A DNA stretch of 64,000 bases from positions 2,170,001 through 2,234,000 of the forward strand of contig NZ_FNSR01000002.1 of the NCBI RefSeq assembly GCF_900104845.1, read 5' to 3'. This document shows positions 1-64,000 of this stretch, one piece after another. Origin of the DNA: Paraburkholderia caballeronis (GTDB taxonomy: Bacteria; Pseudomonadota; Gammaproteobacteria; Burkholderiales; Burkholderiaceae). The translations under genes were made by a program, and so were the position numbers. The notes beneath the pieces are model-generated. The model searched no databases and was not told where the DNA came from. It saw nothing but the letters and a program-made list of their open reading frames with translations. The first letter of the stretch is position 1; every line of letters starts with the position of its first letter.

Positions 1-92
1 CGGGCAAGAAATTCGCGCGTTAAGGCATGCGGCGCGCGGCGGCGCTGCCCATAATCCGTAGCCTCAAGCGAAACATCAACCATCTTGCACGG

Positions 93-126
93 GATCGGAG
101 TAAGCGCTGAAGCGCGAGCTCCGATC
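93..126 (+). repeat. Solitary hairpin repeat, same family as the 41.3-41.6 kb array
   Basis: This is a 34-base imperfect palindrome. The outer arms GATCGGAG (93-100) and CTCCGATC (119-126) are perfect, and an inner stem pairs GCGCT (104-108) with AGCGC (111-115). The flanks CTTGCAcGG before it and GATCGAC after it also match the minus-strand reading of the tandem array at 41267-41611. The element ends only four bases before the Shine-Dalgarno sequence AGGAG of the SDR gene at 141, so it is probably in that gene's 5' leader. I do not know a name for this family. Confidence 0.75.
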
Positions 127-140
127 GACAGGAGAGAGCC

Positions 141-923
141 ATGACTACGGAAAACACCCACGTTTCTCAAGCGAAAATTGCGATCGTCACCGGCGCGAGC
201 CGTGGTCTCGGGCGCAATACGGCGCTCAGTCTTGCAGCGGCCGGCGTCGACGTGATCGTCACCTGGCTGGCGGATCGTGCCCAGGCAGACGAGGTGGTCC
301 AGCAGATCGAGGCGCTGGGCCGCAAGGCGGTCGCGCTGCAACTCGATGCCGGCAACGCCGCGTCGTTCGGCCAGTTCGCCGCCGACGTGCAGCGTGCGCT
401 GAAAGACGGTTGGGCACGCGACCAGTTCGACTTTCTGGTCAACAACGCGGGCAGTTACCGCACCGCTCCGATCGGTCAGATCACGGAAGCGGACTTCGAT
501 CTGCTGTGCAACGTGCACTTCAAGGGGGTGCTGTTTCTTACCCAGGCGCTGCTGCCGCTGCTCGCAGACGGAGGCCGGATCGTCAACGTGTCGTCGGGCC
601 TGACGCGGTTCGCCGGTTTCGGCAGCGCCGCTTATGCGTCGATGAAAGGCGCGGTCGAGGTGCTGACGCGCTACATGGCGAAGGAGTTTGCCCCTCGCGG
701 CATCACGGTGAACACGGTGGCGCCCGGTGCGATCGAAACGGACTTCGGCGGCGGCCTCGTGCGCGACAACCGCGAGTTGAACCAGACGATCGCGGCGGCA
801 ACCGCGCTCGGCCGCGTAGGACTGCCGGACGACATCGGCCCGATGATCGCGGCGCTGCTGTCGGACGCGAACCGCTGGGTGACCGCACAGCGCATCGAGG
901 CGTCCGGCGGGATGTTCCTGTAG
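141..923 (+). CDS. Short-chain dehydrogenase/reductase (classical SDR)
   Basis: A 260-residue classical SDR that should catalyse NAD(P)-dependent oxidation or reduction of an alcohol/carbonyl substrate in the cytoplasm. The Rossmann motif TGASRGLG lies at 17-24, NNAG at 101-104, the catalytic serine near 151, and YASMK (Tyr165, Lys169) completes the triad. The C-terminal ASGGMFL is the usual SDR end. The start is supported by CAGGAG about 8 bases upstream. It is followed by a second SDR and a small membrane protein on the same strand, so it likely heads a three-gene operon. The substrate cannot be read from sequence. The hairpin repeat at 93-126 lies immediately upstream of its ribosome binding site. 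Confidence 0.9.
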   Translation: MTTENTHVSQAKIAIVTGASRGLGRNTALSLAAAGVDVIVTWLADRAQADEVVQQIEALGRKAVALQLDAGNAASFGQFAADVQRALKDGWARDQFDFLVNNAGSYRTAPIGQITEADFDLLCNVHFKGVLFLTQALLPLLADGGRIVNVSSGLTRFAGFGSAAYASMKGAVEVLTRYMAKEFAPRGITVNTVAPGAIETDFGGGLVRDNRELNQTIAAATALGRVGLPDDIGPMIAALLSDANRWVTAQRIEASGGMFL

Positions 924-975
924 ATCGCGATAGATCGCCACGATTGCACAGAAAGACCCAACGAAGCGGACCATC

Positions 976-1770
976 ATGAGAATGACCGATAACACGATCC
1001 TGATTACCGGCGGCACGTCCGGCATCGGGCTCGAACTGGCGCAACAGTTCATCGCGCTCGGCAACGACGTGATCGTCGTCGGGCGCAACCCGGCGAGACT
1101 CGATGCGCTGCGCGTTTCGCATCCGAAACTGCACGTGCTGCGCGGCGACGTCGGCGATCCTCGTTCCGTCGCCGCGCTGTACGAGCAGGTGGCCGGCGCG
1201 TTCCCGGATCTGAACGTGCTCGTCAATTCGGCGGGGATCATGCGGAAGATCGATCTGCAACGGCCGGACTTCGATCTCGCGGACGTCACACGCGAAGTCG
1301 AGGCGAACCTGAACGGCACGATCTGGATGGACGTGCAGTTTCTTGCCCATCTGAAGCAGAAACAGAATGCCGCAATCGTCAACGTGTCGTCGGGGCTCGC
1401 GTTCGTGCCGATGCCGATTGCGCCGGTGTACTGCGCAACCAAAGCAGCGATTCATGCGTTCACGCTGTCATTGCGGGTGCAGTTGAGGAACACCCCGGTC
1501 AAGGTGTTCGAACTGGCGCCGCCGGGAACCGACACGCCGCTTTTCCACGGCGAGTTCGCAGCGGACGACGGCGGCGGCATCAAGCCGATGGCCGTGGACG
1601 TTCTTGCCCGGCATGCGATCGACGGCATGCGGCGCGACGTTCTGGAAATCCGTCCGGGACTCGCGAACGTGTTGAAACTCGGCAGCCGGATCGCACCAAA
1701 CTTCATGCTCGCGCAGACGAGCCGGTCGGTCGATGCGATGCACGGCAATGCCGGAAGCCGGCGCGCATGA
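976..1770 (+). CDS. SDR family oxidoreductase, DltE/YkvO-like
   Basis: A 264-residue SDR with the nucleotide motif TGGTSGIG near residues 11-18, NSAG near 88 and the catalytic YCATKAA segment near 155-161. The long stretch after the active site (residues 175-264) has no typical SDR C-terminal glycine signature and resembles DltE-like oxidoreductases. Two starts are close together (ATG at 976 and 982), and neither has a strong Shine-Dalgarno sequence. It lies about 50 bases after the first SDR, and its stop overlaps the start of the membrane protein at 1767 by four bases (ATGA), which implies translational coupling. The substrate is unknown. Confidence 0.88.
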   Translation: MRMTDNTILITGGTSGIGLELAQQFIALGNDVIVVGRNPARLDALRVSHPKLHVLRGDVGDPRSVAALYEQVAGAFPDLNVLVNSAGIMRKIDLQRPDFDLADVTREVEANLNGTIWMDVQFLAHLKQKQNAAIVNVSSGLAFVPMPIAPVYCATKAAIHAFTLSLRVQLRNTPVKVFELAPPGTDTPLFHGEFAADDGGGIKPMAVDVLARHAIDGMRRDVLEIRPGLANVLKLGSRIAPNFMLAQTSRSVDAMHGNAGSRRA

Positions 1771-2135
1771 CGAACGCGTCGCGGGTTCTTCTTTGGGCTG
1801 CGTACGGGTGGCTGACGGCGGGCGGCGTACTGCATTTCGCGATCGACGTGGTATCGCAATACCTGCGCGGGAAGCGGGTGCCCGGTGCGGAGACGACGTT
1901 GTACTACGGGATGAACAGCGCCTATGCGTTCGGGCAGGTGCTGTTCGGCGTCGTCGGCCTGGGGTTGTGCTGGCGGGCCGCGACGCTGGCCGGCGGATTG
2001 CCGTTCGCCATGCTGTCGCTGGTCGCCGTGCTCGGCTGGCTTGCCATCGGCTTCCTGTTCATCGAATACTGGGAGCCGAAATTCGGCATCGCGGTGTTCG
2101 GGTTGCTGATCGTCGCCCGGCTGGCGATTGCGTGA
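1767..2135 (+). CDS. Small integral membrane protein, function unknown
   Basis: A 122-residue hydrophobic protein with about four predicted membrane segments (roughly residues 7-28, 46-66, 70-92 and 100-121) and few charged residues. It overlaps the preceding SDR by ATGA, so it is co-translated with it. I do not recognise the family. The sequence contains a YYGMNSAYAFGQ segment between the first two helices. Co-transcription with two SDRs suggests an accessory role in the same lipid or small-molecule process, but that is inference only. Confidence 0.75.
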   Translation: MTNASRVLLWAAYGWLTAGGVLHFAIDVVSQYLRGKRVPGAETTLYYGMNSAYAFGQVLFGVVGLGLCWRAATLAGGLPFAMLSLVAVLGWLAIGFLFIEYWEPKFGIAVFGLLIVARLAIA

Positions 2136-2150
2136 GCGGGCGATTCGTCT

Positions 2151-2576
2151 TCAAAGCAGGGTGCGTATCCATCGGACCGCCAGCGGTCCGCACAACGCGA
2201 TCCACGTAATCGCGCAGATCAGCACGGCAACCGTGACCGCCGCGCTGCCGCAATCCTTTGCGCGGCCGGACAGTTCGTGCCGTTCGAGCGAAATGCGGTC
2301 GATGGCGGCCTCGATGCTCGAATTGATCAGTTCGACGAGCAAAACCAGCAGCACCGATGCGACGAGCATCACGCGCTCGACCGCGCCGAGCGGAACCAGC
2401 ACCGCGCACGGAATCAGCACGACCGCCGCGACCAGTTCCTGCCGGAAGGCGCTTTCGTTATGCAACGTCGCGACAAAACCGTCGTACGAGTGGCGGAGTG
2501 CATACAGTCCGCGCAGCACGCCGTCGCGCTTCTTGCGCGGCGGGCGGCGCGGGGTGGAATCGGTCGGACGGTCCAT
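2151..2576 (-). CDS. dgkA: Diacylglycerol kinase (DagK)
   Basis: A 141-residue inner-membrane diacylglycerol kinase that phosphorylates diacylglycerol to phosphatidic acid in lipid recycling. Residues after about 20 carry the family pattern: an amphipathic N-terminal helix, three membrane helices, and the conserved ELINSSIEAAIDR catalytic segment near 88-100, equivalent to the E-x-x-N-T-A-I-E motif of E. coli DgkA, followed by the K-D-C-G-S-A-A-V helix. An upstream in-frame extension is possible, but the chosen ATG starts a basic, Pro-rich N-terminus typical of beta-proteobacterial homologues. It converges on the SDR operon. Confidence 0.9.
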   Translation of the reverse strand: MDRPTDSTPRRPPRKKRDGVLRGLYALRHSYDGFVATLHNESAFRQELVAAVVLIPCAVLVPLGAVERVMLVASVLLVLLVELINSSIEAAIDRISLERHELSGRAKDCGSAAVTVAVLICAITWIALCGPLAVRWIRTLL

Positions 2577-2821
2577 GATCGGAACGGCAGGTTGATTCGC
2601 GAAAGTATCACAATACGGCGGGTTTGTTTCCACGGATGGCGGGAGCCGGAAACGCGCCGGGCATAACGGTCTATCGGCACGTTGCGCGCCGCGTACCCGT
2701 GTAGATCGGGCACTACGCCAGCGAATGAGCGGCGCCAACGCAATCATCATCGCGGTCATTCGCAGGCCAGTGTATCGACCGGGCCAGCGAGCGTCATGAC
2801 CACCGCCGCGCCCGACGCCCA

Positions 2822-3775
2822 TCACTCCCCCAGCGCCTCGTTCGAAGCCTCCCGCAGACACGCGACGAACAGTTGCGCGGCCGGCAGCGTCGCATCGGCG
2901 CGCCAGTACGCGACGACTTCGCCGAGCGGTTCAAGCGGCGGCAGCGGCAGCACGCGCATCGTGCCGCGCATCGCGTGCTGGCGCGCGACCGACAGCGGCA
3001 GGATCGACAGGAACTCGCCGCCTTGCAGCAGCGCGAGATTGAGCGCCAGCGAACTCGACTCGACACTGCCTGCGGCCAGCGCGAGATCGTGCGCGGTCAG
3101 CGTCTCGATCAACGTGGCATAAGCGGGCGAGCCGTGCAGCGGCGTGATCCAGCGGCACGCGTTCAGATCGTGCCAGTCGAGCGCGCGTTCCGGCGCGCCG
3201 AGCGGATGATGCGCGCCCGCGACGAACACGAACGGCTCCCGATGCAGCGTCTCCTGCTTCAACTGCGTCTGCATGCTGTTCACGCGGTTGCGTCCGAGCG
3301 CGACGTCGAGATCGCCGTCTTCGAGCTGCTTGATCAGCCGGTCGAGCGTCGCCTCCACGAACGACAGCGACGCGTTCGGCGCGCGGCGCAGGAACAGTTG
3401 CACCGCGTTCACGGTCAGCGGCTCGGGAATGGTCACGACCGCGCCGAGCCGCACGTGGCCGCCGGTGCCCGACGCCAGCGCGCTGACGTCGCGGCGCGCC
3501 ATCTCGATGTGGCGCAGCACGTCGCGCCCGCACGCGACGATCACCTGGCCGATGCCCGTCAGTTCGACCGAGTTGCCGCTGCGGTTGACCACCGGCACGC
3601 CGAGCGCGTGCTCGATCTCCGCGATCTGCTTCGAAATCGCGGGTTGCGTGACGTGGAACGCGCTCGCGACGCGCGTTACCTGGCCGAGATCGGCAAGGCT
3701 GACGAGGATGCGCAGATGCGGCAGCTTGAGGCCGCTGCGGAAGAACCGTTCGATCGACTCATGGATGGCCGACAT
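2822..3775 (-). CDS. LysR-family transcriptional regulator
   Basis: A 317-residue LysR regulator. The winged helix-turn-helix spans about residues 19-78 (LPHLRILVSLADLG...VTQPAISKQIAEIEHALG), and an effector domain of the PBP2 fold follows from about 100. It is divergent from the MFS gene at 3992 across about 215 bases that contain a perfect inverted repeat at 3795-3814, so it most likely controls the MFS-SDR-dehydratase-dehydrogenase operon. The dimer-binding domain resembles GbpR/CbbR-type galactose or sugar-acid regulators. The inducer is probably the transported acid or an intermediate of its breakdown (inference). Confidence 0.92.
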   Translation of the reverse strand: MSAIHESIERFFRSGLKLPHLRILVSLADLGQVTRVASAFHVTQPAISKQIAEIEHALGVPVVNRSGNSVELTGIGQVIVACGRDVLRHIEMARRDVSALASGTGGHVRLGAVVTIPEPLTVNAVQLFLRRAPNASLSFVEATLDRLIKQLEDGDLDVALGRNRVNSMQTQLKQETLHREPFVFVAGAHHPLGAPERALDWHDLNACRWITPLHGSPAYATLIETLTAHDLALAAGSVESSSLALNLALLQGGEFLSILPLSVARQHAMRGTMRVLPLPPLEPLGEVVAYWRADATLPAAQLFVACLREASNEALGE

Positions 3776-3794
3776 AAGCGTTTTCCCTGATACG

Positions 3795-3814
3795 GCATAA
3801 CCGTGTGGTTATGC
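3795..3814. promoter_or_regulatory. Candidate LysR operator: perfect inverted repeat
   Basis: Arms GCATAACC (3795-3802) and GGTTATGC (3807-3814) are perfect reverse complements separated by GTGT. The site lies 20-39 bases upstream of the LysR start and about 180 bases upstream of the MFS start, the usual place for an autoregulatory LysR recognition site. A half-site GCATAAC recurs near 3904-3910, nearer the MFS promoter, as expected for a recognition-site plus activation-site pair. The palindrome is directly visible; the regulator assignment is inference. Confidence 0.6.
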
Positions 3815-3991
3815 GCGACTCCGAAAGAGTGATTTGCGATCAGCCGCCAAGCCCGGCTACTCTTGGCTGGATGCTCGGGTGCGCGTTTTTGCGCGATTGG
3901 CGAGCATAACAAAACGCATTGCGAAACGCTGTCCGGATCGCAGGCGACTACACGACAAACCGCGCATCGACGCGAATCAGGAGACAACCCC

Positions 3992-5341
3992 ATGAGCGCC
4001 ACTTCCTACGGCAAGCCCGCCGGCTATGCGCCGCCCGATGACATCGACGATGCGTCCGCGACCGCGGCGCTCTACCGGAAGCTGACGCGCCGCATTCTGC
4101 CGTTCCTGTTTCTCGCGTTCGTCGTCGCGTATGTCGACCGCGTGAACGTGAGTTTCGCGAAGCTGCAGATGCTCGCCGACCTGCACCTGTCGGAGACGGT
4201 GTACGGCATCGGCGCGGGCATCTTCTTTCTCGGGTACTTCATTTTCGAAGTGCCGAGCAACTTGATTCTGGATCGCGTCGGCGCGCGCCTGTGGATCGCA
4301 CGGATCATGGTGACGTGGGCGGTCGTTTCCGCGGCGACGATGTTCGCGCGCGACGCAACGTCGTTCTACGTGCTGCGCTTCTTTCTCGGCGTCGCCGAAG
4401 CCGGCTTCTTTCCGGGCATCGTGCTGTATCTGTCGAACTGGTTTCCGTCGGCGCGGCGCTCGCAGATCATCGCGCTCTTCATGACCGCCATTCCGGTGTC
4501 GGGCGCGATCGGCGGCCCGCTGTCCGGCTGGGTGATGACCCGCTTCGTGAACGTCGGCGGCATGGCCGGCTGGAAGTGGCTGTTCCTGATCGAAGGGCTG
4601 GGCTCGCTCGTCGTCGGCATCGCGGCGTTCTTCCTGCTGTACGACCGCATCGATTCGGTGAAGTGGCTGAGCGCCGACGAAAAGGCGCGGCTGACCGCCG
4701 ATCTGCGCCGCGACGCCGCCACCCGCGTTCCGCATTCGGTGCGCGGCGCGTTCGCGAGCGGTCGCGTGTGGCTGCTCGGCCTCACGTACTTCTGCATCGC
4801 GATGGGCAATTACGGCCTTGCGTTCTGGACGCCGACGATCATCAAGGCGAGCGGCGTCGCGAGCGTGAGCAACATCGGCTGGTTGTCGGCGGTGCCTGCG
4901 CTCATCAGCGCGGTGGCCATGGTGCTGATCGCGCGTCACGCGGACCGTCACGACGAGCGCCGCCGCCATGTCGCGACGTGCTGCGTGATCGGCGCGCTGG
5001 GCCTGCTGGCGTCGGTGCTGTCCGCTTCGAACGCGACGCTTTCGCTGATCGCCCTGGTGCTCGCGGCGATCGGCATCAATTCGATCGCGCCGGTGTTCTG
5101 GGGCATCCCGACCGCGCTGATGGGCGGCGCGGGCGCGGCCGCCGCGATCGCGGTGATCAACTGCACAGGCAATCTCGCGGGTTTCGTGAGCCCGTTCGTG
5201 GTCGGCTGGCTGTCGGATCAGAGCGGCGGCAAGTTGCTGCCGGGGATGATCGCGATCGCGGTCGCGCTTTTCATCGGTGCGCTGCTGGTGTTGGTGATGC
5301 CGGCGCGCCGTTCGTCTCATTCGCTGGAGAAGACATCTTGA
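3992..5341 (+). CDS. MFS transporter, anion:cation symporter (tartrate/phthalate type)
   Basis: A 449-residue major-facilitator carrier with twelve predicted membrane helices. The family motif YVDRVNVSFAKLQM near residues 47-60 and the segment GAGIFFLGYFIFEVPSNLILDRVGARLWIARIM near 72-104 mark the ACS family (TtuB, phthalate and galactarate permeases). It should import an organic or sugar acid by proton symport at the inner membrane. The ATG chosen has CAGGAGA about 7 bases upstream; longer in-frame extensions lack that signal. Its stop overlaps the next SDR start by one base (TGATG). It is first in the four-gene operon. Confidence 0.9.
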   Translation: MSATSYGKPAGYAPPDDIDDASATAALYRKLTRRILPFLFLAFVVAYVDRVNVSFAKLQMLADLHLSETVYGIGAGIFFLGYFIFEVPSNLILDRVGARLWIARIMVTWAVVSAATMFARDATSFYVLRFFLGVAEAGFFPGIVLYLSNWFPSARRSQIIALFMTAIPVSGAIGGPLSGWVMTRFVNVGGMAGWKWLFLIEGLGSLVVGIAAFFLLYDRIDSVKWLSADEKARLTADLRRDAATRVPHSVRGAFASGRVWLLGLTYFCIAMGNYGLAFWTPTIIKASGVASVSNIGWLSAVPALISAVAMVLIARHADRHDERRRHVATCCVIGALGLLASVLSASNATLSLIALVLAAIGINSIAPVFWGIPTALMGGAGAAAAIAVINCTGNLAGFVSPFVVGWLSDQSGGKLLPGMIAIAVALFIGALLVLVMPARRSSHSLEKTS

Positions 5342-6129
5342 TGAAGTCAGGTACCGCGCCCGTGTGTCTGATCACGGGCGCATCGAGCGGCATCGGCGCG
5401 GCGAGCGCGCTGCGCTTCGCGCGCGCGGGTTATGCGGTCGCGCTCGGCAACTTCGACGCATCGACGCGCGCCGCCGCCGAAAGCGTCGCCGGGGAGTGCC
5501 GCGCATTGGGCGCGGACACGCTGATCGTCGACGCCGACGTGAGCCGCGACGCCGGCTGCCACGCGGCGATAGCGGCGGTGCGCGAACGTTTCGGACGCCT
5601 CGACGCGCTGGTGAACAGCGCGGGCACGACGCGCGTTGTCGCGCACGACGCGTTCGAGCAACTCGACGCCGACGAATTCGAGCGCGTCTATCGCGTGAAC
5701 ACGATCGGCCTCTATCAGATGACGCGCGCCGCGCTGCCGCTGCTGCGCGACAGCGCGAGCGACGGGTGCAGCACGAGCGTCGTCAACATTTCTTCGCTGG
5801 CGGCCATCAACGGCACCGGTTCGTCGCTCGCGTACGCCGCGTCGAAGGGCGCGGTCAACACGATGACGCTGTCGCTCGCCCGTTCGCTCGCGCCGCGCGT
5901 GCGCGTCAACGCGATTGCGCCCGGCATGGTCGACGACGGCTTGCTCCAGCATGTGCTCGACGCCTCGCGCTACGCCGCCGTGATCGATCGCATGACGACC
6001 GCCGCGCCGCTCAAGCGGGTGTCGCGGCCCGCGGAAATCGCCGATATCGCGTGGTTCCTGTGCCATGCGCCCGGGATCACCGGCCAGGTGATCGCCGCCG
6101 AAAACGGCCTGCTGCTGAACAACGGTTAA
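5341..6129 (+). CDS. SDR family oxidoreductase in sugar-acid operon
   Basis: A 262-residue classical SDR with TGASSGIG near 12-19, NSAG near 91 and YAASK near 162-166. The C-terminus GQVIAAENGLLLNNG replaces the usual D-G-G. Its start overlaps the MFS stop by one base, so the two are translationally coupled. The dehydratase gene follows 21 bases later. In comparable aldonate pathways such an SDR oxidises a sugar, lactone precursor or 2-keto-3-deoxy intermediate. The exact substrate is not evident. Confidence 0.9.
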   Translation: MKSGTAPVCLITGASSGIGAASALRFARAGYAVALGNFDASTRAAAESVAGECRALGADTLIVDADVSRDAGCHAAIAAVRERFGRLDALVNSAGTTRVVAHDAFEQLDADEFERVYRVNTIGLYQMTRAALPLLRDSASDGCSTSVVNISSLAAINGTGSSLAYAASKGAVNTMTLSLARSLAPRVRVNAIAPGMVDDGLLQHVLDASRYAAVIDRMTTAAPLKRVSRPAEIADIAWFLCHAPGITGQVIAAENGLLLNNG

Positions 6130-6150
6130 CCCAACCCATCCATCACCGCC

Positions 6151-7920
6151 ATGTCCCCACGAAACAAGCCACTGGGCAAACACCGCTCGCGCATGGTCAC
6201 CGACGGCGTGACGCGCGCGCCGCATCGCGCTTTCCTGCGCGCCACCGGCCTCGACGACGAGGCGATGCAAAAGCCGTTTGTCGCGATCGTCGATACGTTC
6301 GGCGAAAACACGCCGTGCTCGATGTCGCTGGCCGCGGTGTCGGACAACGCGCGCCTCGGCATCGCGGCGGGCGGCGGCGTGCCGATCCGCGGCACCGCGA
6401 TCTCGGTGTCCGACGGCACGTCGATGAATCATCAAGGCATGCGCATGAGCCTCGTGTCGCGCGAAGTCATCGCCGATAGCGTCGAGTTGTTCGTGCGCGC
6501 GCACGCGTACGACGCGCTCGTCGGCGTTGCCGGCTGCGACAAGACGTTGCCCGGCATCCTGATGGGCATGGTGCGCGTCAACGTGCCGGGCGTGTTCCTT
6601 TTCGGCGGCGCGATGCTGCCGGGCGCCGCGCCCGGCCAGTTGCCCGGCGGCGCGGGGACCGGACTGCAACGTCAGGCGACCATCCTCACGGCGATCGAAG
6701 CGGTCGGCGCCGCGCAGCGCGGCGACATCACGCGGGCACAGCTCGATGCGATCGAGAAGGGCTGCACGCCGGGCGCGGGTTCGTGCCCGGGCCAGTTCAC
6801 CGCGAACACGATGGCGATGGTCGCCGAAACGCTCGGCCTCGCACCGCTGGGTTCGGCGATGGTGCCCGCCGTCTACAGCGAACGCATCGGAATTGCGCGC
6901 CGCGCCGGCGAAACGGTGATGCGCACGCTTACGCACGGCGGCCCGCTGCCGCGCGATCTCGTCACGGTGCGGAGTCTCGAAAACGCGTGCGCGGCGGTCG
7001 CGGCGACGGGCGGATCGACCAACGCCGCGCTGCATATTCCCGCGATCGCGCACGAAGCAGGCATCCGCTTTACGCTCGACGACGTCGAGCGCGTGTTCGC
7101 GCGCATTCCGCTGATCGGCGATCTTCAGCCGGGCGGGCGCTACCTCGCGCAGGACCTGCATCATGCGGGCGGCGTCCCGGCGGTGCTGAAGGCGCTGCTC
7201 AAGGGCGGGCATCTGCACGGCGACACGCTGACGCTCGACGGCCGCACGCTCGAAGACGCGTTGACGCACGCCGCGGATCCCGACGGCGAGGTCGTGCGCG
7301 CGTGCGAAGCGCCGATCGGCCAGAACGGCGGCCTCGTGATTCTGCGCGGCAACCTCGCGCCGGACGGCGCATGCCTGAAGATAGCCGGGCTGAAGTCGCT
7401 GCGGTTCGACGGCACCGCGCGCATTTTCGAATGCGAGGAGGACTGCATGGCGGTGGTCGCGGCGCGTGCCTACGAAGCGGGCGACGTGCTCGTGATCCGC
7501 AACGAAGGCCCGAAGGGCGGTCCCGGCATGCGCGAGATGCTGAGCGTGACGGCGGCGATCTACGGACAGGGGATGGGCGAGAAGGTCGCGTTGCTCACCG
7601 ATGGACGATTCTCGGGCGCGACGCGCGGCATGTGCATCGGATACGTCGGACCGGAGGCGGCATTGGGCGGTCCGATCGCGTTGCTGAAGGAAGGCGATCG
7701 TATCTGCATCGATGCGATCGCGGGCAAGCTCGACGTCGATGTCGCCGCCGACGAACTCGCGCGCCGCCGTGCCGCGCTGCCGCCGCGCGCGCCGCGCCGG
7801 CTGGCTGGCGTGCTCGAAAAATACGAGGCGCTGGTGCGCCCGGCGCATCTCGGCGCGGTCACCCATTCGGGCGCGCTCGAATGGCCATACGATGCGCCGA
7901 CGCATGGAGACGACGCATGA
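6151..7920 (+). CDS. IlvD/Edd-family dehydratase, probable sugar-acid dehydratase
   Basis: A 589-residue Fe-S dehydratase that removes water from a dihydroxy acid. The three cluster cysteines of the family are present: NTPCS near residue 54, GCDKTLPG near 130 and [14 protein letters not shown] near 213. Conserved [11 protein letters not shown] and the C-terminal substrate loop with [13 protein letters not shown] are also present. The length fits IlvD/Edd enzymes (570-600). It is probably not the housekeeping IlvD, because it lies in an operon with an organic-acid carrier, an SDR and a beta-hydroxyacid dehydrogenase. An arabonate, xylonate or gluconate-type dehydratase is more likely (inference from context). 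Its stop overlaps the next start by ATGA. Confidence 0.88.
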
Positions 7921-8792
7921 GCACGACGATGCGCATCGGCTTCTGCGGTCTCGGCAAGATGGGTTTGCCGATGGCGCGACGCCTGATCGATGCGGGACAC
8001 CGCGTCGCCGTATGGAATCGCACGCATGAAAAGGCAAGGGCGTTGGGCGTAGCGTCGGCTCTATGCATTGCGTGCGAAACGCCAGAGGAGGTCGCGCGTG
8101 AATCGGATGTCGTGCTGTTGTGTCTTGCGGACGGCGTTGCGGTCGAAGACGTCGCGTTCGGCCCCCGCGGTCTCGCAATGGGCGCTCGCCGCAAGGCGTT
8201 GACCATCGTCGATCATTCGACGCTCGCACCGTCGCAGACGCGCTCGCTCGCCGCGCGCTGGCGTGATGCGACGCAAGGCGAGTGGATCGATGCGCCCGTG
8301 TCGGGCGGCACGGCGGGGGCCTCGCACGGCACGCTCGCGATCATGGCGGGCGGCGACGCCGCGTGCATCGAATCTGTCGAACCGGTGCTCGCCGCATTCG
8401 CCGCGCGCGTCACGCGGATGGGCGACAGCGGCGCCGGTCAGGCGACGAAGCTCGTGAACCAGACCATCACGATGACGACCATCGCCGCGCTTGCCGAGGC
8501 GACGAATCTTGCGCGACACGCCGGGATCGACGCATCGAAGATGTCCGCTGCACTCGCGGGCGGCTGGGCCGATTCGGTGCTGTTGCAGACAGTGCAGCCG
8601 CGTATGGTCGTGCCGCCCGGGCAACCGACCGGCTCGATCCGGACGATGCTGAAGGATCTCGACGCGGTGGCGTCACTGGCGGGCGAATGCGGCGTGGCGC
8701 TGCCCATTGCGGCACGCGTGCGCGACTGGCTCGCGCGCGCCGTCGACGAGGGATTCGGCGACGAGGACATTTCGCAGATCGTGCGGGTTTGA
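7917..8792 (+). CDS. NAD(P)-dependent beta-hydroxyacid dehydrogenase (3-hydroxyisobutyrate dehydrogenase family)
   Basis: A 291-residue member of the 6-phosphogluconate/3-hydroxyisobutyrate dehydrogenase family. The dinucleotide motif [16 protein letters not shown] lies near residues 8-23. The substrate signature [11 protein letters not shown] lies near 122-132, and the catalytic lysine sits in [11 protein letters not shown] near 172-182. It should oxidise a 3-hydroxy acid or reduce a tartronate semialdehyde-type intermediate in the cytoplasm. The start ATG overlaps the dehydratase stop by four bases. It is the last gene of the operon. Tartronate semialdehyde reductase is a reasonable alternative given the organic-acid carrier. 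Confidence 0.88.
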
Positions 8793-8862
8793 GCGGTGAA
8801 CGCCGGGGCTCGTCTGCCGTGATCCCGGCGGCGGCTTCGGCATGTCGTGCCTGGATTGCGGG

Positions 8863-10140
8863 TCAGCCCGCGACGCACCTGAACCCGGCATAAACGTACT
8901 GATACCGCGGCTGAAACCAGTTGCGAAACGTCGGCCGCAGCATGCATTGAGCGGTTCTTGCTGAACCGCCTTTCATTGCGTAATGCTGGCCGTCGAAGAA
9001 GTTGGCCGAATAACCTTCATAGAACGGAAACGGCTCGAAGCCCGGCAGCGGGCCGAACACGGTCGAGGTCCACTCCCACCCGTTGCCATACAGGCCTTCG
9101 ACGCCCCACGTGCTGACGCTGTCCGGCGTCGCGTCGACGTCAACCGGATTCCAGTGGCGAAAATCGAAGTTGTCCGTCAGCGAGGGCAACGCCCCATGCG
9201 CCGCGCGCTGCCACTGCGCCTCGGTCGGCAGCCGCATGCCGCGCCAGCGCGCGAATGCGCTCGCTTCCGCATGGCTGACATAAACCGGCCACGCGAGCGG
9301 CAGCGGAATTTCGTCGAACATCGTCCGCAGCCGCCATGTGCCGTCGCGCGACTCCCAGCAAACGGGGTTCTCGATGCGCTCCGCTTCCTTCCATGCCCAG
9401 TCCGCATCGGTCCACCATTCGCGCTGCCGGTAGCCGCCGTCCTGGATGAATTCGAGGTACATGCCGTTGGAAACCATATAACGGTCGATCTCGAATGCCG
9501 GCACTTCGACCTGCTGCTCGCCGAATTCGTTGTCCCAGCCGAAGATGCCGCGTTCGACGGTCATGCCGAGTTCGGTGCGTCCGGCCGGAACGGCGATCAA
9601 CGAGGGGGCGACCGTGTACATGAAGTCGAGTGCAGCCGACAGGTCGGTCGGCATCGACTTCTGGTCGAACGGAAGTTGGTGGAGCATGTACGCGAGCGTT
9701 TCGACGTGCATTAACCGATGTTCGATCGCGACGTTCAGCAATTGCGCGGCGGACTCGTTGGCCGGCGCGTCGTGAGGCAGATCGAGCGCATCGAGTTGCG
9801 CGTCGATCTGTTCGCGTGACGCGCGCGCATACGAACGCACCTGCTCGATACGCGGCCAGTCGGCCGGCATGTCGGTGGGCAGCGCACCATCGACCGGGTC
9901 GATGCCGAATGCGAACAACTGATCGAGCCGCTGATCCTGCGACGGCAGGGGAAACAACCGCCGATCCAGCAGATTCCTGTCGAACGCTTCGAGATGCCCG
10001 ATGTAGAACACGATCCGGTGACGTTCGCGGATCGGTCGTTCGTAAAGAAATTCGGGCTTGATGATGTCGAACAGCGCGTCGCTGGCGACACGTGCACCAT
10101 GCAGACGTTGAACGAGCGGGAGCGATGAAGCGAAATTCAT
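8863..10140 (-). CDS. EgtB-family nonheme iron sulfoxide (or selenoneine) synthase
   Basis: A 425-residue protein with an N-terminal DinB-like four-helix domain and a C-terminal formylglycine-generating-enzyme-like domain. The iron triad is complete: His49 in FYIGHLEAF, and His141 and His145 in HRLMHVE. These correspond to the H-x3-H-x-E arrangement of mycobacterial EgtB. The C-terminal domain has EWTSTVFGPLPGFEPFPFYEGYS and MKGGSARTAQCMLRPTFRNWF. EgtB joins a thiol donor to hercynine for ergothioneine; the related SenA makes selenoneine. No EgtD, SenB or SenC gene lies in this window, so the product is undecided. It is followed upstream by an FNR regulator on the same strand. Confidence 0.8.
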   Translation of the reverse strand: MNFASSLPLVQRLHGARVASDALFDIIKPEFLYERPIRERHRIVFYIGHLEAFDRNLLDRRLFPLPSQDQRLDQLFAFGIDPVDGALPTDMPADWPRIEQVRSYARASREQIDAQLDALDLPHDAPANESAAQLLNVAIEHRLMHVETLAYMLHQLPFDQKSMPTDLSAALDFMYTVAPSLIAVPAGRTELGMTVERGIFGWDNEFGEQQVEVPAFEIDRYMVSNGMYLEFIQDGGYRQREWWTDADWAWKEAERIENPVCWESRDGTWRLRTMFDEIPLPLAWPVYVSHAEASAFARWRGMRLPTEAQWQRAAHGALPSLTDNFDFRHWNPVDVDATPDSVSTWGVEGLYGNGWEWTSTVFGPLPGFEPFPFYEGYSANFFDGQHYAMKGGSARTAQCMLRPTFRNWFQPRYQYVYAGFRCVAG

Positions 10141-10293
10141 TGCGCCGGGTCTCCTTGCAGGGCGAGAACAGGACTGTACGCCTGTGCAGGAGTCGTGCCA
10201 ACACGGAAGTTTGGTTGCAATCGCGGACGAATTGTCCGTCGGGACTCGCCGTGTGCCGCCGAAGAAGAGCGGCGCACGGGGTGGAGAAGGGAG

Positions 10294-11049
10294 TTACAGG
10301 TGCCGCAGGCCGTCGTGATCGACGATGCGGATCAGCTTGCCTTGCGCGTCGATCAGGCCGCGCTTTTGAAATCTTGACAGGGTGCGGCTGACCGTTTCGA
10401 GCGTCATCCCGAGGTAGCTGCCCATGTCCTCGCGGGTCATTCGGAGATTGAATTCGGCGTGGGAATAACCGCGCTGCCCGTTGCGCTCGGATACGTCGAG
10501 CAGGAACGCAGCGACGCGTTCGTCGGCGGACAGCGAGCCGAGCACCATCATCTGCGACGTTTCGCGAATCAACTGTTCGCCCATCAACCGGTGCAGGCGA
10601 TCCTGCATGGCGCCGGTTTCGCGGCACATGTGCTTCAACGCCGAATACGGAACGATGCAGACCGAACTGTCTTCAAGTGCAACCGCCGTGCACGTATGTA
10701 CATTAGTGCTGATTCCGTCGAGGCCGAGCGGTTCGCCGGCCAGTCGCAGACCGGTGACCTGCTCGCGGCCGTCGCGATGCGCCATCACCGTTTTCAGGGA
10801 TCCTGAGCGAACCGCGTAGAGATTGTCGAACGGATCGCCGACGCGATACAGCGCCTCGCCGCGCCGCACGCTGCGCGCAGTGCAGATCAGTGCTTCGAGT
10901 TTCGGCAGATCGTCGTGAGCGAGGCCCTGCGGCATGCACAGGTGACGCATCGCACAGCTGGAGCAGCGTGCGGCACTCCGCGGACTGGCTACCGGTGCGC
11001 GATTGGTGCGGCGCACGGTGGTATGAGTAACGACAGTTGGGGTCAACAT
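10294..11049 (-). CDS. FNR-type oxygen-sensing Crp/Fnr regulator (paralogue 1)
   Basis: A 251-residue Crp/Fnr regulator. Cys29, Cys32 and Cys38 form the FNR pattern C-x2-C-x5-C and Cys120 is the fourth cluster ligand, so it should bind an oxygen-labile [4Fe-4S] cluster. A cyclic-nucleotide-like beta-roll covers about 55-150, and the winged helix covers 180-245. The recognition helix LETVSRTLSRFQ keeps the Glu-x-x-Ser-Arg residues that read TTGAT half-sites. It lies between the EgtB gene and a universal stress protein, all leftward. A partial FNR-like box at 11103-11116 is about 54-67 bases upstream. It is close in sequence to the second FNR at 57560. Confidence 0.93.
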   Translation of the reverse strand: MLTPTVVTHTTVRRTNRAPVASPRSAARCSSCAMRHLCMPQGLAHDDLPKLEALICTARSVRRGEALYRVGDPFDNLYAVRSGSLKTVMAHRDGREQVTGLRLAGEPLGLDGISTNVHTCTAVALEDSSVCIVPYSALKHMCRETGAMQDRLHRLMGEQLIRETSQMMVLGSLSADERVAAFLLDVSERNGQRGYSHAEFNLRMTREDMGSYLGMTLETVSRTLSRFQKRGLIDAQGKLIRIVDHDGLRHL

Positions 11050-11102
11050 CTGCTGCTCCTGGTGGACTCGTTTTCAAGCATTGTCCCACCGGGGCTCTGA
11101 CT

Positions 11103-11116
11103 TTGATTGGCGGCAA
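11103..11116. promoter_or_regulatory. Weak FNR-like box upstream of fnr paralogue 1
   Basis: TTGAT followed by TGGC and GGCAA matches the TTGAT-N4-ATCAA consensus at eight of ten positions: the left half-site is perfect, the right matches only CAA. It is 54-67 bases upstream of the FNR gene at 11049 and would allow autoregulation. The match is imperfect and the call is tentative. Confidence 0.35.
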
Positions 11117-11219
11117 AACGACGCGCTTTTGAGATGAAGTGTCTTGCGCATTGTCAGATGCAGCGCTGGCCGTCAGACTCGATCCGACGGCCATTGGAAG
11201 CGTTAGCAGGATACCTGCT

Positions 11220-11687
11220 TTATTGCGCCGCCGTCTGTGCGCCCGCAGCAGACGGGATCAACAGCACCGGCAACGCCGATTGGCGCACGCAGCGTTCGGC
11301 GACGCTGCCGAGAATCAGCCGCTGAAATCCACGACGGCCATGCGTGCCCATCACGATCAGATCGGCGCCGAGCGTATGCGCCGCGTTCAGCACCAGCGTC
11401 GGCACGTCTTCGAGCGACGACGCTTCGCCGGTCGTCATCGCTCCGGCGACGCCTTTTTCGGTCATCACCTTGTTGAACTCGGCCGCCAGTTCATTGCCTT
11501 GCGCGATCATCTGGTTGCGCAGGATCGACGGGTCGTAGCCGGGTGCATCGAAATACATCGGCGTGTTTTCGATCACGTAATACGGCTGCAACGTCGAGCC
11601 CATCGCCTTCGCGAGTTCGAGTGCAGCGTCGAATGCGCGGCGTGACGTGTCGCTGCCATCAACGGCGACGAGAATGCTCTTGTACAT
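11220..11687 (-). CDS. Universal stress protein (UspA family)
   Basis: A 155-residue single-domain UspA protein. The ATP-binding signature G-x2-G-x9-G-S is present as GTHGRRGFQRLILGS near residues 120-134, after the conserved ADLIVM strand, so it belongs to the nucleotide-binding subgroup. The N-terminus ILVAVDGSDTSRRA is canonical. The start ATG is preceded by GGAGG, and the longer in-frame extension is rejected. It lies upstream of an FNR regulator on the same strand; many Burkholderia Usp genes are induced by low oxygen. Its close homologue in the window is at 62079. Confidence 0.93.
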   Translation of the reverse strand: MYKSILVAVDGSDTSRRAFDAALELAKAMGSTLQPYYVIENTPMYFDAPGYDPSILRNQMIAQGNELAAEFNKVMTEKGVAGAMTTGEASSLEDVPTLVLNAAHTLGADLIVMGTHGRRGFQRLILGSVAERCVRQSALPVLLIPSAAGAQTAAQ

Positions 11688-11950
11688 GGATCCTCCGTTT
11701 GGGTCGGTGACGATATGGGCGGCGATTACTCTGGTTCGCGCCGCCTGCCCCGCGTTTGCGACGAGCATAAATGATCGCCGATAAAGATGCACTGGAATTG
11801 ATTAAAGGCGGTTTTTATGTTCGTGCCGGTCGAACCGTTTGACTGCATGCACCGGTTTTTCGCCGCCGACGCCGAATTTCGGCCGGTTGCGCGCGAAAGC
11901 CCGTCCCGTTATCGTGGCGTCTTTTTGGGCGCGGCCGCGCCATCTCCTTC

Positions 11951-13540
11951 GTGACTTCCTCTTCCGCTCCGCTGCCGTTTCGCGACGCGCTGCTGGCCAT
12001 GCTCGGCATCGGTCTCGTCAACATGCTGGTCGCGCTCGACCAGACCGTCGTCAGCACTGCATTGCCGTCGATCGTCGCCGAACTGCACGGCTTCGAGTTC
12101 TATGCATGGATCGCGAGCGCCTATCTGCTCGCGTCGGTCGTCACGGTGCCGGTGTTCGGGCGGCTCGGCGACTACTTCGGCCGCAAGCGGTTCGTGATCG
12201 CCGCGATCGTCGTGTTCACGATCGCGTCGCTGCTGTGCGGGCTCGCGACCGGCATGCGCTTCCTCGCGATCGCGCGGGCGTTGCAGGGGATCGGCGGCGG
12301 GATGATGGTCGGCACCGCGTTCGCGGCGATCCCCGATCTTTTTCCCGATCCGCGTGCGCGGGTCCGCTGGCAGGTGGTGATGGCGGCCGCCTACGGGATC
12401 GGCACCGCCGCCGGGCCGTCGCTCGGCGGCTGGCTCAGCCAGCATTTCGGCTGGCGTTCGACCTTCCTCGTGAACCTGCCGGTCGGCGCGCTTGCCCTTT
12501 ATTTCGTGTGGGTGCATCTGCCGGACTATCGGCGCGAGCGGACCGGCGAAGTGCGGATCGACTGGACGGGCGCCGCGCTCGTCGCAGTCGTGCTCGGCAG
12601 TTTCCAGATGTTCATCGAGGCAGTGCCGAAAGACGGCTTCACGACCGGCAACCTGGTGCTCGCCGCCGTCGCCGCGCTCGGCGCAGTCGCGCTGCTGCAG
12701 TGCGAGCGTCGTGCGACGCATCCGATCATCCCGCTCGACCTGTTCCGCGATCCGCAACTCGTCACGTTGTTCGCGCTGTCGATGCTGTCCGGCTTCGTGA
12801 TGTTCTCGCTGATCTTCTTCGCGCCGCTGCTGCTGCAGGGCGGCTTCGGGCTGTCGCCGCAGCGCGCGGGCCTGCTTGCTACGCCGATTGCCGCGTGCAT
12901 CGCGCTCGGCAGCCTGATCAACACGCGGATCGTGGTCCGGCTGTCGAGGCCGACCGCGATCCTGACCGCCGGCTTCGCGCTGCTGGTCGCGGCGTCGGTC
13001 GGGCTCGCGTTCGCGAAGCGCGACACGCCGCATCCGTGGCTCGAACTCGCGATGTCGGCGGTCGGCATCGGGCTCGGTTTCATCCTGAACAATCTGAACG
13101 TGTTCGGCCAGGAGATCGCCGGCCGCGAGCGTTTCGGGATCACGACCGCGCTGCTGCAGTCGACGCGGATGGTCGGCGGCATGCTCGGCACCAGCATCGT
13201 CGCGACGATCGTCAATCACCGCTTCGCGGCGGGCGTCGGCGACGCGCTGCAGGTGCTCGGCAAGCAGGTCAGTGCGGTATGGGAGCCGAAGCTGTCGGAC
13301 CCGCGCGTGCTCGTCGACGAATCGCTGCGCGATGCGCTGCTCGTGCAGATGCACGCGGCGGGCCTCGACGGTCCGGCGCTTTTCGACGCGATCCGCCGCG
13401 TGCTGGTGGACGCGATTCACTTAGGCATCGGGCTGACCGGATGCGCGGCGCTCGCGGCGGCGCTGCTCGTGCGCCGGATCGCGCATATCCGGTTCCGTCG
13501 CGCGTCGCCGGGGGCGGACACCGCAAGCCAGCCTGACTGA
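11951..13540 (+). CDS. MFS multidrug efflux transporter, DHA2 (EmrB/QacA) family
   Basis: A 529-residue drug:H+ antiporter with 14 predicted helices. LDQTVVSTALPSIVAELHG near residues 31-49 is the DHA2 motif D1, and GRLGDYFGRKR near 73-83 is motif A. The length and the extra central helices separate it from 12-helix carriers. It should expel hydrophobic drugs across the inner membrane. The start is GTG with a poor Shine-Dalgarno sequence, so a slightly different start is possible. It stands alone, divergent from the Usp gene, and no adjacent MarR or TetR regulator is visible. Confidence 0.9.
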   Translation: MTSSSAPLPFRDALLAMLGIGLVNMLVALDQTVVSTALPSIVAELHGFEFYAWIASAYLLASVVTVPVFGRLGDYFGRKRFVIAAIVVFTIASLLCGLATGMRFLAIARALQGIGGGMMVGTAFAAIPDLFPDPRARVRWQVVMAAAYGIGTAAGPSLGGWLSQHFGWRSTFLVNLPVGALALYFVWVHLPDYRRERTGEVRIDWTGAALVAVVLGSFQMFIEAVPKDGFTTGNLVLAAVAALGAVALLQCERRATHPIIPLDLFRDPQLVTLFALSMLSGFVMFSLIFFAPLLLQGGFGLSPQRAGLLATPIAACIALGSLINTRIVVRLSRPTAILTAGFALLVAASVGLAFAKRDTPHPWLELAMSAVGIGLGFILNNLNVFGQEIAGRERFGITTALLQSTRMVGGMLGTSIVATIVNHRFAAGVGDALQVLGKQVSAVWEPKLSDPRVLVDESLRDALLVQMHAAGLDGPALFDAIRRVLVDAIHLGIGLTGCAALAAALLVRRIAHIRFRRASPGADTASQPD

Positions 13541-13560
13541 ACCGTTGTATTCGCGCGACG

Positions 13561-13598
13561 GAAGTGCCTCGGTCCACCGGTGCACTTCGCGCATTTTC
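13561..13598. terminator. Candidate bidirectional terminator
   Basis: GAAGTGC (13561-13567) pairs with GCACTTC (13582-13588) around a 14-base loop, followed by GCGCATTTTC. It lies between the convergent DHA2 transporter and luxI genes. The stem is short and the T-run is modest. Confidence 0.35.
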
Positions 13599-13676
13599 AC
13601 TGCCTCCGGCCGGTCATGCGGGTAAGCTAGATCGGCTGTGGAAACGGTACCAGCCGTATCCTGCCGGACGGCTGCA

Positions 13677-14267
13677 CTATGCCGCCGCCGCCATCGGTCC
13701 GAACAGCGCATTACGCGTCTGCGGACTCACCGCGATTTCCAGCGCCACTGCATTTTCGACGCCGATCCTCAACGGCGCGCCGAGCCGCCCCAGTTCGATG
13801 CCAGTCCGGCGCAGCAGCCGCTCGATCGGCGTCGTCGTGACCGTCACGTAGCGCGTGATGCCCATCCGGTCGGCGAACGTCACGAGCGAGTGGATCGCAT
13901 GCATCGTGACGTCCGCGAAGCCGAACGCCTGCTCGCCGCCCGCCTCGATCGCGAAGCGGCTCAATTCCCAGATATGGCGGCCCGCCGGCGCATCGTTGCC
14001 GTGCAGCAGTTGCGGAAACGTATCGCGCAGCATGTTCGGGCCTTCGGTCGGCATCAGCCGCCAACAGCCGCGCACCGTGCCGAGCGAGTCCTGGATCAGC
14101 ATGTAATGCGGACCCAGCGCGTCGTAACCGTCGATCTCCATGCCGGCGATCGTCGGAACGTCCCAGCCCATCCGGTCCTTGAATACGCGGGCGCGGAGCC
14201 GGTACATCTCGTTGATGTCCTCGTTGTCGAATTCCTGCCTGAGTCCGATGCGGATCGCTGCTTGCAT
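13677..14267 (-). CDS. Acyl-homoserine-lactone synthase (LuxI family)
   Basis: A 196-residue LuxI-type synthase that makes an N-acyl-homoserine lactone from S-adenosylmethionine and an acyl carrier protein. All the invariant residues can be aligned: Arg25 and Phe29 in RLRARVF, Trp35, Asp46, Asp49, Arg70, Phe84, and Glu101/Arg104 in WELSRF. The start ATG is preceded by GGGAGAA. It is divergent from rsaL, and the luxR gene lies beyond rsaL in the same orientation as luxI. This is the topology of lasR-rsaL-lasI in Pseudomonas and braR-rsaL-braI in Paraburkholderia, so a BraI orthologue making long 3-oxo-acyl lactones is likely (inference). Confidence 0.95.
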   Translation of the reverse strand: MQAAIRIGLRQEFDNEDINEMYRLRARVFKDRMGWDVPTIAGMEIDGYDALGPHYMLIQDSLGTVRGCWRLMPTEGPNMLRDTFPQLLHGNDAPAGRHIWELSRFAIEAGGEQAFGFADVTMHAIHSLVTFADRMGITRYVTVTTTPIERLLRRTGIELGRLGAPLRIGVENAVALEIAVSPQTRNALFGPMAAAA

Positions 14268-14337
14268 AAGGGTTCTCCCGATTGACGTATGGGGCGCTCC
14301 AATACGTCTCGAAACTTATGCATTCTGGATAGAAAAA

Positions 14338-14361
14338 ACACCTATCCAACTGGATAGGTGT
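14338..14361. promoter_or_regulatory. lux/las-type box and probable RsaL operator
   Basis: A perfect 11-base inverted repeat, ACACCTATCCA (14338-14348) and its complement (14351-14361), is separated by AC. The inner ACCT...AGGT arrangement is that of a 20-bp lux box. It lies about 71-94 bases upstream of luxI and 73-96 bases upstream of rsaL in their shared divergent promoter, where the LuxR activator and the RsaL repressor would compete. The palindrome is seen directly; binding is inferred from the las and ppu systems. Confidence 0.8.
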
Positions 14362-14433
14362 GCAGGCAGGGACAGTTCGGGAGAATGACTCCCGCGGCAT
14401 CAGTCACCAGGCATAAACAGCGAGAGATACACC

Positions 14434-14751
14434 ATGGAACTTCTGGAACATCACTGGCAGGCGGGTACGCATCCGGTTTCGACGGCCGGCGAACTGTCCT
14501 CGGTCATCGACCGGGTTCTGATCATTGCGTATCGGAAAAAGAAGAAGGAAAGCCAGCGGCGCTTCTGGGCGCGCTTCGGCGTGACGCAGTCGCGCGGCAG
14601 CCGCTTCGAATCGGGCGCGGAGATTCCCGCACCGGTGTCGATTCTGCTCGGGCTGTATTTCAACAAGACGATTTCGGATGGCGACCTTGGCCGGGCCGAG
14701 CGCGTGCTGCGCCGCCCCGAACCGACCGGCTTCATCAGCCAGGGTCAATAA
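14434..14751 (+). CDS. rsaL: RsaL-family quorum-sensing repressor
   Basis: A 105-residue DNA-binding protein located between luxI and luxR. A basic patch (AYRKKKKESQRRFWARFGVTQSRGSRFESG) near residues 29-58 contains the predicted helix-turn-helix. The R-F-W-x-x-F-G-V-T-Q-S-R-G-S-R-F-E-x-G pattern is typical of RsaL. In Pseudomonas and plant-associated Burkholderia, RsaL represses the lactone synthase gene, giving signal homeostasis. It is divergent from luxI and convergent with luxR; its last 17 bases overlap the 3' end of luxR at 14735. The start ATG has GAGAG upstream. Confidence 0.9.
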   Translation: MELLEHHWQAGTHPVSTAGELSSVIDRVLIIAYRKKKKESQRRFWARFGVTQSRGSRFESGAEIPAPVSILLGLYFNKTISDGDLGRAERVLRRPEPTGFISQGQ

Positions 14752-15505
14752 GGCCGAGCTGGGTGGCGATCACGGCGGCCGCCCGCCGTGAATTGACGCC
14801 GAACTTCGCACGGATGTTCTTCATGTGGAAGTTCACGACGGCTTCGGAGCAGCCCAGGATATGGGAGATTTCCCACGTGGACTTGCCGAGTGCCGTCCAC
14901 TTCAGGCATTCGCGTTCACGGGGTGTGAGCTTCGGAATCAGCGCCTGCGCGTGCGCGCTCAGATGGCGCTGGCTCGTGTCCAGCACGAGGTCGCGTAGCA
15001 GCGCGAGGTCCGGCAACGAATGGTTCACCTGATTCGTGAATCCTTCGGTCGGGTTTGCATCGCTGACGAAGCACAGCATTCCCGCTTCCTGATGCGGGCC
15101 GTGAATCGGCAGCGTGACGCCGGCGCGGAGCCCATGCGCCTGGGCTTCCTCGTACATCGACTTTTGCGGCTTCGTCGAAAAGAGTCCCGGCGACCATAAC
15201 AGCGGAGCGGAACGCGACGCGCAATGCGACACGGTCGGATCGATGTACGCAAAACCTTCGTCGATGTACGTCTGCCGCCATGACGACGCGTAGTTGGTTC
15301 GCACGAACGCATCTTCGAGCCGCATGCCCGGTCGAGGCAGAATCGCGAGCAACACCCGGTCGAAGCCCCACGTGCCGGCAAGGCGCGCGACCGCGTCGAA
15401 CCACACGTCCTCTTCGGGCGCGTCGAGTACGGGCTGCATTTGCTCGATGAAATTTAGCGGCACCTGAAAACTCTCCCTCGGCAGCAGGCCGGACCGGCCA
15501 TCCAT
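14735..15505 (-). CDS. LuxR-family quorum-sensing transcriptional regulator
   Basis: A 256-residue LuxR regulator with an N-terminal autoinducer-binding domain (about 25-170) and a C-terminal LuxR helix-turn-helix (about 188-250). The ligand-pocket pattern is present in SWRQTYIDEGFAYIDPTV near 75-92. The DNA-binding segment LTPRERECLKWTALGKSTWEISHILGCSEAVVNFHMKNIRAKF is typical. With luxI and rsaL it forms a complete quorum-sensing unit. The 5' 300 bases are AT-rich. The start is the first ATG in a run with acceptable spacing, and an internal start near residue 23 is possible. Confidence 0.93.
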   Translation of the reverse strand: MDGRSGLLPRESFQVPLNFIEQMQPVLDAPEEDVWFDAVARLAGTWGFDRVLLAILPRPGMRLEDAFVRTNYASSWRQTYIDEGFAYIDPTVSHCASRSAPLLWSPGLFSTKPQKSMYEEAQAHGLRAGVTLPIHGPHQEAGMLCFVSDANPTEGFTNQVNHSLPDLALLRDLVLDTSQRHLSAHAQALIPKLTPRERECLKWTALGKSTWEISHILGCSEAVVNFHMKNIRAKFGVNSRRAAAVIATQLGLIDPG

Positions 15506-15812
15506 GGCTGTGCGACGCGCAAGCCCGCTTCTTCAGACGTAACAATTTATCATCAATTTTTACCGAATTGGTCTTTTCCCGGCGGTTCGCCCGTTGCGCA
15601 GTATGGATATTGGTCAGGAATATTCGTGAATTGCAGGCAGGACGGGGCTTACGCCTGATTGGATGGTGCGAATCGATTTAAGTCCGACCACGCGGAAATG
15701 GTGAATACGCCGTTTTAAATTTATTTAATTGGCGAATGCGCGTTGACGAAGGGGGATAAGGCGTGAGCGAACGCGGAGACCGCCGGCCTCCGCATGTCGA
15801 AATACCTAAGTA
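15506..15812. other. AT-rich intergenic region upstream of luxR
   Basis: About 300 bases without a credible gene. Parts (15540-15570 and 15700-15735) are clearly lower in GC than the surroundings, with runs such as TTTAAATTTATTTAATT. It should hold the luxR promoter. No second lux box or other clear operator was found in it. Confidence 0.5.
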
Positions 15813-16265
15813 TTAACGCGTAGCCGACCGCAACTCGATGATCCGCGCGGGCCGTACGTGATTCAGCGAGTAATGGAGCCGGCCGGGACTGCGCCGCCCG
15901 CCAGGCGACTGGGGATCACCGAAGCGCGAGTCGGCGTCGTCCCGCACCTCGGGTTCGGCCATTCCCATATCGACTACCTCGTAACCCGGTTGCGTCGCGA
16001 ACAACAACCGGTGCGCGCCGAAGCGGCTGTCGAAACCCGCCAAACCATCGGGTTCTTCCGGCATGCTGTTGTCGAGCGTCGCGTTGCTGGTCGTCACTTC
16101 GTCCGGGCTGATCGGCCCGTCACCCGCGAGACGCGCGGCCTCGCGGTTCTTGCCATCGGTATCGACGGTGCTGTCGTGCGTGCGGTCGTTATGCAGTTCG
16201 GCGCTGCGCGGGCGGCCCTCTACGTCGGTTGTCGCGGGGCGGCGCGTGTCGTCGCTGGTGCTCAT
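15813..16265 (-). CDS. Hypothetical hydrophilic protein
   Basis: A 150-residue protein rich in Asp, Arg, Ser and Gly with no membrane segment, signal peptide or recognised motif. The central part reads as low complexity. A C-terminal region near 80-110 (FDSRFGAHRLLFATQPGYEVVDMGMAEP) looks more ordered. The ATG is preceded by AGGAGGA at good spacing, which supports translation. A longer ORF is open to 16337 but lacks a ribosome binding site. I do not recognise the family. Confidence 0.65.
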   Translation of the reverse strand: MSTSDDTRRPATTDVEGRPRSAELHNDRTHDSTVDTDGKNREAARLAGDGPISPDEVTTSNATLDNSMPEEPDGLAGFDSRFGAHRLLFATQPGYEVVDMGMAEPEVRDDADSRFGDPQSPGGRRSPGRLHYSLNHVRPARIIELRSATR

Positions 16266-16546
16266 GGTGCGTCCTCCTGTGAAGGTCGTACACCCCGTTT
16301 TCAGCAAGACGCGTTCCGCAAGCGCGTCGCGCGGCATTGCGCCGTGCGCGGTTCGCCAGGAGAACGCTCCCGATGATTTTGCTTTTTTTCGTTGGATCGG
16401 GATTTTTCCTCGGAGTATGATCCTCTTTCAACGAGTTGGCGCGCTATCCTTCGACGGCCCCGGCACACGGGCCGTGGCGTGGTTTTGCCGCATGATCCCG
16501 ACGCGCCTTCCCTATCGGACAAGGCAGTCAGGGGCGGGTGACATAC

Positions 16547-16780
16547 ATGCACTTCGACGCTGCATTCACGCATCGCGGCTACTTGCTCAATTGCGAGCCG
16601 GCACGCACCGGCGATGGGACGTATCAGCCTTACGTGGTGATCTCGCGCTCCAGTGACGGCGAACTGGTCGCCAACCGCTTTTTCCCGGCCGAACTGCGCT
16701 TCGACGACGAAGCCGCCGCTATCGCGCACGCGCGCGACTGGGCGGTGCGCTGGATAGACGCGAGCAGCATCACGATATGA
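16547..16780 (+). CDS. Small conserved-type hypothetical protein
   Basis: A 77-residue acidic protein with an alternating strand-helix pattern: YLLNCEP, YQPYVVISR, RFFPAELRF, then a helix DDEAAAIAHARDWAVRWID. This is a compact alpha/beta layout often seen in small Burkholderia hypotheticals. GGGGCGG lies upstream, and an alternative GTG start at 16538 is equally near. It ends just before the serine acetyltransferase gene, about 95 bases away. Function unknown. Confidence 0.65.
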   Translation: MHFDAAFTHRGYLLNCEPARTGDGTYQPYVVISRSSDGELVANRFFPAELRFDDEAAAIAHARDWAVRWIDASSITI

Positions 16781-16875
16781 ACCGCCGGCCGCGCCCGGCG
16801 AATCCGGTCAAAAAGCGGTAATCTTGCGGGTCGTTTCACTTCGTGAGCGGCCCGTGCGGCCGCTGCCGCTTCACC

Positions 16876-17805
16876 ATGCCAAAAAACGCTTCCTCCGACT
16901 GGGGCCTCGAACAGATCGTTGCCGACCTGCGCGCGTCGCGCGAGGAACTGCATCGCACGCGTCATCCGCTCGGCATCCGCGAACTGCCGTCGGGCGACGC
17001 GATGATCAGCATTGTCGCCGGCCTGCGCGCCGCGATGTTCCCGACGCATTATGGCGAACCCGATCTGACGGACGAGAGCGTCGACTATTACGTCGGCCAC
17101 ACGCTCGAAACGACGCTGAAGCTGCTCGCCGAGCAGATCCGTCGTGCGCTCCGCTTCGTGCCGGAGAACGCCGGCGTGGCGGACGATGCGCTGCGCTCGC
17201 GCGCCCGCGACGTCGCCCGCGCGTTCGCCGCGCAACTGCCCGGCATCCGCGCGCTGCTCGTCAGCGACATCCAGGCGGCGTTCACCGGCGACCCGGCCGC
17301 GCAGAACATCACCGAAATCCTGCTGTGTTATCCGGGCATCCTCGCGATGACGCATCACCGGCTCGCGCATGCACTGCATCGTCTCGGCGTGCCGCTGCTG
17401 GCCCGCTTCATCAACGAGATCGCGCATTCGGCCACCGGCATCGATATTCATCCGGGTGCGCAGATCGGACCGAGCTTCTTCATCGACCACGGCACCGGCG
17501 TCGTGATCGGCGAAACCGCGATCATCGGCGAGCGCGTGCGCGTGTACCAGGCGGTGACGCTCGGCGCGAAGAGCTTCGCCGCCGATCTCGACGGCACGCT
17601 CGTGAAGGGCAATGCACGTCACCCGATCGTCGAGGACGACGTCGTGATCTATGCGGGCGCGACGATACTCGGGCGCGTGACGATCGGGCGCGGCTCGGTG
17701 ATCGGCGGCAACGTGTGGCTCACGCATAGCGTGCCGCCCGGCAGCAGCGTGCGCCAGGGGAAGATCCGCGAACTGGAGCGCGGCGAGGAAAATCCGGGCA
17801 AATGA
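16876..17805 (+). CDS. Serine O-acetyltransferase (EpsC/CysE family)
   Basis: A 309-residue serine acetyltransferase that makes O-acetylserine from serine and acetyl-CoA, the first step of cysteine synthesis. The N-terminal helical domain covers about residues 1-160. The C-terminal left-handed beta-helix has the hexapeptide repeats and signature HSATGIDIHPGAQIGPSFFIDHGTGVVIGETAIIGE. The catalytic His and Asp lie in the IDHGTG and DIHPG segments, as in CysE. The length (about 310) is that of the EpsC-like group. The start at MPKN is the ATG nearest the conserved region; an upstream in-frame extension to 16843 is possible. It is convergent with folE. Confidence 0.9.
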   Translation: MPKNASSDWGLEQIVADLRASREELHRTRHPLGIRELPSGDAMISIVAGLRAAMFPTHYGEPDLTDESVDYYVGHTLETTLKLLAEQIRRALRFVPENAGVADDALRSRARDVARAFAAQLPGIRALLVSDIQAAFTGDPAAQNITEILLCYPGILAMTHHRLAHALHRLGVPLLARFINEIAHSATGIDIHPGAQIGPSFFIDHGTGVVIGETAIIGERVRVYQAVTLGAKSFAADLDGTLVKGNARHPIVEDDVVIYAGATILGRVTIGRGSVIGGNVWLTHSVPPGSSVRQGKIRELERGEENPGK

Positions 17806-17813
17806 CGGAGAAG

Positions 17814-17843
17814 GCGCGCGGCCGGCATCGCGCCGCGCGCTTT
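17814..17843. terminator. Bidirectional terminator between cysE-like gene and folE
   Basis: GCGCGCGGC (17814-17822) pairs perfectly with GCCGCGCGC (17832-17840) around a nine-base loop, followed by TTT. It lies 9 bases after the acetyltransferase stop and 13 bases before the end of the convergent folE gene. Confidence 0.55.
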
Positions 17844-17856
17844 CATCGGGAGGGAC

Positions 17857-18513
17857 TCAGGTGTTCGACAGACTCGCCGACGCCTGATTGCCGACAATCG
17901 CGAGAAACTCGCGGCGCGTCGAAGGATCGGTGCGGAACGTGCCGAGCATCCGCGACGTGACCATCTCGACGCCGGCTTTATGCACGCCGCGCGTGGACAT
18001 GCACTGATGCGACGCTTCGAGGATCACGCCGACGCCCTTCGGCTGAAGGATATCGTTCAGCGTGTCCGCGATCTGCGCGGTCATCTTCTCCTGGATCTGC
18101 AGCCGCTTCGCGAACGCATCGACGAGGCGCGCGAGCTTCGAAATGCCGACGACCCGATGCTCGGGCAGATACGCAACGTGCGCGCGCCCGATGATCGGCA
18201 CCATGTGATGTTCGCAATAACTCTCGAAGCGGATGTCCTTCAGCACGATCATCTCGTCGTAGCCGTCGACTTCGGAGAAGGTGCGCGACAGGATCTCGCG
18301 CGGGTCTAACTGATAGCCTGCAAAAAACTCTTCGAACGCACGCGCGACGCGCGCCGGCGTATCGATCAATCCTTCGCGCGTCGGGTCGTCGCCGGCCCAC
18401 CGCAACAGCACGCGCACCGCATCTTCCGCTTCCGTCCGGCTGGGTCGGCCCGCCGGCTCGCTGATCTGGGTCTTCGCTTTCTTCGCCTTGTCGGCGGTCT
18501 TCTTGTCGCTCAT
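17857..18513 (-). CDS. folE: GTP cyclohydrolase I (FolE)
   Basis: A 218-residue type I GTP cyclohydrolase that converts GTP to 7,8-dihydroneopterin triphosphate, the first step of folate and pterin synthesis. The zinc ligands are Cys100 and His103 in SYCEHHMVP and Cys171 in HQCMSTRG. The [14 protein letters not shown] segment near 51-64 is the family N-terminal signature. The first 25 residues are a lysine-rich tail of unclear role. It is a single gene convergent with the serine acetyltransferase, and is separate from any folate operon. Confidence 0.96.
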
Positions 18514-18610
18514 TCATCGGCTCCTGTCCTGTGACGCGCACCGCTGCGGCGCGCCCCACGAGCGGGCATTGTTTCATGTTTTACGCGCGGCCGTGCGCCG
18601 CGCCGCGCGG

Positions 18611-19555
18611 TCACTTCGGCCACTCGTCCAGCGCGTCGTTGAACAGTTCGGACACGACACTGCGCAGCCATTCGCCTCGCGGCGCGTTGTGATACTTGCG
18701 ATGCCAGTGCTGCTTCAGATCGAAGCGCGGCAGCGGCAACGGCGGCTCGACGATCGTGATCGATGCATGTTCGGACACATACGCGAAGCCGATTGCATGC
18801 GGCACCGTCGCGATCAGATCGGTTCGCGTGAGGATGAACGGCAGGCTCATGAAGTGAGGTGTTTCGAGCACCGCGCGGCGACGCAGCCGCTTCTTCTCCA
18901 GGTAATGCTCCAGCACTTCCTGGCTGCGGCCTTCCGCGCGCACGACCGCATGCCCGAGCGACAGGAACTGCTCGACGGTCATCGTCGTGCCGGCCAGCGG
19001 ATGGTTGCTGCGCATCAGGCAGATGAAGCGATGTGTGAACAGCCGCTGCTGGAAGAAATTGTTGCCGCCGAGATCGGGGAAATAACCGATCGCGAGATCG
19101 ATGTCGCCGGATTCGAGACCGCGTTCGACCTGGCCCGGCGGCACCGATACGGACCGCAGGTTCGCATGCGGCGCGCGTTCCGCGAACAGTTGCAGCAGCC
19201 GCGGCAGGAACACGATTTCGCCGACGTCCGACAACGCGATCGAGAACGTATGCGTGCTGGTCGCCGGATCGAACTCCTGCGCCGCGAGCATGCCTTTCTC
19301 GATGCGGATGAGCGCGTCGCGGGCGGCAGGGATCAAGGCGAGCGCGCGCGGCGTCGGCTCCATGCCGCGCGACGTGCGCACGAACAGCGGATCGCCGAAG
19401 TATTCGCGCAGCCGGCCGAGCGCCGTGCTCACGCGCGGCTGGCTCACGCCGAGCCGTTCGGCCGCGCGGCTCACGTTGCGCGCGTCTTCCATCGCGACGA
19501 GATACGGGATCAGGTTGAGATCGAGATCCTGCATGCGGGAGCGGGTTATATCCAT
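18611..19555 (-). CDS. LysR-family regulator divergent from the pca genes
   Basis: A 314-residue LysR regulator. The N-terminal DNA-binding domain DLNLIPYLVAMEDARNVSRAAERLGVSQPRVSTALGRLREYFGDPLFVRTSRGMEPT (10-66) belongs to the NodD/NahR/LinR subgroup, followed by a PBP2-type effector domain. It is divergent from pcaI across 324 bases, so it is the best candidate activator of the beta-ketoadipate operon. It is not an obvious PcaQ or PcaR (IclR) by sequence pattern alone. The inducer would be beta-ketoadipate or a precursor (inference). Confidence 0.9.
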   Translation of the reverse strand: MDITRSRMQDLDLNLIPYLVAMEDARNVSRAAERLGVSQPRVSTALGRLREYFGDPLFVRTSRGMEPTPRALALIPAARDALIRIEKGMLAAQEFDPATSTHTFSIALSDVGEIVFLPRLLQLFAERAPHANLRSVSVPPGQVERGLESGDIDLAIGYFPDLGGNNFFQQRLFTHRFICLMRSNHPLAGTTMTVEQFLSLGHAVVRAEGRSQEVLEHYLEKKRLRRRAVLETPHFMSLPFILTRTDLIATVPHAIGFAYVSEHASITIVEPPLPLPRFDLKQHWHRKYHNAPRGEWLRSVVSELFNDALDEWPK

Positions 19556-19879
19556 GGCTTATAAAGCATAGCGGCAGAATTCCGATTCCGGATATGGGGG
19601 AAATTGCCGACCCGGTGCTTGTCCGGCCGGCTTACGCATGAAAGTGCAGCCGATAGCCGATGCGGACGGTGCCGCTGCATCGGCTGTCGAATCGCAGCAC
19701 AATGGTTCCGCTTTGAAGCTGTGCCGCCGCGCGTGCGGGAAAGCCGCGCCTTGACAACCGGCGGCGCCGGCTTCGATAATGCGCCGAGCGTTCGCTGAAC
19801 GAATGTGTGTTCGTATAGAGAACTTTTGTGGATCCGGCGATGCGGCTCGACCGCGCCGCGCGTTCTATCGGGAACAGGC
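19556..19879. promoter_or_regulatory. Divergent promoter region between lysR and pcaI
   Basis: A 324-base intergenic region separating the LysR regulator from pcaI. The part nearest the regulator has GCTTATAAAGC, a near-palindrome overlapping a possible -10 region at 19557-19570. No perfect T-N11-A LysR site was identified. The remainder lacks a credible ORF. Confidence 0.45.
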
Positions 19880-20590
19880 ATGATCAACAAGATTTTCGAG
19901 TCACTCCAGTCGGCGGTGGCCGACGTCCACGACGGCGCGACGGTGATGATCGGCGGCTTCGGCACGGCCGGCATGCCCGCCGAACTGATCGACGCGCTGA
20001 TCGAGCAGGGCGCGCGCGATCTCACGATCGTCAACAACAACGCCGGCAACGGCGACATCGGCCTCGCGGCGCTGCTGAAGGCGAAGCGCGTGCGCAAGAT
20101 CGTCTGCTCGTTTCCGCGCCAGACCGATTCGTACGTGTTCGACGCGCTGTATCGCGCGGGCGAGATCGAGCTGGAACTCGTGCCGCAGGGCAACCTCGCG
20201 GAGCGGATTCGCGCGGCCGGCGCCGGCATCGGCGGTTTCTTCACGCCGACCGGCTACGGCACGAAACTCGCGGAAGGCAAGGAAACGCGGCTGATCGACG
20301 GCAGGCACTACGTGCTCGAAGCGCCGCTGCACGCGGACTTCGCGTTGATCAAGGCGCATCGCGGCGACCGCTGGGGCAACCTCGTGTACCGCAAGACGGC
20401 GCGCAACTTCGGCCCGATCATGGCGAGCGCCGCGAAGGTCGCGATCGCGCAGGTGTCGGAAGTCGTGCCGCTTGGCGAACTCGATCCGGAAGTGATCGTC
20501 ACGCCCGGCATTTTCGTGCAGCGCGTGATCGCCGTGCCGCAGGCGGCGCACGGTTCGGAATCGGCGCAACCCGCCAGCCACGCGGCCTGA
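19880..20590 (+). CDS. pcaI: 3-oxoadipate CoA-transferase subunit A
   Basis: A 236-residue alpha subunit of succinyl-CoA:3-oxoadipate CoA-transferase, which activates beta-ketoadipate with succinyl-CoA before thiolysis. The class I CoA-transferase alpha signature GGFGTAGMPAE is at residues 25-35, and NNAGNGDIGLA follows near 53-63. The next gene encodes the beta subunit 17 bases downstream. The order pcaI-pcaJ-pcaB-pcaD-pcaC-pcaK supports the assignment over the related acetoacetate transferases. The start is the ATG at MINK; the longer in-frame reading lacks conservation. Confidence 0.95.
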   Translation: MINKIFESLQSAVADVHDGATVMIGGFGTAGMPAELIDALIEQGARDLTIVNNNAGNGDIGLAALLKAKRVRKIVCSFPRQTDSYVFDALYRAGEIELELVPQGNLAERIRAAGAGIGGFFTPTGYGTKLAEGKETRLIDGRHYVLEAPLHADFALIKAHRGDRWGNLVYRKTARNFGPIMASAAKVAIAQVSEVVPLGELDPEVIVTPGIFVQRVIAVPQAAHGSESAQPASHAA

Positions 20591-20607
20591 CGCAACGGAG
20601 ACATGCA

Positions 20608-21267
20608 ATGAAACGCTTGAATCGCGATGAAATGGCGAAGCGCGTCGCCGCGGACATTCCCGAAGGCGCGTATGTGAACCTCGGGATCGGCGTGCCGACG
20701 CTGGTCGCCAACCACCTCGACCCGAGCAAGGAAATTTTCCTGCACAGCGAGAACGGTCTGCTCGGCATGGGCCCCGCGCCCGCGCCCGGCGAAGAGGACG
20801 ATGAACTGATCAACGCGGGCAAGCAGCACGTGACGCTGCTGACCGGCGGCGCGTTCTTCCATCACGCGGACTCGTTCGCGATGATGCGCGGCGGCCATCT
20901 CGACTATTGCGTGCTCGGCGCGTTCCAGGTGTCGGTTCACGGCGACCTCGCGAACTGGCACACCGGCGCGCCCGATGCGATTCCGGCGGTCGGCGGCGCG
21001 ATGGACCTCGCGATCGGCGCGAAGCAGGTGTTCGTGATGATGGAACTGCTGACGAAGCAGGGCGAGAGCAAGCTGGTCGCCGAGTGCTCGTATCCGGTGA
21101 CGGGCGTGCAGTGCGTGGACCGCGTGTACACCGATCTGGCCGCGTTCGACGTGACGCCGGACGGCCTCGCGGTGCGCGAGATCTATTCGGACCTCGGCTT
21201 CGACGAACTGCAGAAGCTCGCCGGCGTGCCGCTGATCGACGCGACGCAGGGCCGTCGCGCCGCGTAA
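20608..21267 (+). CDS. pcaJ: 3-oxoadipate CoA-transferase subunit B
   Basis: A 219-residue beta subunit of the 3-oxoadipate CoA-transferase. The catalytic glutamate that forms the CoA-thioester intermediate is Glu48 in HSENGLLGMGPAP. GIGVPTLVANH and the conserved GGHLDYCVLGAFQV segment are also present. The ATG has CGGAG at good spacing after pcaI, indicating co-translation with the alpha subunit. The reaction takes place in the cytoplasm as part of the protocatechuate branch. Confidence 0.95.
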   Translation: MKRLNRDEMAKRVAADIPEGAYVNLGIGVPTLVANHLDPSKEIFLHSENGLLGMGPAPAPGEEDDELINAGKQHVTLLTGGAFFHHADSFAMMRGGHLDYCVLGAFQVSVHGDLANWHTGAPDAIPAVGGAMDLAIGAKQVFVMMELLTKQGESKLVAECSYPVTGVQCVDRVYTDLAAFDVTPDGLAVREIYSDLGFDELQKLAGVPLIDATQGRRAA

Positions 21268-21374
21268 GCCGATGCGGCAACCACGAGACGGCGGCCGGCG
21301 GCGTTGCACGCCGGCCGCTGCATCGTGGCGATTCCGTCGTACGCTTCCCCGTTTTCCAACCCGTCGAATCCACC

Positions 21375-22739
21375 ATGCCTGAACGCCTGACCGGCTTGAT
21401 CTGCGGCACCGAGCCGATGAACAACGTGTGGTCGTCGCGCTCGACGCTGCAACGCATGCTCGACGTCGAAGCGGCGCTCGCGCGCGCGTCCGCCGCGCAC
21501 GGCGTGATTCCGCATGCGGCGGTGCCGGCGATCGTCGCCGCGTGCGACGCGGACCAGCTCGATGCGGGCGGACTCGCGCGCTCGGCGGCGCTCGGCGGCA
21601 ATCTTGCGATTCCGCTCGTCAAGCAGTTGACCGCGCGCGTGAACGAGCGCGACCCGAACGCCGCGAAATACGTGCACTGGGGCGCGACGAGCCAGGACAT
21701 CATCGACACCGCAACCGTGCTGCAACTGCGCGACGCGCTCGACCTGATCGAACGCGGGCTCGACGACACGTGTGCGTCGCTGGCGATGCTCGCGCGCGAG
21801 CATCGCACGACGCCGGCGATCGGCCGCACGTGGCTGCAACAGGCGCTGCCGATCACGCTCGGCCTGAAGTTCGCGCAGTGGCTCGATGCGCTGCTGCGCC
21901 ATCGCGAACGGCTCTCCGAACTGCGCGAACGCGCGCTCGTGCTGCAGTTCGGCGGCGCGGCCGGCACGCTCGCGAGTCTGCGCGACGAAGCGCAGGCCGT
22001 GAGCGCATCGCTGGCCGGCGAACTGAAGCTCGCGCGGCCGACGCTGCCGTGGCACACGCAGCGCGACCGCATTGCGGAAGCCGCGTCGTTCTTCGGGATG
22101 CTGATCGGCACGCTCGGCAAGATCGCGCGCGACGTGTCGCTGCAAATGCAGACCGAAGTCGGCGAACTCGCGGAGCCGGCCGCGGCGGGCAAGGGCGGTT
22201 CGTCGACGATGCCGCACAAGCGCAACCCGGTCGGCTGCGCGGCGGTGCTGACCGCCGCGACGCGCGCGCCGGGGCTCGTCGCGACCGTGTTCGCGGGGAT
22301 GGTGCAGGAGCACGAACGCGCGCTCGGCGGCTGGCAGGCCGAGTGGGACGCGCTGCCCGACCTCGCGCGTCTCGCGGGCGGCGCGCTGTTCCATATCGGG
22401 CAGATCGTCGGCGGGCTCGACGTGCGGCCCGAACGCCTCGCCGCGAATCTCGACGCCACTAATGGGCTGATTCTCGGCGAAGCGGTGATGCTCGCGCTCG
22501 GCGATCACATCGGCCGGCTCAACGCGCACCACGTCGTCGAACAGGCGTCGAAGGCGGCTGTGCAGAGCGGCCGCTCGCTGTACGACGTGCTGGCGGCCGA
22601 TCCGGCCGTCATGGATCATCTGGGCGCGGAGCGGTTGCGCGCTTTGCTCGATCCGGCCAATTATGCGGGCGAGGCACACGCGTTCGTCGATGCGGTGCTC
22701 GCGTCGTACGCGCAGCACGCGCCCCGTTCTTCATCGTAG
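21375..22739 (+). CDS. pcaB: 3-carboxy-cis,cis-muconate cycloisomerase
   Basis: A 454-residue enzyme of the fumarase/aspartase superfamily. It lactonises 3-carboxy-cis,cis-muconate to 4-carboxymuconolactone in protocatechuate breakdown. The superfamily signature GSSTMPHKRNP is at 275-285, with the substrate-contact segment KYVHWGATSQDIIDT near 98-112. Adenylosuccinate lyase is the main confusable paralogue, but the pca neighbours decide. It follows pcaJ by 107 bases and precedes pcaD by 21 bases. Confidence 0.95.
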   Translation: MPERLTGLICGTEPMNNVWSSRSTLQRMLDVEAALARASAAHGVIPHAAVPAIVAACDADQLDAGGLARSAALGGNLAIPLVKQLTARVNERDPNAAKYVHWGATSQDIIDTATVLQLRDALDLIERGLDDTCASLAMLAREHRTTPAIGRTWLQQALPITLGLKFAQWLDALLRHRERLSELRERALVLQFGGAAGTLASLRDEAQAVSASLAGELKLARPTLPWHTQRDRIAEAASFFGMLIGTLGKIARDVSLQMQTEVGELAEPAAAGKGGSSTMPHKRNPVGCAAVLTAATRAPGLVATVFAGMVQEHERALGGWQAEWDALPDLARLAGGALFHIGQIVGGLDVRPERLAANLDATNGLILGEAVMLALGDHIGRLNAHHVVEQASKAAVQSGRSLYDVLAADPAVMDHLGAERLRALLDPANYAGEAHAFVDAVLASYAQHAPRSSS

Positions 22740-22760
22740 ACATACCAGGGAGTAGCACGC

Positions 22761-23552
22761 ATGCCTTACGCAGCAGTAAACGGCACGAAGCTGTATTACC
22801 GGATCGACGGCGCGGCGGACAGCAATGCACCGTGGCTCGTGTTGTCGAATTCGCTCGGCACCGACGTGTCGATGTGGGCGCCGCAGGTGCCGGAGTTCGC
22901 CAAGCACTTCCGCGTGCTGCGCTACGACACGCGCGGCCACGGCCGCTCGGATGCGCCGAAGGGGCCGTACACGATCGGGCAGTTGACCGGCGACGTGATC
23001 GGCCTGCTGGATCAGCTCGGGATCGCGCGCGCGCATTTCGTCGGGCTGTCGATGGGCGGCCTGACCGGCGTTGGTCTCGGCGCACGTTACGCTGCGCGGA
23101 TCGATCGCCTCGTGCTGTGCAACACCGCCGCGAAGATCGGCTCGCCGCAGGTGTGGGAGCCGCGTGCGGAACGCGCGCGCAACGAAGGGATGGCGGGGCT
23201 CGCGGACGCGGTGCCGCAACGCTGGTTCACGCCCGCGTTCATCGAGCGCGAGCCGCTGGTGATCGCTCAACTGCGCGACAACCTCGCGCATACCGACAAC
23301 GAAGGTTACGCGTCGAACTGCGATGCGATCAACGCGGCGGACCTGCGCGGCGAGGCGTCGTCGATCAAGGCGCCGACGCTCGTGATCTCCAGCACCCACG
23401 ACCTCGCGGCGACGCCGGCGCAAGGCCGCGAACTCGCGGAGTCGATCGACGGCGCGCGCTATGTCGAACTGGGCGTGTCGCATATCTCGAACATCGAGGC
23501 CGCTGAAACGTTTACCGGCATCGTGCGCGACTTTCTGCTGGAGTCGAAATGA
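22761..23552 (+). CDS. pcaD: 3-oxoadipate enol-lactonase
   Basis: A 263-residue alpha/beta hydrolase that opens the enol-lactone to beta-ketoadipate. The triad is Ser97 in GLSMGG, Asp214 in THDLA and His241 in GVSHISN. The family segment NSLGTDVSMWAPQVPEFAKHFRVLRYDTRGHG is the PcaD signature. A Shine-Dalgarno sequence, AGGGAG, precedes the start. Its ATGA stop/start overlap with pcaC implies coupled translation. In some bacteria pcaD and pcaC are fused; here they are separate. Confidence 0.95.
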   Translation: MPYAAVNGTKLYYRIDGAADSNAPWLVLSNSLGTDVSMWAPQVPEFAKHFRVLRYDTRGHGRSDAPKGPYTIGQLTGDVIGLLDQLGIARAHFVGLSMGGLTGVGLGARYAARIDRLVLCNTAAKIGSPQVWEPRAERARNEGMAGLADAVPQRWFTPAFIEREPLVIAQLRDNLAHTDNEGYASNCDAINAADLRGEASSIKAPTLVISSTHDLAATPAQGRELAESIDGARYVELGVSHISNIEAAETFTGIVRDFLLESK

Positions 23553-23938
23553 ACGAAGACGAACGCTACGAAGGCGGGCTGAAGGTGCGTCGCGCGGTGC
23601 TCGGCGACGCGCACGTCGATCGCTCGATTGCGAACCGCAACGCGCTGACCGAGGAATTCCAGGCGCTGATTACGCGTTATGCGTGGGGCGAGATCTGGAC
23701 GCGCGAGGGCCTGCCGCGCCATACGCGCAGCCTGCTGACGATCGCGATGATGATCGCGCTGAACCGCAGTGAGGAACTGGCGCTGCATCTGCGCGCGGCG
23801 AAGAACAACGGCGTCACGCGCGACCAGATCAAGGAAGTACTGATGCAGGCCGCGATCTATTGCGGCGTGCCGGCCGCGAACTCGGCCTTCCATCTGGCCG
23901 ACAAGATCTTCCGCGAAGAGGACGGCGCGCAGGGCTGA
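23549..23938 (+). CDS. pcaC: 4-carboxymuconolactone decarboxylase
   Basis: A 129-residue decarboxylase of the AhpD/CMD fold that converts 4-carboxymuconolactone to the enol-lactone. The CMD motif is recognisable in the C-terminal half: EELALHLRAAKNNGVTRDQIKEVLMQAAIYCGVPAANSAFHLA. The ORF overlaps pcaD by ATGA. The order of catalysis is PcaB, then PcaC, then PcaD, then PcaIJ, and the genes are clustered accordingly. The preceding step, protocatechuate 3,4-dioxygenase (PcaGH), is not in the window. Confidence 0.93.
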   Translation: MNEDERYEGGLKVRRAVLGDAHVDRSIANRNALTEEFQALITRYAWGEIWTREGLPRHTRSLLTIAMMIALNRSEELALHLRAAKNNGVTRDQIKEVLMQAAIYCGVPAANSAFHLADKIFREEDGAQG

Positions 23939-23995
23939 GGTCCGGTGCGCATGCCGCGTCCGGGAACGGCGCGGCGTTGCCGATGAACAGGCAAT

Positions 23996-24056
23996 GAACG
24001 GCCCGGTCGACGGGCCGTTCGACCATCGCAGAGAGCCGTCCCCATGCAGACGGCTC
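23996..24056 (+). promoter_or_regulatory. Two adjacent hairpins between pcaC and pcaK
   Basis: The first hairpin has ten-base arms, GAACGGCCCG (23996-24005) and its complement (24011-24020), with loop GTCGA. The second has eight-base arms, GAGCCGTC (24033-24040) and GACGGCTC (24049-24056). Neither has a T-run, so they are more likely processing, attenuation or mRNA-stability elements than strong terminators. They lie 58-118 bases after pcaC and 66-126 bases before pcaK. Confidence 0.4.
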
Positions 24057-24121
24057 CGCATGAAAAAACCGACAACTGCGCCCGTGCGGCATGCCGCGCG
24101 ACGACGAGAGGAGACACGACG

Positions 24122-25477
24122 ATGGCCACCGCCCCGCGCACGCTCGACGTGCAGCAGTTCATCGATGAACGGCGTTTCTCGCCGTATCAATGGTTCATTC
24201 TTGCGCTGTGTTTTCTGATCGTCGCGACCGATGGGTTCGACACCGCCGCGATCGGCTTCGTCGCGCCGTCGCTCGGGCAGGAGTGGCACGTCGGCAAGGC
24301 CGCGCTCGGGCCGGTGATGAGCGCGGCGCTGGTCGGCCTCGCGATCGGCGCGCTCGCGTCCGGACCGCTGGCCGACCGGATCGGCCGCAAGCGCGTGCTG
24401 GTCGGCTCGGTCGTCACGTTCGCGCTGTTCAGCGTCGGCTGCGCGTTCGCCAGCTCGGTGACGGAACTTGGGCTGCTGCGCCTCGCGACCGGCATCGGCC
24501 TCGGCGCGGCGATGCCGAACGCCACGACGCTGATGTCCGAATACGCGCCGGCGCGCAAACGCTCGTTTCTGGTGAACACGATGTTCTGCGGGTTCACCGT
24601 CGGTTCGTCGGCCGGCGGTCTCGTCGCGGCCGCGCTGATTCCGGGCTACGGCTGGCGCAGCGTGTTCATCGCGGGCGGCGTGCTGCCGCTCGTGTTGAGC
24701 GTCGTGCTGATCGGGCTGCCGGAATCGCTGCGTTTCATGGTGCTGCGCGGCTGGCCGGCCGAACGCATCGCGGCGGTGCTGCGCCGGATCGCGCCGCGCG
24801 AGTCGTTCGACGGCGCGCGTTTCGCGTTGCCCGAGGAGCCTTCGCTGCAGAAGCAGTCGGGCGCGTCGATCGTGCTGTCGTCGCGCTTTCGCAGCGGCAC
24901 GCTGCTGCTGTGGATCACGTATTTCTCCGGGCTGCTCGTTTATTACCTGCTGACCAGCTGGCTGCCGACGCTGATTCGCGACACGGGTTTCACCGTGCGC
25001 GAGGCCGCGCTCGTGACCGCGTTGTTTCCGCTCGGCGGCGGCATCGGCGCAATCGGCGTCGGCTGGCTGATGGACCGCTTCGAGCCGCATCGCGTGATCG
25101 CCGTTACGTACGTCCTCACCGGTATTTTCGTGTGGCTCGTCGGCCGGCAGTCGGACAGCCTCGCGTGGCTCGCGGCGATTACGTTCGTGGCCGGCGTCTG
25201 CATGAACGGCGCGCAGTCGTCGCTGCCGACGCTCGCCGCCGCGTTTTATCCGACGAGCGGACGCGCGACCGGCGTCGCGTGGATGCTCGGCGTGGGCCGC
25301 TTCGGCGGGATCTTCGGCGCGTTTTCCGGCGGCCTGCTGCTACAGGCGAACTTCGGCTTCGGCACGATCTTCGCGATGCTCGCGGCGCCGTCGCTCGTCG
25401 CGGCCGGCGCGCTGCTCGCCAAGCGCGCGGTTAGCCTGCGCGACGCGCGGGAGCCGGACGCGCGCGGCGTCGCGTAA
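24122..25477 (+). CDS. pcaK: 4-hydroxybenzoate/protocatechuate MFS transporter (AAHS family)
   Basis: A 451-residue aromatic acid:H+ symporter. The family pattern LIVATDGFDTAAIGFVAPSLGQEW near residues 32-55 contains the charged D-G-x-D motif of the first helix. GPLADRIGRKR near 82-92 is motif A. About twelve helices are expected. The gene lies downstream of pcaC and completes an uptake-and-degradation cassette, so a PcaK role (4-hydroxybenzoate or protocatechuate import and chemotaxis) is likely. The substrate is inferred from neighbours. The start chosen has GAGGAGA upstream. Confidence 0.9.
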   Translation: MATAPRTLDVQQFIDERRFSPYQWFILALCFLIVATDGFDTAAIGFVAPSLGQEWHVGKAALGPVMSAALVGLAIGALASGPLADRIGRKRVLVGSVVTFALFSVGCAFASSVTELGLLRLATGIGLGAAMPNATTLMSEYAPARKRSFLVNTMFCGFTVGSSAGGLVAAALIPGYGWRSVFIAGGVLPLVLSVVLIGLPESLRFMVLRGWPAERIAAVLRRIAPRESFDGARFALPEEPSLQKQSGASIVLSSRFRSGTLLLWITYFSGLLVYYLLTSWLPTLIRDTGFTVREAALVTALFPLGGGIGAIGVGWLMDRFEPHRVIAVTYVLTGIFVWLVGRQSDSLAWLAAITFVAGVCMNGAQSSLPTLAAAFYPTSGRATGVAWMLGVGRFGGIFGAFSGGLLLQANFGFGTIFAMLAAPSLVAAGALLAKRAVSLRDAREPDARGVA

Positions 25478-25549
25478 CCTCCATTGCACGAATCGCGCCG
25501 AAGGAAACGTTCCATCCGGAATGACCTGCGCGCGACAGCCGATGAACGG

Positions 25550-26638
25550 CTAATCGAAAACCGGCGACTCGACGCCGAGCACCTTGTGCAGCCGCGTGCT
25601 GGTCGTCGTGTACTCGACGTGTATCCGGCGCTCCGGAAACACGTGATGCGCGGCCCCGTACGCGGCGAGCGCCGCCTCGTGGAAGCCGGACAGGATCAGC
25701 TTCTTCTTGCCCGGATACGTGTTCACGTCGCCGACCGCGAAGATGCCCGGCACGTTGGTCTCGAACGACGCGGTATCGACCGGTATCTGCCGGCGCTCGA
25801 CGTCGATGCCCCAGCGCGCGATCGGGCCGAGCTGCGGCGACAGGCCGAAAAACACCAGCAGGCAGTCCAGTTCGAGCGAACGCGTGATGCCGTCGCCGCC
25901 CGTCACCTTGATGCGCTTCAGCAAGCCGTTGTCGTCGTCGAAGCCGGTCACCTGGCCGGTGATCGACTGCATCCGCCACGCCTCGCACAACACGCGCATC
26001 TTCGCGACCGACGCGGGCGCCGCGCGAAAGCCTTCGCGCCGGTGCAGCAACGTCACGCTCTGTGCGATGTCGACGAGATCGAGCGCCCAGTCGAGCGCGG
26101 AATCGCCGCCGCCGCAGACGACCACCTCCTTGTCGCGGAACTGCTCCGGCGCGCGCACGCGGTAGAACAACTGGCTGTCGCGGTAACGCTCGATGCCGGC
26201 GACCTTCAGCGTGCGCGGCTGGAACGAACCGACGCCCGCCGCGATGAAAACCGTATTCGCGACGAAACGCGTGCCTTTGCTGGTCGACACGTTGAAGCGG
26301 CCGTCGCGGCGGTGCTCGACGGTCTGCACTTCTTCGCCGAGATGAAACGTTGCACCGAACGGCTCGATCTGCGCCATCAGCGAATCGACGAGTTCGCGGC
26401 CGGTACAGACGGGAACGGCGGGAATGTCGTAGATCGGCTTGTCCGGATAGAGTTCGACGCACTGGCCGCCGACCTTCGGCAGCGAATCGACGACGTGCGC
26501 GCGGATTTCGAGCAGGCCCAGTTCGAACACCTGGAAGAGGCCGACCGGCCCGGCGCCGACGATCAGCGCGTCGGTTTCGATGGGCTGTTGCGGTTCGGCA
26601 ATATCGGGCTGGGCGTGGACCGTGGCGGCATCGGTCAT
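25550..26638 (-). CDS. Ferredoxin--NADP reductase (YumC/TrxR-like type)
   Basis: A 362-residue flavoprotein of the thioredoxin-reductase-like ferredoxin-NADP reductase group. FAD motif [18 protein letters not shown] near 24-41 and the second Rossmann motif [17 protein letters not shown] near 169-185 are present, along with [18 protein letters not shown] near 297-314. The CxxC redox pair of thioredoxin reductase is absent, which supports the ferredoxin/flavodoxin reductase call. The start ATG has AAGGAG at good spacing. It is convergent with pcaK. Its electron acceptor cannot be read from sequence. Confidence 0.9.
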
Positions 26639-26868
26639 GCAATTCTCCTTGCGAAGCGGGATCGGTAGAGGCCGATGCGAACGAAGGTCACGTGCGTCGC
26701 CGGTCGATCGCCTCTCGCAGCATGCCGTGCGCATGCGCCGGTGCGACACTCGGACCGGCGCGCGCGGCAACGGGAACAGCGATGCGATGAGCAGAACGCT
26801 CGCCTCGGCGGGGACGTACCAGCACAGAAAGCCGTGCACATTACGGAGCGGCCATGCCGGTCGCAGGC

Positions 26869-27117
26869 CTACTCCTCCGCGTCGCGTTCGGCGACGTAAC
26901 GGCGCAGGCTCGCGAGCAGCGCCGCTTCCTGCGCGCGGTTGTCCGCTTCGTTCGGCGAGCCTGCTTCGGCTTCCTCACCGAACATCGACCGCGGCGCGTC
27001 GTACAGATCGAGTTCGCGGCCCTCGCGGAATACGCGGATTTCGCGCGTCGCGGCGAGGTATTCGGCGATCCAGTGGATGCCTTCGATATGCGCTCCCACC
27101 CGCATCGGTGCTTTCAT
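26869..27117 (-). CDS. Small hypothetical protein, function unknown
   Basis: An 82-residue protein with a short N-terminal alpha/beta part ([39 protein letters not shown]) and a helical, acidic C-terminal half. A Shine-Dalgarno sequence GGGAGAG lies upstream of the ATG, and the longer in-frame reading from 27396 lacks one. It is divergent from the histone-like gene at 27277. I do not recognise a family. Confidence 0.6.
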
Positions 27118-27276
27118 CGGACTCTCCCTGAGCCACCGGCCGTCGGCCTTGCAGCGGCGATACGCACACCATACCCCGATGCCGCGCGCCGCGCATTGGC
27201 TGCGTCCGCGCGGGGTCGGGTACGCGCGTTGCTGAAAACCCGATGCCTCTCTACCTGAACCCCCAGGAGGACTGTC

Positions 27277-27918
27277 ATGCCGGAAAGGAAAACCATGGAA
27301 CGCGCACGCGAAGCGAAGCGCGAGGGCAAGGCGCCGGGTACGCAGGCCGGCGCGTTCGTGAAGGAAGAGATCGACCACGTGCGCGAGGGCCGGCACGGCG
27401 TGCGATCCGCGAAACAGGCGGTCGCGATTGGGCTGTCGAAGGCGCGGCGCGCGGGTGTGGCGGTGAAGCCGCCGCCGGCCGGCAGCGCGAGCGCGAAGAA
27501 GGCCGGCGCGTCGGCGGGCAAGACGGCGGCGAAGAAGCCGGCCGCGAAGAAAACGGCTACGAAGAAGCCTGCGACGAAGGCCGCGACCGCGAAGAAGTCC
27601 TCGGCAAAGGCAACGTCAGCGAAAAAGACCGCGGCAAAGCGCACGACGTCCGCCAGGACGACTTCAGCGCATCACAGCGCGAGCACCGAATCGACGGCGA
27701 AGCGCGCCCGCGCGGCCACCGGCGCGCTGAAGCGCGAGAGCGGGGCGGGGGCGAGCAAGACCGCGCTGTCGAAGCAGGCGAAGAGCGCCGCGAGCCGCCG
27801 CCCGGCGTCGAGCCGTTCGGCCGCCGCAAAGCAGGCGTCGCGCACGAAGGGTCATGCGGCGCGGTCGGCGGCCGCAAAAAAGGCGGCCCATACCCGGGCC
27901 GCCCGTTCGCATCATTGA
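27277..27918 (+). CDS. Histone H1-like, Lys/Ala-rich protein with DUF6496-type N-terminus
   Basis: A 213-residue strongly basic protein. The first about 60 residues (ERAREAKREGKAPGTQAGAFVKEEIDHVREGRHGVRSAKQAVAIGLSKARRAG) are a compact conserved domain of the DUF6496 kind. Residues about 70-213 are a low-complexity KKPAAKK/ATKK/SAKK repeat tail like eukaryotic H1 C-terminal tails and bacterial H1 analogues. A nucleoid or nucleic-acid-binding role is likely from composition (inference). It is preceded by AGGAGGA. A hairpin terminator follows at 27928. Confidence 0.85.
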   Translation: MPERKTMERAREAKREGKAPGTQAGAFVKEEIDHVREGRHGVRSAKQAVAIGLSKARRAGVAVKPPPAGSASAKKAGASAGKTAAKKPAAKKTATKKPATKAATAKKSSAKATSAKKTAAKRTTSARTTSAHHSASTESTAKRARAATGALKRESGAGASKTALSKQAKSAASRRPASSRSAAAKQASRTKGHAARSAAAKKAAHTRAARSHH

Positions 27919-27927
27919 CGACGGATG

Positions 27928-27950
27928 CACGGCGCGCGCGGCGCGCCGTG
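27928..27950. terminator. Bidirectional hairpin terminator
   Basis: CACGGCGCGC (27928-27937) pairs perfectly with GCGCGCCGTG (27941-27950) around GCG. It lies ten bases after the histone-like gene and six bases before the convergent aminotransferase end. No long T-run follows. Confidence 0.5.
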
Positions 27951-27955
27951 TGCCG

Positions 27956-29284
27956 TTACTGCACCGTCGCGAGCACGCTGCGCACGGTGTCGAAGATCCG
28001 CGCGATCTCTTCTTCGCTGACGATCAGCGGCGGCGAGAACGCGAGGATGTCGCCGGTGAAGCGGACCAGCACCCCCGCCTCGAAGCACTTGACGAACGCT
28101 TCGTATGCGCGCGCGCCGGGTGCGCCGTCGCGCGACTCCAGTTCGATGCCCGCCACCAGCCCGAGGTTGCGGATGTCCTTCACGTGCTTCGCGTCGCGCA
28201 GCGAATGCGCGGCGGCCTCGAACTTCGGCGCGAGGCCGTTCGCGCGTTCGAACAGGCCGTCGCGGCGATACAGGTCGAGCGTCGCGACAGCGGCGGCGGC
28301 CGCGAGCGGATGCGCGGAATACGTATAACCGTGGAATAGCTCGATCGCGCCCGGCGCGCCGCCGTTCACGACCGCGTCGTGCACCGCGCGGCTCGCCGCG
28401 ACGCCGCCCATCGGCACCGCTGCGTTGTTGATCGCCTTCGCCATCGTCAGCAGGTCCGGCGTCACGCCGAAATATTCGCTTGCGGTCGCCTTGCCGAGGC
28501 GGCCGAATCCGGTGATCACCTCGTCGAAGATCAGCAGGATGCCGTGTTTCGTGCACAGCTCGCGCAGCCGTTGCAGATAACCCTGCGGCGGCACCAGCAC
28601 GCCGGTCGATCCGGCGAGCGGCTCGACGATCACCGCGGCGATCGTCGATGCGTCGTGCAGCGCGACGATCCGTTCGAGTTCGTCCGCGAGGTGCGCGCCC
28701 CAAACGGGCTGGCCCTTCGAGAACGCGTTGTGTTCCGGCGCGTGCGTGTGCGGCAGGTGATCGACGGCCGGCAGCAGCTGGCCCGAGTACGCCTTGCGGT
28801 TCGTGCCGATCCCGCCGACCGAGATGCCGCCAAACCCGACGCCGTGATAACCGCGCTCGCGGCCGATCAGCTTCGTGCGCTGGCCTTCGCCGCGTGCGCG
28901 GTGGTAGGCGAGCGCGATCTTCAGCGCGGTATCGACCGATTCGGAGCCCGAGTTCGTGAAGAAGATCCGGTCGAGGCCGGCCGGCATCAGTTCCGCCACC
29001 TTGGCCGCCGCCTCGAACGCGAGCGGGTGGCCCATCTGGAAGGTCGGCGCGAAGTCGAGCTTCGCGGCCTGCTGCGCGATCGCGGCGACGATCTCGTCGC
29101 GCGCGTGGCCGGCGTTCACGCACCACAGGCCGGCGCAGCCGTCGAGCACCTCGCGCCCGTCGGTCGTGCGGTAGTACATGCCTTTCGCCGATTCCAGCAG
29201 GCGCGGCGCGGCCTTGAACTGGCGGTTGGCGGTGAACGGCATCCAGAACGACGACAGGTCGTCGATGACGGGGCGCGAAGTCAT
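27956..29284 (-). CDS. Class III aminotransferase, beta-alanine/omega-amino acid:pyruvate type
   Basis: A 442-residue PLP-dependent omega-aminotransferase. Features are the family N-terminus FWMPFTANRQFKAAPRLLESAKGMYY, GCAGLWCVNAGHARDEIV, FTNSGSESVDTALKIALAYHR near 107-127, DEVITGFGRLGKA near 255-267 and the PLP lysine in MAKAINNAAVPMGG near 285. The W-M-P-F-T-x-N-R-x-F start is typical of beta-alanine:pyruvate transaminases. It is divergent from a MocR-type regulator, a common pairing for amine and amino-acid aminotransferases. The exact amino donor is uncertain. Confidence 0.88.
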   Translation of the reverse strand: MTSRPVIDDLSSFWMPFTANRQFKAAPRLLESAKGMYYRTTDGREVLDGCAGLWCVNAGHARDEIVAAIAQQAAKLDFAPTFQMGHPLAFEAAAKVAELMPAGLDRIFFTNSGSESVDTALKIALAYHRARGEGQRTKLIGRERGYHGVGFGGISVGGIGTNRKAYSGQLLPAVDHLPHTHAPEHNAFSKGQPVWGAHLADELERIVALHDASTIAAVIVEPLAGSTGVLVPPQGYLQRLRELCTKHGILLIFDEVITGFGRLGKATASEYFGVTPDLLTMAKAINNAAVPMGGVAASRAVHDAVVNGGAPGAIELFHGYTYSAHPLAAAAAVATLDLYRRDGLFERANGLAPKFEAAAHSLRDAKHVKDIRNLGLVAGIELESRDGAPGARAYEAFVKCFEAGVLVRFTGDILAFSPPLIVSEEEIARIFDTVRSVLATVQ

Positions 29285-29327
29285 GCGGATTCTCCTCGGG
29301 TTGGTTTCGCCACTGTAGCGTCGGCGC

Positions 29328-29357
29328 TTGAAGCGCGGCATAGACAGTCTTTATACT
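29328..29357 (+). promoter_or_regulatory. Candidate sigma-70 promoter of the mocR gene
   Basis: TTGAAG (29328-29333) and TATACT (29352-29357) are spaced by 18 bases, about 85 bases before the regulator start at 29442. CAGT-N6-ACTG overlaps the -10 element. A CTGGAC motif at 29372-29377, reminiscent of MocR/TauR operators, follows. Assignment is by consensus only. Confidence 0.45.
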
Positions 29358-29441
29358 GCACCGACAACCGTGCTGGACAATCTGCGCGAACTGTATTGGT
29401 CGCCGGTCCGGCCCGCCCGCCGGTTTTTCCCCCGTTCCGCC

Positions 29442-30845
29442 ATGATCGATCTTCAACTCGAACGCGGCCGCCGAGCCGCGCCGACGCTCGTCGAGCAGCT
29501 GGTCCGCGCGTTTTCGCAGGCCATCGAAACGCAGTCGCTGCGCGCCGGCGCGCTGCTGCCGTCGGTGCGGCAGCTCGCGCAGGCCCATGCGCTGTCGACC
29601 TATACGGTGAACGAGGCGTACACGCGGCTCGTGTCGATGGGCCTCGTCGTCGCGCGGCGCGGCTCCGGCTATCGCGTCGCGCAGCGCGGGCCGGCCGCGC
29701 GCGTCGCCGTGACCGGCTGGCAGCCGCCGACGCTGACCGCGACGTGGCTGCTGTCCGACGTGTTCGCGGACCATTCGGTGCCGATCAAGGCCGGCTGCGG
29801 CTGGCTGCCGGGCGAGTGGATCAACGAGTCCGGGCTGCATCACGCGCTGCGCGCGACGAGCCGCGTGCCGGCCGTGCGGCTCGGCGACTACGGCCATCCG
29901 TACGGCTTCGCGCCGCTGCGCGAGCGGATCGCCGCGCAACTGGACCGCCACGGGCTGCCGGTCGAGGTGTCGAACGTGCTGCTCACGCAGGGCGCGACGC
30001 AGGGGCTGGACCTGATCGTGCGCACGCTGCTGCGCGCGGGCGACGCCGTGCTGGTCGAGGACCCCGGCTACTGCAACCTGCTGCAGATCCTGAAGCTCGC
30101 GGGCCTGACCGTGCATGGCGTGCCGCGCACGCCGGCCGGCCTCGACATCGACGTGCTCGAACAGCAGATCGCCGCGCACGCGCCGAAGGCGATCTTCGTG
30201 AACACGTCGTTGCAGAACCCGACCGGCGCGACGTTCACGATGGCGAACGCGTTCCGCCTGTTGCAGATCGCGGAGCGGCGCCGGCTGTGGGTGGTCGAGG
30301 ACGACGTGAGCCGCGAACTCGCGCCGGCCGGCGCGCCGCTGTTCGCCGCGATGGAAGGGTTGCAGCGCGTGCTGTATGTCGGCGGGTTTTCGAAGACGGT
30401 CACGCCGTCGCTGCGCTGCGGCTATGTGGTGGCCGAGCGCGACGTGCTGCGCGAACTCGCGCGCGCGAAGATGGCGGTCGGCCTCACGTCGTCGGAGACG
30501 ATCGAGCGGATCGTCGACAAGGTGCTGCTCGAAGGCCGTTATGCGCGCCACGTCGAGCAGGTGAACGAACGGTTGAAGGCCGCGCACGCGACCGTCGAGG
30601 AGCGGCTGGATTCGCTCGGCCTCGACGTGTTTCACCGGCCGCGCGCGGGGCTGTTCATCTGGGCGAAGCTGCCGGTCGAGCCGGCGCGCGCGGCGGAGAT
30701 CGCGACGGCCGCGCTCGGCGACGGCATCTGGCTCGCGCCGGGCTCTTACTTCCGGCCCGACGACGAGCCGAGCGCATGGTTCAGGTTCAACGCGCCGTAT
30801 TCGACGGACGACGCGTTGTGGCGGTTCATCGGGCGGGTGAAATGA
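29442..30845 (+). CDS. MocR-family regulator (GntR HTH fused to aminotransferase-like domain)
   Basis: A 467-residue MocR protein. The N-terminal GntR winged helix covers about residues 12-82 (LLPSVRQLAQAHALSTYTVNEAYTRLVSMGLVVARRGSGYRV). A PLP fold-type I aminotransferase-like domain fills the rest, with NPTGATF near 264 and FSKTVTPSLRCGYV near 311-324, where the lysine should bind PLP. GabR and TauR act in this way with PLP-amino acid adducts as signals. Divergence from an omega-aminotransferase suggests that gene is its target, with beta-alanine or a related amine as a likely effector (inference). It converges with a LysE exporter gene. Confidence 0.92.
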   Translation: MIDLQLERGRRAAPTLVEQLVRAFSQAIETQSLRAGALLPSVRQLAQAHALSTYTVNEAYTRLVSMGLVVARRGSGYRVAQRGPAARVAVTGWQPPTLTATWLLSDVFADHSVPIKAGCGWLPGEWINESGLHHALRATSRVPAVRLGDYGHPYGFAPLRERIAAQLDRHGLPVEVSNVLLTQGATQGLDLIVRTLLRAGDAVLVEDPGYCNLLQILKLAGLTVHGVPRTPAGLDIDVLEQQIAAHAPKAIFVNTSLQNPTGATFTMANAFRLLQIAERRRLWVVEDDVSRELAPAGAPLFAAMEGLQRVLYVGGFSKTVTPSLRCGYVVAERDVLRELARAKMAVGLTSSETIERIVDKVLLEGRYARHVEQVNERLKAAHATVEERLDSLGLDVFHRPRAGLFIWAKLPVEPARAAEIATAALGDGIWLAPGSYFRPDDEPSAWFRFNAPYSTDDALWRFIGRVK

Positions 30846-30872
30846 ACCGGGGTGAACCGAACGGCGGCCGCC

Positions 30873-31490
30873 TTAACCCTTCGCCAGATGCGCCGCCAGC
30901 GGATACATCGACACGACGAGCGACAGCGCCATCCCCACATTGAACGCCCGAAGCCGGAACGGATTCGACAGAAACCGCCGCACGCCGGTGCCGAACGCGG
31001 CCCACAGGCAGATGCACGGCAGCCCGACCACGTAGAACAGCACCGCCATCAGCAGCGTGTTCGTGCCGAAGTCGGCGGTCATGCGGATCGTCGTCGCGGC
31101 GGTCAGCACCATCATCCACGCCTTCGGGTTGATCCACTGGAACGCGATCGCCTCGTGAAAGCGCATCGGCCGGTGGTCGCCGCTGCGCACCTTCAGTTCG
31201 CCGGACGTGCCGATCTTCCATGCGAGGTACAGCAGATACGCGACGCTCGCCGCTTCGAGCGCGGTATAGAGGCCCGGCACGCGGCGGAACGCTTCGCCGA
31301 GGCCGAAGCCGACCGACAGCATCAGCAGCACGACGCCCGCGCTGATCCCGAGGATGTGCGGCACGGTGCGGCGAAAGCCGAAGTTGACGCCGGACGCGAG
31401 CAGCATCGTGTTGTTGGGGCCGGGCGTGATCGTGGTGACGAGCGCGAACAGGATGCCGGCGGGCAGCGCGCCGAGGAAATCGAACGACAT
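30873..31490 (-). CDS. LysE/RhtB-family amino-acid exporter
   Basis: A 205-residue inner-membrane exporter with about six predicted helices. The family N-terminus FALVTTITPGPNNTMLLASGVNFGFRRTVPHILGISAGV (residues 16-54) is diagnostic for LysE/RhtB carriers. QWINPKAWMMVLTA near 119-132 is the second conserved block. It should export an amino acid or a derivative. It converges on the MocR gene. A GGCGGCCGCC palindrome near 30863 may stop transcription from both sides. Confidence 0.9.
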   Translation of the reverse strand: MSFDFLGALPAGILFALVTTITPGPNNTMLLASGVNFGFRRTVPHILGISAGVVLLMLSVGFGLGEAFRRVPGLYTALEAASVAYLLYLAWKIGTSGELKVRSGDHRPMRFHEAIAFQWINPKAWMMVLTAATTIRMTADFGTNTLLMAVLFYVVGLPCICLWAAFGTGVRRFLSNPFRLRAFNVGMALSLVVSMYPLAAHLAKG

Positions 31491-31640
31491 GATGCGGGGT
31501 CTCCGGACTGAATGCAGTTCAGTCTAGCGACACCGACAGGTACAGTACCGGTACAGATTGACAAACGCACGGCAGTACGGATTCGGCCGCCGTATGCCGC
31601 ACTGTGCGGGCCCGGTGCCCGTGCGTCTGTTCCGATCCGC

Positions 31641-32237
31641 TTATGCCGCGACGACCGCCACGTGATAAAGCGCCCACGGACACGCCTCGAAGCGTTCCTT
31701 CAGCGGCTTCGCGGCGAACGCAGGAAGGCGGTCCGCGTCGTACAGCGCCCACAGCGGGCCGAGTCCGCCGAGCGCGAGCGGCGCGCCGTCCATGTGCGTC
31801 GCGACGATGAAGTTCCAGTCGCGCGCGTCGCGGAACGTCGTCGCGGCCGCATAACCGTCGATCGCGCGCAGCATGATCTGATTGCCGGGCGCGTCGTGCG
31901 CACCCACGTGCCGGAGCACGTCGGTCAGCAGCGGCCCGCTCAGCCGGTGCGGTTTCGCGTCGTATTCGAGCGTCGGCTCGATCGTGACGGCCGGCAGGCT
32001 CGCGAGCGTCGGATAGTCGAACGCATAGGCGGCCGGGAAGCGGACCATCTGCTTGTCGAGCAGGCGGTCGAACGTCGGGTCGAGCGGCCCGCGATTGTGG
32101 CGGTCGATCGTGCCGCTCACGGTCAGCAGCACCGGCGACGCCGCGCACGCGGCGCGTTTCGCGTGCGACGCGGCGAACGCGGGCGAAGCGGCCGCGCCGA
32201 GCAGCGCGGCGCCCGTCAGGAACTGGCGTTTGTTCAT
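31641..32237 (-). CDS. Exported molybdopterin-dependent-oxidoreductase-like protein
   Basis: A 198-residue protein with an N-terminal signal sequence (MNKRQFLTGAALLGAAASPAFA), cleaved near residue 22. The Lys-Arg-Gln-Phe start is Tat-like but lacks a second arginine. The mature part, with the TVSGTIDR opening and GPLLTDVLRHVGAHDAPGNQIMLRAIDGYAAATTFRDAR, matches the oxidoreductase molybdopterin-binding fold of short sulfite-oxidase-like proteins in length and pattern. It lacks an obvious YedY-type conserved Cys ligand, so cofactor binding is unproven. It is upstream of and divergent from a DUF302 protein. Confidence 0.75.
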   Translation of the reverse strand: MNKRQFLTGAALLGAAASPAFAASHAKRAACAASPVLLTVSGTIDRHNRGPLDPTFDRLLDKQMVRFPAAYAFDYPTLASLPAVTIEPTLEYDAKPHRLSGPLLTDVLRHVGAHDAPGNQIMLRAIDGYAAATTFRDARDWNFIVATHMDGAPLALGGLGPLWALYDADRLPAFAAKPLKERFEACPWALYHVAVVAA

Positions 32238-32416
32238 GCGTGTGGCCCCGCAGGGTAAAAGATCGTGTTGTCGTTCGGCGGCGGCGGCGGCGAACCGATT
32301 GCGCCGCGCGCAGCATTGTGGCCCAAAGCGATGTCGCGCGCAGCTTCGGTTTGCGCCGCGATCGCGAGAGTGGAGTATCGTTCGCGACGAACCCTTCTGG
32401 CACGAGAGCATCGATC

Positions 32417-32818
32417 ATGAGCATGCAGCCCGACCCGTCCGCCGCCGTCGTCACGTTCGTCAGCCAGCACGACTTCGACGCCACCATCGAGCGGCTGAAG
32501 GCGGCGCTCGCGGCGGCCGGCGCGACGGTGTTCGCGGACATCGACCAGCGCGACGCGGCGCTGCGCGCCGGGCTCGACCTGCGCCGCACGCGGCTGATCC
32601 TGTTCGGCAACCCGAAGGCCGGCACGCCGGTGATGGCGCAGTGGCCGCACGCGGCGCTCGAACTGCCGCTGCGCGTCGTCGTGTGGGAGCGCGACGACGG
32701 GCGCACGGCGGTCGATTACCGCGACGTCACGCGCACGCTCGGCGCATACGGCGTCGCGGCCGAGCGGGTCGCGCCGCTGCAAGCGGTGCCGGCGCTGCTC
32801 GCGAAGGCCGTCGCGTGA
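32417..32818 (+). CDS. DUF302 domain protein
   Basis: A 133-residue cytosolic protein. The DUF302 layout is recognisable: TFVSQHDFDATIERLKAALAAAGATVFADIDQRDAALRAGLDLRRTRLILFGNPKAGTPVMAQWPHAALELPLRVVVWE. The ILFGNPKAGT motif and the final beta-strand are canonical. The biochemical role of this family is not established. A second ATG six bases downstream is an alternative start. It is divergent from the molybdopterin-fold gene with about 180 bases between them. Confidence 0.82.
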   Translation: MSMQPDPSAAVVTFVSQHDFDATIERLKAALAAAGATVFADIDQRDAALRAGLDLRRTRLILFGNPKAGTPVMAQWPHAALELPLRVVVWERDDGRTAVDYRDVTRTLGAYGVAAERVAPLQAVPALLAKAVA

Positions 32819-33000
32819 TTCGCAGCCTGCCGCGTCCCGCGCCGGCGCGGGCGACGACCGCACCGCCCATTCTGCGCACGCTTAAAAATTGACACGCGCC
32901 GCACCCTTCGCTTAACGTATCCAGCACTTCCATCCCGTTTCCCTTCGCTTCGTCGCTTCGGCCTCACCGGCGCCGCGACGCCGCCGTTCCTGTTGAGCCG

Positions 33001-34233
33001 ATGAACACCCGCGTCGAAGAGACCGTTTCCCCGCACGATTCCGTCAACCGCCACTGGCAGCGCAACCTCGTGGTGTGCCTGTTCGGCTCGTTCACGACGA
33101 TCGTCGCGATGACGGTGATGCTGCCGTTCCTGCCGCTGTACGTCGAGGAACTCGGCGTGCACGGCCACGCGGCGATCGTCCAGTGGTCGGGCATCGCGTA
33201 CAGCGCGGCGTTCTTCACGGCGGCGCTGGTCGCGCCGCTGTGGGGCCGCCTCGGCGACCGCTACGGCCGCAAGCCGATGCTGGTGCGCGCGAGCCTCGGC
33301 ATGGCGCTCACGATGTCGCTGATCGGCATGTCCCGCAACATCTGGCAACTGGTCGCGCTGCGGCTCGTGGTCGGTTTCGCGGGCGGTTATTCGTCCGGCT
33401 CGACGATCCTCGTCGCGACGCAGACGCCGCGCGACCGCTCCGCATGGGCGCTCGGCGTGCTGTCGTCGGGGATCATGGCCGGCAACCTGATCGGCCCGCT
33501 CGTCGGCGGCTCGCTGCCGCCGCTGATCGGCATCCGCGGCACGTTCTGGCTCGCAGGCGGGGTGATCTTCATCGCGTTCGTCGCGACCTGTCTGCTCGTG
33601 AAGGAGGAGCCGCGCCGGCAGTCGATCACGACCCGCGCGGCCGGCCGCTGGGCCGCGATCCCGGACAAGCGCCCGGTCGTCGCGATGCTCGCGACCGGCC
33701 TGCTGCTGATGCTCGCGAACATGTCGATCGAGCCGATCATCACCGTGTACGTCGCGACGCTCGTCGATCGCCCGGAGCGCGTGACGATCGTCGCGGGTTT
33801 CGCAATGTCGGCGGCGGCGCTCGGCAGCATCCTGTCCGCGTCGCGGCTCGGCCGGCTCGCGGACCGCATCGGCCACGGGCGCGTGATTGTCGGCGCGATG
33901 GGCGTGGCCGCGCTGCTGCTCGTGCCGCAGGCGTTCGTGACGGCCGGCTGGCAGCTCGTCGCGCTGCGCTTCCTGATGGGCGTCGCGCTCGGCGGGCTGC
34001 TGCCGTGCATCGCGGCCGTGATCCGCCACAACACGCCGGACCAGATCGCCGGCTCGGTGCTTGGTTATTCGGTGTCCGCACAGTTCGCGGGGCAGGTGCT
34101 CGGGCCGCTCGCGGGCGGTTTCGTCGGCGGCCATCTCGGGATGCGCGCGGTGTTTCTCGGCACGAGCGTGCTGATGCTCGCGGGCGCCGCCTATACGTGG
34201 CGCGCACTCGGGCTGCGCCGCGGCCACGGATGA
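33001..34233 (+). CDS. MFS transporter, DHA1-type efflux
   Basis: A 410-residue carrier with twelve predicted helices. GRLGDRYGRKPMLVR near residues 81-95 is motif A, and LGVLSSGIMAGNLIGPLVGGSLP near 151-173 is the antiporter motif C typical of drug-proton antiporters. It should export a drug or metabolite. No adjacent transcription factor marks a specific inducer. It is followed, 79 bases later, by the FAD-dependent oxidoreductase gene on the same strand. Confidence 0.88.
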   Translation: MNTRVEETVSPHDSVNRHWQRNLVVCLFGSFTTIVAMTVMLPFLPLYVEELGVHGHAAIVQWSGIAYSAAFFTAALVAPLWGRLGDRYGRKPMLVRASLGMALTMSLIGMSRNIWQLVALRLVVGFAGGYSSGSTILVATQTPRDRSAWALGVLSSGIMAGNLIGPLVGGSLPPLIGIRGTFWLAGGVIFIAFVATCLLVKEEPRRQSITTRAAGRWAAIPDKRPVVAMLATGLLLMLANMSIEPIITVYVATLVDRPERVTIVAGFAMSAAALGSILSASRLGRLADRIGHGRVIVGAMGVAALLLVPQAFVTAGWQLVALRFLMGVALGGLLPCIAAVIRHNTPDQIAGSVLGYSVSAQFAGQVLGPLAGGFVGGHLGMRAVFLGTSVLMLAGAAYTWRALGLRRGHG

Positions 34234-34312
34234 GTCCGCGTTCGCCGGCTGGCGCATCGGGCCGGCGTACACTGCGGGCCTCGTTCCCGACTCACTGATA
34301 CAGGATTGCTTC

Positions 34313-35572
34313 ATGACGGATACGCGCCCGGTCGCCGTGATCGGCGGCGGTCTGGTCGGCATCTGCACGGCCGCCTACCTGCAACGCGCCGGCCTGCCGG
34401 TGCTCGTGATCGGCCGCCAGACGGCGCGCGATGCGGCGTCGCTCGGCAACGCGGGCTGCATCAACGGCTCGTCGGTCGTGCCGGTCGCGATGCCCGGCGT
34501 GCTGTGGCAGGTGCCGGGCTGGCTGATGCAGCCGGATGGCCCGCTCGTGCTGCGCTGGCGTTATCTGCCGCGGATGGCGCCGTGGCTCGCGCGCTTCGTC
34601 ACGTCGAGCCGGCCTGAGCGCGTCGCCGCGCAGGCGCGCGCGCTGCGCTCGCTGCTCGGCCCCGCGCTCGACGCGTATCGCCCGCTGCTCGACGACGCGC
34701 ACGCGAACGACCTGCTGACGCAGCGCGGTTATCTGATCGCCTATTCGAGCCGCGAGGGGATGGATGGTGACGCGGGCGGCGTCGCGCTGCGCGAGCAGAA
34801 CGGCGTCGCGATCGACACGCTCGATGCGAACGCGCTGCGCGAATTCGAGCCGACGCTGTCGCCGCGTTTCATCGGCGCGCGCTACATCGCGGAGACCGGG
34901 CATACGACGCCGCACGCGCTGCTCGCGCGGCTGACCGCGCACGCGGTCGAACGCGGCGCGCGGATCGTCGACGACGAAGCCGTGTCGATCGAAACGAACG
35001 GCGTGCAGGCGGTGGCCGTGCATACGCGCTCGATGCGCCACGACGTGCGCGCGGTGGTCGTCGCGGCGGGCGCGTGGTCCGCGCGTTTCGTCACGCAACT
35101 CGGCGACCGCGTGCTGCTCGACACCGAGCGCGGTTATCACGTCGAGATGCCGGCGCTGCCCGCGATGCCGTCGCGGCCGGTGATGTGGGCCGAAGGCAAG
35201 CTGTTCGCGACGCCGATGCAGGGCCGGCTGCGCGCGGCCGGCACGGTCGAACTCGCGGGGCTGCACGCGCCGCCCGACTGGCGGCGCGCGGACCTGCTGC
35301 TGCGCCAGGTCCGCGAGATGTTCCCGCAGGCCGGCGCGGCGTCGGCCGATTCCGCATCGGTCACGCGTTGGCAGGGGTTCCGGCCGAGCACGCCGGATTC
35401 GCTGCCGGTGCTCGGGCCGGCGTCGCGCGTGCCGAACGCGTTTTATGCGTTCGGCCACGGCCACGTCGGGCTGACCGCCGCCGCTTCGACCGGACGCGCG
35501 ATCGCCGCGCTCGTGGCGGGCGAACGCGCGCCGCTCGATCTTTCGCCGTTCTCGGTGGCGCGTTTTCGCTAG
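34313..35572 (+). CDS. FAD-dependent D-amino-acid dehydrogenase-like oxidoreductase
   Basis: A 419-residue DAO-superfamily flavoprotein. The N-terminal Rossmann motif VAVIGGGLVGICTAAYLQRAGLPVLVI is at residues 6-32. The conserved ETGHTTPHALLARLTAHAVERGARIV substrate region lies near 193-218. The C-terminus FRPSTPDSLPVLGP...NAFYAFGHGHVGLTAAASTGRAIAAL is the DadA-like end. It should oxidise a D-amino acid or related amine with electrons passed to the respiratory chain. It could equally be a hydroxyproline epimerase-associated DAO. The context gives no decision. Confidence 0.88.
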   Translation: MTDTRPVAVIGGGLVGICTAAYLQRAGLPVLVIGRQTARDAASLGNAGCINGSSVVPVAMPGVLWQVPGWLMQPDGPLVLRWRYLPRMAPWLARFVTSSRPERVAAQARALRSLLGPALDAYRPLLDDAHANDLLTQRGYLIAYSSREGMDGDAGGVALREQNGVAIDTLDANALREFEPTLSPRFIGARYIAETGHTTPHALLARLTAHAVERGARIVDDEAVSIETNGVQAVAVHTRSMRHDVRAVVVAAGAWSARFVTQLGDRVLLDTERGYHVEMPALPAMPSRPVMWAEGKLFATPMQGRLRAAGTVELAGLHAPPDWRRADLLLRQVREMFPQAGAASADSASVTRWQGFRPSTPDSLPVLGPASRVPNAFYAFGHGHVGLTAAASTGRAIAALVAGERAPLDLSPFSVARFR

Positions 35573-35626
35573 CGACGTATTCCACGTACCCGGCGCGCGC
35601 GACCGAGGCCGGCCGCGTATCGCGGG

Positions 35627-35884
35627 TCACTGACCGAAGAAGATATCGCAGCGGGCGCGCGGCAAACATCGCTGGTTCGCCGCGTTGCCCGACACGCTGC
35701 GCGTGTCGGCCGCGCCGCCGTACGACATGTCGGTGCTGGCCTGCGCGCTCGCGTTCGCGTCGTCCTGCATCTTCTGATGCGGCGGCGGCCGCGAAGGTTG
35801 CGCGTCGTCCGCGTGAACGCTACGGGGCATCGCGGTGCCGACGACGAGCACGCAGGCCACGATCAAGGGCAAACGGATCTTCAT
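35627..35884 (-). CDS. Small exported hypothetical protein
   Basis: An 85-residue protein with a clear Sec signal peptide (residues 1-26, KIRLPLIVACVLVVGTAMPRSVHA; cleavage after A-x-A-like VHA). The mature part is Gln/Ala-rich and ends in RCLPRARCDIFFGQ with two cysteines that could form a disulfide. GGAG lies upstream of the ATG, and an alternative GTG start is six bases earlier. The family is not recognised, though it resembles small periplasmic Burkholderia proteins of unknown role. Confidence 0.65.
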   Translation of the reverse strand: MKIRLPLIVACVLVVGTAMPRSVHADDAQPSRPPPHQKMQDDANASAQASTDMSYGGAADTRSVSGNAANQRCLPRARCDIFFGQ

Positions 35885-36640
35885 CTCCACACTCCTTTCT
35901 CAATGCGCTTCGCGATACGCGGCGCGCGGGCCGCATATCGCCAGACGCAACGACCAGCGCCGGCTCGCGCTGCCGACGCGTGCCGGCTCGTCCAGGCCTG
36001 AAGGCCGGCATCGGTGCGCGGCGGCTGGACGTGTTAGCGAATGGTCATCGGGGGAACGCGCCCGCGGATCGGGGCGGCACAGCGCGGCGCGTCGCAAGGA
36101 GGAGGGGGCGGGGCGGGCAGACGAGCGGCTCGGAGAAAGTCCGCGCTGCATTCCGTGTTATAGCTCGCGCGGCGCGGACTGCAATGCAGGATACCTCGGG
36201 CACGATGGATGGCGCGCGGTCTTTCGGACAGTCGGCAAAACGAAAGTGGCGGGAAAGCGAATCGACTCGATACGTTCATCATCGCGTGATGAAATGGTCG
36301 AACCATCGTGGAATGCACCACCGTTGCCACGCACGGCGGCGCGCCGCGAACCGTTTCGCGTGAAGCCGGCCTGCCCACTGCCGGCCACTGGCGGACGGTC
36401 CCATGCCGGGGGCCGTCCGTCACGCGCTTTCGCGACGTTCGTTTGCGACCGTTCCGTCTCTGTCGCTCATGGCGCGCACCCAGCCGCGCCCGCGCAGCCC
36501 GCTATAGTATTCTCGACGTCGCGGCGCGCGCCGTGTTCAACGTCCTTCCCGTTTTGCTCCGCCTTGCTCCCCCGATCGCGCGCCGCAGCCGAATGCCGTG
36601 TCTGCCGTCCGATGTCGATCTTCAACAAGAAACCGGAGCG
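35885..36640. other. Intergenic region without a clear gene
   Basis: About 750 bases separate the exported hypothetical gene from the WxxGxW protein gene. No ORF with coding character was found; the ones present are Arg/Pro-rich frames of GC-rich DNA. A TATAGT -10-like element at 36503-36508 could belong to the downstream gene. The function of the rest is unknown. Confidence 0.45.
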
Positions 36641-37015
36641 ATGGTGATGACCCGACGAAACGTGCTTCGTGCATTGACACTCGCGGCGGCGGCCCTCGCC
36701 GTGTCGCCGCGCCTCGTGTTCGCGCGCAACGACGGCCCGCCGCCGCGCCCCGGCAACCAGCCGCGGCCGGGCGCCGTCGAACGCAGTCCGCGCCGCCCGC
36801 CGCCGATCCGAACCCCGCCGCGTCCGCCGAGGCCGCGCGGGCGGCACGGCACGCAGTACGTGTGGATCGAGGGGCGCTGGCACTGGAACGGCCACGACTT
36901 CGAATGGATTCCCGGCGCGTGGGTGCCGGCGCGCCAGGGCTGGCGCTGGCGGTCCGGCGCCTGGGTGCGGCGCGGCGATACGTGGCAATACTCGGACGGT
37001 CGCTGGGAACGTTGA
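36641..37015 (+). CDS. Tat-exported WxxGxW-repeat protein
   Basis: A 124-residue exported protein. TRRNVLRAL at the start is a twin-arginine motif, followed by a hydrophobic segment and an Ala-rich cleavage region near residue 30. A Pro/Arg-rich linker (35-72) leads to a C-terminal domain with Y-x-W-x-x-G-x-W repeats: YVWIEGRWHWNGHDFEWIPGAWVPARQGWRWRSGAWVRRGDTWQYSDGRWER. Proteins with this repeat are common in Burkholderia periplasm and sometimes lipidated. Two ATGs (36641 and 36647) are possible starts, with GGAG upstream. Confidence 0.8.
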   Translation: MVMTRRNVLRALTLAAAALAVSPRLVFARNDGPPPRPGNQPRPGAVERSPRRPPPIRTPPRPPRPRGRHGTQYVWIEGRWHWNGHDFEWIPGAWVPARQGWRWRSGAWVRRGDTWQYSDGRWER

Positions 37016-37052
37016 CGCGCGCGGCGCCAACGATGCGCGGCCGCGCCGCCGC

Positions 37053-38690
37053 TTACAGCGTGCGCAGCGTCGTGCGCTTCAGCTTGCCGGTTTCGGTGCG
37101 CGGCAGCACGTCGATGAACGCGATCTGCCGCGGGTACTTGTACGCGGCGACCGCGTTCTTCACGAACGTCTGCAGTTCCGAGACGAGCGTGTCGTCGCCG
37201 ACGTAGCCGGGCCGCAGCACGACGAACGCCTTCACCACCTGGCCGCGCACGTCGTCCGGCACGCCGGTCACGCCGCATTCGGCGACGGCCGGGTGTTGCA
37301 GCAGCACGGTCTCGACCTCCGGCCCGGCGATGTTGTAGCCGGACGATACGATCATGTCGTCCGAGCGCGCCTGATAGAACACGTAGCCGTCCGGATCGAT
37401 CGACACCGCGTCGCCGGGCAGATTCCAGCCGTCGCGCACGAACTTCAACTGCCGCTCGTCCGCGAGATAACGGCAGCCGGTCGGCCCGCGCACGGCGAGG
37501 TTGCCCACGGTGCCGGGCGGCACCGGCTGCAGCGCGTCGTCGAGCGCGGCGACCACGTAACCCGGCACCGCGCGGCCGATCGAACCCGGCCGCACGTCCT
37601 TGCCGGCCGCCGAGATGAAGATGTGGATCATCTCGGTGCCGCCGATCCCGTCGATCATCTCGATGCCGGTCGCGTCGCGCCACAGGTCGCGCGTCGCGGG
37701 CGGCAGCGCCTCGCCGGCCGACACGCTGCAACGCAGGCTCGACAGGTCCGCGTCGGCGACGAGCGCCGCCATCTGCCGGTAGAACGTGGGCGCGGTGAAC
37801 ACGATGGTCGCGCGAAAACGCGCGATCACGTCGAGCAGCAGCGCGGGCGTCAGCTTCTCGATCAGCACCGTCGACGCGCCGACGCGCAGCGGAAAACACA
37901 GCATCCCGCCGAGCCCGAACGTGAACGCGAGCGGCGGCGTGCCGCAGAACACGTCGTCGGCCGTCGGCTTCAGCACGTACTTCGGAAACAGGTCGCACAT
38001 CGCGAGCACGTCGCGATGGAAATGCATGCAGCCCTTCGGCGTGCCCGTGGTGCCGCTCGTGAACGCGATCAGGCACACGTCGTCGCTCGCCGTGTCGCAC
38101 GCGGTGAACTGCGCGGGTTTCGCGGCCGAGAGCGAATCGATGCTGTCCGGCGCGTCGTCGTGGAAGTAGCGCACCTGCTTCAGGTCCGCGCAGAAATATT
38201 CGTCGGCCGGATCGGTGCAATGCGAGAGTTCTTCCGCAAGCCGCGCGTCGCATAGCGCCGCGCCGATGCATGCCTTGTCGATGATCTGCTTGAGTTCCTT
38301 CGCGCGCAGCAGCGGCATCGTCGGCACCACGACGAGGCCGGCCTTCAGCGCGGCGAGCAGCGCGACCGCCATCCCCGGCGAATTCGGGCCGCGCAGCAGC
38401 ACGCGGTTGCCGGGTTGCAGCCCCATGTCGTCCATGAGCACGTGCGCGAAGCGGTTCACCTGCGCGAGCAGTTCAGCATACGTGATCGCGTGCGGCCGGC
38501 CGTCCACCTCGGACCAGATCGCCGGCCGCGCGCCGTGGCCCGCGTCGACCGCGCGGTCGAGCAGTTCGGCCGCGCAGTTGAACCGCGCCGGATACGCAAC
38601 GTCGGGATTGTCGAGCAGCAGCACGGGCCACTGGTCTTCGGGAGGAAGGTTGTCTCGCGCAAACGTATCGACGTGGGCTGATGGTTCCAT
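37053..38690 (-). CDS. abmG: 2-aminobenzoate--CoA ligase
   Basis: A 545-residue AMP-forming acyl-CoA ligase of the benzoate-CoA ligase subgroup, which would form 2-aminobenzoyl-CoA from anthranilate, CoA and ATP. The adenylation motif AFTSGTTGTPKGCMHFHRDVL is near 189-209, and the A5-A8 blocks (GSIGRAVPGY and YQARSDDMIVSSGYNIAGPEVETVLLQHPAV) are intact. It is the last gene of the leftward operon with the 2-aminobenzoyl-CoA monooxygenase/reductase, which fixes the substrate as anthranilate rather than benzoate. RidA lies 60 bases upstream. Confidence 0.9.
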   Translation of the reverse strand: MEPSAHVDTFARDNLPPEDQWPVLLLDNPDVAYPARFNCAAELLDRAVDAGHGARPAIWSEVDGRPHAITYAELLAQVNRFAHVLMDDMGLQPGNRVLLRGPNSPGMAVALLAALKAGLVVVPTMPLLRAKELKQIIDKACIGAALCDARLAEELSHCTDPADEYFCADLKQVRYFHDDAPDSIDSLSAAKPAQFTACDTASDDVCLIAFTSGTTGTPKGCMHFHRDVLAMCDLFPKYVLKPTADDVFCGTPPLAFTFGLGGMLCFPLRVGASTVLIEKLTPALLLDVIARFRATIVFTAPTFYRQMAALVADADLSSLRCSVSAGEALPPATRDLWRDATGIEMIDGIGGTEMIHIFISAAGKDVRPGSIGRAVPGYVVAALDDALQPVPPGTVGNLAVRGPTGCRYLADERQLKFVRDGWNLPGDAVSIDPDGYVFYQARSDDMIVSSGYNIAGPEVETVLLQHPAVAECGVTGVPDDVRGQVVKAFVVLRPGYVGDDTLVSELQTFVKNAVAAYKYPRQIAFIDVLPRTETGKLKRTTLRTL

Positions 38691-38750
38691 GGCTTCTCCG
38701 GGCGGTCGGGGCTGGGTAAGTGGAGCGGGTAGTCCGCTGTAGTCGTTGGA

Positions 38751-39149
38751 CTAACGGTCGGGAATGACGGCGGTCGCTTCGATTTCGACCTTCGCTTCGT
38801 CCTCGATCAGCGCGACCACCTGCACCGCGCTCATCGCGATGTCGTAGTCGCCGATCAGTTCGCGGAACACGGCGCCGATCGCCTTCAGCGACGCGAGGTA
38901 TGCGCGCTTGTCGGTCACGTACCACGTCATTCGCACCAGATGCTCGGGACGGCCGCCGGCCGCTTCGAGCACCGCGACGACGTTGCGCAGCGCCTGCGCC
39001 GCCTGGTCCGCGAAATCGCCGCTGCGAAAGCGCGCCTGTTCGTCCCAGCCGATCTGGCCGGCGATGAACACCTGGGTGCCGGTCGCCGCGACGCCGTTCG
39101 CGTAGCCGCGCGGCTTGATCCAGCCGGCGGGGAGTAGGGCTTTTTTCAT
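38751..39149 (-). CDS. RidA-family enamine/imine deaminase of the abm operon
   Basis: A 132-residue RidA/YjgF protein. The N-terminal GYANGVAATGTQVFIAGQIGWDEQARFRSGDFADQAAQALRNVVAVLEAAGGRPEHLVRMTWYVTDKRAYLASLKAIG carries the family fold, and the arginine near 100 is in place. In this operon it would hydrolyse the enamine/imine left after reduction and hydroxylation of 2-aminobenzoyl-CoA, releasing ammonium. That function is inferred from position and from the general activity of RidA. It is preceded by an acyl-CoA dehydrogenase gene 43 bases upstream. Confidence 0.88.
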   Translation of the reverse strand: MKKALLPAGWIKPRGYANGVAATGTQVFIAGQIGWDEQARFRSGDFADQAAQALRNVVAVLEAAGGRPEHLVRMTWYVTDKRAYLASLKAIGAVFRELIGDYDIAMSAVQVVALIEDEAKVEIEATAVIPDR

Positions 39150-39192
39150 GAGGTTTTCGGGTTCGATGAATACGGGAGTGGAAGGGCCGCTC

Positions 39193-40395
39193 TCATGCGG
39201 ACGCCGCGTGGGTCTTCAGAACATCGCGGCCGACGATCAACTGCTGCACCTCGGTCGCGCCTTCGTAGATGCGCAGCGCGCGGATCTCGCGATACAGCGT
39301 CTCGACCGCGGTGCCGCTCTGCACGCCCATGCCGCCCCATAGCTGCACGGCGGCGTCGATCACCTGCTGCGCGCCTTCGCTCGCGTGCCACTTCGCCATC
39401 GCGGCCTCGCGCGTCACGCTTTCGCCGCGATCGCGCAGCCACGCGGCGCGATAGACGAGCAGCGCGCTGCTGTCGATGGTCAGCGCCATCTGCGCGAGCT
39501 TCGCCTGGGTCAACTGGAAGTCGCCGAGCGTCTGGCCGAACATCGTGCGCGATGCGGCGCGCGCGAGCCCTTCGGCCATCGCGCGGCGCGCGAAGCCGAG
39601 CGACGCGGCCGCGACCGACGTGCGGAAGATGTCGAGTGTGCGCATCGCGATCTTGAAACCTTCTCCCGGCGCGCCGAGCCGCTGCGAAGCCGGCACGCGC
39701 GCGCCGGCAAAGCGCAGTCGCGCGAGCGGATGCGGCGCGATCACGTCGATGCGCTCCGCGATTTCGAGCCCCGGCGTGTCGGCATCGACGACGAACGCGG
39801 TGATGCCGCGCGCGCCCGGCGCCTCGCCGGTCCGAGCGAACACCACGTAGAAGTCCGCGATGCCGCCGTTCGAGATCCACGTCTTTTCGCCGTCGAGCAC
39901 GTAGTCGTCGCCGTCCACGCGCGCGGACAGCGCCATCGCGGCGACGTCGGAGCCCGCGTTCGGCTCGGACAGCGCGAACGCGGCGAGCGCGGTGCCGTTC
40001 GCGACGCGCGGCAGATAACGGGCTTTCTGCGCGTCGGTGCCGGCGAGCGAGATCGCGCCGGAGCCGAGTCCCTGCATCGCGAGCGCGAAGTCCGCGAGGC
40101 CCGAATGTTTCGCGAGCGTTTCGCGCAGCACGCAGACCGCGCGCGTGTCGATGGTGTCGCCATGGCCGCCGTATGCGATGCCGCCGACGCCGTAGCGCAG
40201 CCAGCCGGCGTCGCCGAGCGCGCGCACGAGGCCGCGGCACGCGTCGTCCACTTCGTCGCGGGTCGCGGGATGCGCGTCATGCGCGAGATGTTCGCGCGCC
40301 CATGCCTCGATGCCGGCGGCCAGTGCGCGATGGCGGTCCTCGAAGAACGGCCACGCGAGCGCGTCGTGCGGGTCGAGCGGAAAATCGGCGCTCAC
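39193..40395 (-). CDS. Acyl-CoA dehydrogenase of the abm operon
   Basis: A 400-residue FAD-dependent acyl-CoA dehydrogenase. Features are [48 protein letters not shown] near residues 141-188, the substrate/FAD region [16 protein letters not shown] and the C-terminal [42 protein letters not shown] with the catalytic Glu in YEGATEVQ. In this operon it would act on the CoA thioester made by the monooxygenase/reductase. The start is GTG. The gap to the enoyl-CoA hydratase stop is one base. Confidence 0.92.
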
Positions 40396-40396
40396 G

Positions 40397-41251
<855 letters not shown>

Positions 41252-41266
41252 CGTGTGTCTCCTGTG

Positions 41267-41611
41267 TCGATCGGAGTTAGCGCTTTAGCGCTTACTTCGA
41301 TCCCATGCAAGGCGGTCGATCGGAGTTAGCGCTTTAGCGCTTACTCCGATCCCATGCAAGGCGGTCGATCGGAGTTAGCGCTTTAGCGCTTACTCCGATC
41401 CCATGCAAGGCGGTCGATCGGAGTTAGCGCTTTAGCGCTTACTTCGATCCCATGCAAAGCTGTCGATCCGGAGTTAGCGCTTTAGCGCCTACTCCGATCC
41501 CATGCAAAGCTGTCGATCCGGAGTTAGCGCTAAAGCGCCTACCCCGATCCCATGCAAGGCGATCAATCGGCGCTCGCACTTCAGCGTCCGCTCCGATCCC
41601 CTGCAAGCTGG
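41267..41611 (-). repeat. Seven-unit tandem array of a 49-50 bp hairpin repeat
   Basis: Units begin at 41267, 41316, 41365, 41414, 41463, 41513 and 41563; the first six are near-identical and the seventh is degenerate. Each unit carries a 34-base imperfect palindrome, GATCGGAGTTAGCGCT-TT-AGCGCTTACTCCGATC in unit two (41318-41351), with two 16-base arms and one mismatch, followed by CCATGCAAGGCGG. The same hairpin occurs once at 93-126. Read on the minus strand, the array lies in the 5' leader of the enoyl-CoA hydratase. Point changes between units cluster in the spacer and outer arm. I do not know a published name. Confidence 0.92.
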
Positions 41612-41663
41612 TTTGTTGTGAGGTCCGGTCATGCCGTTGTATGGCCCTTGATTCGTCCCGTGT

Positions 41664-42221
41664 TCAGCGTTGCACGCTGCCGATCAGATGCTGCTTCAGC
41701 TTGCCGAGCCGTTCATGCATCTTCGATTTATCGTCGAGCGACAGCCCGCCGAACAACTCGACGACCCATTGCTCGTGCACCGCCGCCATGCTGTCGAACT
41801 GCGCGCGTCCCGCCGGCGTGAGGCGCAGCGCGATCGAGCGGCGGTCGTCCGGATCGGCGTCGCGCACGACGAGGCCTTCTTTTTCCAGTTGATCCGCGAT
41901 GCCGGTCACGTTGCCGCCGGTCACCATCAGCCGGCGCGACAGTTCGGTCATCCGCAGCCCTTCCGGATGACGCTCCAGTTGCGCCATCAGGTCGAAGCGC
42001 GGCAGCGTCGTGTCGAACTCGGTGCGCAGCCGCTTGCGCAATTCGGCCTGCACGAGGTTCGTCGTCGTCAGCAGGCGCAGCCACAGGCGCAGGCCCATGT
42101 GGCTGTCCGCGCCGGTGCTCATCTCCAGATCGACGACGTTGTCGGCCGGTTTTTCAACGCCCTTGCGCGGCGTTTTCGTCGCGGCCGCGGACTTGCGCGC
42201 GGGAGCGGGGCGGGTCGTCAT
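41664..42221 (-). CDS. MarR-family transcriptional regulator of the abm operon
   Basis: A 185-residue MarR protein. The winged helix is recognisable near 75-130 ([70 protein letters not shown]). Its N-terminal 40 residues are a basic, low-complexity tail. The start overlaps the SDR stop by four bases (ATGA). It likely represses the operon and responds to 2-aminobenzoyl-CoA or a similar thioester (inference). Its operator is probably in the AT-rich promoter at 45405-45432. Confidence 0.9.
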
Positions 42222-43003
42222 GTGATCTCTCCACCGGAAACGGAAATGGACTGCCCGGTGATCGCGGACGATCCGGGCGCGCATAACCACAGCACCGCGT
42301 TCGCGACTTCTTCCGGCGTCACGAAGCGCTGCTGCGGGTTGTGGCGCAGCAGCTGGCTGCGGGCTTCGGCCTCGCTGCGCGAGGTCTTTTGCATGATCTG
42401 GTCGAGCGACGCGCGCAGCAGTTCGGTTTCGGTGTAACCGGGGCAGACCGCATTGACGGTCACGCCCTGCGTCGCGACTTCGAGCGCGAGCGCGCGCATG
42501 AGGCCGATCACGCCGTGCTTCGACGCGCAATACGCGGCGACGTACGGATAACCGGTCTGCCCAGCCGTGCTCGCGACGTTCACGATGCGGCCGCTCTTGC
42601 GTTCGAGCATCGCGGGCAATACCGCGCGCGTGCACAGGAACACGCCGGTCAGGTTCACGTCGAGCATCCGCCGCCATAGCGCGGCGTCGGTGCGCGTGAA
42701 CGGCGCGGCCTGCGCCTGGCCCGCGTTGTTCACGAGGATGTCGATCGGGCCGAGGCCGTCCGCCGCCTGCGCAAACGCGGTCTCGACCGCCGTTTCGTCG
42801 GTCACGTCCACGCTTGCGCACGCGATGCGGTCGCCGCCGCCGAGCGCCGCGCGTTGCGCATCGAGGCGCACGGCGTCGCGGCCCATCAGCGTGACGCGCG
42901 CGCCGGCTTGCAGCAGCGCGGCCGCCGTCGCCGCGCCGATCCCGCTGCCGCCGCCGGTGACGACCGCGTGGCGGCCGCCGAGGGTTTCTGCGTGGTCGGT
43001 CAT
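42218..43003 (-). CDS. SDR, probable 3-hydroxyacyl-CoA dehydrogenase of the abm operon
   Basis: A 261-residue SDR with TGGGSGIG near residues 16-23, NNAG at 92-95 and YCASK near 158-162. It would oxidise the hydroxy CoA ester produced by the hydratase or reduce a keto intermediate. Its start overlaps the stop of the monooxygenase/reductase gene by one base (TGATG) and its stop overlaps the MarR start by four bases (ATGA), so this is a tightly coupled operon. The substrate is inferred from the neighbours. Confidence 0.9.
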
Positions 43004-45369
43004 CACACGGTTCCTTCCGCGCGCTGCGCGCGTTCGAGCGGCGACAGCCCGGCTGCCGCCGAGGCCTGTGCGCGTTCGCGCTCGATGTTGCGTTCGAGCT
43101 GCGTCTTGGCCGAGCGATATTGCGGCGGCCACGCGACGTCGAGATAACCGATGCGCGCCGCTTCGTTCAGCGTCCACGACGGGTTCGCGAGATGAGGGCG
43201 CGCGATCGCGCACAGATCGGCGCGGCCGGCCGCGATGATGCTGTTCACGTGATCGGCCTCCGAGATCGCGCCGACCGCGATCGTCGGAATGTGCACTTCG
43301 TTGCGGATGCGATCCGCGAACGGCGTCTGGAACATGCGGCCGTACACGGGTTTTTCGTCCTTGCTGACCTGGCCCGACGACACGTCGATCAGGTCCGCGC
43401 CCGCCGCCTTGAACGCGCGCGCGATCTCGACCGCGTCGTCCGGCGTGTTGCCGCCTTCGACCCAGTCGTGCGCGGAGATCCGCACCGAGATCGGGCGGTC
43501 CTGCGGCCACACCGCGCGAATCGCCGCGAACACCTGCAACGGATAACGCAGCCGGTTTTCGAACGAGCCGCCGTACTGGTCGGTGCGCTGGTTCGTCAGC
43601 GGCGACAGGAAACTCGACAGCAGATAACCGTGCGCGCAGTGCAGTTCGAGCCAGTCGAAACCCGCCTCGGCGGCCATCTGCGTCGAGCGGACGAACTGTG
43701 CTTCGATCTCGCGCAGTTCCGCTTCGGTCGCTTCGTGCGACCACTGGCTGACGCCGCGCAGATACTGCTGCGGCGACGCGGACACGAGCGGCCAGTTGCC
43801 GTCGTCGAGCGGCTGGTCGATGCCTTCCCACGCGACGCGCGTCGAGCCCTTCGCGCCAGAATGGCCGATCTGGAGGCCGATCTTCGCATCGGACTGCGCG
43901 TGCACGAAATCGACGATGCGCCGCCACGCGTCCTGCTGTTCGCGGGTGTACAGGCCGGGGCAGGCGGGCGTGATCCGCGCGTGCGGCGACACGCAGGTCA
44001 TCTCGGTCATCACGAGCGCCGCGCCGCCCATCGCGCGCGCGCCGAGATGCATCAGGTGATAGTCGCCCGGCACGCCGTCGAACGCCGAATACTGCGCCAT
44101 CGGCGACACGACGACGCGATTCTTCAGCGTGATGCCGCGCAGCGTGAACGGCGTGAACATCGGCGGCACCGGGCGTGCGCTTTCGCTCGCGCCGGTCTTC
44201 GCCGCAAGCCACGCTTCGTAGCCGGACAGATAAGCCGCGTCGCGTTCGCGCAGGTTTTCATGCGAGATCCGCTGCGAGCGCGTGAGCAGCGAATACGCGA
44301 ACTGCTCGGGTTCGAACGAGGCATAACGATCGACGTGCTCGAACCACTCCGTCGAATTGCGCGCCGCGTTCTGGATCCGCAGCACGTCGATGCTGCGCAC
44401 GCTCGTGTAGTGTTCGAGCGCCGCGCGCAGGTCGTCCGGATGCGCGTCCAGACTGTTCGCGAGTTCGATCGCGTCTTCGAGCGCGAGCTTCGTGCCGGAG
44501 CCGATCGAGAAGTGCGCGGTATGGGCGGCGTCGCCCATCAGCACGACCGGCGTGCTGCCGCCGTCCGCGCGCGGTTTCCAGTGCACCCATTCGCGGTTGA
44601 CGACGCGCGGAAAGCGGATCCACTGCGACGAGCCGCGCAGATGCCCGGCGTTCGACATCAGCGCATGGCCGTCCAGATACTTCGCGAACAGCCGCTCGCA
44701 GAATGCGATGCTGTCCTCCTTGCTCATCGTGTCGAGACCGGCCGCGCGCCACACGTGCTCCGGCGTCTCGACGATGAACGTCGACGTGTGCTCGTCGAAG
44801 CGGTATGCGTGCGCCTGGAACCAGCCCCATTCGGTCTCTTCGAATGCGAACGTGAACGCGTCGAACAGCCGGTGCGTGCCGAGCCAGACGAAGCGGCAGT
44901 CGCGCTGGTCGATGTCCGGCTGATAGGTGGCCGCGTATTTCTGGCGGATCGCGCTGTTCAGGCCGTCGCTCGCGATGATCAGGTCGGCGTCGCGCACGTC
45001 GTCGTCGCTGGCCTGCGATTCGAACACGAGTTTCACGCCGAGTTCTTCGCAGCGCGCCTGCAGGATGTTCAGCAGCCGCTTGCGGCCGATGCCGCAGAAG
45101 CCGTGGCCCGACGACCGCACCGTGCGGCCGCGAAAATGGATTTCGATATCGTCCCAGTGATTGAACGCATCGAGGATCTGCGCGGCGCTTTTCGGGTCCG
45201 CCGCGCGCAGGTTGCCGAGCGTCTGGTCCGAAAACACGACGCCCCAGCCGAACGTGTCGTACGGCCGGTTCCGCTCGATCACCGTGACCTCGTGGTCCGG
45301 ATGACGGCGTTTCATCAACAGGCCGAAATACAGCCCGGCCGGTCCCCCTCCGATGCAGACGATGCGCAT
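43003..45369 (-). CDS. abmA: 2-aminobenzoyl-CoA monooxygenase/reductase, two-domain flavoprotein
   Basis: A 788-residue fusion. The N-terminal half is a group A flavoprotein hydroxylase: [10 protein letters not shown] (7-16), SDGLNSAIR (134-142) and [27 protein letters not shown] (278-304). The C-terminal half from about 403 is an Old Yellow Enzyme domain: [16 protein letters not shown] near 417-432 and [39 protein letters not shown]. Azoarcus evansii AbmA (ACMR) has this arrangement and hydroxylates then reduces 2-aminobenzoyl-CoA. The salicyloyl-CoA 5-hydroxylase group is the closest alternative; the ligase and RidA favour anthranilate. It is the first gene of the operon. Confidence 0.92.
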
Positions 45370-45855
45370 GCCCGTTCCTCGTTTCGATTCCGCACAGGCA
45401 ATGTAGGTTTAAATATTTTAGATGTCAAGTAAACCGGCGGGAGGCGGCATGCACGCTTCTGGACCGGCGGATGCGCCGCTACGGGGAACGGCAGGCACCG
45501 CATTTGCGGAAACGGAACTGCCTCGGTTGCATCGGCGGTCGAGCGCGAATCGTGCGAGTCGTGGAGGAAGCATTGCAAGATGCGGTAACAACTTCGCGCT
45601 GCACAGTACCGCCCAGGGTTTGCGCAGCGGGTTTAAAGTCTGGTTGTGGTGCCTGCGGTGTTCGTGCGCTTTACAGCCGACTTTCGTGCGCTGTCAGCGT
45701 TGCAACGTCGTGAGCTGGATCGACGGTCACGCCTGCGTGTTTCCCGTCGATCAGCGATCCTTACATCATCCGGAGGGACGTTCTGACGATTGGCCTCGCC
45801 AGTCGCGCGTCCCTTTTTGAATGCCGTTTTGCGACCGGCATGGGAGTCGCCGCCA
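45370..45855. other. Intergenic region upstream of abmA and opgC-like gene
   Basis: Nearly 490 bases between divergent genes. An AT-rich segment at 45405-45432 near the abmA start is described separately. The remainder, including the frame open from 45422 to 45820, has no ribosome binding site, conserved pattern or codon bias that would suggest a gene. Confidence 0.45.
45405..45432. promoter_or_regulatory. AT-rich promoter/operator upstream of abmA
   Basis: GTTTAAATATTTTAGATGTC...TAAAC is an AT-rich stretch unlike its GC-rich surroundings. It begins about 36 bases upstream of abmA. It has a perfect eight-base palindrome, AAATATTT, and GTTTA...TAAAC outer arms separated by 18 bases. This is a plausible MarR operator and promoter element for the leftward operon; assignment is inference. 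Confidence 0.45.
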
Positions 45856-46989
45856 ATGACCCAGCTAACGAAGCGATCGATCGAAATCGATTTTTTCCGT
45901 GGGTTCGCGCTGATTGCGATCGCGCTCGATCACATCCCTTCGAGCGTGCTGTCGCATGCGATGCTGCATAACTACGCGTTCTGCGATTCGGCTGAAGTGT
46001 TCGTGTTCGTCAGCGGCTACGTGGCCGCGTCGAGCTGGCTCGCGATCGCCGCGCGGCGCGGCGCCCCGGCCGCGAACCGGCGGTTCTGGCGTCGCGGGCG
46101 CGAGATCTATGCCGCGTATCTGTGCACGGCCGCGCTGATGCTGCTGTCGGGCGCGGCGGCCGTGCTTCTGCGCGTCGATTCTCCGCTGGTCGGCGATTCC
46201 GGTTATCTGCGCTTCGCGGATCAACCGTTCACGATGCTCGGCGACATCGCCTTGTTTCGCGATCAGCCGTATCTCGCGTCGGTGTTGCCGATGTACGTGC
46301 TGCTCGTGCTTGCGCTGCCGTTCGCGATGCCGTTCGCGCGGCGCACGCCGGACCTCGCGCTCGCGACCAGCTTCGTCGTCTGGTTCTTCGGCTGCTGGCT
46401 CGTGCGCTGGCTGCCCGACGTGACGAACGCCGGCTGGGCGTTCAACCCGTTCGCGTGGCAGGCGATGTTCATGCTCGGGATGATGTGCCGGCTGTATCCG
46501 CTGTCACGCGATTTTCAGGCGTCGAAGTGGGGCGGCACGATTACCGTCGTCGCGATCGTGGTGGTGATCGCGTTTGCGTATATCCGCCTGTTCGTCGATG
46601 CGACGCCGCAGCCCGGTTATCAGAAGCAGAACCTCGCGAGCCTGCGGATCGTCAGTTTCGGCGCGATTGCGTGGCTCGCCGCGCAGGCCGTGCGCATGGG
46701 ATGGGTCGGCTGGCTCGCGAAGCGCGCGCCGGCGCTCGTGAACGTCGGTCAGCAGGGGCTGGTCTGTTTCGTCGGCGGCGCGGTGGCGTCGAACGCCGTC
46801 GATACGCTGTTGCGCGCCACGCATACGACCGACTATCTGCCCGCGCGGCTCGCCGGCGACCTGCTCGCGATCGGCGCATTGCTGATGCTCGCGGGCGGCA
46901 CGCGCCGCTGGAAAACCGGACGGTCGCGCGGCACGCTCGCGCAGCGGGTGGCGTTCGTCGTCGCACCTGATCGGGGTAATGGAAAGTGA
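45856..46989 (+). CDS. OpgC-type polytopic membrane protein
   Basis: A 377-residue membrane protein with about ten predicted helices. IEIDFFRGFALIAIALDHIPSSVLSHAMLHNYAFCDSAEVFVFVSGYVAASSWL (8-60) is the OpgC-type N-terminus, with the D-F-x-R-G and S-A-E-x-F-V-F-x-S-G-Y blocks. Proteins of this group succinylate or otherwise modify periplasmic glucans; other acyltransferase-like roles are possible. The ATG has no strong Shine-Dalgarno sequence. It stands alone between the abm operon and a convergent SDR. Confidence 0.85.
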   Translation: MTQLTKRSIEIDFFRGFALIAIALDHIPSSVLSHAMLHNYAFCDSAEVFVFVSGYVAASSWLAIAARRGAPAANRRFWRRGREIYAAYLCTAALMLLSGAAAVLLRVDSPLVGDSGYLRFADQPFTMLGDIALFRDQPYLASVLPMYVLLVLALPFAMPFARRTPDLALATSFVVWFFGCWLVRWLPDVTNAGWAFNPFAWQAMFMLGMMCRLYPLSRDFQASKWGGTITVVAIVVVIAFAYIRLFVDATPQPGYQKQNLASLRIVSFGAIAWLAAQAVRMGWVGWLAKRAPALVNVGQQGLVCFVGGAVASNAVDTLLRATHTTDYLPARLAGDLLAIGALLMLAGGTRRWKTGRSRGTLAQRVAFVVAPDRGNGK

Positions 46990-47119
46990 GAGTTTGCGGG
47001 AGTGGGTGAACGAGTGAGGCGTTCTGTTCGCTGGTCATCTCGCCGAATCAGCAGGTTGTCGATCGCGTTGCCAAAGCCAAAGGTGAGAATGTGCGGGACC
47101 TCGTCGCCCCGGCTACCTG

Positions 47120-47884
47120 TCAGCCCACCGGCAGTTCACGCACGTCCGCCACCGGCTGCGCGCCGAACGCATCGCTCAACGCGTAATCGACCAGCTTCTG
47201 CGCGGCCGCGTCCGGCGACGTCAACTGGTTGTTCTCCTTCAACTGCTCGAAGCGTTCGCGCAACGGGAAGCGTTCGGCGCTGGTCGAGCGGATCGTCGCC
47301 TGCATCCCGGTATCGACCACACCGGGCGCGACGCTGCTGATCCGCAGCGGGCCGTTCGCATCGAGCGCGACCGCGCGCGCATGGTGATCGAGCGCGGCTT
47401 TCGTCGCGCAATAGACGCTCCAGCCGGCATACGCATTGCGCGCCGCGCCGCTCGATACGTGCACGATCCGCCGTTCGGCGTGTGTGTCGAGAGCAGCGAG
47501 CGCGCTCGCGAACATCATCGGCGTCGCGACGTTCAGGCTCACCGCTTGCGCAACCGCCGCAACGTCCTGCGCGGCGAGCGGTCCGATCGGCTCGACGGCG
47601 CCCGCGTTGTTGAACAGCAGCACGCATCCCGCCCCGGCGACAAAATCATGCAGCGCATCGCCCGACAGCCACTGCGCAACGGCGCTCGTATCGGACAGAT
47701 CGAGCGCGACTTCGCCGAACCGGCCCGGAAACCGCGATGCCAGCGACGGATGGCCGCCGCGCGACACGCCGAGCACCGTGATGTCCCGTTGCAACAGTTG
47801 TTCCGCGAGCGCCGCGCCGAGGCCGCGCGTATGGCCGGTGACGATCGCCCGGATCGGGCCGGAATAAGACGGGGTGTTTGTCAT
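47120..47884 (-). CDS. SDR family oxidoreductase
   Basis: A 254-residue SDR with TGHTRGLGAALAEQL near residues 16-30, NNAG near 92 and YCATKAA near 157-163. The layout resembles sepiapterin reductase/benzil reductase-like SDRs. The start ATG lies before the conserved Rossmann strand; a longer in-frame extension to 48085 lacks conservation. It is divergent from proQ with about 190 bases between the genes. The substrate is unknown. Confidence 0.88.
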   Translation of the reverse strand: MTNTPSYSGPIRAIVTGHTRGLGAALAEQLLQRDITVLGVSRGGHPSLASRFPGRFGEVALDLSDTSAVAQWLSGDALHDFVAGAGCVLLFNNAGAVEPIGPLAAQDVAAVAQAVSLNVATPMMFASALAALDTHAERRIVHVSSGAARNAYAGWSVYCATKAALDHHARAVALDANGPLRISSVAPGVVDTGMQATIRSTSAERFPLRERFEQLKENNQLTSPDAAAQKLVDYALSDAFGAQPVADVRELPVG

Positions 47885-48072
47885 GTCGATGAAAGAAAAT
47901 GCGGGGAGAAGAGGACTTGTGGGGACTCGTGGTACGCGGAACCGATGCATCGCCGGTCGCGCGTGCCTCCGCGAAAACGACCGCCGGCTGCGCGCCGCGA
48001 CGGGATCGGCCGGAAGGGCGGCCAATGATTCGGTATCATAGCGCCGGATCCCATCATGGAAGAGAGCTGGAC

Positions 48073-48993
48073 GTGAAAGCCGCATCCCAACAGCGCCGTA
48101 CCCTGAGCTTCAAGGAAGGTCTGCAGGAAATCAAGAAGACCTGGGGCCTGACCTCCGGGCAGCCGCCGGAAGAAAAGCCGCAGCCGGACGAAGGCCGGCG
48201 CGCGCGCCAGCAAGGGGCCGGAGCAAAGGAGTCCCGCGAGCCCCGTGCGAGGGACGCCCGCCCGAAGGGGCAGCCGCCGCGCGGCCCCGGCGCGAAGCCG
48301 CAGCAGCAGGCGGGCCAGGGCAAGCCGGGCGGCAACCGCGGGCCGGCGCCGCAGCGCGCGCAGCAGAAGCCGCAGCAGCGCCCTCAACAGCGTCCGCGCC
48401 CGGCCAAGCCGCTGCCCGCGAACCTGAGCGACGAGGAACGCGCACGCATCGAGCGCAATCGTCAGTTGAACGCGGTGTGGAACGTACTCGCGAAGCATCA
48501 TCCGACGTTCCGCGACCGGCTGCCGCTGAAGATCGGCGTGATCGACGACCTTTGCGCGCGTCATCCGGACCTCGAACGCACGGTGCTCGTCGCGGTGCTG
48601 AAGCGGCACGTGAACCATCCGCGCTATCACGAGCGCGTCGCCGCCGGCGGTCCGCGTTACGAGCTGGACGGCACGCCGTCGGCCGGGCCTGGCATCGACC
48701 CGTCGCACATCGCGCGCGCGAACGCCGCGCTCGCGCGGCAGAAGGCGAAGGCCGACGCCCGCGCGAAGGAAGCGTCGCAGCCGCAGAACCCGCCGTCGAA
48801 GCCGGCAGGCGACACGGCGGCCGCACCGGCTGACGAGCAAGCCGCGCCGCTGTCCGCGGTTCAGCCCGTCGATCAGGCGGCACCTCAGTCCGTATCTCAG
48901 TCCGCGTCTCAGCCCGCGCCGGAGTCTCTGCCGCAGACCGAGGCGCACGCAACCGAAGGCGAGAGCATCGAGCCGCCGGCTTCGGAAGTCTGA
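48073..48993 (+). CDS. ProQ/FinO-family RNA chaperone
   Basis: A 306-residue protein with a Gln/Pro/Arg-rich low-complexity N-terminus (about 20-115), a ProQ/FinO domain near 115-225 and a Pro/Ala/Gln-rich acidic tail. The core NLSDEERARIERNRQLNAVWNVLAKHHPTFRDRLPLKIGVIDDLCARHPDLERTVLVAVLKRHVNHPRYHERVAAGGPRYELDG matches the domain. ProQ-like proteins bind structured small RNAs and mRNA 3' ends. The start taken is GTG at 48073 with GGAAGAG upstream; an ATG at 48025 is an alternative. A stem-loop follows at 49015. Confidence 0.88.
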   Translation: MKAASQQRRTLSFKEGLQEIKKTWGLTSGQPPEEKPQPDEGRRARQQGAGAKESREPRARDARPKGQPPRGPGAKPQQQAGQGKPGGNRGPAPQRAQQKPQQRPQQRPRPAKPLPANLSDEERARIERNRQLNAVWNVLAKHHPTFRDRLPLKIGVIDDLCARHPDLERTVLVAVLKRHVNHPRYHERVAAGGPRYELDGTPSAGPGIDPSHIARANAALARQKAKADARAKEASQPQNPPSKPAGDTAAAPADEQAAPLSAVQPVDQAAPQSVSQSASQPAPESLPQTEAHATEGESIEPPASEV

Positions 48994-49014
48994 TCCCGTC
49001 ACGATGACGTCAAT

Positions 49015-49036
49015 GCACGGCGCCTGCGCGCCGTGC
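49015..49036 (+). terminator. Hairpin after proQ-like gene
   Basis: GCACGGCGC (49015-49023) pairs perfectly with GCGCCGTGC (49028-49036) around CTGC, 22 bases after the stop. It is followed only by CTTACC, so it may be a weak or Rho-dependent terminator. Confidence 0.5.
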
Positions 49037-49210
49037 CTTACCGCCCGCGCCGCCGCGCGAGCGATGGCCCCGCGAAACAGAAAAAACAGAAAAGCATTCG
49101 CGCTGCGCGCCGCATATCCATATCCGAATCGATTCATTCTCAACCGTAACGCGCGTCGCTACTCTTGATCCCCGCAAGCTCAACGCTCACGAGATCAGGA
49201 ACGCTGCGTC

Positions 49211-50272
49211 ATGTCGATTCCATCCGAACTGCTCGATTCGTCCGCCGGCCGTCCACCGCGCCGCGCGACGCCGCTCACGCGCGCCAATGCGCGCCGCATC
49301 GGCGTCGCGGCGCTCGCCGCCGCCGCATGGCTCGCGAGCGCCGCGATCACCGTCTGGTGGCCCGACCTCGACGACTGGCCTTATACGAATGAACTGGTCG
49401 CGCTGAAACTCGCGATTGCGCTGCTCGCGGCGCTGATCGGCGCGGCCGGCTGGCGCCGCGCGACGCAGCGCGACGCGCGGCAGCGCCCGGCGCGGATCGC
49501 GGCCGCCCTGGCCGCCGCACTCGACGCCGCCCCGTGGCTGCTCGCGCTGGCGCTCGGCATCGCCGCGTGGGAGATCGTCACCGCGAAGCTCGAATGGCTG
49601 CCGCGCCCGTTTTTCGCGCCGCCGCAGGCGCTGATCGCCGTGTATTTCGACGATTTCCCGCGCCTCGCGTCGAGCGTCGTTCATTCGTTCGGCCTCCTCG
49701 CCTATGGCTACCTGCTCGGCGCGGCGGCCGGCTTCGCGATCGGCGTGAGCATCGGCTGGTCGCGCGCGGTCGGCTACTGGCTGCATCCGGTGCTGCGGCT
49801 GGTCGGTCCGCTGCCCGCGACCGCGTGGCTGCCGCTTGCGTTTTTCTTCTTTCCGTCGAGCTTCAGCGCGAGCGTGTTCCTGATCGCGCTCGCCACCGCC
49901 TTCCCGGTCGCGGTGCTCACGTGGTCCGGCGTCGCGAGCGTGAATTCCGCGTACTACGACGTCGCCCGCACGCTCGGCGCAAGGCCGTCGTTCCTGATCC
50001 TGCGCGTCGCGATTCCGGCCGCGCTGCCGTCGGTGTTCGTCGGGCTGTTCATGGGCCTTGGCGCGTCGTTCTCGGTGCTGATCGTCGCCGAGATGATGGG
50101 CGTGAAGGCCGGCCTCGGCTGGTATCTGCAATGGGCGCAGGGTTGGGCCGCGTATTCGAACATGTATGCCGCGCTGCTCGTGATGGCCGCGATGTGCTCC
50201 GGGTTGATCACGCTGTTGTTCCGTCTGCGCGATCGTCTGCTGGTCTGGCAAAAGGGATTGCTCAAATGGTAG
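49211..50272 (+). CDS. ABC transporter permease (nitrate/sulfonate/taurine family)
   Basis: A 353-residue inner-membrane permease. The N-terminal 40 residues are hydrophilic, followed by about seven membrane helices. The BPD_transp_1 pattern is visible near 225-260 (YYDVARTLGARPSFLILRVAIPAALPSVFVGLFMGLGASFSVLIVAEMMG), including the E-A-A-like loop that contacts the ATPase. It belongs to the SsuC/TauC/NrtB class. The stop overlaps the ATPase gene start by seven bases. With the ATPase and the binding protein it forms one importer. The substrate is probably a sulfonate or other small oxyanion, but the sequence does not decide. Confidence 0.88.
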   Translation: MSIPSELLDSSAGRPPRRATPLTRANARRIGVAALAAAAWLASAAITVWWPDLDDWPYTNELVALKLAIALLAALIGAAGWRRATQRDARQRPARIAAALAAALDAAPWLLALALGIAAWEIVTAKLEWLPRPFFAPPQALIAVYFDDFPRLASSVVHSFGLLAYGYLLGAAAGFAIGVSIGWSRAVGYWLHPVLRLVGPLPATAWLPLAFFFFPSSFSASVFLIALATAFPVAVLTWSGVASVNSAYYDVARTLGARPSFLILRVAIPAALPSVFVGLFMGLGASFSVLIVAEMMGVKAGLGWYLQWAQGWAAYSNMYAALLVMAAMCSGLITLLFRLRDRLLVWQKGLLKW

Positions 50273-51114
50273 CCACTGCTTCGGTCCGTTCTTTTGCGGC
50301 GTCGGCCGCGTCCGCGCCGGACCAGCCGGTCGGCGCGCGCATCGACGTGCAGCACGTCAGCCACCGGTTCGCGCTGCGCGGCGCGGCGCTCGACGTGCTC
50401 GACGACGTGAGCGTCAGCGTCGAGCCGGGCGAATTCGTCGCGCTGCTCGGCCCGAGCGGCTGCGGGAAATCGACGTTGCTGCGCCTCGTCGCGGGCCTCG
50501 ACCGTCCGGCCGAAGGCACGCTGCTCGCGGACGGCGAACCGATCGCCGGTCCCGATCCGTCGCGCGTCGTCGTGTTCCAGGACCCGACGCTGTTCCCGTG
50601 GCGCACCGTGCGGGCGAACGTCGGGCTGGGTCCGCAGGCGCAGCGCCATGCCGCAAAGCGAAGCCGCAAGGGCGCGGCGCCGGATCCGCGCGACGTCGAC
50701 GCGCGGATCGACGCCGCGCTGGAACTCGTCGGCCTCACCGAATTCGCGGACGCGTTCCCGCATCAACTGTCCGGCGGGATGGCGCAGCGCGCGGCGCTCG
50801 CGCGCGCGCTCGTCAACGATCCGGCGCTGCTCGTGCTCGACGAGCCGTTCGGCAAGCTCGATTCGCTGACGCGCATCCGCATGCAGAGCGAACTGGTCGC
50901 GCTGTGGCAGCGCGCACGTTTTTCGGTGCTGCTCGTCACGCACGACGTCGAGGAGGCGCTGTTCGTCGCGAACCGCGTGATCGTGTTCAGCGGGCGGCCC
51001 GCGCGCGTCGTCGCGGAAGTGCGCAACGACGCGCCGTATCCGCGTCATCGCGACGATCCGAAACTCGTCGCGCTGCGCCGCCAGGTGCTCGCGCAGCTCG
51101 GCCTCGACGCATGA
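50266..51114 (+). CDS. ABC transporter ATP-binding protein (SsuB/TauB class)
   Basis: A 282-residue ATPase with Walker A GPSGCGKST near 63-71, Q-loop VVFQDPTLFPWRTV near 101-114, signature LSGGMAQRAALARALVNDP near 166-184, Walker B LLVLDEPFGKLD and the H-loop near VTHDVEEAL. It powers the permease encoded just upstream; the start overlaps that gene's stop by seven bases. The 20-residue linker after the Q-loop is Lys/Arg-rich and longer than usual. It is in the cytoplasm at the inner membrane. Confidence 0.93.
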   Translation: MVATASVRSFAASAASAPDQPVGARIDVQHVSHRFALRGAALDVLDDVSVSVEPGEFVALLGPSGCGKSTLLRLVAGLDRPAEGTLLADGEPIAGPDPSRVVVFQDPTLFPWRTVRANVGLGPQAQRHAAKRSRKGAAPDPRDVDARIDAALELVGLTEFADAFPHQLSGGMAQRAALARALVNDPALLVLDEPFGKLDSLTRIRMQSELVALWQRARFSVLLVTHDVEEALFVANRVIVFSGRPARVVAEVRNDAPYPRHRDDPKLVALRRQVLAQLGLDA

Positions 51115-51181
51115 CCGTTCGTTTTCCGATCGATTTTCACCACTCACAACGACATTCGCAGAACCGAGGAGAACCATCGAC

Positions 51182-52213
51182 ATGAAGCCTTTCGACGATC
51201 GATCGCTGCCGGACCCCGCGCGCCGCGCGTGGCTGCGCAAGAGCGCCTGGGCGGCCGGCGCGGTCGCGCTCGGCGGGACCGGGCTCGGCTTCGGGCCGCT
51301 CGCGCGCGCGGACGGCCCGCTCACGCCGCTGAAACTGTCGTGGAACGCCGGCTCGATCTGCACCGCGCCGGTCGTCGTCGGCGTGAAGCAGGGTTTCTTC
51401 CGGCGTCACGGCCTCGACGTCGAACTCGTGAACTTCGCGGGCTCGACCGACCAGCTGCTCGAAGCGATCGCGACCGGCAAGTCCGATGCGGGCGTCGGCA
51501 TGGCGCTGCGCTGGGTGAAGCCGCTGGAGCAGGGCTTCGACGTGAAGCTGACGGCCGGCATCCACGGCGGCTGCATGCGGCTGCTCGCGACGCGCACGTC
51601 CGGCATCGTCGATCTGCCGGGGCTGAAGGGCCGCACGGTTGGCGTCAGCGACATGGCGAGCCCGGCGAAAAACTTCTTCGCGATCACGCTGAAGAAGATC
51701 GGCGTCGATCCGGAGAACGACGTGCACTGGCGGCAGTATCCGGCGAACCTGCTCGGCGAGGCACTGAAGAAGGGCGAGGTGCACGCGATCGCGGACGGCG
51801 ACCCGACGATCTGGACGCTGCGCGAATCGGACCATCTGTACGAGGTGTCGAACAACCTGTGCGGCGAGTATCAGAACCGCGTGTGCTGCGTGCTCGGCGT
51901 GCGCGGCTCGCTGGTGCGCAAGGATCGAGCGACCGCTCAGGGGCTCACGCAGGCGCTGCTCGAAGCGACCGAGTGGACCGCCGACCATCCGGCCGAGGCG
52001 GCGACGCTGTTTTCCGCGTATGCGCCGCAGGCCGACGTCGCGCAGTTGACCGCGATGCTGAAGAGCCACACGGACCGCCATCATCCGGTCGGCGATGCGT
52101 TCAAGAAGGAGATCGCGCTGTATGCGGACGACCTGAAGACGGTCGGCGTCGTGAATAGCGGCACGAACTCGGACCGCTTCGCATCGCGCGTGTTCGCGGA
52201 TGTGTTGACCTGA
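51182..52213 (+). CDS. ABC transporter substrate-binding protein
   Basis: A 343-residue periplasmic binding protein of the NMT1/THI5-like SsuA/TauA class. A twin-arginine-like start (PARRAWLRKSAWAAGAVALGGTGLG) precedes the mature protein, so Tat export is possible. The mature domain has SAPVVVGVKQGFFRRHGLDVELVNFAGSTDQLLEAIATGKSDAGVG-like pattern near 58-100, which is typical of the family. Unlike many homologues it has several Cys residues (e.g. C-x-C-A-P and CC near 237). The ligand cannot be assigned. Gap to the ATPase gene is 67 bases. Confidence 0.88.
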   Translation: MKPFDDRSLPDPARRAWLRKSAWAAGAVALGGTGLGFGPLARADGPLTPLKLSWNAGSICTAPVVVGVKQGFFRRHGLDVELVNFAGSTDQLLEAIATGKSDAGVGMALRWVKPLEQGFDVKLTAGIHGGCMRLLATRTSGIVDLPGLKGRTVGVSDMASPAKNFFAITLKKIGVDPENDVHWRQYPANLLGEALKKGEVHAIADGDPTIWTLRESDHLYEVSNNLCGEYQNRVCCVLGVRGSLVRKDRATAQGLTQALLEATEWTADHPAEAATLFSAYAPQADVAQLTAMLKSHTDRHHPVGDAFKKEIALYADDLKTVGVVNSGTNSDRFASRVFADVLT

Positions 52214-52266
52214 TTCGTTTCGGCTGCCGCGCGCGGACGCGGGAGCGGCATCCAGCGGAATCGTTG

Positions 52267-52296
52267 CGGCCGGCTTTTTGCCGGCCGTTTGCGTTT
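52267..52296 (+). terminator. Rho-independent terminator after the ABC operon
   Basis: CGGCCGGC (52267-52274) and GCCGGCCG (52280-52287) form a perfect eight-base stem with a TTTTT loop, followed by TTTGCGTTT. It lies 54 bases after the binding-protein stop. Confidence 0.6.
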
Positions 52297-52605
52297 AGTG
52301 AGGCGTGAAGCGAAGCCGGGGGGCGTGGTTTCGTTTTTTTCCTCCCGCATCACGCGGCCGCCACTTCGTTTCCTTTCCTCAACAACCGCGCATCGCGACG
52401 TGCCGCGTTATCCCGCCCGCTGCGGCGCGCCGCAAGCGACACCGCTGGATAGCCGCTACCATGACGCTTGCCATTCGCCGCGCAGCGGCCGGCGCATCCC
52501 GCCACGATGCACGCCGCCGGCGAATCGCAACCCGCATCACGGCAGTGCAACCGGACGCCCCGGCGCATCGTCGCCGGACTCCCCTCTGACACGGAGCACA
52601 TCGAA
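52297..52605. other. Intergenic region before the PRC-barrel gene
   Basis: About 310 bases beyond the terminator with no credible gene. It separates the ABC importer from the low-oxygen-type island. No FNR-type box was found here. The segment around 52380-52560 is moderately GC-rich and has no repeat structure that I can see. Confidence 0.4.
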
Positions 52606-53043
52606 ATGAATTTCCACAAGGCGGTTTGGGCGGCGGCGATCGTCGCGGGCAGCATGAGCATCAGCATCGGCGCGCACGCGCAGATCGCCGGCACGCAGCC
52701 GTTGGGCGTGACGGTCGAGCAGTCGCAGGCGCTACTCGAAGGCTGGAGCGTGAAGAAGAGCGCGCTCGGCAAGGCCGTCTACAACGACAACAACCAGAAG
52801 ATCGGCACGATCCGCGATCTCGTCGTCGCGCCGGACGGCTCGCTGTCGGCGGCGATCGTGTCGGCGGGCGGCTTCATCGGCGTCGCGACGCACGACGTCG
52901 CGGTGCCGATCGGCGCGCTCCAGGTCCGCGACGGCAACTTCTTCCTGCCCGGCGCAACGAAAGAGGCGATCCACGCGACGCCCGAGTTCCAGTATTCGAA
53001 GATCCACACGCCGCCGAAACCGAAGAAGGTCGACGCGCAGTAA
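52606..53043 (+). CDS. Exported PRC-barrel domain protein
   Basis: A 145-residue protein with a cleavable signal peptide (residues 1-25, ending HAQ) and one PRC-barrel domain near 45-110 (WSVKKSALGKAVYNDNNQKIGTIRDLVVAPDGSLSAAIVSAGGFIGVATHDVAVPIGALQVRDGNFFL). PRC barrels in bacteria occur in photosynthesis, RNA processing and stress proteins. A lysine/proline-rich tail ends the protein. The ATG has CGGAG upstream. It is the first gene of the 52.6-63.5 kb stress cluster. Confidence 0.85.
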   Translation: MNFHKAVWAAAIVAGSMSISIGAHAQIAGTQPLGVTVEQSQALLEGWSVKKSALGKAVYNDNNQKIGTIRDLVVAPDGSLSAAIVSAGGFIGVATHDVAVPIGALQVRDGNFFLPGATKEAIHATPEFQYSKIHTPPKPKKVDAQ

Positions 53044-53119
53044 CCCGCGCGCGGGTGCAAGGCCCGCGCGCATCGCTGTCCGGAGCCGTTCGCGAGCGCC
53101 GGATGGCCCGATCCATCGC

Positions 53120-53133
53120 TTGACGCAAATCAA
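53120..53133. promoter_or_regulatory. FNR-type box upstream of the tandem Usp gene
   Basis: TTGAC-GCAA-ATCAA matches the FNR consensus TTGAT-N4-ATCAA at nine of ten positions. It lies 105-118 bases upstream of the tandem-domain universal stress protein start at 53238. Both FNR paralogues in the window keep the residues that read this site. Confidence 0.7.
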
Positions 53134-53237
53134 CGGCGCCACGCAATCGCCACCGATGATGAACACATCGCGGACTGCATGCCGGCCATCGCGGCGCATG
53201 CGGGTCCGAAGCCCTTCGTCATCCGAGCGAGCCCAGC

Positions 53238-54227
53238 ATGGATTCCGAACCTGCCGGTCATGGTCCGAACGCGTTCACCCGCGTGATTGCGGCCGCTGAA
53301 GGCGCGGGCGGCCTCGCGACGCTGGCCGGTTTTGCATCGCGGCTCGCCGCGCCCGATGCGCGTTTCCGGCTCGTCGATCTGATCGCGAATCCCGCCGCGT
53401 TGTTTCCCGCGTTGAAACTGAGCCTGCCCGACTGGGCGGACACCCATGCCGCGATGGTGCGCGGCGCGCAGGCAGCACTTGCCCTGGCTGCGCAACGCTT
53501 CGCCGCCGCGCACTGCGTGGCCGACGCCGAACTGCTCGACCTCGCCGCGCTGCGCTCCCGCGCGCCCGATGCGCTCGCCAACGCCGCGCGCGAATGGCGC
53601 GCGGACCTCGTCGCGCTCGGCGCGCATCCGCGCGGCCATCGCTGGGCGTGCCGGCTCGATCCGGAGGAAGTGGCGGCGGTCACGCATTGCCCGGTGCTGT
53701 ACGTGCCGATCGCGCAGCTCGCATTGAGCGAGCCGCCGCTCGACCGCGCGCTGATCGCGATCGACGGCAGTCCGGCGTCGCTCGATGCGCTGCGGCTCGC
53801 GCTCGCGGTGCTGCCGTCTCATGTGCAACTGCGCGTCGTTTATGTCGTCGACCGGTCGATGCAGCCGGGCGCGCGCTGGCTGAACCGCTTCTTCGAAATG
53901 GACGGCGTCGCGGCGCTGTCCGCCGCGACACCGCTGCTGAAGGCGCGCGGCGCACACGCGAGCACCGAGATGATCGCAACCGCCGACGAGATGGACGACG
54001 TGCCGTCCGCGATCCTGCGCGACGCGAAGGCGTGGCAGGCGGACCTCGTCGTGACGGGGTTGCAGGGGCGGCACGGCCGCGTTCATTCGCTGCCGGGCAG
54101 CGTCGCGAGCCGCGCGCTGCGCGACACGACCTGTCCGCTGCTCGTGAGTCCGCCGCGGCCCGATACGGGGGCGGCGGGCGCGCCGGGTTCGTCCGGCGCG
54201 GAAGCCGGCGAACAGGTGCTGCCGTGA
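53238..54227 (+). CDS. Tandem-domain universal stress protein
   Basis: A 329-residue protein with two degenerate Usp domains (about 10-150 and 165-310). The second has the recognisable DRALIAIDGSPASLDALRLALAVLPSHVQLRVVYVVD start and a final QADLVVTGLQGRHGRVHSLPGSVASRALRDTTCPLLV segment where the G-x2-G-x9-G-S nucleotide signature is altered (GLQGRHGRVHSLPGS). The first domain lacks it. It lies downstream of an FNR-type box and heads a run of small genes to 55314, so it may be induced under oxygen limitation (inference). Confidence 0.85.
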   Translation: MDSEPAGHGPNAFTRVIAAAEGAGGLATLAGFASRLAAPDARFRLVDLIANPAALFPALKLSLPDWADTHAAMVRGAQAALALAAQRFAAAHCVADAELLDLAALRSRAPDALANAAREWRADLVALGAHPRGHRWACRLDPEEVAAVTHCPVLYVPIAQLALSEPPLDRALIAIDGSPASLDALRLALAVLPSHVQLRVVYVVDRSMQPGARWLNRFFEMDGVAALSAATPLLKARGAHASTEMIATADEMDDVPSAILRDAKAWQADLVVTGLQGRHGRVHSLPGSVASRALRDTTCPLLVSPPRPDTGAAGAPGSSGAEAGEQVLP

Positions 54228-54261
54228 ACGGACGAGCATCGCAGCATCACGGAGAATCGAA

Positions 54262-54543
54262 ATGAACATTGCGTTTCCCGCAGAACGGCCCGCGTACCAC
54301 GCGGATCGGCCCGAACTGACGTTCGACGCAGTCGTCGACGGCGCGCGCGTCGGCTGCGCGATCACCGCGGAGGCGCTCGAAGATCACTTCGGCGCGGCGT
54401 CGCTGCGCGAGCCGGACCTCGTCCCCGCGTTCGACGCGCATCGCGCGGCGATAGAAGCCGCGGCTGCGCGTATGCTGGAAGAAACGCGTGGTCAGCCCGT
54501 GGTGCTGCACAGCGGTTTTTTCAGGCTGTATGGCGAGCATTGA
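54262..54543 (+). CDS. DUF1488 family protein
   Basis: A 93-residue protein with the DUF1488-type pattern: FPAERPAYHADRPELTFDAVVDGARVGCAITAEALEDHFGAASLREPDLVPAFDAHRAAIEAAAARML. The first half has beta-strands, the second is helical. Function of the family is not established. It follows the tandem Usp gene by 34 bases. The start has GGAG upstream. Confidence 0.8.
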   Translation: MNIAFPAERPAYHADRPELTFDAVVDGARVGCAITAEALEDHFGAASLREPDLVPAFDAHRAAIEAAAARMLEETRGQPVVLHSGFFRLYGEH

Positions 54544-54612
54544 CGCGACCCGCGCGGGCAACGCAACGCGGGCAACGAGCGCAACGAACGAAACAGACGA
54601 CGGAGAGTGGAG

Positions 54613-54855
54613 ATGACACTGAAAGGCAACATCAGCGAAGGGAGCTGGAACGTCGTCGTCGAGACGTCGCCGGCGGAAGGCGGCGGTTATCGCTGCAGCG
54701 TGCATGTGACGCACGAAGTGCCGGGGCACGACGTGTTCCGCCATTCGTTCACGCATTACCTCACGTTCCCGGGCGAGCGCGAAGCGGTGCTCGAAGGGCT
54801 GCGCGAAGGGATGACGTGGATCGAGCTGAAGCGCACGAACGCATTCGACGTTTGA
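54613..54855 (+). CDS. Small conserved-type hypothetical protein
   Basis: An 80-residue acidic/amphipathic protein (GNISEGSWNVVVETSPAEGGGYRCSVHVTHEVPGHDVFRHSFTHYLTFPGEREAVLEGLREGMTWIELKRTNAF). Alternating strands followed by one helix suggest a small alpha/beta fold. ATG at 54613 with a preceding GGAG is preferred over the GTG at 54607. It lies between DUF1488 and the hibernation-factor-like gene. Function unknown. Confidence 0.7.
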   Translation: MTLKGNISEGSWNVVVETSPAEGGGYRCSVHVTHEVPGHDVFRHSFTHYLTFPGEREAVLEGLREGMTWIELKRTNAFDV

Positions 54856-54984
54856 CGCTTTGGCCGCCGCGCTCGCGACGTCCGGTTCGCGGCGTCAGTG
54901 GCGTTCATGAAGCGCAGCGGCGCGAAGCAGGTGCCGGCCGGTTGCCGGGATGCGGCGCGGTTCGACGCAGCGGGGAGGAGCGCA

Positions 54985-55314
54985 ATGGGAATCGGCATGC
55001 AGATCGTCTATCTCGGTTTTGCCGGGTCGGCGGCCATCGAGGCGGAAGCGGGCGTGCAACTGCTGCGGCTCGGCCGCTACGGGCCGGCGCTGGCCGGCTG
55101 CCATCTGGCGATCGAGCTGTTGCGCCCGCGCGGCGGCCGGCCGCTGTACGACGTGCGGCTCGACCTGATCTCGTCGGATTTCCACGTGCTGAGGCCGATC
55201 GGCCATTGCGAAAGCGACGACCCGCAGCAGGCGGTGCGCGATGCGTTCGATGCGGCGGAGAAGGAGTTGCGGCTCGCGACGGCGGGCGCGGGCGCGGTGC
55301 GGCGCGATCATTAG
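54985..55314 (+). CDS. Ribosome-hibernation factor-like protein (HPF/RaiA family)
   Basis: A 109-residue protein with the beta-alpha-beta-beta-beta-alpha pattern of HPF/RaiA: MQIVYLGFAGSAAIEAEAGVQLLRLGRYGPALAGCHLAIELLRPRGGRPLYDVRLDLISSDFHVLRPIGHCESDDPQQAVRDAFDAAEKELRLA. Such proteins sit in the decoding centre and silence ribosomes in stationary or hypoxic cells. GGGGAGGAG precedes the ATG. It is diverged from the canonical HPF (no obvious D-x-Y-x-A-I-D), so the call rests on the fold pattern. It converges with the gene at 55460. Confidence 0.72.
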   Translation: MGIGMQIVYLGFAGSAAIEAEAGVQLLRLGRYGPALAGCHLAIELLRPRGGRPLYDVRLDLISSDFHVLRPIGHCESDDPQQAVRDAFDAAEKELRLATAGAGAVRRDH

Positions 55315-55459
55315 GAGGGCGGCGCGGCCGGCCGCCCGCCGATGGTCGATGGGGGCCTGGCAACGACGCGGGCATCCTGGTTCGGCCTCAACACCATGCA
55401 ACGCAACGCGGCCGGAACAGAAAACGCCGGCATGGCGGACCTGCGGTACGACGGTCGCC

Positions 55460-55831
55460 TCACACGTGGTCGTCGGCAAACAACCCGTATTCCGGCACCG
55501 ACTCCGTTTCGTCGATCCACTGCACATGCCAGCGGCCGGCCGCCGGCGCGGCGTGCGCGTTAGCGCACCAGTTCGCCGCGCCTTCCTCGCCTTCGAACGG
55601 GCCGGCGTCCTTGCTGAAATCGAGCCCTTCGAGCACGCACAGCGGATGTCCGTCGGCGGCGTCGTTCAGCCGCGTGTCGCCGTTCGCGACGTCGAAATAC
55701 CCCCAGGCGGGCAGCGCCACGCCCGCGTGGCCCTCTCGCGACCATTTGCCGGTGGCCTTGTCGAGCCAGACGATCGCATACGCGGACGGGTCGATGCGGT
55801 CGAAGCTGTCGAGATGAACGGTGATGCGCAT
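55460..55831 (-). CDS. Hypothetical protein, function unknown
   Basis: A 123-residue acidic soluble protein rich in Trp and Asp (SFDRIDPSAYAIVWLDKATGKWSREGHAGVALPAWGYFDVANGDTRL...HVQWIDETESVPEYGLFADDHV). A strand-rich pattern suggests a compact beta fold. I do not recognise a family. It is on the minus strand just downstream of the cytochrome c gene, 50 bases away, so it may belong to the same transcript as the nitroreductase and cytochrome. The ATG has AGGAG upstream. Confidence 0.7.
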   Translation of the reverse strand: MRITVHLDSFDRIDPSAYAIVWLDKATGKWSREGHAGVALPAWGYFDVANGDTRLNDAADGHPLCVLEGLDFSKDAGPFEGEEGAANWCANAHAAPAAGRWHVQWIDETESVPEYGLFADDHV

Positions 55832-55881
55832 GACGAACTCCTGTGGCGGGCTGGATTCGGTGGTGTCACTGGCTCATGGTG

Positions 55882-56262
55882 TCATTGGCTCAACACCCAC
55901 TGGACCAGCACGTGTGCGTCGTCGGCCGTGAGCGGGCCGCCGCGTTCGGCCGGCAGCGGCATCGCGATGTCGCCCCAGTGCGCGCGGCCGCCGACGCGCA
56001 GCTTCTGTTCGAGCATCGCGGCGGCTTCGGGCTTGCCGCGATAGCGTTCCGCGATCTGGCGGAACGACGGCGCGAGGAACGGCGCATCGGACGTGTGGCA
56101 GAACATGCAGTGCTGCTGGTCGACGAGCGCGGTCGGCTCGCGCGACTGCGCGGCGGCGGGCAGCGCGATCGCCGCGCCGCAGCCGGCGGCGGCGAGGAGC
56201 GACAGAACTCGGGCGGTGTTTTTCACGGTGCGGTCTCTGAAACGTAAGTCGGGCAGCGTCAC
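55882..56262 (-). CDS. Exported c-type cytochrome
   Basis: A 126-residue protein with a signal-peptide-like N-terminus ([28 protein letters not shown]) and one haem-binding CXXCH motif, CMFCH, with a plausible axial methionine in the later MPLPAERGG segment. It is a small soluble class I-like cytochrome c in the periplasm. The GTG start overlaps the nitroreductase stop by four bases (GTGA); a second GTG at 56226 would give a shorter, more typical signal peptide. Co-transcription with a nitroreductase under an FNR-type box suggests a role in electron transfer at low oxygen. Confidence 0.85.
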   Translation of the reverse strand: MTLPDLRFRDRTVKNTARVLSLLAAAGCGAAIALPAAAQSREPTALVDQQHCMFCHTSDAPFLAPSFRQIAERYRGKPEAAAMLEQKLRVGGRAHWGDIAMPLPAERGGPLTADDAHVLVQWVLSQ

Positions 56263-57308
56263 GACACGACTTCATCGAGCGCGCGGCGCGGCGAATGCAG
56301 CACGCCTGGCGGCACGTCCGGCCCGCGCCCGATGCGCAGCAGCAGTTGCGCATTCGCGGACGGCTGCAGCCCGACCAGCGCGGGGAGTTGTTCGCGCAGC
56401 CCCGGCACCTCGATCGGCTGGTTCAGGTACGACGCGGTGAGCCCGGCGCTCGCGGCGGCGAGCAGCACGCGCTCCAGCGCCTGGCCGGTCGCGAGCCACG
56501 CTTCGCGGTCGTCGCTGCCGGTCGCGATGCAGACGATCAGCGGCGAGCCGAGGACGAGCCGGTGATGCGTCGCGGCGACGCCGCCGCCGAGGTCGAACGT
56601 GCGCACGACCGACGCGGCGAGCGGCGTCGCGAAGTCGAGCAGCGGCATCATGTCGGTCGCATATGCGGGCATGCCGTCCTCGCGGCGGCGCGGGTGGATC
56701 CAGTTCGCGAGTTCGCGGCGAAAGCGCGGGTCGCCGAACTGCTGGCGATCCGCGAGCGCGACCAGCATCGCGATGCGCTCGCGCTCGACCAGCGGGCTCA
56801 CGCACGCGATATCGACGCCTTCGGCCGTACCCGCCGCGATCAGCGCCTGCTGGACCGCCTGGTCGACCGGCTCGTCGGCGAACGGCTGGCGCGTGGTCAC
56901 GCGCGTCGCGATCGCGTCGAACAGGTCGGGCAGGGTGTCGTCGCAACGGCCGTCCGGCACGATCCGCACTTCGGCGAGCACGTCCGGATCGGCGTTCGAC
57001 GGAAACAGCGCGATCGAATACGCGAGGCCGACGCGCGCGAGCGCGACGCGCAGATTGAACAGCGCCGCGCCGCAACTGATCGTCAGTTCGCGGTCGAACG
57101 GATCGGCAACCGGCAGCGCGCGCAGCCGGTCCGCGCAGACGGCGACCGAATCGGGGCCGACGATGAAGCGCCACGGCTGCGTGTTGTGGTTCGACGGCGC
57201 GAGCACCGCGAAGCGCAGCGCGAAACGCAGCCGCTCCTCGACGCTCGCGGACAGTTCGAGTCGGCCGTGATCGGAATCCACGACCGGGCGTTGCATGGCG
57301 GCATCCAT
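56259..57308 (-). CDS. Acg-like nitroreductase-family protein
   Basis: A 349-residue two-subdomain FMN-fold protein of the Acg family, first known as a hypoxia-induced protein in mycobacteria. The opening segment LRFALRFAVLAPSNHNTQPWRFIVGPDSVAVCADRLRALPVADPFDRELTISCGAALFNLRVALARVGL (about 26-95) is characteristic. The C-terminal half has ATGQALERVLLAAASAGLTASYLNQPIEVPGLREQL. Acg proteins may have lost active FMN chemistry and instead sequester FMN, so activity is uncertain. An FNR-type box at 57377-57390 lies about 69 bases upstream of the start. Confidence 0.88.
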   Translation of the reverse strand: MDAAMQRPVVDSDHGRLELSASVEERLRFALRFAVLAPSNHNTQPWRFIVGPDSVAVCADRLRALPVADPFDRELTISCGAALFNLRVALARVGLAYSIALFPSNADPDVLAEVRIVPDGRCDDTLPDLFDAIATRVTTRQPFADEPVDQAVQQALIAAGTAEGVDIACVSPLVERERIAMLVALADRQQFGDPRFRRELANWIHPRRREDGMPAYATDMMPLLDFATPLAASVVRTFDLGGGVAATHHRLVLGSPLIVCIATGSDDREAWLATGQALERVLLAAASAGLTASYLNQPIEVPGLREQLPALVGLQPSANAQLLLRIGRGPDVPPGVLHSPRRALDEVVS

Positions 57309-57376
57309 CTGTCGGTCTCCGTGCGGACGGCGCAGCGCGCCGCAGATTCATGATGTCAGCGAACGCGACGGAGCCG

Positions 57377-57390
57377 TTGACTTGAGTCAA
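57377..57390. promoter_or_regulatory. FNR-type box upstream of the nitroreductase/cytochrome operon
   Basis: TTGAC-TTGA-GTCAA is a perfect inverted repeat with eight of ten consensus matches to TTGAT-N4-ATCAA. It lies 69-82 bases upstream of the Acg-like gene start at 57308, the ordinary distance for a class I or II Crp/Fnr activator site. Confidence 0.72.
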
Positions 57391-57559
57391 TCGGCTACCT
57401 GCGGCGCGCCGGCATGCGTTGCCACAGGCGAATGGGCGAAAAAGCGGCGGAAAAAACGCGCAAAAAAAGCGGCGCCCACGGGAAGGCGCCGCGAACACAC
57501 GCACGCCTCACGTGGAGGCCGGTGCGTCAACAGGCGTTCTGTTGCGAGGGCCGGCGGCG

Positions 57560-58399
57560 TCAGACCCGCGCGAGCCCTTCGGGATCGACGATCCGGATCT
57601 GCTTGCCGCTCGGCTCGACGAGCCGCTCGCGCTGGAATCGCGAGAACATCCGGCTCACCGTTTCGAGCTTGATGCCGAGGAAGCAGCCGATCTCCTCGCG
57701 CTTCATCTTCAGGTTGAACTCCGCGCCCGAGTAGCCGCGCGCGCGGAACCGCGCGGACAGGTTCAGCAGGAACGACGCGAGCCGCTGTTCGGCGGACATC
57801 GTGCCGAGCAGCATCATCAGCCCGGACTCGCGGACGATCTCGCCGCTCATCAACTGGTACAGGTAGTGCTGCATCCGCCGGCTCTCGCGGCAGATCGACT
57901 CCAGCTGCGCGAACGGGATGATGCAGACGGTGCTGTCCTCCAGCGCGACCGCCTCGCAGTTGTGGCGGCCCGAGCACACGCCGTCGAGGCCGAGCGGCTC
58001 GCCCGGAATCTGGAAGCCGGTGACCTGCTCGCGGCCGTCGCGGTGCATCACGACGGTCTTGAACGAGCCGGTCTTCACCGCGTAGATGCTGTGGAACGCG
58101 TCGTGGGTGCGGAACAGCGCGTCGCCGCGCCGCACCGGGCGGGTCGTGCAGACCACCGAATCGAGTTTTTCGAGTTCGGCGGCCGTCAGGTCCGCCGGCA
58201 CGCAGACGCCGCGCAGCGAACAGTTCGAGCAGCGCGCGTTCGCGCGCTTCGGCGCGTCGTTCACGGCTTCGTTCAGGGTTGCATGCAGGACCGGTTCGAC
58301 GGGATGAACCGGCACGACGACGCGTGCCGGTTCCACGTCGTCGGACGCCGGCTGCGGCGGGGCGGGCAGAATCGCTTCACAGGCGGGGGCAGCGTACAT
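57560..58399 (-). CDS. FNR-type oxygen-sensing Crp/Fnr regulator (paralogue 2)
   Basis: A 279-residue Crp/Fnr protein with cluster cysteines Cys57, Cys60, Cys66 (CSNCSLRGVC) and Cys148 (GRHNCEAVA). The effector core (about 85-185) and the winged helix with LETVSRMFSRFQRERL near 241-256 keep the Glu-x-x-Ser-Arg recognition residues. It carries a longer, Pro/Ala-rich 50-residue N-terminus than paralogue 1 at 10294. It lies beside the Acg-like gene, the response regulators and Usp genes, and should activate them in the absence of oxygen (inference). Confidence 0.93.
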   Translation of the reverse strand: MYAAPACEAILPAPPQPASDDVEPARVVVPVHPVEPVLHATLNEAVNDAPKRANARCSNCSLRGVCVPADLTAAELEKLDSVVCTTRPVRRGDALFRTHDAFHSIYAVKTGSFKTVVMHRDGREQVTGFQIPGEPLGLDGVCSGRHNCEAVALEDSTVCIIPFAQLESICRESRRMQHYLYQLMSGEIVRESGLMMLLGTMSAEQRLASFLLNLSARFRARGYSGAEFNLKMKREEIGCFLGIKLETVSRMFSRFQRERLVEPSGKQIRIVDPEGLARV

Positions 58400-58412
58400 G
58401 ATCGTCTCCAGC

Positions 58413-58823
58413 TCACGGTGCGCGGCGGGCCGCGCGCGTTTGCACCAGCACTTCGATGGTCCGGCATGCGGCGTCGAACTCGGACGTCTTGTCGAAGAAG
58501 AAGTCCGCGCCCGCCGTCTCGCACGCCTCCCGGAACGCAGGCCCGGAGTGGTTCGTCAACACCAGCTTGACGACCTCCGGCCGCTCGCGCGACAGCCCGG
58601 ATATCACGTCGATGCCGCTGCTGTCGATCAGCCGCAGATCGACGACGGCGACGTCCGCGCCGGTCGCGAGGATGCCGTCCAGCGCGGACGGCGCGTCCTC
58701 GGCCTCGCCGACGACAGCCACGCGCGGAATCGCGGACAGTGCGTCCGCGATCCGCTGCCTGACCGCCCCCGCGTCCTCCACGAGGAACACGTTCAGCGTC
58801 GCGTTCGTTTGGCTGGCATCCAT
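58413..58823 (-). CDS. Stand-alone response-regulator receiver protein
   Basis: A 136-residue receiver domain with no output domain. Acidic pocket residues are Glu16/Asp17 in VEDAG, the phospho-acceptor Asp62 in VVDLRL, Thr90 in VLTN and Lys112 in DKT. The usual second acidic pair is partly changed (E-D rather than D-D), which may alter kinetics. It lies just upstream of the FNR gene in the same orientation and near a histidine kinase/NarL-type pair, so it may share that kinase or act as a phosphate sink. A start at 58847 is an alternative. A palindrome lies in its promoter at 58901-58918. Confidence 0.82.
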   Translation of the reverse strand: MDASQTNATLNVFLVEDAGAVRQRIADALSAIPRVAVVGEAEDAPSALDGILATGADVAVVDLRLIDSSGIDVISGLSRERPEVVKLVLTNHSGPAFREACETAGADFFFDKTSEFDAACRTIEVLVQTRAARRAP

Positions 58824-58900
58824 GGAAACCAGTATTGCCCGCGGCATCCCGAAAAGCTATCGGCCGAACGTCGAACCCGCGGTACGCAAAGCGGAATGGC

Positions 58901-58918
58901 TGTAGGGCGATTCCTACA
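58901..58918. promoter_or_regulatory. Inverted repeat upstream of the receiver gene
   Basis: TGTAGG (58901-58906) and CCTACA (58913-58918) are perfect six-base arms separated by GCGATT. The site lies 78-95 bases upstream of the receiver gene start at 58823 and just downstream of the NarL-type regulator gene. It is a plausible response-regulator operator, but I found no second copy in the window. Confidence 0.5.
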
Positions 58919-58984
58919 AATGGACGTCGAAATGCCGCCGCGTCAGAGGCGCGCGGCCCGATGGGGCGGGGCCTGGCGCGACGT

Positions 58985-59626
58985 TCACGGCTCGTCGTCG
59001 AACAGCTTGTGCCGCATCGCGTAACGCACGAGTGCGGCTTCATGCGGCATCTGCATCTTTTCGAGGATGCGGACCTTGTAGGTGCTGACGGTCTTCGCGC
59101 TCACGCACAGCTGCTGTGCGATCTCGGTGATGGTCTGGCCGGCCGCGATGCGGCGGAACACGTCGAACTCGCGATCCGACAGCCGCTGGTGCGGCAGCGT
59201 GTCCGACGGCTCGTGCAGGCTTTGTGCGAAACGTTCGGCCATCGCCATGCTTACGTACACGCCGCCCGACGCGACCTTCGTGACCGCGCTGACCAGTTCG
59301 GCGCTCGCGCTTTCCTTCGTCAGATAACCGGACGCGCCGGCCTTGAACGCGCGCACCGCGTACTGCTGCTCCGCGTGCATCGTCAGCACGAGGATGCGCA
59401 GCGCGGGTTTTTCGTCCTTGATCTGGCGGATCAGCTCGACGCCGTTGCGGCCTGGCATCGACAGGTCGAGCACCAGCACGTCGGCGTCCTGCGCGCGGAC
59501 CAGCGCGACGGTCGTCGCGCCGTCGCTCGCCTCGCCGGCGATCTCGAAGCCGCTCGCGCCCTGCAGGATGTGGCGCAGGCCGTCGCGGACCAGCGTGTGG
59601 TCGTCGGCGATGAGTACCTTGATCAT
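58985..59626 (-). CDS. NarL/FixJ-family response regulator
   Basis: A 213-residue response regulator with a receiver domain (phospho-acceptor Asp54 in VLVLDLSMPG, Thr82, Lys104) and a LuxR-type helix-turn-helix (about 145-205: LSDREFDVFRRIAAGQTITEIAQQLCVSAKTVSTYKVRILEKM). Its start overlaps the histidine kinase stop by four bases (ATGA), so it is the cognate partner. Its DNA targets are unknown; the 58901-58918 palindrome is a candidate. It may relay a redox or stress signal in the low-oxygen island. Confidence 0.93.
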   Translation of the reverse strand: MIKVLIADDHTLVRDGLRHILQGASGFEIAGEASDGATTVALVRAQDADVLVLDLSMPGRNGVELIRQIKDEKPALRILVLTMHAEQQYAVRAFKAGASGYLTKESASAELVSAVTKVASGGVYVSMAMAERFAQSLHEPSDTLPHQRLSDREFDVFRRIAAGQTITEIAQQLCVSAKTVSTYKVRILEKMQMPHEAALVRYAMRHKLFDDEP

Positions 59627-61728
59627 GGAAACGTCTCTACGGGTTGCAAGGCGTGCAGCGGGAACGACACTGCGATCGCGAAACCTTCGTCCGGCGCGGT
59701 GTCGATCCGCACGACGCCGCCCAGCATGTGCGCGCGCTCGCGGATGCCGAGCAGGCCGAACGACTTGTCCGCGCGGCCGTCGCCGGCCGGCGCCTGGCGC
59801 GCGCCGGCATCATGGTCCGAAACGCGGTCCGCCCCACGGTCCGAGCCGCGGCCGTTGTCGACGATTCGCAGCGTGCAGCAGCCAGCGTCGATGTCGAGCG
59901 TCAGCACGACGCGCGTCGCGTCGGCGTGGCGCGCGACGTTCGTCAGCGCCTCCTGCACGATGCGGAACAGCGTCGTCGCGCCGGCGTTCGAGAACGTCGC
60001 CGCGCCGGGGTCCAGGTGCCGCTCGACGTCGATCCCGTAGCGGTTCGTGAAGTCGTTCGCGAGCCAGTCGATCGCGGGCACGAGGCCGAGGTCGTCGAGC
60101 ATCACCGGGCGCAGGTCGGCCGCGATCCGCCGCACCGACGCGACCGTCGCGTCGATCAGCCGGCGCATGCCGCGCAGCCGCGTCGCGATTTCGTCGCGCG
60201 CCGCTTCGCCGGCCGACGCCTGCGGCTCGCGCCCCGGCGCGTCGAGCGCGTGCTCGACCGCCGACAGGTCCATCTTCAGCGCGGTCAACTGCTGGCCGAG
60301 GTCGTCGTGCAGTTCGCGCGCGATGCGGCTTTTTTCGGCCTCGCGCACGTTCTGCAGGTTCGCGGACAGCTCGCGCAGTTCCTCGCGCGACTGCTTCAGC
60401 GAGTCCTCCGCGCGCACGCGCTCGGTGATGTCGCGCAGCATCACCGTGTACAGCTTGGCGGACGCGTCGCGGATCTGCGAGATCGACGCCTCGATCGGAA
60501 ACTCGTCGCCGTTCGCGCGCAGCCCGTACAGCACGCGCTGCTGGCGGCCCATCTGCCGCTCGCTGACGCCGGTCACGCCGAACCGCTCGACGTGCCGCGC
60601 ATGCTGCGCGCGAAACCGCTCGGGGATGAAGCGCGACAGCGGCAAGCCGACCGCTTCCATCGCGGACAGGCCGAACACGCGTTCGGCCATCGGGTTGAAG
60701 ATCACGATCCGCTGCGATTCGTCGACGGTGATGATCGCTTCCATCGACGAGCGGACGATCCCCATCATCCGCGCTTCGTCCGGCTGCGCGGGCGCGGCGG
60801 CCGCGCGGCGCGCGAGCGCGTAGGCGAGGAACGCGAGCGCGGCCGCCCCCGCGACGCCGCCGAGCAGCACGGTCGTCGCGGCGTCGGCCGCGCCGGTCAG
60901 CGACGGGCTGCCGTTCGTGCTGTAGTCGAGCGAAAGCGTCGTGCCGCCGAACGGCACGGTGTCGGTGCTGGTGAACCGCGCGGTCGGCGGCGGCGCTTCT
61001 TCGAGATTCGCGTCGCCGGCGTACACGACGAACGGCGGGTTGCCGGCGCGCGCGGTCAGCGCGATGCCCGCGTTCGCGATGCCGAGCCGCTCGAACAGGC
61101 GGCGCGCGTCGAGCGGCGCGAACACGTAGCCGGCCGGCGGGCGGGAATCGGCCGCCGCGTCCGCTTCGACCGGCAGGTACAGCGCGAGCGTCGGCGCGGG
61201 CGCGCCGCGGGTGGCGGTCAGCGCGGCGGCGAGCGCGACTTCGCCGGAATCGGTCGCGCGGCGCAGCGCGGCGCGGGTAGCCGGATCGTCGGGCAGAACG
61301 CGCGGCGCGTTCGCGCGGGCCGCGGGCGCGTAGCGCGCGACCATGGGCGGCGCGCCGTCGCGCACGATCGCGTAACCGACGCCGTTCAGCGGCGAGTGCA
61401 GCGCGTCGAGATCGATGCTCGCGACGTAGTGCTGCCACTGCGCGCCGTCGACGTCGGGCCGCGTTTCGACGAGTGCGCGCGCGCCGTGCAGCACCGCGTC
61501 GGCGGTCACGAGTTCCTGGCGCAGCAGCGAGCTGATCTGGGCGGTGTGGCGCGCGAAGCGCAGTTGCGCCGCCTCCTGCCACTGGTATTTGACGAGCACG
61601 GCCAGCACGAAGGCCGCGACGAGCGCGAGTACGAACGCGAGCAGCGCGGCCACTTCGGGCTGCCGCACGCGCGCGACGACGCCGCGCAGCGCGGTCCGGC
61701 CGACGCGCGGACGGGCGTCAGCGATCAT
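59623..61728 (-). CDS. Hybrid-free sensor histidine kinase, CHASE-PAS-HisKA_3
   Basis: A 701-residue membrane kinase. Membrane helices are near residues 26-46 and 285-307, bounding a CHASE-like periplasmic domain (48-280). A PAS domain follows (about 322-440), then the HisKA_3 dimerisation region with phospho-acceptor His474 in RIARELHDDLGQQLTALKMD. The ATPase domain has Asn597 in VQEALTNVARH and DNGRG at 624-628. Between the latter and LLGIRERA lies an unusual Asp/Gly-rich insertion of about 27 residues (629-655). The C-terminus overlaps the NarL-type regulator start by four bases. Confidence 0.9.
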   Translation of the reverse strand: MIADARPRVGRTALRGVVARVRQPEVAALLAFVLALVAAFVLAVLVKYQWQEAAQLRFARHTAQISSLLRQELVTADAVLHGARALVETRPDVDGAQWQHYVASIDLDALHSPLNGVGYAIVRDGAPPMVARYAPAARANAPRVLPDDPATRAALRRATDSGEVALAAALTATRGAPAPTLALYLPVEADAAADSRPPAGYVFAPLDARRLFERLGIANAGIALTARAGNPPFVVYAGDANLEEAPPPTARFTSTDTVPFGGTTLSLDYSTNGSPSLTGAADAATTVLLGGVAGAAALAFLAYALARRAAAAPAQPDEARMMGIVRSSMEAIITVDESQRIVIFNPMAERVFGLSAMEAVGLPLSRFIPERFRAQHARHVERFGVTGVSERQMGRQQRVLYGLRANGDEFPIEASISQIRDASAKLYTVMLRDITERVRAEDSLKQSREELRELSANLQNVREAEKSRIARELHDDLGQQLTALKMDLSAVEHALDAPGREPQASAGEAARDEIATRLRGMRRLIDATVASVRRIAADLRPVMLDDLGLVPAIDWLANDFTNRYGIDVERHLDPGAATFSNAGATTLFRIVQEALTNVARHADATRVVLTLDIDAGCCTLRIVDNGRGSDRGADRVSDHDAGARQAPAGDGRADKSFGLLGIRERAHMLGGVVRIDTAPDEGFAIAVSFPLHALQPVETFP

Positions 61729-62078
61729 CGGCGGAGGTCCGGCCCGGCGTCATCGTGGTGTCCTCGCGACGGGCGGCCGAATGGGGCGACGGGCGCGCGG
61801 GGAACGCGTCGCGCCGGGGGAACGGCGGCGAAGGTTGGCTTCGATTGTCCGGCCGTGAAGCGGCAAGTCTGAAACGGCAAATCAATCGGCACCGGCGAGG
61901 GGGCGCGGCGCGTGGTGCCCCGACCCAAACGTGGCTCACTGCGGATTCGATCGGCGCATGGCTGAAGGCGCGGTTTCCTGTTGCGATAGCGGTCGTGGAC
62001 GAGCGTGGTCCGCACGGTCGCGCGCCGGCTGCGCGCATCCTTCGTCGGCCAGGACCGGACTGCCACAGCCATTCGCAT
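61729..62078. other. Intergenic region upstream of the histidine kinase
   Basis: 350 bases between the kinase start and the stop of the Usp gene at 62079. No credible ORF and no FNR-type box was found. It probably carries the promoter of the kinase/NarL operon. The segment at 61790-61880 is AT-moderate with runs such as GGGGAACGGCGGCGAAGG. Confidence 0.4.
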
Positions 62079-62570
62079 TCACGCGTTCGCGTTCGTTGCG
62101 CCGGCTGGCGGCGCGGCTGTTTTCATGTTCGCGGACACCAGCAGCACCGGGCAGGTCGCGCTGCGCAGCACGCGCTCGGCGACGCTGCCGAGCACCATCC
62201 GCCGCACGCCGCGCCGGCCGTGCGTGCCGATCACGATCAACTGCGCATGCCAGTCGGCGGCCGCTTGCTGGATGCAGTGCGCGACGTCCTCGCCGGGCAT
62301 CTTCACCTCGACGATGCGCGGCTCGCCGGCGACGCCGCGTTTCGCCATCCGCTCGCGCGCGTCGGCGGCGATCCGCTCGCCTTCCTCGACGAACGCATTG
62401 CGGACGATCGACGGGTCGTAGCCCGGCACGTCGTACGCGAGCACCGGCGCGTCGATCACGTACAGCGGCAGCAGTTGCGCGCCGGCGTCGCGCGCGAGAT
62501 CGAGCGCGGTGTCGAACGCGCGCGACGCGGTCTCGCTGCCGTCCAGCGCGACGAGGATGCGGGAATACAT
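62079..62570 (-). CDS. Universal stress protein (UspA family)
   Basis: A 163-residue single-domain Usp with ILVALDGSETASRA at the start, ATP signature GTHGRRGVRRMVLGS near 124-138 and a Pro/Ala tail. It is the closest relative in the window to the Usp at 11220, including the APVLAYDVPGYDPSIVRNA-like middle segment (APGYDPSILRNQ in the other). It lies 35 bases after the tandem Usp gene at 62606 and is probably in the same operon. The FNR box at 63530 would control both. Confidence 0.93.
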   Translation of the reverse strand: MYSRILVALDGSETASRAFDTALDLARDAGAQLLPLYVIDAPVLAYDVPGYDPSIVRNAFVEEGERIAADARERMAKRGVAGEPRIVEVKMPGEDVAHCIQQAAADWHAQLIVIGTHGRRGVRRMVLGSVAERVLRSATCPVLLVSANMKTAAPPAGATNANA

Positions 62571-62605
62571 GGCGGTTCTCCGTTTCGGGGCAGGGCGGCG
62601 GGCGG

Positions 62606-63442
62606 CTAGTGCGACATCAGCACCGGCTGCGTCATCGACTCGAACATCGTGCGCGTGACGCCGCCGAGCATCCGCTCCTGCCAGCGCGCGTGGCCGTACG
62701 CGCCCATCACGACGAGGTCGTAACCGGCGTCCGCGCCATACGACAGCAGCGCGTTGCCGGCGGTCTCGTCGGCGTCGCTGACGATGCCGGCCGCATCGAC
62801 GGCCACGCCGTGCCGCGCGAGCGCATCGACGATGTCGAGGCCGGGACGCTGCGGCTTCGGCGGCGAACCGGCCGTGCTCACGCGCACGACGCTGACGCGC
62901 GACGCGAACAGCAGCAGCGGCAGCGCGTCGTGCACCGCGCGCGCCGCCTCGCGGCTGCCGTCCCACGCGATCAGCACGCGGTCGCCGAGCGGGTCGTAGC
63001 GGCCCGCATACGGGATCACGAGCACCGGGCGTCCGGACGACATCACGAGGTCCTCGGGGAAGCGGTCGCCCAGATACGCTTCGGGATCCTCGGGATCGGC
63101 CTGGCCGGCGATCACGAGGTCCGCGCCGCGGCTCGCGCGGATCACGGCTTCGTTCGCATACTCGGCCGGCGCGAGCCATTGGCCTTCGACGCCCGCGCGC
63201 GTCAGTTCCGCATGAAACAGCCGCTCGATCGCGGCGCGCTGCTCGTCGCGCGTCTGACGCTGCGAATCGAAGTAGTCGGCGGACCCGGCCATCAGGTAGA
63301 ACGAGCGCGGGTCCGGCACGAACGTCGCGAAGATGCCGGTCAGATGCGCGTCGAAGCGGCGCGCGAGCCGCAGTGCGACGTCGAGGCGCGCCTGCGCGCG
63401 CTGGCTGGTGTCGAGGTGGACTAGCAGGGTCTTGTAGCTCAT
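62606..63442 (-). CDS. Tandem-domain universal stress protein
   Basis: A 278-residue two-domain Usp. The N-terminal domain (YKTLLVHLDTSQRAQARLDVALRLARRFDAHLTGIFATFVPDPRSFYLMAGSADYFD) lacks the nucleotide signature, with DLVIAGQADPEDPE in its place. The second domain ends with VVMGAYGHARWQERMLGGVTRTMFESMTQPVLMSH, the G-x2-G-x9-G-[GS/T] motif in GAYGHARWQERMLGG. It is in one operon with the Usp at 62079. The start is at MSYK with CAT-ATG spacing; a start at MERT is possible. The promoter carries the FNR-type box 63530-63543. Confidence 0.88.
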   Translation of the reverse strand: MSYKTLLVHLDTSQRAQARLDVALRLARRFDAHLTGIFATFVPDPRSFYLMAGSADYFDSQRQTRDEQRAAIERLFHAELTRAGVEGQWLAPAEYANEAVIRASRGADLVIAGQADPEDPEAYLGDRFPEDLVMSSGRPVLVIPYAGRYDPLGDRVLIAWDGSREAARAVHDALPLLLFASRVSVVRVSTAGSPPKPQRPGLDIVDALARHGVAVDAAGIVSDADETAGNALLSYGADAGYDLVVMGAYGHARWQERMLGGVTRTMFESMTQPVLMSH

Positions 63443-63529
63443 GGTGCGCTCCATCGGGTGAGCCCGGCGTCGGACAGGGTCCGGCGAGACCGAACTGTTC
63501 CCACTGTAAGAACGGGACGCGTTGCGCCG

Positions 63530-63543
63530 TTGATTCATGTCAA
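63530..63543. promoter_or_regulatory. FNR-type box in the Usp/chrA divergent promoter
   Basis: TTGAT-TCAT-GTCAA has nine of ten matches to the FNR consensus and extends to the wider palindrome CCGTTGA...TCAACGG. It lies 88-101 bases upstream of the tandem Usp start and 106-119 bases before the chromate transporter gene. Confidence 0.75.
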
Positions 63544-63648
63544 CGGCGACAGTGGCGCGGATTTCGTTGACACGTATCGGCGACGCTCCTTAGCATCCGG
63601 TGGCGGCCTCGCGCCGCGAATCAGGCACCGGCACAACCCCGACCATCG

Positions 63649-64000
63649 ATGGAAACAGGACTCTCGCGCAGCACCGCCCGTCCGGGCCGTTTCGCCGAGG
63701 TGCTGCTGGCGTTCCTGAAGCTCGGCGCGACGAGTTTCGGCGGGCCGGTCGCGCATCTGGGCTACTTTCGCCGCGAATTCGTCGAGCGGCGGCGCTGGCT
63801 CGATCACGACACGTTCGCGGATCTGCTCGCGCTGTGCCAGTTCCTGCCGGGGCCGGCGAGCAGCCAGCTCGGGTTTTCGATCGGCCTGGTCCGCGCCGGC
63901 TGGCGGGGCGGGCTCGCCGCGTGGCTGGGGTTCACGCTGCCGTCGTTCCTGCTGATGATCGCGTTCGCCGCGCTCGCGCCGCGGCTCGGCGGGACGGTCG
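63649..64000 (+). CDS. Chromate transporter, ChrA family (truncated by window end)
   Basis: The first 117 residues of a ChrA-family membrane transporter. The N-terminal signature is intact: LKLGATSFGGPVAHLGYFRREFVERRRWLDHDTFADLLALCQFLPGPASSQLGFSIGLVRAGWRGGLAAWLGFTLPSFLLMIAFAALAP. The G-G-P and PGPASSQ blocks are diagnostic of ChrA. The full protein is normally about 390-450 residues. It exports chromate, or sulfate in some members. It is divergent from the Usp operon; the FNR box may serve it too. Confidence 0.85.
   Translation, partial: METGLSRSTARPGRFAEVLLAFLKLGATSFGGPVAHLGYFRREFVERRRWLDHDTFADLLALCQFLPGPASSQLGFSIGLVRAGWRGGLAAWLGFTLPSFLLMIAFAALAPRLGGTV

Follow-up and report, generated by a model that had tools for sequence, protein, structure and literature searches.

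The tandem array in the leader of the enoyl-CoA hydratase gene of the Paraburkholderia caballeronis abm operon is a member of a dispersed, REP-like repeat family, and the abm operon is not the specific site of this family. On balance, and with moderate confidence, we take the array to be the local accumulation of a mobile palindrome, REP-like and non-autonomous, which integrates immediately before Shine-Dalgarno sequences (SDs) of the AGGAGAC type and grows in tandem.

The analysed stretch of 64,000 nt (the window) contains one outstanding tandem repeat: Tandem Repeats Finder reports positions 41266–41607 with a period of 49, 6.9 copies, 91% matches and a score of 505, against 79 for the next-best array of the window. 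The array (41266–41610) comprises seven head-to-tail units of 49–50 nt on the minus strand, each made up of a 15-nt tail and a 34-nt palindrome that is interrupted by a single internal mismatch. The SD-proximal unit 1 (41266–41314), which in gene sense runs tail, hairpin, GAC, matches our covariance model of the repeat, R1, with 72.6 bits; units 2 (41315–41363) and 3 (41364–41412), identical in letters, match with 78 bits each, unit 4 (41413–41461) with 74.8 bits and the two 50-nt units, 5 (41462–41511) and 6 (41512–41561), with 69 and 55.3 bits. The distal unit 7 (41562–41610) is degenerate, with 31 of 42 core positions kept, and is absent from the listed R1 matches. The six near-identical units and degenerate seventh of the first-pass annotation are thus borne out, as is its division of the unit into a near-perfect 34-bp palindrome and a 15-bp tail. 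Both strands fold far below 100 shuffled sequences (z −10.3 and −9.3). A CRISPR array was rejected because variable spacers are absent from this array, and coding on the other strand because the 49-nt unit length is not a multiple of 3.

The whole apparent operon around the array runs on the minus strand. Its first gene (43003–45369) encodes a fusion of FAD_binding_3 and Oxidored_FMN domains, presumably 2-aminobenzoyl-CoA monooxygenase/reductase, and is followed by a short-chain dehydrogenase (42218–43006) and a MarR-family regulator (41664–42221, PF01047) upstream of the array. The first gene past the array is the enoyl-CoA hydratase/isomerase (40397–41251, PF00378), which has a TTG start, and then come an acyl-CoA dehydrogenase (39193–40395), a RidA-like protein (Ribonuc_L-PSP, 38751–39149) and an AMP-binding CoA ligase (37053–38690), all assigned from gene calls and domains. 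The order MarR–array–hydratase is therefore as first annotated. At the hydratase, the last letters of the array are GAC; ACAGGAGACACACG and the TTG start come next, and an SD-type AGGAGAC can be read directly after the array at 41257–41263 (minus strand). The distance from the array edge (41266) to the first base of the TTG (41251) is 14 nt rather than the 16 bases given earlier. The window holds a second copy, a single unit on the plus strand (81–129, locus L042; R1 match 2170081–2170129), located 11 nt before the predicted start of a gene whose protein is similar to the SDR type.

First annotated as a feature of the abm operon, the array proved to be one of 44 scored arrays distributed genome-wide. 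A DNA search of the three-replicon genome gave 75 matches to the unit, and R1 at E 1e-3 gave at least 134 in these 44 arrays, with 150 of 4,796 first-look candidates scored and at least one of the 134 being the reverse reading of a palindrome; sequence stretches were taken around 39 places and six more, and their genes were called by a custom hexamer-based script. With stricter filters, which lose weak matches, R1 matches were detected in all 35 genomes of the genus (P. caballeronis included), in 46 of 120 genomes of the family, representing 8 of 25 genera, and in 0 of 24 genomes of other families. Matches are also carried by 17 plasmid or secondary-replicon records (Caballeronia 6, Paraburkholderia 6, Burkholderia 5), while the phage collection yielded none. 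Searches of open-licence PMC papers turned up no earlier description of the family.

Most copies have the same orientation and the same distance to a gene start. In P. caballeronis, 37 of the 44 arrays are followed in the sense direction by a coding start no more than 22 nt (10–19 nt) away, with their last hairpin adjoining the SD, and for 42 the distance is at most 60 nt; on the other flank, 3 of 44 have a gene start within 60 nt. As a control, intergenic points were drawn at random, of which 387 of 4,300 (9%) had a start no farther than 22 nt away. An SD-like motif lies at most 12 nt from the array end in 40 of the 44 cases. The placement of the units in the hydratase leader, proposed earlier from position, is thereby extended to a genome-wide rule (37/44 versus 9%), and copies mapped against start codons are random neither in orientation nor in position. 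Seven arrays of this genome were scored as misses. By eye, three of them (L019, the first array of L021, and L038) run into the SD and ATG of a short frame, one (L011) conforms and was overlooked by the script, one (L035) carries part of another hairpin ahead of the SD, and two (L026 and L030) break the rule. At L019, L021, L038 and L320 alike, the elements precede the SD and ATG of a short leader frame and not those of the called gene; the frame of L019 apparently has 14 codons and overlaps the next start (by eye).

Over all scored sets, the distance from the array end to the following coding start is no more than 22 nt for 90 of 126 arrays and no more than 60 nt for 112, with 9 of 126 having a start on the opposite side, in a collection that excludes the loci of genome G092 (20 regions) and the Trinickia-like or odd loci L156–L158, L161 and L162. 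Outside this count stand 22 composite copies, three that miss the rule (the first array of L138, L158 and L161) and L146–L148, at which an SD is present after the array. Scoring passed over arrays closer than 150 nt to the end of a stretch, no array of L231 or L232 exceeded the script threshold, and the loci of G029, G009, G078, G025 and the other genera are the best-scoring matches. In the relative genome G032, 23 of 41 arrays fit the rule, several of the misses having a partial unit between array and SD; among the named records, five of the seven arrays scored (eight loci) fit it (P. caribensis, B. multivorans, B. cenocepacia, B. arboris and B. stagnalis). At L172, L195, L197, L203, L207 and L057, the SD is separated from the last full unit by a 3′ half-unit of the AGCTAAAGCGCTAACTCCGGTCGAC type, and these half-units look as if deleted between tail and loop.

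The rule has exceptions. In the Trinickia-like genomes G092, G071 and G108, the 22 copies (L129–L145, L156, L157 and L162) are near-identical single units embedded in a longer composite repeat with GC-rich inverted repeats; they lack a following SD, and their orientation to the next gene is opposite to the main rule. Read in reverse, this composite contains a short open frame (by eye), which in several copies reaches the start of the next gene. An SD is likewise missing after the first array of L138, L158, L161, L165, L166 and L168. On plasmid pSYMBR3459 of Paraburkholderia phenoliruptrix, it is the other flank of the unit that carries the annotated gene start. All of these, the Trinickia-type copies, the other non-SD copies and pSYMBR3459, count against the explanation by insertion at SDs. 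At L215, L161 and L138, an A-rich sequence and a terminator-like inverted repeat follow the copy in place of an SD, possibly representing a second class of insertion site.

The sequence that follows the elements suggests why they would lie in leaders. AGGAGAC follows 17 of 37 element sites and is found at 10 of 210 other genes; for AGGAG, the counts are 30 of 37 and 45 of 210. Outside the elements, the stretches contain 24 AGGAGAC sites, of which 17 are SDs, 2 are intergenic and non-SD, and 5 are in coding sequence, so that a preference for AGGAGAC would be enough to bring a mobile element into leaders, with no need for selection on regulation. The hairpin-to-SD distance varies by a few nucleotides, which leaves the exact target undefined and is a point against the SD-target explanation.

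Between species, orthologous sites are found both occupied and empty. The element is present in the abm hydratase leader of 5 of 44 Burkholderiaceae orthologues (L049, L051, L057, L064 and L074) and in 0 of the 36 other relatives fetched. The empty site of L052 reads CACCGTAGGAGACACTCATG and the occupied L057 has hairpin-GACACAGGAGACACTCATG, thus the SD exists without the element. Of 39 empty abm sites, 15 have AGGAGAC close to the start; its absence from the other 24 speaks against the SD-target explanation. Upstream of glgC, the element was scored in 11 of 30 genomes (P. caballeronis included; scores are as low as 16 and 19 for the occupied rows L272 and L275), L265 and L269 seem to contain relics, and AGGAGAC is present at 10 of 13 clearly empty sites; start calls are doubtful in 4 of these 30 genomes (L252, L255, L262 and L266). 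A choline-dehydrogenase-like gene is occupied in 3 of 30. Comparison of the downstream proteins gave three orthologue-like pairs between P. caballeronis (43 proteins) and G032 (37), with 66–88% identity, at least three between G032 and G140 (14 among the matches listed), with 75–89% identity, and single pairs (glgC and the abm hydratase included) between other sets. Chance alone would give about 0.25 and 0.1 pairs for the two comparisons, by our own estimate with 6,500 genes; sites hence turn over, yet are shared more than expected by chance. The sharing above chance, including glgC at 11 of 30, could mean retention for function. Two strain pairs with a scored array revealed neither unit-number polymorphism nor insertion events, the unit numbers being equal and one pair identical over 6,097 bases.

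The arrays are polar. In the 46 arrays with at least three units, the mean score falls from 75.0 for the SD-proximal unit to 68.1 for the middle and 52.8 for the distal ones, and the SD-proximal unit is nearer to the consensus than the distal one in 38 of the 46, a contrast that may be exaggerated by a scoring matrix built from P. caballeronis units. At the distal end of a number of arrays, CAACCATC stands before TTGCATGGG, which looks like the original end of the element. The largest array has at least twelve units, in G140, by script count among the matches listed.

The location in leaders could also reflect a cis-acting RNA regulator whose hairpins bind a protein or a small RNA or stabilize the message, and which some 45 genes keep by need; we regard this as unlikely, even though the arrays adjoin SD and start codon, orthologous leaders are shared above chance and the unit has a well-maintained secondary structure. 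The majority unit in gene sense, AGCTTTGCATGGGATCGGAGTAAGCGCTAAAGCGCTAACTCCGATCGAC (73 units), is composed of the tail, a 9-bp stem, an A·A mismatch, a 5-bp stem and a 4-nt loop with the consensus U[A/G]AA. Double-sided changes affect 9 of the 14 stem pairs, in 96 cells compared with a shuffle mean of 30, 95% of cells being paired, and, with identical units of a set counted once, 208 of 238 retain the internal A·A mismatch. Were the mRNA hairpin selected, G-U should exceed A-C in gene sense, but wobble on the mRNA strand is not favored: there are 95 G-U and 139 A-C cells. Per locus, A-C is in excess in 45 of 129 and G-U in 19 of 129, with a bootstrap G-U fraction of 0.33–0.48, in a tally that counts two stretches twice owing to their overlap with the window. 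If real, this wobble bias would point to the other strand, as expected for recognition of its single-stranded DNA hairpin; mutation bias would be the alternative. The predicted openness of the SD also argues against regulation, since it is the same in 35 genes with the element (0.37), after shuffling of the element (0.40) and in 89 genes without it (0.34; p 0.43 and 0.47). Moreover, the 20 downstream proteins checked with NCBIfam share no common pathway, most sites differ between species, and 0 of 14 Rfam matches in the 901 bases around the array reach the gathering score, which rules out a known RNA family. The array may regulate translation, processing or stability at the abm hydratase, as first suggested; the insertion-target explanation accounts for the leader location at least as well. 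The unit consensus includes a mini reading frame, ATG-GGN-NNN-NNN-TAR, rejected because no SD precedes it and taken as a by-product of the tail and mismatch.

Less probable still is that the repeats are neutral and that their leader position is what remains after selection against insertions elsewhere. Plain AGGAG outside the elements is mostly found within coding sequence (163 sites, compared with 60 SDs and 24 intergenic non-SD sites), where insertions would be lost, and some copies do occupy non-SD sites. The same counts indicate that AGGAG alone would not suffice as a target; yet, with 24 intergenic non-SD sites on offer, only 2 of the 44 arrays (L026 and L030) are clearly without an adjacent SD, and the orientation is fixed in 37 of 44. 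Tandem double-stranded operators for a transcription factor would fit palindromic, tandem and intergenic units, but are very improbable given that arm sequences change while pairing persists, that copies lie against SDs and frequently follow a gene on the same strand, and that a consensus scan of 41100–41800 found no sigma-70-like promoter. An array of intrinsic terminators or attenuators controlling read-through from marR to the hydratase, suggested by stable hairpins within an apparent operon, has equally little to recommend it, as the hairpin is followed by GACA and the SD without a U-tract and a consensus scan of both strands of 41100–41800 gave zero terminator-like sites.

Among described elements, the unit is closest in form to the CGTC-tagged REPs, which are described as dispersed elements with an unpaired CGTC tag (often TGTC, or CCTC), a palindromic stem of 8–9 bp, a loop of 4–5 nt and an unpaired CCA tail, without a known dedicated transposase; their dimers are mainly head-to-head, with a negligible share of head-to-tail ones (Di Nocera et al. 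2013, PMC3733652). Likewise, among the matches listed, a TGTC tag marks the SD-side ends in 42 of 44 P. caballeronis, 38 of 42 G032 and 15 of 17 G140 cases, and a CCA tail is present in the distal units in 35 of 44, 37 of 42 and 15 of 17, respectively; the consensus loop of 4 nt also agrees. In contrast, our repeat has a stem of 9 bp plus a conserved A·A mismatch plus 5 bp, its arrays run head to tail with all listed units of each P. caballeronis locus on one strand, and most copies stand at a fixed distance before an SD. The only neighboring arrays less than 500 nt apart have the same orientation. In that paper, the reported location of known REPs is mainly downstream of coding regions, and the uni-REPs diagrammed for two species are close to the 3′ end of the preceding gene, at varying distances from the following one; the word Burkholderia is absent from its main text (PMC3733652). 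The family thus resembles a REP as a dispersed palindrome apparently without its own enzyme, and we do not assign it to the CGTC REPs. GTAG REPs and REPINs, which are reportedly mobilized by RAYT transposases (PMC3116915; PMC3733652), are likewise small, scattered palindromes and are regarded as non-autonomous mobile elements; they differ from our repeat, which has mostly TGTC or GGTC as its tag, lacks GTAG and has no repeat-flanked RAYT gene that could be found in P. caballeronis. The sub-threshold Rfam match of the array to naRNA4 (RF02564; 20.5 bits versus a gathering score of 59.5) does not make it a member of that family, which consists of tandem hairpins. Stabilizing 5′ hairpins upstream of the ribosome-binding site are known from ompA-type leaders and synthetic insulators, where they are single and gene-specific or engineered. 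They share with the present arrays a hairpin directly upstream of the SD, but ours form a dispersed, multiplying family.

The search for a mobilizing enzyme covered Y1 transposases. P. caballeronis has a single Y1-transposase match (C1:642409–642699), with no unit within about 1.5 kb (3,291 bases of L048), and Y1 matches, mostly single, occur in 104 of 120 family genomes with or without the repeat. Mobilization by a RAYT or Y1 enzyme is consequently unsupported, and the failure of this search to identify a mobilizing enzyme counts against the mobile-element explanation. The L048 frame 1459–2262 encodes a lone Y1-transposase-like protein in which the usual HUH motif seems lost, and for which Pfam at E 1e-5 returned nothing; it may be domesticated.

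The insertion of a mobile palindrome, which we prefer, would proceed as follows. One unit would insert in fixed orientation directly upstream of an AGGAGAC-type SD, leaving SD and start codon intact, a preference for this target being the presumed cause of the location. Movement would involve processing of a single-stranded DNA hairpin by some enzyme, by analogy with what has been proposed for other REPs. The unit would then multiply head to tail, mostly at the SD side, where the units nearest to the consensus stand, probably by replication slippage or by repeated insertion at one spot. If the leader is transcribed, the mRNA would carry one to seven stable hairpins ending a few nucleotides before the SD, and expression of the gene may be affected.

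A REP-like family that lies mostly before ribosome-binding sites, in one orientation, would offer a natural system to study how mobile DNA finds translation-initiation regions, and would allow one to ask whether host genes are tuned by a mobile hairpin. For annotation and strain typing in Burkholderia relatives, such arrays may pass as simple tandem repeats. More speculatively, and at odds that we consider low, an AGGAGAC-homing mobile hairpin could act as a plug-in leader module, its insertion and unit number tuning mRNA stability or translation; if so, a selfish palindrome would be rewiring translation across Paraburkholderia, Burkholderia and Caballeronia.
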